Of a stretch of DNA of 20,189 bases, positions 1 to 20,189 are shown piece after piece. Under the pieces are notes generated by a model that was not told the origin of the DNA, ran no database searches, and was given only the letters and a program-made list of their open reading frames with translations. Numbering within the stretch: the stretch's first letter is position 1; each line of letters starts with the position of its first letter. This DNA comes from a virus. Location of the stretch: IMG/VR virus record IMGVR_UViG_3300047476_000241, positions 1 through 20,189 of that record, one strand, 5' to 3'. The position numbers were made by a program, and so were the translations under genes.

Positions 1-670
1 CGTCATACTTTTCTTTGTTAAACTTACCACGCTCACGTTCGCGCTTTTTTGACCAAAATGATTCTTCTTTTTCAACCACAGTGCCATCAGCTTTCAAAAC
101 ACTGTACATGCGAGGTTCAATTACTTCATCAGGAGCATAAGGATCATAGAAGTTCTTATGCTCTTCATCTTCATCAAGCTCCTGCTCAAAACTCCAGATC
201 ATTTGGTCAAGAACCCAAATCCACTGAGATTGAAACTTTTCATCTGTTGCTTCAAGTTCTTCTTGAGAAGCATTCAAACTCTTGTCATAATAGCCGTGAT
301 CAAAAACTGCACTCTCTCTTTCAGAGAAACGAAGATGTTCCGGCAAATCTTCCTTATCTACAAAGGGGCTACCGTGCTTTGTATCTCTAAGCTGCTTCAA
401 CATAGGAAGAATGATATGTGCCAGCGTGTGATCCATCGACCAAGTATCATAGTTATCAATGCGAACATTGATCTTACGCTTGCGATTGACAACAAGCTTA
501 TTGATTGTTGCATCTAAAACAATCTGACACCAGTCTTCAAGCTTTTCAAGAACCTTCTCAAAGTTAGTTGTGCTTTCTTCCCATTCATACTTGTACTTGT
601 TGTTCATGTACTTGTAATGAAAAGTAGCAACGTAGCGATTATCTACGTATGGTCCAATATGTACTTTCAT
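1..670 (-). CDS. Phage protein of unknown function (3' end outside window)
   Basis: An open frame starts at an ATG at 670-668 and runs without a stop to the window edge, giving at least 223 residues. The middle holds a well-formed segment, RIDNYDTWSMDHTLAHIILP, followed by PMLKQL and KHGSPF, a pattern I associate with conserved hypothetical proteins of T4-like aquatic phages. The part towards the C-terminus is acidic, with many Glu and Asp, and is followed by a basic run (KKRERERGK). No catalytic motif or membrane segment is visible. The start codon overlaps the stop of the preceding small gene as ATGA, so the two are probably translationally coupled. The function is unknown; that this is a real gene is fairly sure from the uninterrupted frame and the overlap. 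Confidence 0.75.
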   Translation of the reverse strand, partial: MKVHIGPYVDNRYVATFHYKYMNNKYKYEWEESTTNFEKVLEKLEDWCQIVLDATINKLVVNRKRKINVRIDNYDTWSMDHTLAHIILPMLKQLRDTKHGSPFVDKEDLPEHLRFSERESAVFDHGYYDKSLNASQEELEATDEKFQSQWIWVLDQMIWSFEQELDEDEEHKNFYDPYAPDEVIEPRMYSVLKADGTVVEKEESFWSKKRERERGKFNKEKYD

Positions 671-831
671 TTCTCTAATGCCTTATTAATGTGATCTCGA
701 ATTTCTCTTAGTGTGTTTCGACACTTCTCTTTATACCAGCCGTCAAACAAATCACAATTCATATCATATGCAAGACCGTCAATTTGTCTGACAATATAAT
801 TATACAAGGGTTGCTTGTCTTCGTTCTTCAT
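667..831 (-). CDS. Small phage protein, 54 aa, unknown function
   Basis: The ATG at 831-829 opens a 54-codon frame ending in TGA at 669-667. The product begins MKNEDKQPLYNYIVRQIDG and ends in a helical, charged segment (RNTLREIRDHINKALEK). It overlaps the end of the phosphomannomutase gene by 32 bases in another frame, and its TGA overlaps the next ATG as ATGA. A GAGAG sequence lies about 10-14 bases before the ATG and may act as a ribosome-binding site. I do not recognise the family. The 4-base overlap downstream supports translation; the long upstream overlap is unusual but common in compact phage genomes. Confidence 0.6.
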   Translation of the reverse strand: MKNEDKQPLYNYIVRQIDGLAYDMNCDLFDGWYKEKCRNTLREIRDHINKALEK

Positions 832-1507
832 CACATATATCTCTCAAAATATCATACGTATTTTGCCAGTCTCTCACCCAATGCGCGTGATCTGCAAGCA
901 TATAAATTGAATGGTCATTGCCGCCAGTTTCACACCGATCACCAAAGAACATGAAAGGATATACATACTTTGCAATCTGAGACTTGTCTTTACCCTTCAG
1001 AAAGATATCAATGCCTGTTTCACCACCAACCACACATTCAAGTCGTGGGAACATACTGTTAAGTCTTTGACAAATTATTTTACGTTCGTCTGTAGCATTG
1101 TCCCATTCAATGTATTGTTGTCTCTGCACTTTATTTGCATTGCGACCAACTATAGAAAAGTTGACAGTGCCAATACGTAGTTCAATATGTTTGCCAGTTC
1201 GAACAGAGAAACCTGAAATCATTGTTTCTTTTTCAAGAGCTTCTCTTTCTTGTTCAGTAAGAACAAAAATATTCTGGTATACTCTAATACCTCTCTTTGT
1301 CAAGACATTACCAGAGCAATTGAAGATTCCTTCGACTGCATAGCAGATATCAGAACCCAATTGCTCTTCGGTTTTCTTGTAGTCTGAACCTGTAACAATG
1401 TAGACAGGATGTGTCTTACAGAAGTTCAGAAAGAACTTCTCAAATTCATCATCAATATGTTCTCTTGATGGAGTAAGAGTGCCATCAACATCGAAGACAT
1501 AGTTCAT
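800..1507 (-). CDS. Phosphomannomutase, eukaryotic (HAD) type
   Basis: This 235-residue protein carries the motifs of the PMM1/PMM2 family of HAD phosphomutases, which convert mannose-6-phosphate to mannose-1-phosphate. DVDGTLT at residues 6-12 has the two catalytic aspartates (D6 and D8). VTGSDYKKTEEQLG at 38-51 matches the family IVSGSD...EQLG. RIGTVNFSIVGRN at 111-123 matches the sugar-phosphate binding RNGMLNISPIGR. GGETGIDIFLKGKDK at 161-175 and FFGDRCETGGNDHSI at 188-201 match the Mg-binding end. The length is close to that of human PMM (about 250). Most bacteria use the unrelated alpha-D-phosphohexomutase ManB, so the eukaryotic type in a phage is notable. It would supply precursor for GDP-mannose and for the Gmd/ColD/ColC genes nearby. 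Its ATG shares one base with the preceding stop (TAATG). Confidence 0.87.
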   Translation of the reverse strand: MNYVFDVDGTLTPSREHIDDEFEKFFLNFCKTHPVYIVTGSDYKKTEEQLGSDICYAVEGIFNCSGNVLTKRGIRVYQNIFVLTEQEREALEKETMISGFSVRTGKHIELRIGTVNFSIVGRNANKVQRQQYIEWDNATDERKIICQRLNSMFPRLECVVGGETGIDIFLKGKDKSQIAKYVYPFMFFGDRCETGGNDHSIYMLADHAHWVRDWQNTYDILRDICDEERRQATLV

Positions 1508-1746
1508 TAGATATCTTGACCAGGCTTCTTTGTCGCCGCCTTAATTTCATCTGCTGAGATTGAGTGACAAATATAGTATGTCTTACCTGCATTTGTACCG
1601 ATTTCTACCTGCTTTTGATCTACAAGTAATCGGCCTGCTTCGTTACAGGACTGTTCGTTATTATATTCTGCTGAGTTAGGGAAGTGAACGTTAGTATAGA
1701 CTGAACCGTCATTCATTACGATATTCAAAACTATAAACCAAATCAT
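1507..1746 (-). CDS. Small protein with hydrophobic N-terminus, 79 aa
   Basis: An in-frame ATG at 1758 exists, but a GAGG motif lies six bases before the second ATG at 1746-1744, so I chose the latter. The product starts MIWFIVLNIVMNDGS, a short hydrophobic stretch followed by a polar region with two cysteines (QSCNE and YICHS) that could form a disulfide. This suggests a membrane-anchored or exported small protein. The function is unknown and I can name no family. The gene lies between tRNA-Gly and phosphomannomutase, and its TAA shares a base with the next ATG. Confidence 0.6.
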   Translation of the reverse strand: MIWFIVLNIVMNDGSVYTNVHFPNSAEYNNEQSCNEAGRLLVDQKQVEIGTNAGKTYYICHSISADEIKAATKKPGQDI

Positions 1747-1767
1747 ATTATACCTCATTATTTTGAG

Positions 1768-1842
1768 TGGAGCGGGTAGCCGGATTCGAACCGGTCCTCA
1801 TCAGCTTGGAAGGCTGAGGCACCACCCATATACCATACCCGC
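1768..1842 (-). tRNA. tRNA-Gly (anticodon UCC)
   Basis: Read on the minus strand, 1842 to 1768 folds as a cloverleaf. The 7-bp acceptor is GCGGGTA with TACCCGC, followed by U and an encoded CCA (1771-1768). The anticodon arm is TCAGC-CTTCCAA-GCTGA, giving anticodon UCC. The T-arm is CCGG-TTCGAAT-CCGG with the standard loop. The D-stem is weak, with two G.U pairs. U at the discriminator position fits bacterial glycine tRNAs. An encoded CCA is common in phage tRNAs. It probably helps translate GGA codons during infection. Confidence 0.93.
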
Positions 1843-1849
1843 ATGTTTC

Positions 1850-1857
1850 TATTTATA
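1850..1857 (-). promoter_or_regulatory. T4-type late promoter box (TATAAATA)
   Basis: The minus strand reads TATAAATA exactly, the consensus -10 element of T4-like late promoters recognised by gp55. Transcription would start about 6-8 bases downstream, at or just before the first base of tRNA-Gly (1842). The box overlaps the TAA stop of the preceding 70-residue gene. It could drive tRNA-Gly, the 79-residue gene and phosphomannomutase. I did not find a second exact copy on this strand by eye. An eight-base AT-rich match can arise by chance, so the call is tentative. Confidence 0.4.
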
Positions 1858-2065
1858 CAAGAAGCCTTGAGATTCCTCGAAGCTCAGGAAAATACCTTTC
1901 GAGATGGATCAGTGCTTCTTGCTTCTGACCACGATTCCAATAATGTTCAATTGTGACAATATTATCCATGTCAGAGCCTACGGTATAACCGCGGCAACGC
2001 ATTTCTGACAGAAGTTCTTCATCACTAAATTCATCAAGCTCAACTTCTACATAGACGCCAGCCAT
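1853..2065 (-). CDS. Small phage protein, 70 aa, unknown function
   Basis: The ATG at 2065 is preceded by AGAGGA with four bases of spacing, a good ribosome-binding site. The product has an acidic N-terminal part (VEVELDEFSDEELLSEMRCRGY), a typical pattern of small phage proteins that start with an E/D-rich helix, and a C-terminal part with EALIHLERYFPEL that looks helical. No known catalytic motif is visible. It sits downstream of the last glycan-cassette transferase with a 35-base gap and just upstream of tRNA-Gly. The function is unknown. Confidence 0.7.
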   Translation of the reverse strand: MAGVYVEVELDEFSDEELLSEMRCRGYTVGSDMDNIVTIEHYWNRGQKQEALIHLERYFPELRGISRLLV

Positions 2066-2100
2066 GTTTTCCTCTTTTTGTTGAATGTACCAATGTTACA

Positions 2101-2973
2101 CTAAACGTATGCGGAAATCAACTTTTTGATTGTCTCTTTGATAGCATCATAATCCTCATACTTCTCAAAGATATAGTTTGATTTAACAAGAATTCCCATT
2201 GTAAAGCAATCTGAATGTCTAATACCGTATGCATAGAACGTCTTGCTTGGATCATTCAAGTTTTCACCAGTTGAAGCGAAACAAAAAGGACCAGAGTTCC
2301 GGCCTATGATCAAGCTACATGCGCGAGAGAGATATGCAATCTCATTCAGATCACAGTTATCTGACCGAATAATCTCTGCTGTATGTATCACGTTTGCTAG
2401 GCTAGTGCGAATTTGATTTGTTGTCAGAAACGTGATGTTTGGATGCTTTTCAGCGGATTCTACAATGATATCTGCCATGTCACCAGTGTACTCACATTGT
2501 CCTGATAACACAACACCATTTGAGAAGAGTATCTTTGTATTGCTGTTTGTATTCAACCAATCATCAATCTGGTCAACCTTGAACTTGCTATAATCGACAT
2601 ACGGCATATAGTCTTCTATAGGACCCAATTTCAAATTTGTCTGAAAATACTGGTTGATCAACGCATAGATGTGTTTCCACATCTTCATGTTGAAGCTTAG
2701 TGTACATTCACCTTCATATAGATCAAAATATGATCCGATCCATGTGTTTACTAACAACACATCTTGTTCAGCCCAATGAAACGACTTCACCTTATCGGTG
2801 AGTCCTCTGACTTTAGCATAACCTATCTCTAGGTCTTGTAACACCTTTGGATCTTTCTCATGTGCGTATTGAACGTTCTCTTTACCTAAAGCAGAGATAA
2901 CTTCACGCACAAACGGCTTGCTGTGAAACAGGTCACCATTGTGATAGAAATTGAAGAAACAAAGTTTAGTCAT
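2101..2973 (-). CDS. Putative GT-B-like glycosyltransferase
   Basis: This 290-residue protein has a C-terminal segment, NEIAYLSRACSLIIGRNSGP at about 216-235, that resembles the nucleotide-sugar-binding end of GT-B enzymes of the heptosyltransferase type (E-x-A-x-L-x-x-A...IG-x-x-SGP). No clear GT signature is seen in the N-terminal half, which is rich in aromatic residues. Its ATG overlaps the stop of the preceding DUF4254-like gene as ATGA. That pairing supports a glycan role, because DUF4254 proteins often sit beside glycosyltransferases. It could transfer the sugar made by the ColD/ColC pair just upstream, but acceptor and donor cannot be told from sequence. The glycosyltransferase class is an inference. 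Confidence 0.5.
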   Translation of the reverse strand: MTKLCFFNFYHNGDLFHSKPFVREVISALGKENVQYAHEKDPKVLQDLEIGYAKVRGLTDKVKSFHWAEQDVLLVNTWIGSYFDLYEGECTLSFNMKMWKHIYALINQYFQTNLKLGPIEDYMPYVDYSKFKVDQIDDWLNTNSNTKILFSNGVVLSGQCEYTGDMADIIVESAEKHPNITFLTTNQIRTSLANVIHTAEIIRSDNCDLNEIAYLSRACSLIIGRNSGPFCFASTGENLNDPSKTFYAYGIRHSDCFTMGILVKSNYIFEKYEDYDAIKETIKKLISAYV

Positions 2974-3329
2974 TGAATGCCCTTATACAGCTTAACAGAA
3001 TTTTCACGGAGAGTTTTGGCATTCACGATAGCGTCATCAATGATTGCATTCAATGCGGCAACGAGCTTAGGCCTCTTAACCTTAAAACAGATATCAACCT
3101 TGCGCTTTAGATCAGCCAGTTCTTCATCAGACTTAGCCGCCTGCATAGCATCTTCAAGGTGCCATGTGCGAATGTGAAGTATAGCCAGTTTCTCTAACAC
3201 TTCACCAATGCTATCAGATGCAGCATAATCAGGTGGTTCAACACCCCACATAGACTTCATATCTAATTTTTCGTTCACATACTGCTTGATTGTAATATCA
3301 AGCATCTCTGCAATAATCTTATTGCTCAT
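2970..3329 (-). CDS. DUF4254-like protein
   Basis: I chose the ATG at 3329, which shares a base with the ColD stop (TGATG), over the in-frame GTG one codon earlier, giving 119 residues. The segment EKLAILHIRTWHLEDAMQAA resembles the DUF4254 core (N/H-x-x-LWHxED), and a later segment, RPKLVAALNAIIDDAI, also fits its closing helices. DUF4254 proteins are small helical proteins of unknown function, frequently encoded next to glycosyltransferases in polysaccharide clusters. The stop overlaps the next ATG as ATGA, so this protein and the downstream transferase are probably made together and may interact. Confidence 0.55.
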   Translation of the reverse strand: MSNKIIAEMLDITIKQYVNEKLDMKSMWGVEPPDYAASDSIGEVLEKLAILHIRTWHLEDAMQAAKSDEELADLKRKVDICFKVKRPKLVAALNAIIDDAIVNAKTLRENSVKLYKGIQ

Positions 3330-4483
3330 CACAAATCTCCAATTATCTGTTCAAGTAGATCCAGTTCTTTTTTACCAACAAACTGGTTATTGCCTATGTA
3401 TATGCCATTCTCATGTACGATATCAGCATTCGGACACACCATCATATTATACTTTGAAAGATATGGTTGACGGAGCAAATTACCGCCCACAACTGGACGA
3501 TACTCAATACCATTCATGATCAACTCATGTATCAGGTCGTTCTTTATCTTCTTGTCTTTTGCGACGAATGGAAAACAGAAAGAACTGTTGCCGGTGTCAG
3601 GGAAAGGAATGTGAAAGATATCGTTTCTGTCACGAATGATCTTATGATATCGGTCAAAATTCTTTCTTCTTATATCAATGAACTGATCCAATCTCTTCAA
3701 CTGTGAAAGACCAAGTACAGCACCTAGTTCAGTGTTTCGGAAGTTATAGCCGGCAGTCACGAATAGAAACTGAGGATCAATGTCAGGAAACAGATCGTTG
3801 AATACTTGTGGATCATCAATCACTCTGGACATACCATGAGAACGCTTCATCTTCATCAATGTATAGAGTTGACTATTGTTTGTGCTGACCATACCACCTT
3901 CAACGGTAGACATATGATGACCAAAGTAGAAGCTGAATGTTGAACCATCATACTTTGATCCAACTTTGCCAGAGACATCCTCTGCACCATGACTTTCACA
4001 TACATCCTCAATCATGACAGCTTTAGGAAACATGCTTTTCATCAAGCTAACAGAAGCAGGCAAACCAAGAAGATGTGTCGTGAACACGATATCAATTTCA
4101 TGTTTCTTTGAAATCTTTTCTGCCTCTACAAGATCAAAGCTGTAATCATACAGATTGATATCACAGAAGATTGGTTCCATACCAAGCTGAAAAACAGGAT
4201 TGACATTTGTAACCCATGTACAAGCAGGTACAAGCACCTTGATCTTCTTCTTTTTCTTGAAGTACATTTCTTTGACCGCATCAAGCAGCAAGAAATTTGC
4301 AGTGCTGCCAGATGTGACAAACAACGAATGTTCTACACCAAGCCACTTAGACCACGCCTCTTCAAACTCTTCAACTTTCTTGCCTTGAGTGAAACGATCC
4401 GCCGTCAGCACAAACTTGGCCAACTTGAAGCGATCACTCCAAGTCAATGTGTCTTTCATCAGCGGCCATTTATACGCGGTCAT
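3329..4483 (-). CDS. colD: GDP-4-keto-6-deoxy-D-mannose 3-dehydratase (ColD-type)
   Basis: The 384-residue protein is a DegT/DnrJ/EryC1/StrS-fold PLP enzyme. SGSTAN at 58-63 and EDVCESHGA at 159-167 are the cofactor-binding segments. At the position where aminotransferases carry the PLP-binding lysine it has histidine: FYFGHHMSTVEGG at 185-197, with H189 aligned to the lysine of ArnB and PerA. This His substitution is the hallmark of ColD, which removes the C3 hydroxyl of GDP-4-keto-6-deoxymannose on the way to GDP-colitose. An AGGAA site lies six bases before the ATG. The gene overlaps the preceding ColC/Fcl-like gene by 14 bases. The substrate is the product of Gmd, encoded two genes upstream. 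Perosamine synthase was considered but needs the lysine. Confidence 0.85.
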   Translation of the reverse strand: MTAYKWPLMKDTLTWSDRFKLAKFVLTADRFTQGKKVEEFEEAWSKWLGVEHSLFVTSGSTANFLLLDAVKEMYFKKKKKIKVLVPACTWVTNVNPVFQLGMEPIFCDINLYDYSFDLVEAEKISKKHEIDIVFTTHLLGLPASVSLMKSMFPKAVMIEDVCESHGAEDVSGKVGSKYDGSTFSFYFGHHMSTVEGGMVSTNNSQLYTLMKMKRSHGMSRVIDDPQVFNDLFPDIDPQFLFVTAGYNFRNTELGAVLGLSQLKRLDQFIDIRRKNFDRYHKIIRDRNDIFHIPFPDTGNSSFCFPFVAKDKKIKNDLIHELIMNGIEYRPVVGGNLLRQPYLSKYNMMVCPNADIVHENGIYIGNNQFVGKKELDLLEQIIGDL

Positions 4484-5405
4484 AGTTGTTCCTATTCTTC
4501 ATAAACCAATCAATCGTAATCTTCAATCCGTCTTCAAGTGAAGTCTTGGCTTTCCAACCGAGAGCATCCATCTTGCTGGTATCTAGGGCGCGCCTTGGTG
4601 TGCCGTTAGGCTGTGCAGTATCCCAGATGATATCACCTGTATAACCAACGAGTGATGCGATCAACTCTGACAGATAGCGAATAGATACCTCACGATTAGG
4701 ACCAATATTGATCGGCTTTGGGTCATCATGGTTGTTCATCAAGAATATAAGTCCGTCAGCCAAATCATCGGCAAAAAGAAACTCTCGCGTAGGCGTGCCG
4801 TCACCAAAGCATACCACTTGAGACAAACCTTTTTCTTTCGCGTCGATGAACCGATTGATGAATGCAGGTATAACATGACACTCATTCAGTCTGAAGTTAT
4901 CGAAAATGCCATAGAGATTATTTGGCATGACGGAAACAGTTTGCATACCATATTGCTCAGTATACTTCTGGCACATGGTAAGACCGGCAATCTTCGCGAG
5001 AGCATAACCAATGTTAGTCTCTTCTAGCGGGCCAGTCATCAAGTATTCTTCTTTGATCGGTACAGGTGCATGTTTTGGATAGATACATGCGGTACCTAAA
5101 AACATTAGCTTTCGTGTTCCATACCAGTTAGCAGCATCAATCACGTTAGTCTGAATCAATAGATTGTCACGAATAAACTCAGCGGGATATGTCTTATTGA
5201 AACCGATGCCACCAACCTTCGCCGCGGCAAGAAACACATACTCAGGTCTGAACGCATTGAACAGCTTGTTTGTTTCAGCTTGATTTCTTAAATCAGTGTC
5301 ACTGGTAAGAATGTGATAGTAACCCTTATCTCTCAACTGTCTAATCAATGCAGAGCCGACGAGACCCTTATGTCCTGCTATATAAATCTTGCTATTACTG
5401 TCCAT
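4470..5405 (-). CDS. GDP-L-colitose / GDP-L-fucose synthase-like epimerase-reductase
   Basis: The 311-residue short-chain dehydrogenase has the NADP motif GHKGLVG at 11-17 and closely follows GDP-L-fucose synthase. GTACIYP at 104-110 carries the catalytic Cys (C107). YALAK at 134-138 gives Tyr134 and Lys138, and ECHVIPAF at 175-182 gives His177. The usual serine of the SSC motif is Thr105, which can still donate a hydrogen bond. In bacteria this fold serves both Fcl (C3,5-epimerase and C4-reductase) and ColC (C5-epimerase and C4-reductase acting after ColD). Because the next gene is ColD-type, ColC activity is the better guess, but Fcl activity feeding the GT10 transferase is possible, and one enzyme might do both. 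It overlaps Gmd by 11 bases. Confidence 0.87.
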
Positions 5406-6396
5406 TGATACACATATCCTCTACAAGCTTTTCAAATGTGAACTTTGGTTTCCAACCAAGCTCCGTGCGGGCGCGCGTACTGTCACCTAGAAGAGTTTCT
5501 ACTTCAGCAGGCCTGAAGTATCTTTCATTTACACGCACACGAACAATATTGTTTTGGTCAACCGCAACTTCATTCAGACCTTTACCTTCCCATCTAAGCT
5601 TAAAACCGAAATATGGTGCGGCAGTATCAACAAATTCGCGAACAGAATATTGTTCACCAGTTGCGATCACATAATCATCAGGAGTCTTTTGCTGCAACAT
5701 AAGCCACATTGCTTCGACAAAATCTTTAGCGTGTCCCCAATCTCGCTTTGCGTTGAGATTACCAAGCTCAAGACAAGACTGATAACCACTAGAGATGCGA
5801 GAAAGACCGCGAGTAATCTTTCGTGTCACAAATGTTTCGCCTCTACGCGGACTCTCATGATTGAATAGAATACCAGAAGAGGCGTGCATACCATATGCTT
5901 CACGATAGTTCTTGACGATCCAAAAACCATAAAGCTTTGCAACACCATAAGGTGAACGTGGATAGAAAGGAGTTGTCTCGCTTTGAGGAGTTTCTTGAAC
6001 AAGACCATAAAGCTCAGATGTTGATGCCTGATAGATACGAACATCTTTTTCCATGCCAAGTAGACGCACTGCTTCCAATATTCTTAGAGTGCCAAGTGCG
6101 TCTACTTGTCCGGTGTATTCAGGAATCTCAAATGACACTTTCACATGTGACTGTGCCGCAAGATTATAAATCTCGGTTGGTCTGATTTCCTGAATTAGGC
6201 GAATGAGTGATGAACTATCTGTCAAATCCCCGTAGTGTAGATTAATAAGAGGGTAAATATGGTCGATACGATCAGTATTAATAGAACTGGATCTGCGAAT
6301 AATTCCATGAACTTTATATCCCTTTTCAAGTAGCAACTCGGCAAGATATGAGCCGTCTTGTCCTGTAATGCCTGTAATCAACGCCACTTTGTTCAT
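5395..6396 (-). CDS. gmd: GDP-mannose 4,6-dehydratase
   Basis: This 333-residue protein matches Gmd over its whole length. The NADP-binding [12 protein letters not shown] occurs at 9-20, and [15 protein letters not shown] at 34-48 is the typical nucleotide-cofactor segment. The catalytic set is T126 and E128 in STSELYG and the Y150-x-x-x-K154 pair in [23 protein letters not shown] at 179-194 and [14 protein letters not shown] further on are family signatures. It converts GDP-D-mannose to GDP-4-keto-6-deoxy-D-mannose, the branch point to fucose, colitose, rhamnose and perosamine. The start overlaps the preceding GDPD-like stop as ATGA, and the end overlaps the ColC/Fcl-like gene, so these genes form one operon. 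Confidence 0.96.
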
Positions 6397-6893
6397 AGTG
6401 AATTCCTTAAATCAACTGGATAATCTGTGCAGATAGCATAGAAGTTTTCAAAATCAATGTCTAGTGAAATGTCCCATTTAATAGCCTTGCACGTAGGATA
6501 CATCGCGATGCTATGTTCTCTCAAGAAAGAACTATCAACTGCATCAGGGTGTAACCAGATTTTGTTGTTACGCAACAGTATCGCCTGATCGATGTTATGA
6601 TAGAAAGGAATGATATTGCTCTTTTGCAACTTACACATCTCTTCTAATGCCCACAAATTCTTACAGTGTACATAGAACTCTCTGTCAGAATACCTTGAAG
6701 ACCAGTGTATCAATGTATCTAAAGAGAAAGACTTCTTTGCAGTATCATGTCCAAACCAGAAACGTTCAACGATGTACCAAATATCAAACTCAATGTCGAA
6801 GCCCTTTTCTAATGCTTCAATCAAAGCTAATTCTTCATTCTCACGGGACGGATCAGGTCCCGTGAGATATCCTCTGTGAGATACAATTCTCAT
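6393..6893 (-). CDS. Short GDPD-like phosphodiesterase
   Basis: The 166-residue protein carries the catalytic pattern of glycerophosphodiester phosphodiesterases in order: HRG at 6-8, REN at 17-19, EFD at 35-37 and GHD at 48-50, with a closing CTDYP near residue 154-158. Typical GDPD enzymes have about 240-300 residues, so this is a compact version of the TIM barrel, possibly with shortened peripheral helices. It lies between a RuBisCO-like protein and Gmd with ATGA overlaps on both sides, which points to a role in making or trimming a phosphodiester-linked or nucleotide-linked glycan part rather than in lipid scavenging. The substrate is unknown. Confidence 0.72.
6839..6867 (-). repeat. Perfect 11-bp inverted repeat inside the GDPD-like gene
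   Basis: Bases 6839-6849 (TCTCACGGGAC) are perfectly complementary to 6857-6867 (GTCCCGTGAGA), with a 7-base loop. In the mRNA the hairpin begins about 26 bases after the AUG of the GDPD-like gene, over codons about 9-18. No U-tract follows, so it is not an intrinsic terminator. It could tune translation at this junction or be a protein or RNase site. Confidence 0.7.
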
Positions 6894-8029
6894 ACTTTTA
6901 CAGCATCTACAGCTTTACGCATTTCAAGTGAACCGGCTTTTGTGCCACCTTCATGTGAGTGAATATATCCACCAACATTTGCCATCCAATCAACACCAAC
7001 AATATCTACAATCGGCTGAACAAGACTTGGCTTCATTCCACATGATAGTGCAGGCACAACATTCTGTTCGTGAAGAACATTGATAACATTCTTCATCTCT
7101 TCTTCATCATCACTCAAATATCCTCCGAGCATACCTGCATGAATAGTGTCTACGCCGCAAAGACCAGCAAGGTAACACAATACAGACCAATCAATGTGAT
7201 ATCGATGCGTCTTCTCTGTCAGAACCTTGTCACCACTCTTCTGATAATGAATGTAGAGAGGTAAATCAAGATCACGAATTGTCTTATAAGCGCCTAGACC
7301 AGACCAGATATTGATATGAACTCCTGTACCACCTTCATTTGCTACAAAACGGGCACGACTTGTTACTGTATGCGGATCACCATTGATACAGAACGTATAA
7401 ACAACTTTACGACCGCACTTTGCAAGATAATTAGAAATGAGAGGCACTCTCTTATCAAGAGTACAGATAGCCGGGTTAGCAAGTATCTCATCTTCTTTGA
7501 TGAAGTCTACACCACCCTCAACAAGTTCTTTTGTCATTTCTAGCAATTGTTCTGGTGTGATACCAGTCTTAGGCTTGACAATACCACCAAAGAAAGGCTT
7601 GTCATATGACCCGGTATACTTACGCATACCGCTGATACCATACTTAGGTCCTTTGAAGCCAGCTTTTTGCTTATCGATAGAAAGTCCAACAAGATGACAT
7701 TGAGTGATGTTATCAATGTCCATTTGGCCGCCCATCAAGAAGCACATCAACTGTGCAACACCATCGGTAGACCAATTAATGTTTGCATATGGGAATCCAA
7801 TCCAAACATGGCCGCTATTCACTCGCTCTAGATTATCATCATATAAAATCTTTGCAGAATGATTGTCGATCATCTCTGTTGTTTCCCAAACGCTTCGCGC
7901 ATTTGGATTACCGATACTCTGTCCTATCGCTAGTTCTTTAGCGGCAGCCATGAGAGTTGTCTTAGACTCCAAGAAATACTTGGCCCAGAAATACTTTTCA
8001 TTGTCAAATTCGTTAAGAATAATATCCAT
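6890..8029 (-). CDS. RuBisCO-like protein (form IV type)
   Basis: The 379-residue protein shows the RuBisCO large-chain barrel. GGIVKPKTGITPEQ at 148-161 holds the equivalents of Lys175 and Lys177. GGVDFIKEDE at 172-181 keeps the carbamylated Lys201 and metal ligands Asp203 and Glu204 (K178, D180, E181). IHYQ at 260-263 keeps His294, and TIHAG at 295-299 keeps His327. SCGMKP at 329-334 and VGGYIH at 352-357 form the phosphate loops. Carboxylase residues are lost: loop-6 Lys334 reads Tyr304, Arg295 reads Tyr262, and the N-terminal Glu60, Thr65/Trp66 and Asn123 are not seen. It should therefore be a non-carboxylating enolase, isomerase or decarboxylase-type enzyme acting on a phosphorylated sugar. 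It lies between a nucleotidyltransferase and a phosphodiesterase, with overlaps on both sides. Confidence 0.87.
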   Translation of the reverse strand: MDIILNEFDNEKYFWAKYFLESKTTLMAAAKELAIGQSIGNPNARSVWETTEMIDNHSAKILYDDNLERVNSGHVWIGFPYANINWSTDGVAQLMCFLMGGQMDIDNITQCHLVGLSIDKQKAGFKGPKYGISGMRKYTGSYDKPFFGGIVKPKTGITPEQLLEMTKELVEGGVDFIKEDEILANPAICTLDKRVPLISNYLAKCGRKVVYTFCINGDPHTVTSRARFVANEGGTGVHINIWSGLGAYKTIRDLDLPLYIHYQKSGDKVLTEKTHRYHIDWSVLCYLAGLCGVDTIHAGMLGGYLSDDEEEMKNVINVLHEQNVVPALSCGMKPSLVQPIVDIVGVDWMANVGGYIHSHEGGTKAGSLEMRKAVDAVKV

Positions 8030-8748
8030 TATGCACCCTTATATCTCAAATATTTTTGTAAATCTTCTGGAGTTCCAATCGGATGATGCCGCTTGATATC
8101 ATAGATTTCAATCTTTGCACCTTCTTCGATCATCATGTTATATGTCGGACAAATATAGAACTCATTGTTTGTTCTGATATTGAACTTTATCATACGCTGT
8201 GCTGAAGCGAAGAAATCATAAGCTTTCTTCCATGCATAGACACCAACTGTGGCCACATTGCTGATAACAACCTTCTCGGCAACTTCTACAACATACTTTC
8301 CTAATTCATCCATCTTAGCATAGCTGTGCTTCTTATCAAGGCTTCTGAATGTGAAGATTGCTCCGTCCATGTCACCGGTATAGAACCAATCATAGAAATC
8401 TTCTCGGTGATATTCCATGATCTGATCAGTGTTAGCGATGATGAGAGGAGCATCAGGATTGATAGCAAACTTACCGAGCAGTGCTGTACATGCAGCGCCC
8501 TCTGTCAATCCGTCTACTTCAACGATCTTGTATGAATTAACTCTTTTGAAAGCCTGTCTGAGTTTATCACCATATTGGTGCATGTGTGCTTTCTGCACAA
8601 GGAACACATAATCATTCTCATATCCCATATTTTCGATAACACGTTCGATCATGGGTTTACCAAGCACATCTACTAATGGCTTTGGGTCTTCATATCCACA
8701 TTCTGCGAAACGCTTACCTGCGCCCGCCATCGGTAAAAGTATCTGCAT
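8029..8748 (-). CDS. Sugar-phosphate nucleotidyltransferase-like protein
   Basis: The 239-residue protein has the NTP_transferase signature LLPMAGAGKRF at 4-14 followed by PKPLVDVLGKPMIERVI at 22-38. LTEGAACTAL at 81-90 is the nucleotide-recognition loop and IANTDQIM at 104-111 carries the metal-binding Asp108. It is shorter than full mannose-1-phosphate guanylyltransferases and lacks their C-terminal domain, resembling compact capsule cytidylyl- or uridylyl-type enzymes. It activates a phosphorylated compound by transfer of an NMP. Candidates are mannose-1-phosphate, which would complete the GDP-mannose route, or the product of the RuBisCO-like protein encoded immediately after it (TAATG overlap). 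The base and the substrate cannot be fixed from sequence. Confidence 0.8.
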   Translation of the reverse strand: MQILLPMAGAGKRFAECGYEDPKPLVDVLGKPMIERVIENMGYENDYVFLVQKAHMHQYGDKLRQAFKRVNSYKIVEVDGLTEGAACTALLGKFAINPDAPLIIANTDQIMEYHREDFYDWFYTGDMDGAIFTFRSLDKKHSYAKMDELGKYVVEVAEKVVISNVATVGVYAWKKAYDFFASAQRMIKFNIRTNNEFYICPTYNMMIEEGAKIEIYDIKRHHPIGTPEDLQKYLRYKGA

Positions 8749-8749
8749 A

Positions 8750-9454
8750 TTAACCTCTCAATTTATTCCATGCGCTAAAGTCATCACGTATGAGGGAGTG
8801 CCTCATGCTGCCATACTTATCCGGCTCAAAAGGATGGTCAACATCAACATAGACCATATTGTCACCAGATAGACCATAAGCTTGCAAATTTGCACACATC
8901 AATTCTTCACCATTATATGGGCAACCTTGGCCATGAATGAAGTCTATGTTGTTATAGGTTTGTGCATACATGTTCATCACTTCAGGTGTGCCGTATGCAT
9001 ATTGGTCATTTGCAACGGTGTGCTGCGGATTCTGCCGGCAATTAGGCACATAAATCTTACCCGCTTGAACTTCTTCATATGCAAGCTTCTTGTTGATAGC
9101 GAAGTCGAAGCGCGAACGAATGACCACATCATACTTGATATTGAATGTCTGAGCATATTTCTTACACACATGATTGCACATGAAAACAGAGTAGAACATC
9201 TGTGTCGTGTTGTATGCAGGATATTGTGGATTGCCTACATTATACTTCTTGAAGAAATTTTCATTCAAGGGTAGTTCATAAGTCATGTCGGCAGGCTTAT
9301 AGAGTCCTTCGATCTTGTCTAATAGTTCGGCAGGATATAACCATGAGTGAATGAAGACATCTACATCATAATGATCAAGAAGGTTCTTCTTGTGATACTC
9401 ATAACCTTTTTCAAATGATCTAGGCTGGCCAGATAAACATAATGCAATTTTCAT
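8750..9454 (-). CDS. Putative glycosyltransferase-like protein
   Basis: I chose the ATG at 9454, which overlaps the FkbM stop as ATGA, rather than an in-frame ATG 15 bases upstream, giving 234 residues. The N-terminus MKIALCLSGQPRSFEKGYEY and then DVDVFIHSW resemble a class of phage and algal-virus proteins annotated as hypothetical or transferase-like, which begin with a Rossmann-type strand, SGQPR and a V-x-x-H-x-W pattern. YDVVIRSRFDFAINK around residue 107-121 looks like a GT-A strand with an acidic end. Catalytic residues cannot be assigned. The position inside the glycan operon supports a transferase role. Confidence 0.5.
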   Translation of the reverse strand: MKIALCLSGQPRSFEKGYEYHKKNLLDHYDVDVFIHSWLYPAELLDKIEGLYKPADMTYELPLNENFFKKYNVGNPQYPAYNTTQMFYSVFMCNHVCKKYAQTFNIKYDVVIRSRFDFAINKKLAYEEVQAGKIYVPNCRQNPQHTVANDQYAYGTPEVMNMYAQTYNNIDFIHGQGCPYNGEELMCANLQAYGLSGDNMVYVDVDHPFEPDKYGSMRHSLIRDDFSAWNKLRG

Positions 9455-10074
9455 CGTGAGAATATCCAATCTTCTTGTACAACAACACCGGTTGATGGAT
9501 CATGATTTTGATAGATGGGTTCAACTAACAAATTCTGCTTAAAGCCAAGACTGGACAAGAATTCTGCTACTTCATCCTTGAGAGGTGCGCCTTTATTATA
9601 TTCTTGCAGCGTCATTTCAATCTGAACATGCTTTGCTTGAGCGAATGTCTTTTCACCACCCTTGATGATATCAACTTCTGAACCTTGAGTGTCCATCTTG
9701 ATGAACTCGAAAACTTTTTGTTCACCAAACTTTTCAAAGATCACCTCATCTAGAAGCTTGGTCTGAACAGTCATGAAGTCTTCTGGATTATAATGAATAG
9801 TGTTTTCTTGATAGTAAGAGACACCGGTGCAAATCATGTTCTTACGATTGATGTAGAGCTTTACATCCTTCTTCTCGTTAGAGAGACATGCGATTTCATA
9901 TGGTACACCGATACGGCTCAAGTGATTATCACACCAAGGATTGGCCTCAAGCATGAAGATATCAATATTAGGAAAACAGTACTTGATCACATGTGAGTAT
10001 CGACCAACATTAGCACCAATGTCCAGTACACTACTGATCGAATTCTGATCAATGAAGTCTATTACTTTCTGCAT
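9451..10074 (-). CDS. FkbM-family methyltransferase
   Basis: The 207-residue protein has the SAM-binding motif VLDIGANVGRYS at 16-27, an acidic residue after the second strand (MLEANPW), and the FkbM core FIKMDTQGSEVDIIKGGE near 123-140. FkbM enzymes are SAM-dependent O-methyltransferases often found in polysaccharide and glycopeptide clusters, where they methylate sugar hydroxyls. Here it lies between a GT10 transferase and a second transferase-like gene, so methylation of the transferred glycan is the likely role. The gap to the preceding gene is two bases and the stop overlaps the next ATG. Confidence 0.87.
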   Translation of the reverse strand: MQKVIDFIDQNSISSVLDIGANVGRYSHVIKYCFPNIDIFMLEANPWCDNHLSRIGVPYEIACLSNEKKDVKLYINRKNMICTGVSYYQENTIHYNPEDFMTVQTKLLDEVIFEKFGEQKVFEFIKMDTQGSEVDIIKGGEKTFAQAKHVQIEMTLQEYNKGAPLKDEVAEFLSSLGFKQNLLVEPIYQNHDPSTGVVVQEDWIFSR

Positions 10075-10076
10075 TA

Positions 10077-10961
10077 TTATTCACCTTTGTAAACATAGTT
10101 TAAGAACCAGCGCCTGAAGCGATCTAAATCTATATATCTGTTCTTTGGATTGATGAAAGGAGTATTCATCTTCTTAAGCCACAGATCCATGTTCTTATCT
10201 ACCAACATAACATGGGCTATCATCTCTGCATCAGTTTCAAAATCATGACGATTGATGAAAGCTTCTGTATTGAAATCCATATCGACAACAGGACTACCCC
10301 AGTAAATAGGCAGTGTGCCTGCTATACGCGCATGAGGAAGTTTTTCTGTTACGTAACCTGGATAAGAACTGTTCTCATAACAAAGATTGAAACGATAGTC
10401 TTTCAAAAATTCCATCTTATGTAGTTGAGCCTCTGGACCTCTAGGTATGACACGACCAATGTTATTGAACAATGGACCTGCGGCATCTATTTGCCGATAT
10501 AAAGACAGAAACTCAAACATGTTATTACGATTATGACTGCCTCCATTACCAGAAACAAAACCACAAAACTTTGTGCGACTGTGCCAGTCATCAGATGTTA
10601 CTGTAGTCTTGTTAACATCATACAAACTCTTGCATCCCATTCTCACACCATTGAAGTTGTCAAGAATGTAGAGAGGCAGACGGTAGAACGGAGACCCATC
10701 AATAAAATCAAATGAGATGGCAAAGTGTGCCTGATAGTTCCATGGTCTACGATTTTCACCAGTGAAGAAAATCTTTCGTACCTTACTAACATCATAAGAT
10801 AGGTTTTTAGTACCAAATGTTTCATCTGCGAAGATGAGGTATTCTGGATTTTCATCATCACGTTCAATGTCAAATAATACAGATAGAGTGTCTAAAAAAA
10901 ATTCATCCATCGTAGGATAATAGTCGGTGAATCCAAGTTTGAGTTTAGGCTTCGTCATCAT
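10077..10961 (-). CDS. Alpha-fucosyltransferase-like glycosyltransferase, GT10
   Basis: The 294-residue protein matches bacterial alpha-1,3-fucosyltransferases of the Helicobacter pylori type. GFTDYYPTMDEFFLDTL sits at 10-26. KFCGFVSGNGGSHNRNNMFE at 131-150 matches the KFCAFV...RN block. YRFNLCYENSSYPGYVTEKL at 189-208 is the GT10 signature holding the donor-binding Glu196 and TEK. PIYWGSPVVDMDFN at 218-231 follows. GT10 enzymes use GDP-L-fucose; a related GDP-6-deoxyhexose such as colitose is possible here. It sits in the same operon as Gmd and an Fcl/ColC-like enzyme that could make its donor. The C-terminal heptad repeats of H. pylori enzymes are absent. It overlaps the preceding gene by 17 bases. 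Confidence 0.9.
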   Translation of the reverse strand: MMTKPKLKLGFTDYYPTMDEFFLDTLSVLFDIERDDENPEYLIFADETFGTKNLSYDVSKVRKIFFTGENRRPWNYQAHFAISFDFIDGSPFYRLPLYILDNFNGVRMGCKSLYDVNKTTVTSDDWHSRTKFCGFVSGNGGSHNRNNMFEFLSLYRQIDAAGPLFNNIGRVIPRGPEAQLHKMEFLKDYRFNLCYENSSYPGYVTEKLPHARIAGTLPIYWGSPVVDMDFNTEAFINRHDFETDAEMIAHVMLVDKNMDLWLKKMNTPFINPKNRYIDLDRFRRWFLNYVYKGE

Positions 10962-11841
10962 ATTTCACTCTCATCTTTTCAGTTAGTCCAGCAATCCGAT
11001 CATACTGGTGTACAATACAGAAAGGAATGCCGTGGCTGTTACACACAGTACCGTCTTCTTGAATGATTGGTTGCTTATACATGTACTTTGTTTGATACAC
11101 AATCTGTGCAGTAGGATCATTTCTTTGACCAATATCACCAGCACCAGATTGAATGGCTGCCAAAGTTGTGCCGAGATTGCATGTCCAACCGGAATCATTA
11201 CCAAAGAACTCTGCACGACTTTTAACCAGATCAGTATTCAGAATGAAATTGTAGACTGCCTGATCGACAATGTTGATGGGTCTATTGATACTTAACTGCA
11301 AGATCATAAGCATGATATCACGAACAATATCAAGTTGACCTGCCATAACACCTACATTGTATATCTCAATGCGCTTGATGAGATTGTGAAAGAATGGCCC
11401 AAAAGCTTGTAGATAGTTATTGTTACCCCATGGTTCGTCTTCATATGCAAGGCCTTCGCCGGCGGCAACGAAATCACACATATCATCGAATGCCAGAAAG
11501 TCAGAAGGATTTCTCTGAAATACCACATCACGAACATCTGTTGCGATTACAAAATCATACTCTGTACCACATGTGTTCAGAAAGTTCCAGATATGAAAGA
11601 ACCTTTCAACATGAGGCGGCATTTGTTGGTGTGTAACGTAGTTGCCTCCAGCATCTTCACGACCATAAGGAACTACGATAGCACCGGCGGCAGTAATCTT
11701 CTTGATATCTGTTGCATAGATGTTCGTAGCTAGAAGAACGATATCGCCTTCAAAACCAGACCTCTTTGCAGAATTGATCCAGTATTTTACTTTATCGTAA
11801 TCGTAGTTCGACATGCCGCCTATGATTAGGTCTTTACTCAT
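10945..11841 (-). CDS. Putative GT-A-type glycosyltransferase
   Basis: The 298-residue protein begins with a strand, DLIIGGMSNYDYDKVKYW, and has FVIATDVRDVVFQRNP at 97-112. There the D102-x-x-D105 motif after hydrophobic residues resembles the metal-binding site of GT-A enzymes. NVGVMAG at 162-168 and IVDQAVYN at 191-198 are arrangements seen in GT8-like and related families. I cannot place it in a numbered family. Its ATG overlaps the stop of the HNH gene as ATGA. Donor and acceptor are unknown. Confidence 0.62.
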   Translation of the reverse strand: MSKDLIIGGMSNYDYDKVKYWINSAKRSGFEGDIVLLATNIYATDIKKITAAGAIVVPYGREDAGGNYVTHQQMPPHVERFFHIWNFLNTCGTEYDFVIATDVRDVVFQRNPSDFLAFDDMCDFVAAGEGLAYEDEPWGNNNYLQAFGPFFHNLIKRIEIYNVGVMAGQLDIVRDIMLMILQLSINRPINIVDQAVYNFILNTDLVKSRAEFFGNDSGWTCNLGTTLAAIQSGAGDIGQRNDPTAQIVYQTKYMYKQPIIQEDGTVCNSHGIPFCIVHQYDRIAGLTEKMRVKYDDEA

Positions 11842-12341
11842 TTTTCATTCCTTTTCTTATGAGACATACACATTTTCTGTTTGGTTTCTTCTGTTGCTTT
11901 GTTACCGAGTTTTGCGTATCTCATTTTAGTAAGTGTTTCGATGGTGTATACTTTACCCTGATTTATCTTACTGAGATATTGTTTTGTTTCTTCTGTATGT
12001 TTGAAAGATAAGTTACGACCTAAAGACCATCCTTCTTTCAAATATTCATCAAGCTGATCAGGATAAACTTTCTTTACGATACCATTCTTATGAATATTCT
12101 TTCGGCCTTTATTGGTCTGTCCTGCTTGTATGATAGCTCTTCTTTTTGCTTCGTCAAGACCAATTTGACCGGATAAGAAATGCCAAGCAATTTTATCTTG
12201 TTCGTGTCCTAAATCTTCCCATAGTTGCTTGTGTAGTTCTGCATGTTGCTCAACAGTTACGCAAACTAAATTAGATGCATCATTACTACCTCCCATGTGC
12301 CGAGGTATGATATGGTGAAAGTGATGCATCACTTTAGCCAT
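11838..12341 (-). CDS. HNH homing endonuclease with NUMOD3-like repeats
   Basis: The 167-residue protein starts with an HNH domain: HHFHHIIPRHMGGSNDASNL at 6-25, then EQHAELHKQLW with the closing histidines. The C-terminal half has NUMOD3-like DNA-binding motifs, SFKHTEETKQYLSKINQGK and ATEETKQKM. This is the layout of free-standing homing endonucleases that spread between phages. It is rich in Lys and Gln and looks more AT-rich than its neighbours, consistent with late arrival. It is inserted between two glycosyltransferase genes yet overlaps both (13 bases upstream, ATGA downstream), so it is translated within the operon. Confidence 0.85.
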   Translation of the reverse strand: MAKVMHHFHHIIPRHMGGSNDASNLVCVTVEQHAELHKQLWEDLGHEQDKIAWHFLSGQIGLDEAKRRAIIQAGQTNKGRKNIHKNGIVKKVYPDQLDEYLKEGWSLGRNLSFKHTEETKQYLSKINQGKVYTIETLTKMRYAKLGNKATEETKQKMCMSHKKRNEK

Positions 12342-13090
12342 GGCAGTTCTCCATTGTAGTTCTTCAGTTGCTGTTCATTACCTAACAAGAAGAAGTCTGC
12401 TGTGACTGAGTTAGGATTTCCATCAAGACGATAACAGAGTGTGTGTTTCCTGTTACAATCCCATTTTGGGTTATAGTTTAACGCATTGTAGAGATAATGT
12501 CTATCACCGCCCCAACCATGGTGCCAGTGATGTGAAGTCTTATTAAGGAATTTTCTATTGAATGCAAATGCTGAAGTATCAATGAGCATCTGCGGTTGTT
12601 TGTCGAAAGTCATGTAGATTGGCCATTTACCTAATGCTTCACAATTGTCATCGCAAACGTATGTCTTATTCGGTTCAAAAATTTTGCGAAGAGAGTATGC
12701 GAAGTCATTGCCGCGATCTAGAACTTCTACAAGAGAAGAAACATGGTCTGGCTCATACCAATTGTCTTCGTCAAGAAAGAAGATGTAATCTGAATTGATT
12801 AGATGTGGCATACCGGCATAGATGCGATGACCGTAAAAATTACCTCCTGCTTTACCTGTGTTAAATGGTAAAGTGGTTACTGTAATATTATCATGTCCTT
12901 TATTTTCATAATCATACCTTACTGGTATATGGTCGATAGTATCTTTCCAATACTCAATTCCATCTACTACAATTAGATGTTTGATATTAGAATATGTCTG
13001 TTGCTGAACCGAGTGTATTGCATCTTTAAGCTTAGGAGAGCCGATGGTGGGTGTGATTACTGTCACAGATTTTTCGATGATGAGTTTCAT
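12329..13090 (-). CDS. Glycosyltransferase family 2-like protein
   Basis: The 253-residue protein has the GT2 beginning TVITPTIGSPKLKDAIHSVQ at 10-29 and a following HLIVVDG at 38-44. FFLDEDNWYEPDH at 104-116 contains the DED (107-109) metal and nucleotide-sugar motif. It lacks membrane segments and is likely a soluble or peripheral transferase. It is the first gene of the glycan operon. Its ATG lies about 14 bases after the T-run of the terminator-like hairpin that follows pstS, with TAGG as a weak ribosome-binding site. Donor and acceptor are unknown. Confidence 0.8.
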   Translation of the reverse strand: MKLIIEKSVTVITPTIGSPKLKDAIHSVQQQTYSNIKHLIVVDGIEYWKDTIDHIPVRYDYENKGHDNITVTTLPFNTGKAGGNFYGHRIYAGMPHLINSDYIFFLDEDNWYEPDHVSSLVEVLDRGNDFAYSLRKIFEPNKTYVCDDNCEALGKWPIYMTFDKQPQMLIDTSAFAFNRKFLNKTSHHWHHGWGGDRHYLYNALNYNPKWDCNRKHTLCYRLDGNPNSVTADFFLLGNEQQLKNYNGELPWLK

Positions 13091-13104
13091 GATGTACCTA
13101 TAAT

Positions 13105-13132
13105 AAAAAAGAAGACACCAGTATATAGTGCC
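13105..13132 (-). terminator. Intrinsic terminator after pstS
   Basis: On the minus strand a 7-bp stem (GGCACTA with TGGTGTC, two G.U pairs) closes a 5-base loop and is followed by TTC and six T. It lies 23 bases after the pstS stop and about 14 bases before the ATG of the GT2 gene, so it separates pstS from the glycan operon while leaving little room for a promoter. Confidence 0.65.
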
Positions 13133-13155
13133 TTCCCGTTACCACTGTTAGATTT

Positions 13156-14118
13156 TTATTGTAGAGAGATTAGACCCTTTTCGGTAAGATACCCTTCTTC
13201 ACCGATTGCGTCTTCGCTTTTGTATGCTTCCATAAACTCTTTCAAGTTTGGTATAACATCAAAGTGTTCATTTTTAAAGTAAACAAACAATGGACGAGAG
13301 ATGGGATATTCACCTGCCTTGATTGCATCATACTCAGGAGCAACACCATCAACAGTTGCACCCTTTACGATGTTGGCGCTTTCTTCAAGAAATGAGAAAC
13401 CAAAAATACCAAGTGCATTTGGGTTATTCTGTAGCTTCTGAATGATTAGAGTATCATTTTCACCAGCTTCAATAAATGCGCCATCTTCACGCATGGACTT
13501 ACACATAGACTTTTCTTCATCTTCTGTAACAGTCAGATTGTTGCTCTTGATAGCTTCCTTACATGCCTTTTCCATCACAAGTTCAACAAAGGAATCTCTG
13601 GTGCCAGAAGTAGGCGGAGGTCCAAGAACTTCAATCTTACCATCAGACAGTGCAGGATTTACGTCCTTCCATGTCTTGTATGGATTCTCAACAACTTCGC
13701 CATCAATGATAACGAACTTGGCTAGTGCGCGATAGATATCATCCTTAGTCAAGTTCATATCTTCATGTTCCTTTGCCATAGCAAGGACGATAGCATCATA
13801 ACCAATCTTGACTTCGGTTGCAGTCACACCATTTGTTTTACACATCTCAATTTCACTGTCTTTCATAGGACGCGATGCGTTCACTGCATCAGGCGTATCT
13901 TCTCCAACACCAGCGCAAAACAACTTGATGCCGCCGCCTGTACCAGTGGATTCAACAACAGGTGTTGGTGCACCAGTTGTCTTACCAAACTGTTCTGCTA
14001 CCGTAGTTGTAAAAGGATAGACAGTAGATGATCCGACAATTCGGATTTGATCACGGGCAGCAAGTGCTGGTGCAATAGCAAGGCTGAAAGCAACAGCAGC
14101 AATTAAAAGTCTCTTCAT
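13156..14118 (-). CDS. pstS: Periplasmic phosphate-binding protein PstS
   Basis: I chose the fifth-codon ATG at 14118 because GGAG lies six bases upstream of it and it begins a clean signal peptide, MKRLLIAAVAFSLAIAPALA, with ALA/A as cleavage site. This gives 320 residues. The mature protein shows the phosphate-binding loop GSSTVYPFT at 29-37, GTGGGIKLFCAG at 59-70, NASRPM at 80-85 and TSGTRDSFVEL at 170-180. PstS binds phosphate for the host PstCAB importer and is a known auxiliary gene of marine T4-like phages, thought to sustain phosphate uptake during infection. The version with FCAG and NASRP resembles alphaproteobacterial PstS. It is flanked by terminator hairpins on both sides. I saw no Pho box upstream. 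Confidence 0.94.
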   Translation of the reverse strand: MKRLLIAAVAFSLAIAPALAARDQIRIVGSSTVYPFTTTVAEQFGKTTGAPTPVVESTGTGGGIKLFCAGVGEDTPDAVNASRPMKDSEIEMCKTNGVTATEVKIGYDAIVLAMAKEHEDMNLTKDDIYRALAKFVIIDGEVVENPYKTWKDVNPALSDGKIEVLGPPPTSGTRDSFVELVMEKACKEAIKSNNLTVTEDEEKSMCKSMREDGAFIEAGENDTLIIQKLQNNPNALGIFGFSFLEESANIVKGATVDGVAPEYDAIKAGEYPISRPLFVYFKNEHFDVIPNLKEFMEAYKSEDAIGEEGYLTEKGLISLQ

Positions 14119-14130
14119 ACACTTCTCCAT

Positions 14131-14165
14131 AAAAAATCCAAGGCAGACCTATTTCTGCCTTGGAT
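14131..14165 (-). terminator. Strong intrinsic terminator upstream of pstS
   Basis: A perfect 12-bp stem (14136-14147 with 14154-14165, six-base loop) is followed on the minus strand by T6. The hairpin ends transcription coming from the hsp20 genes. Its T-run ends only about 12 bases before the pstS start codon. The plus strand has no T-run after the stem, so it works in one direction only. Confidence 0.88.
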
Positions 14166-14172
14166 AATATCG

Positions 14173-14220
14173 TCAATGACCAGATAACCAGTCGGACTCT
14201 TCATTAGTATACGGTGCCAT
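14173..14220 (-). CDS. Possible 15-residue micro-ORF (MAPYTNEESDWLSGH)
   Basis: The ATG shares a base with the stop of the DUF3563-like gene (TAATG), and AAGGAG lies nine bases upstream, a strong Shine-Dalgarno match placed inside the end of the preceding gene. The peptide is acidic with two aromatic residues. It ends just before the terminator stem. It may be a translated microprotein or a leader; no family is known to me. Confidence 0.4.
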   Translation of the reverse strand: MAPYTNEESDWLSGH

Positions 14221-14369
14221 TACCAATTGCTCCTTTGATTGTGAGACATACGATCCCACTCACGCTGGAGAAATTCAAGATGTATTCGATCTGTAGCCTG
14301 ACTTAGATATGAGTACATTCGTTCTTGTTCGCTTCGCGTTTTGAACAGTCTCTTTAGATATGAAACCAT
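14220..14369 (-). CDS. DUF3563-like miniprotein, 49 aa
   Basis: The ATG at 14369 shares a base with the hsp20 stop (TAATG). The product has a basic start, MVSYLKRLFKTR, then ERMYSYLSQATDRIHLEFLQ and REWDRM. The arrangement YL-x-x-A-x-D-x-x-x-LE-x-x-x-RE-x-D resembles DUF3563, a family of very short bacterial proteins of unknown function. One amphipathic helix is likely. It is probably co-transcribed with hsp20. The function is unknown, and the family match is by eye over about 25 residues. Confidence 0.6.
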   Translation of the reverse strand: MVSYLKRLFKTRSEQERMYSYLSQATDRIHLEFLQREWDRMSHNQRSNW

Positions 14370-14872
14370 TACTTGTCGCCGTACTTTTCGTTCAAGAACT
14401 GCTTGGTTGAAGTATCAGGTGTATCTTCACCAATGTTGATCTTCTTTGGCTTCTTATCTTCAGGAATGAAACGTTCAAGCCAAATCTTTAGCATACCATT
14501 AATAAGGTCTGCATTCTTGACTTCAACCGTGTCTGCAAGAGTGAACTGACGGGTGAACGCACGATCAGCAATACCCTTGTGGATATAATCTGCATCTTCA
14601 GAAGACATTGATCCCTTGATGGTAAGCTTACCATCTAGAATTTCGATTTCTAGATCCTGACGACCAAAACCGGCAACCGCTATTTCGATGACATACTTTG
14701 TCTCATCGATCTTCTTAATGTTATAGGGAGGATACGTAGGAATCTTTGGCATAGAACTGCCGATTTCAGCAAGCTTATCAAAGATCGGCTCGAAACCGAT
14801 TGCAGTATTAAACTGCTTTGGTAATGTGCTGAAAGAAAAAGGATCAAAGTGGGGGATTTTAGTGATAGACAT
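14369..14872 (-). CDS. Small heat-shock protein Hsp20
   Basis: The 167-residue protein has an alpha-crystallin domain: YVIEIAVAGFGRQDLEIEIL near 58-77, then GKLTIKG, FTRQFTLADTVEV and NGMLKIWLER. INIG near residue 145 resembles the C-terminal I-x-I anchor that links dimers. GGAG lies about eight bases before the ATG. Hsp20 is a common gene of T4-like aquatic phages, where it probably protects folding proteins or virion assembly; that role is inferred. A degenerate tRNA-like element precedes it and a DUF3563-like gene follows with a one-base overlap. Confidence 0.93.
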   Translation of the reverse strand: MSITKIPHFDPFSFSTLPKQFNTAIGFEPIFDKLAEIGSSMPKIPTYPPYNIKKIDETKYVIEIAVAGFGRQDLEIEILDGKLTIKGSMSSEDADYIHKGIADRAFTRQFTLADTVEVKNADLINGMLKIWLERFIPEDKKPKKINIGEDTPDTSTKQFLNEKYGDK

Positions 14873-14927
14873 GTTGCTAACTCCTATTAAGCAAGTTGTT
14901 TAGTTATAGCTTCCCATTAGGCGAAGC

Positions 14928-14997
14928 TGGAGCGGGGGCAAGGCTTGATACTCACATCGTTTGGCTGGAACCAACCGTTTTCATTAAACTACCCCGC
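14928..14997 (-). tRNA. Degenerate glycine-type tRNA-like element
   Basis: On the minus strand a 6-bp acceptor (GCGGGG with CCCCGC) is followed by U and encoded CCA, the same ends as the intact tRNA-Gly. The D-arm GTTT-AATGA-AAAC lacks the GG of the loop. The anticodon region GGTTGG-TTCCAG-CC pairs poorly as a 5+7 arm; the TTCCA core matches the UCC loop of tRNA-Gly, though CCA (Trp) can also be read. The T-stem GTGAG/CTTGC closes an 8-base loop with one A too many (TATCAAGC against TTCAAGC). At 67 bases before CCA it is short. It may be a tRNA pseudogene. Confidence 0.5.
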
Positions 14998-14999
14998 AT

Positions 15000-15030
15000 A
15001 TGTGAGATACGCATTACTTCATTCTCACAT
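15000..15030. repeat. 8-bp inverted repeat in the PAAR-hsp20 intergenic region
   Basis: ATGTGAGA at 15000-15007 pairs with TCTCACAT at 15023-15030 over a 15-base loop, directly before the 5' end of the tRNA-like element. No T-run follows. It may be an RNA-processing or operator site. On the minus strand TATACT at 15037-15032 could be a weak -10 box for hsp20, but no convincing -35 is seen. The rest of 14873-15058 holds nothing else I recognise. Confidence 0.45.
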
Positions 15031-15058
15031 CAGTATATAGACAACGTTTTAGACTATT

Positions 15059-15430
15059 TTAAGACCGAGGACTTCCATCTACAACAGTTTCTTCTGCTGT
15101 AGAAATTGGATGTTCTACACCATCAGCAACGTAGAGATCACCTTTTCTGGCCAATCTCTTTCCTTCTACTGTGATGAAAGAAGAACAAATGACCATTGGC
15201 GGTATATGTATAGGACAGCCGCAAGGAATTGTAGTATGTGGTGTCATCTTATCACCGCGTCTAACTACACCATAAGGCGGATTACCTACAAAAACCGTAG
15301 ATGATCCTTCATCAGTATATTGAGTTGAAGGATCATCACACCTCGGTAAACCACTCGGACATATTGTACCTGGTGTACCATCAGGTGCTGCTACTGTATC
15401 TATACCATTCTTACGTGCTAATCCCGGCAT
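15059..15430 (-). CDS. PAAR-domain spike-tip protein
   Basis: The 123-residue, Gly/Pro/Cys-rich protein starts MPGLARKNGIDT and has the repeated short strands of PAAR proteins: GTICPSGLPRC, then STVFVGNPPYGVVRRGDKM, CGCPIHIPP, VEGKRLARKGD and later DG. PAAR domains form a sharp metal-bound cone that caps the contractile-tail spike, like T4 gp5.4 (97 residues). Cys and His residues that could bind the metal are present around PHTTIPCGCPIH. Its ATG shares a base with the dUTPase stop. It acts at the tail tip in membrane piercing. Confidence 0.85.
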   Translation of the reverse strand: MPGLARKNGIDTVAAPDGTPGTICPSGLPRCDDPSTQYTDEGSSTVFVGNPPYGVVRRGDKMTPHTTIPCGCPIHIPPMVICSSFITVEGKRLARKGDLYVADGVEHPISTAEETVVDGSPRS

Positions 15431-16002
15431 TACGCTACCTTTCTTGGTCTTCCTCTCCCGCGCTTCAGCGGCTCAACAACTTCTAAATCACCGGCAAGAG
15501 AGACACCAGTTGAACCTAGACCACCAACTCTATCTGTCTTCTGAGTTGGCGCCTCAAAAATTTCCCACAGAACATACTCTTCTTTCTTGATCAATTCTGC
15601 TTGAGCGATACGATCACCCTCAAGAATTGAATAATCAACCTCTGACAAGTTTGCTATGAGAATGAATGTTTCTTCAACATAATCAGAATCGATTACAGCT
15701 TCCATGTTTGCAAGAACAAGACCTTGCTTGAAAGATAGACCTGATCTTGGATGAATACGAACAGAATATCCTTTTGGAATATCAAAGATCAATCCAGTTG
15801 GTAGCATAGCACGATCACCGGGCATGATGCGAGCCTTACCGTCACTTATCTGTCGCGTGTAAGGTGCATTGTATTGATTGTATCCCTTGAATTCATATTT
15901 GCCTGCACTTTGAAATGAGATATCAAAACAAGCAGACTGTCTTGTTGCAAACTTTGGTAATACGATATTTGGATGTGTCTTGTAAACGCTCAATCTATTC
16001 AT
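15430..16002 (-). CDS. dut: dUTPase with AT-hook-like tail
   Basis: I chose the ATG at 16002, which has GGAG six bases upstream, giving 190 residues; an earlier in-frame ATG would lie inside the preceding gene. All five trimeric dUTPase motifs occur: ACFDISF at 24-30, HPRSGLS at 84-90, NMEAVIDSDYVEE at 99-111 with Asp105 and Tyr108, EGDRIAQ at 128-134, and DRVGGLGSTG at 157-166. It hydrolyses dUTP to dUMP, keeping uracil out of phage DNA and feeding thymidylate synthesis. There is about a 20-residue insert between motifs 1 and 2. The tail RGRGRPRKVA at 181-190 contains the AT-hook core GRP flanked by basic residues, which is not part of the usual enzyme. Confidence 0.92.
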   Translation of the reverse strand: MNRLSVYKTHPNIVLPKFATRQSACFDISFQSAGKYEFKGYNQYNAPYTRQISDGKARIMPGDRAMLPTGLIFDIPKGYSVRIHPRSGLSFKQGLVLANMEAVIDSDYVEETFILIANLSEVDYSILEGDRIAQAELIKKEEYVLWEIFEAPTQKTDRVGGLGSTGVSLAGDLEVVEPLKRGRGRPRKVA

Positions 16003-16016
16003 GATATACTCCGTTA

Positions 16017-17327
16017 TTATCTTGAAATTTCTTCCCAATCCATTGTAGCAAGAACATCATCTCCTGCGCTCAAGCTCGTTACAGATATTGTAAGAGGATA
16101 AGAATTACCCGTCAAACCGTTTCTCTCTAGCTGAAACTTGAACAGTGCTTCTTTGAGAATTTGAACAGGCATAACAGATTGAGTATCTGCCGCAAAATAT
16201 CCCTGAGCCACTGTTCTGCCACCAGATATTGTGTTTGCGCTCATATCATATTCAACAGCAGAATCTATTCCTGCTGACTGCCATGATGTGTTACCGAGTG
16301 TAGGATTGTTAATTAGCTTCCATAAAAATCTGCTGTTATTACCAATACCCAAAAGTGATATCGCTGTTGGAATGACAACAGCATCATTTCTATCCGACTT
16401 CAATCTGAGTGATAGAACAGGATATTCTGTATTACCAGATGGCAGGTCTCTAGGAGCATTTATTAAGTGACCAACAGCCTGTTGCGCTCCTCTGAGTTCA
16501 TAGCCACCTTCTGAGATGACAGTAGAGCAAACTTGCTTGAGTGTACTATTGTTGCCTGTAGGTCCAATGTTTTTAATCTCATATCTCAATGGTAGAGATG
16601 CAGTAGTCATATATGTTGATGTAATGTAGTTTGCATGATGGAATGAATGACAGTGTATTAACTGACCATCAATTACGAATCCGCAACGAACTGAACCGAG
16701 ACCTAACCATTCAATGTCAGAAAAGAATATCTGTGCCTTAGTAAGGTCTAGTGTCTTTTGTGAAGGACTGCTATCTACGGCACCAAGAAGTGTATCTATG
16801 TTCCAGTCAGCTTGCGCGATTTTGTTTTCAACTAATGTTCCTGTAGAATAGGATCTTTCTACAAAATATACGTTGTTATTAGACTGTTCTAGATAGATGC
16901 CGTTGTTTGCACCATAGTATCCAACTTTCTGCACAAGATTTGTCTGTGCGTTGGCCATAACAAACGTACTCATTACCTGTAATGATTTACCAGGTTGATA
17001 TGAGAAGACTTTAGTTGTTTCACGAATGATTTGATCGTTAGCTGCGGCACTAACACTGAGATTAATTAGACCTTCATTCTGCGAGAATGCTACTGTTGTA
17101 TTTGCATTGTTCGCTGTGGCCCAAAGACCGTTATCTCTATATCTATGAGAGGAATCGAACAGTGTTAGTGGTGTAGACATTCTTGCGCGACCAAATGCGT
17201 CTACAGACATACCAGAAGGATTAGCAGGACCAACAAGATTGCCGTATTGATCGGCAAGCATCATAACTTCAAAGATTGTAGTCTCTTGTGGTAGATACTT
17301 GTGTGTATCTTTACGGAACTGTGCCAT
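16017..17327 (-). CDS. Putative virion structural protein, 436 aa
   Basis: The protein starts MAQFRKDTHKYLPQETTIFE and has MLADQYGNLVGPANPSGM and DAFGRARMSTP in its first 55 residues. It then runs as a beta-rich, Ser/Thr/Asn-rich chain without catalytic motifs. This start resembles a protein widespread in T4-like marine phages and generally annotated as hypothetical or structural. Composition and position next to PAAR fit a virion or tail component, perhaps fibre or decoration. The start is one base after the regA stop. The exact role is unknown. Confidence 0.6.
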   Translation of the reverse strand: MAQFRKDTHKYLPQETTIFEVMMLADQYGNLVGPANPSGMSVDAFGRARMSTPLTLFDSSHRYRDNGLWATANNANTTVAFSQNEGLINLSVSAAANDQIIRETTKVFSYQPGKSLQVMSTFVMANAQTNLVQKVGYYGANNGIYLEQSNNNVYFVERSYSTGTLVENKIAQADWNIDTLLGAVDSSPSQKTLDLTKAQIFFSDIEWLGLGSVRCGFVIDGQLIHCHSFHHANYITSTYMTTASLPLRYEIKNIGPTGNNSTLKQVCSTVISEGGYELRGAQQAVGHLINAPRDLPSGNTEYPVLSLRLKSDRNDAVVIPTAISLLGIGNNSRFLWKLINNPTLGNTSWQSAGIDSAVEYDMSANTISGGRTVAQGYFAADTQSVMPVQILKEALFKFQLERNGLTGNSYPLTISVTSLSAGDDVLATMDWEEISR

Positions 17328-17328
17328 G

Positions 17329-17733
17329 CTATTCTTCCTTGCGCTTCTTGCCTATATTGTATTTAGTCACCAAGTTCCAGTTTGACTTCTCCTTATGAGA
17401 AATGATCTTGATTTGGCTTAAGGGTGCTACAGGATAATTGCTCTTCTCAGGATCAACAAGAATGGCCAGCTTCCACTCATTCAGCAGGTTAGCAATAGTG
17501 TTCAGTCTGCCTTGGTCTTCTTCTGAGAAATCTGAGTGTTTTCCATCTAGCAAGAATAGCTGCTTGAAGTGTACAATATAGTATTTACCCTGCTTGTGCA
17601 GGATGTGACAAGACTGATATAGTGTGTTGTCTTTTTTAGAGGCTACACCGATGCGCGAAAGAGTTTCTTTAATCTTTAGAAAATCGTCTGGTTCATTTAG
17701 CGTTACCTCTACGAGTTCGCTGAGATTGATCAT
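17329..17733 (-). CDS. regA: RegA translational repressor
   Basis: The 134-residue protein closely follows T4 RegA (122 residues): VEVTLNEPDDFLKIKETLSR at 8-27, IGVASKKD, then LYQSCHILHKQGKYYIVHFK at 38-57, and a C-terminal ISHKEKSNWNLVTKYNIG. RegA binds the start region of many early mRNAs, including those for clamp-loader genes and its own, and blocks ribosome access. AAAGGTGG lies before the ATG. It overlaps the end of gp62 by 41 bases, as part of the T4 order 44-62-regA. In T4 the polymerase gene 43 follows; here a putative virion protein gene follows instead. Confidence 0.95.
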   Translation of the reverse strand: MINLSELVEVTLNEPDDFLKIKETLSRIGVASKKDNTLYQSCHILHKQGKYYIVHFKQLFLLDGKHSDFSEEDQGRLNTIANLLNEWKLAILVDPEKSNYPVAPLSQIKIISHKEKSNWNLVTKYNIGKKRKEE

Positions 17734-18106
17734 TCAAACCACCTTTACTTCTTTTTATAAATTCTATTTGGTCATTTGAAAGAACCAGCATTGCTTCCTT
17801 CGCCTTTTCATTAGAGTAGTTATAGTATTCTTTGACGGCCTCTATGCCATCAATGTCTTCTCTCTTCTGCCATTTCTGAAAAGGCCTCTTATATGACCTT
17901 ATGGTATTTAGAAGATAGTGGAATTGAAGAAGCTTATCGGTGTCCGGAAGCTTGTTCATCTCGTTGGCATGTAGAATGCAATCATAGTGATAAGACAGGG
18001 CCCGATTGACCATGAATGGTAGGTATTCCTTCTCGTTCTCTTCCGTGATCACCTTTTTCTTGGTCTGCAAAATTGCTGGTACCACATCTTTGAACAAGTC
18101 GGCCAT
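17693..18106 (-). CDS. Clamp-loader small subunit (gp62-like)
   Basis: I chose the ATG at 18106 (MADLFKD), which shares a base with the preceding stop (TAATG), giving 137 residues. YLPFMVNRALSYHYDCILHA near 28-47 resembles T4 gp62 FMVENALSQFPECM, and FHYLLNTIRSYKRPFQKWQK matches the following helix with the basic RGKR-type segment. gp62 binds four gp44 subunits and loads the gp45 sliding clamp. The protein is shorter than T4 gp62 (187). The C-terminus is basic. Its place between gp44 and regA supports the call. Confidence 0.85.
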   Translation of the reverse strand: MADLFKDVVPAILQTKKKVITEENEKEYLPFMVNRALSYHYDCILHANEMNKLPDTDKLLQFHYLLNTIRSYKRPFQKWQKREDIDGIEAVKEYYNYSNEKAKEAMLVLSNDQIEFIKRSKGGLNDQSQRTRRGNAK

Positions 18107-18564
18107 TAATTCCATCCTGAAACTGAGTAACGCTGTAGTATCTTACACTCTTCTGGTGTCATTGAGAAGACCTCTTTCATACCCTCTTGCTTGATGGGTA
18201 TCAGCACCATATCTCTACCATCTTTCGTGGTGTACTCTGTATGCTGGAGTTTCTTGGACTCGATTGCATACACCTTACCGGCAGAGTAATGCTCTCTCTT
18301 TTCATTCGGTACAGATACGAAGAATACCATGTCAGCATTGCGACACTTCTTAAGCTGGTTCTTTTTGAATGAAAACGAATCCTTGCTTACGAAGGGTACT
18401 TGTGTCTTCACTTCGACCTTCTTACCATCAACCAGCATGTCTTTCTGACTGTCATACTGGTCAACAGAAGACTCCACAATTACACCCTTCTTATTGAAGT
18501 AGTTCATCACGATTGTTTCGCCAGCCCTGCCGAGCTTGGCTTGATCACTATCCTTATCAAACAT
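18106..18564 (-). CDS. PD-(D/E)XK nuclease-like protein
   Basis: The 152-residue protein shows GRAGETIVMNYF at 12-23 with Glu16, then KDMLVDGKKVEVKTQVPFVS at 41-60 with Asp42, Glu51 and Lys53 in the order E...D...E-x-K, the classic PD-(D/E)XK nuclease core. The rest is beta-rich with charged residues. It lies between gp44 and gp62, overlapping gp44 by eight bases and ending at the gp62 start, a slot that holds no gene in T4. It may be a repair or recombination nuclease or a homing-type enzyme. Activity and target are unknown. Confidence 0.62.
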   Translation of the reverse strand: MFDKDSDQAKLGRAGETIVMNYFNKKGVIVESSVDQYDSQKDMLVDGKKVEVKTQVPFVSKDSFSFKKNQLKKCRNADMVFFVSVPNEKREHYSAGKVYAIESKKLQHTEYTTKDGRDMVLIPIKQEGMKEVFSMTPEECKILQRYSVSGWN

Positions 18565-19495
18565 AACTGCATTCCACCATTAGTTCTGTTAAACAGGCCA
18601 CCAGATTGATTTCTTGATCAGCAACAAAGGCGGACTGATACTGGTACTTTGAGATGATAATGATAGCCTGAGGAATGGACTCAGGCGCAAAATACTCTGA
18701 AAGGCTGTCATAGATTTTACGATAAACGCGGTGTGGTTCAATGTCAGAATTGACAACGACCCACTTACGCATCTCACCAAAGTTCTTGCTCTTCAAAAAG
18801 CCGACAAGCTCACCTATCTTGCGAATATCGGCAAGCTGTGCCACGATACTAGCATCAAGGCTGCCAGAAGCAGAATAACGCTGTAGCTCGTTGAGAGTCC
18901 GGCGATAATCAGGGAAAAACTTTTCGATGATCTTGACCAAGACTGCTTTATCATATGTCACACCTTCTTCACTAAGAATATACTGAAGGCGCTTGAAAAG
19001 CTGTGTAGCCATCTCCTTCTTCTCATCATTCTTCAGATGAAAATCAATAACAGAACAACGAGAATGAATTGCATCGATCAGCTTCGCCTTGAAGTTACAG
19101 GTGAAGATGAACGTACAATTGTTAGAGAATTCTTCGATAGCGCCGCGCATTGCTGCTTGAGCATCACCGGTCATATAGTCGGCCTCATCAAGTATGATGA
19201 CCTTCTTGCCTGCTGTCAGTGATACAGTAGAAGCATAGTTGCGAATAGTCGTTCGTAGCATGTCAATGCCACGGTTTTCTGATGCATTGATGTAGAGATG
19301 ATTAACACCAATCTCATCACACATAGCACGGGCAACAGTAGTCTTACCGACACCCGCAGAGCCAGTGAGCATGAGGTTAGGCACCTCTTTCTTGTTCACA
19401 AACTCCTGAAAGACGTTCTTAAGACGCTCAGGAAGAATGCACTCATTAATGGTTTGCGGGCGGTACTTTTCGACCCAGAGGAAGGATTCGTTCAT
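18557..19495 (-). CDS. Clamp-loader large subunit (gp44), AAA+ ATPase
   Basis: The first ATG is at 19495; the in-frame codon before it is TTG, so I start here, giving 312 residues. FLWVEKYRPQTINECILP at 5-22 is the clamp-loader N-terminus. GSAGVGKT at 45-52 is Walker A, VIILDEAD at 99-106 is Walker B and SRC at 145-147 carries the arginine finger. The length matches T4 gp44 (319). Four copies with one gp62 use ATP to load the gp45 clamp on primer-template DNA. It is followed by a PD-(D/E)XK-like gene with an eight-base overlap and preceded by a small gene overlapping it by 50 bases. Confidence 0.96.
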   Translation of the reverse strand: MNESFLWVEKYRPQTINECILPERLKNVFQEFVNKKEVPNLMLTGSAGVGKTTVARAMCDEIGVNHLYINASENRGIDMLRTTIRNYASTVSLTAGKKVIILDEADYMTGDAQAAMRGAIEEFSNNCTFIFTCNFKAKLIDAIHSRCSVIDFHLKNDEKKEMATQLFKRLQYILSEEGVTYDKAVLVKIIEKFFPDYRRTLNELQRYSASGSLDASIVAQLADIRKIGELVGFLKSKNFGEMRKWVVVNSDIEPHRVYRKIYDSLSEYFAPESIPQAIIIISKYQYQSAFVADQEINLVACLTELMVECSYV

Positions 19496-19703
19496 CAATT
19501 TTATCCGTTATGTTTTGAAAGAGTTCTTTTGCTGCGCTTCCGCCAAGTTGCTGTACATAGATATCTTTGGCGGTGATCAACATGCTTGATGCAAGCATGA
19601 GTACTTCTAGAACATTATCGCTCATCATGATTGCATTATCAATTGGCACCATGAGTTCAGCCATACGTTCTATCGTATCTTTCCTTCTTTCATCATCAGT
19701 CAT
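19446..19703 (-). CDS. Small phage protein, 85 aa, unknown function
   Basis: The protein starts MTDDERRKDTIERMAEL and has a helical, hydrophobic centre, LEVLMLASSMLITAKDIYVQ, followed by GSAAKELFQNITDKIDERI. The pattern resembles small proteins seen near clamp-loader genes of T4-like aquatic phages. The centre is too broken by charged residues to be a sure membrane segment. It overlaps the upstream GIY-YIG-like gene by eight bases and the start of gp44 by 50 bases, so its translation may influence that of gp44. The function is unknown. Confidence 0.65.
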   Translation of the reverse strand: MTDDERRKDTIERMAELMVPIDNAIMMSDNVLEVLMLASSMLITAKDIYVQQLGGSAAKELFQNITDKIDERILPLGRKVPPANH

Positions 19704-20178
19704 AGATCAGTCTTTCATTATATTTGGTTTTGAGTAAATGTGCAATACACTCATCAACTCTATCGATATCATAATAGAAATTTTCAAAATCAGGAATTTC
19801 ATCTTTTGGAAGAACCTTGATCATGAACCTATCTGTCGGTCTTACACCGTTTTGTCTGGCTTTCTTCGCAGCATAGTGTGCCTCATCAGGTCTTGATCTA
19901 CCCTGAAGCTCTTTGATAAAACGATAGATGCGACTTGCGATATTGTTGTTTGAATGTCCCGAATAAAGCGCCTCAAGATTTCCTTCGGTATCTTCTCTGT
20001 AGATTGCATAGATACCGGGAAAGTGTAGTGATACCCTCTTATTACCTGAGTAGTATGATATCACATTATCATCACCTATGATGAGACGATAAAAGGGTTT
20101 TGAAAGACCAATCGTAATCAGTTTTCGTGCAACATCTCTATAGCTGAGATATGTTTCACCATAAAGATCATTAGGCAT
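19696..20178 (-). CDS. GIY-YIG-like nuclease-domain protein
   Basis: The 160-residue protein has GIYAIYREDTEG at 55-66 and ALYSGHSNNNIASRIYRF at 70-87, the layout of a GIY-YIG domain (GIY, then Y-x-G-x-S, then Arg83), with YSG in place of YIG. A later acidic residue, perhaps Glu143 in VDECIAHLL, could be the metal ligand. No extra DNA-binding domain is seen. It could be a small nuclease or homing-type endonuclease, or a diverged non-catalytic relative. It is the first gene of the window; an A-rich stretch with AAAGAAA precedes its ATG. Confidence 0.6.
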   Translation of the reverse strand: MPNDLYGETYLSYRDVARKLITIGLSKPFYRLIIGDDNVISYYSGNKRVSLHFPGIYAIYREDTEGNLEALYSGHSNNNIASRIYRFIKELQGRSRPDEAHYAAKKARQNGVRPTDRFMIKVLPKDEIPDFENFYYDIDRVDECIAHLLKTKYNERLIYD

Positions 20179-20189
20179 TATTTCTTTTT

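Follow-up and report, generated by a model that had tools for sequence, protein, structure and literature searches.

A candidate colitosyltransferase of family GT10 in the glycan operon of a T4-like marine phage

The GT10 glycosyltransferase encoded in the window, the whole stretch of viral DNA analysed here, probably has GDP-colitose as its main native donor; on the evidence of sequence we put the probability of this at about 60%. The initial annotation had offered GDP-fucose or GDP-colitose, an alternative that was framed correctly and that a histidine in ColD, a reductase clade bound to ColD and bacterial GT10 genes located beside ColD tilt towards colitose. The window is the entire length of an IMG/VR record (20,189 bases) from a T4-like marine phage, recognisable by genes for the clamp loader (gp44, gp62) and for a virion protein that shares 61% identity with Synechococcus phages. 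Genes for a PstS-like phosphate-binding protein (13156-14130) and an Hsp20 (14369-14872), both usual in cyanophages, are also present. Fourteen genes on the minus strand, from 13090 down to 2101 and with intergenic gaps of -19 to +2 bp, form one operon that holds both GT10 and the donor-making genes, as initially proposed. The genes for GDP-mannose 4,6-dehydratase (GMD), a reductase and a ColD-type enzyme form a contiguous triad with overlapping genes; GT10 lies apart from them, with the gene for a RuBisCO-like protein (RLP) and others in between, a separation that counts against the colitose reading. The features, in the order of the argument, are:

10077-10961, minus strand: GT10 glycosyltransferase of the HpFucT type, 294 amino acids, ATG start (PF00852, PF18025, 2nzw)
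5395-6396, minus strand: GMD (PF16363, 9e-150; TIGR01472 gmd)
4470-5405, minus strand: Fcl-derived epimerase/reductase, proposed GDP-colitose synthase in the role of ColC (PDB GDP-fucose synthases, E 1e-83)
3329-4483, minus strand: ColD-type GDP-4-keto-6-deoxymannose 3-dehydratase (PDB ColD 2gms, E 3e-54)
2970-3332, minus strand: DUF4254-like small protein, usually after ColD (PF14063, 7.4e-06, just below the cut-off)
2101-2973, minus strand: protein without a Pfam or PHROG match, usually after the triad, found in most viral ColD loci
800-1507, minus strand: eukaryotic-type phosphomannomutase (PF03332, 2.6e-23)
10945-11841, minus strand: GT-A fold glycosyltransferase upstream of GT10 (AlphaFold2 and Foldseek; no Pfam match)
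12329-13090, minus strand: GT2 glycosyltransferase (PF00535, 3.1e-12)
9451-10074, minus strand: FkbM-type methyltransferase (PF05050, 1.3e-18)
8750-9469, minus strand: DUF7796 protein (PF25072, 1.3e-09)
8029-8748, minus strand: sugar nucleotidyltransferase-like protein (PF00483, 3.5e-07)
6890-8029, minus strand: RLP inside the operon (PF00016, 4e-32; PDB 2cwx, 1e-35)
6393-6893, minus strand: phrog_34507 protein, GDPD-like by sequence only (phrog_34507, 8e-18)

A chance resemblance of the 10077-10961 product to GT10 is excluded. Its C-terminal half matches the GT10 donor domain PF00852 (E 1.1e-15, 58.2 bits against a cut-off of 23.9) and its N-terminal half matches PF18025, FucT_N (E 2.4e-13), as is true of 34 of 34 aligned relatives. 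Among solved structures, its sequence is closest to that of HpFucT (2nzw, E 1e-26), with 66 of 188 aligned positions identical (35%). An AlphaFold2 model built from the 34-row alignment (pLDDT 94.4, pTM 0.89) has a predicted GT-B fold like that of HpFucT; in a Foldseek search seven HpFucT chains ranked first (E 9e-22 to 8e-19, TM 0.76-0.81), followed by FUT9, mango FucT13 and Arabidopsis FUT11. The assignment to the HpFucT kind of GT10 thus holds, as does the claim that the resemblance spans the whole length, with the closest match in the donor domain of the C-terminal half; no heptad repeat was noticed at the C terminus. In HpFucT, E95 is the catalytic base, E249 stabilises the oxocarbenium ion and Y246 and K250 contact GDP-fucose (PMC4202792, PMC11468063). 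All six residues compared, E95, R195, N240, Y246, E249 and K250, are kept, as E69, R145, N197, Y203, E206 and K207, and so the donor-binding Glu and Lys, on which the initial annotation had made its proposal depend, survive careful alignment. Given its family and these residues, the enzyme almost certainly uses inverting chemistry. Neither the fold search nor the sequence of GT10 names an acceptor, and none of the window's genes can be assigned to the synthesis of LacNAc or type-1 chains; the Lewis-like structure suggested for the phage is therefore unsupported.

The supply of a donor can be followed gene by gene. The GMD scores 548.6 bits against TIGR01472 gmd, above the curated cut-off of 415. 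The ColD-type protein has E. coli ColD as its top PDB match, to which it is only 34% identical, a point against colitose, as compared with 57-74% for the 80 best bacterial ColD sequences. It keeps His188 of 2gms, in the motif FGHHMST, and as this histidine replaces the PLP lysine an aminotransferase is ruled out; the same histidine is present in 66 of 66 viral and 80 of 80 bacterial sequences with a readable motif. In one other phage a further dehydratase, RfbH-like and with additional cysteines (CYC...CGTC; L154:4255-5544), is encoded besides ColD. In the established colitose pathway, GMD, ColD and an epimerase/reductase together yield GDP-L-colitose, colitose being 3-deoxy-fucose. With GMD, an Fcl-derived reductase and a ColD having the diagnostic histidine in a gap-free operon, GDP-L-colitose is the most likely product of the triad. 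GMD would convert GDP-mannose to GDP-4-keto-6-deoxymannose, the PLP-dependent ColD-type enzyme would take off its 3-OH, and the reductase recruited from Fcl would epimerise C5 and reduce C4. GT10, as an inverting GDP-L-sugar transferase, would then move L-colitose onto an acceptor of a phage-directed glycan, probably together with the adjoining GT-A and GT2 enzymes, and the glycan could decorate the virion or remodel the surface of the infected cell. This scheme, including donor, acceptor and role, is built on gene identities, retained catalytic residues, gene order and linkage patterns, all of which are observed directly. The phosphomannomutase could plausibly act upstream, supplying mannose-1-phosphate that feeds GDP-mannose. 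The DUF4254-like protein and its family-less neighbour (2101-3332) follow ColD in most viral triads and are possible parts of the colitose module. The GT-A protein (AlphaFold2 pLDDT 92.2) has WbbM, alpha-1,3-GalT and LgtC as its nearest folds in Foldseek, and a gene like it precedes GT10 in most GT10 loci.

The same gene combination recurs in other viruses. A scan of viral contigs with a ColD alignment gave 51 loci, 46 of which have GMD, reductase and ColD together and one more of which is cut at GMD; many also carry GT10, GT11 or both. A match to psbA is missing from the 167-kb record that has the nearest ColD (L009, 97%), which makes a cyanobacterial host uncertain despite the PstS-like and Hsp20 genes. 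Scanning IMG/VR with a GT10 alignment revealed 358 stretches of viral contigs that encode a relative, the best 80 of which were kept. By their loci, which extend up to 20 kb so that some labels may be incomplete, 93 distinct viral GT10s divide into 39 linked to GDP-mannose 3,5-epimerase (GME, identified by PDB 2c59, E 9e-92), 27 linked to ColD and 14 linked to Fcl only, with 13 left without assignment. GME generates GDP-L-galactose, and GMD with Fcl generates GDP-fucose. Searches of complete GME-type phage records, up to 141 kb long, found no ColD. On a GT10 tree that includes the viral members, an analysis the initial annotation had suggested, the window protein belongs to a clade (SH-aLRT 99) of 22 rows, 14 of them ColD-linked. 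A close relative in this clade speaks against colitose: L157, which encodes GMD and an Fcl-type reductase and is ColD-less on 28.7 kb, lies inside the ColD part. All 39 GME-linked enzymes are in one part of the tree, within which ColD-linked members appear twice. Donor supply thus appears to have been swapped around one GT10 scaffold. The GT10 gene of the cultured phage S-SKS1 (L003:14846-15702) has a frame change near residue 65 that splits it into two annotated ORFs and may reflect a broken gene or a sequencing error.

These patterns bear on the alternative that fares best, that GT10 is a loose scaffold whose donor is any GDP-L-galacto sugar available in the infected cell, from colitose, fucose or L-galactose modules. 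We regard this as a real but lesser possibility than colitose. It accommodates the three supply contexts, and the catalytic and GDP-binding residues are identical in nearly every row across all of them; no residue clearly tracking the donor was found among the aligned viral GT10s. Only position 142 moved with the donor: it is Cys in all 39 GME-linked enzymes and Ser in the two ColD-bound exceptions. It is a weak lead as a donor marker, Cys being present also in 6 of 17 ColD-linked core members. A human Lewis fucosyltransferase reportedly uses GDP-3-deoxyfucose weakly. Looseness is documented in GT11, in which FUT2 and WbgN, a known colitosyltransferase (PMC12723683), each use GDP-L-Fuc, GDP-L-Col and GDP-L-Gal, with substrate availability stressed by the authors (PMC11987014); a missing 3-OH is thus tolerated by fucosyltransferases, which also speaks for colitose. 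Within GT10, use of GDP-L-Gal is documented (PMC8787198). Against it, GT10s with the same donor context group together strongly on the tree (none of 200 shuffles gave a value as low), a result compatible both with specialised lineages and with shared ancestry. A loose enzyme that is fed colitose in the window phage would satisfy both this alternative and the colitose reading, and the probabilities of the readings therefore do not sum to one.

An ordinary fucosyltransferase is a second alternative, and an unlikely one: GMD and the reductase would make GDP-fucose for GT10, and a different transferase encoded in the operon would take the ColD product. In its favour, HpFucT, which is nearest among the solved structures, transfers fucose, and in S-SKS1 and L157 related GT10s occur with GMD and Fcl and with no ColD nearby. 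The reductase, too, is of Fcl descent, its identity being 42-54% with cellular Fcl as against 31-38% with bacterial ColC; a ColC-type reductase is rejected by these identities and by the position of the window sequence in a 141-row tree, in which bacterial ColC falls outside Fcl and the viral clade (SH-aLRT 100). The groups are clearly separate also in their identity to E. coli Fcl, 37-42% for bacterial ColC and 54-73% for true Fcl. The catalytic set at 107, C109, Y136, K140 and H179 reads T, C, Y, K and H, all kept as in Fcl (S/T at 107). In Fcl, C109 and H179 perform the C3/C5 epimerisation and, as both are retained in an enzyme of Fcl descent, GDP-fucose might still be formed. The reductase scores only 391.7 bits, however, against the curated Fcl model NF047922 with its cut-off of 500, and differs from Fcl by S108A, T164N, S178C, W202F and M208T.

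These differences are shared. In the 141-row tree, obtained by a short search, 45 viral reductases including that of the window form one clade (SH-aLRT 98), every member of which sits beside ColD. The clade has S108A, T164N (or A, P, D) and S178C, mostly with W202F and M208T, and keeps Y136, K140, H179 and, with one exception, C109; these pocket sites (108, 164, 178, 202, 208) were chosen after inspection of the alignment. Of 72 viral Fcl sequences without ColD, 71 retain T164, the exception (L058) being on a contig that ends inside its ColD; bacterial ColC has lost this residue too. Substitution at 164 is not a universal mark of ColD linkage: of 52 viral reductases adjacent to ColD, 7 fall inside the Fcl clade and have T164 and the Fcl pocket intact, and a tree-aware pair test of pocket change against ColD linkage was not significant (5 pairs, p 0.5). 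It is safe to state that one reductase clade is always ColD-bound and differs from Fcl around the catalytic residues; the pocket changes are one clade-level event and not independent proof of colitose synthesis.

Bacterial genomes add evidence against a fucose donor. GMD, ColC and ColD are in a row in almost all of the 80 best bacterial ColD loci. Fifty genomes with ColD were searched whole; 21 encode a GT10, which in 15 is no more than 10 kb away from ColD and in 6 lies elsewhere. The 15 of 50 is far above what the size of such an interval would give, about half a percent of a genome, with the qualification that sugar clusters gather transferases generally. The EN...TEK core is kept in 11 of 12 GT10s checked from this set. 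Of 16 genomes with GT10-bearing ColD clusters, 13 have ColC as the sole Fcl homologue found (37-42% identical to E. coli Fcl); fucose salvage (PF07959) was detected in none of the 16 and GME in none of the 13, absences that count weakly in the several metagenome-assembled genomes of the set; others are from isolates, namely two Vibrio, Neptuniibacter, Cohaesibacter, Cupriavidus, Rhizobium and Polynucleobacter. The 13 genomes with ColC but without a detected alternative thus appear to offer their GT10 only GDP-colitose, unless ColC leaks GDP-fucose. Such pairing of GT10 with a colitose supply, fucose supply being often undetected, suggests that colitose is the natural donor of the phage enzyme. 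Two large cyanobacterial genomes (L245, L246) have GT10 within 2 kb of GME, as in phages, and small cyanobacterial genomes of 1.7-2.1 Mb (L239-L244, L249-L251) encode GT10s clearly akin to those of phages, with E down to 1e-60.

The genes between GT10 and the triad were also considered as a source of the donor. The RLP keeps the KPK and K-x-D-E motifs and is altered at the loop-6 lysine site and R295, as read by eye. It has no relatives among 50,697 phage records, and it recurs beside GT10 in five viral loci (L140, L160, L161, L178, L206), in the order nucleotidyltransferase, RLP, phrog_34507-type protein. We found nothing specific on a RuBisCO-like protein in phages in the open-licence literature. 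It is highly improbable that the nucleotidyltransferase and the RLP produce some other activated sugar that serves GT10 as donor, even with their genes nearer to GT10 than the triad and the block repeated in those five loci, as most GT10 loci do not have the block, the GDP-donor residues are kept and, to our knowledge, characterised GT10 enzymes use GDP-L-sugars as donors.

With colitose as the preferred reading, a wider proposal can be made tentatively, its chances falling somewhat short of even. HpFucT-type GT10 may be a general scaffold for GDP-L-galacto sugars, with the donor set by the supply module, giving native colitosyltransferases where it is linked to ColD and L-galactosyltransferases where it is linked to GME, and with a phage colitose synthase that arose from Fcl independently of bacterial ColC. 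If so, GT10 gains a native donor besides fucose, annotators should no longer name every GT10 a fucosyltransferase, and phages make a 3,6-dideoxyhexose, a type of sugar best known from bacterial O-antigens; the ColD-, Fcl- and GME-linked enzymes would also provide matched material on how glycosyltransferases choose donors. Viral GT10s themselves are common, as the IMG/VR relatives demonstrate, and what is new is the donor pairing. The initial annotation had spoken of a new donor for GT10, should it be GDP-colitose, a phrase to be used with care, as donor promiscuity is already documented (PMC8787198, PMC11987014, PMC12723683, including use of GDP-L-Col by GT11 in the latter two), although a native GT10 colitosyltransferase would be new. 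In the open-licence literature, outside which most subscription journals fall, we found no colitose-pathway reading of phage loci, no GT10 colitosyltransferase and nothing specific on phage-made colitose.

Several known systems resemble parts of this operon. HpFucT (2NZW, 2NZX, 2NZY) has the predicted fold, both Pfam domains and the six active-site residues in common with the window enzyme, which is shorter, is only 35% identical over the aligned positions, has no visible repeat tail and has ColD in its operon. The alpha-1,2-colitosyltransferase WbgN of E. coli O55 uses GDP-colitose beside a colitose pathway, as is proposed for the window enzyme, and belongs to a different family, GT11; in S-CAM7 and ACG-2014f, the latter represented by many sequenced genomes, a GT11 directly follows the triad, and epimerases and an 'aminotransferase' or dehydrase are already annotated at this ColD locus. 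The E. coli and Yersinia colitose pathway has GMD, ColD with His188 and an epimerase/reductase in common with the window, in which the reductase is of Fcl rather than ColC descent and ColD is only ~34% identical. Closest in setting are the cyanophages S-SKS1, S-SSM7, S-SCSM2R and S-SM2, in which a GT10, already annotated in S-SKS1 and S-SCSM2R, is likewise encoded in a phage glycan operon. S-SKS1 differs from the window in having GMD and Fcl without ColD nearby, and the GT10s of S-SSM7, S-SM2, S-T4 and S-SCSM2R are in GME loci and share no more than 21-23% identity with that of the window.
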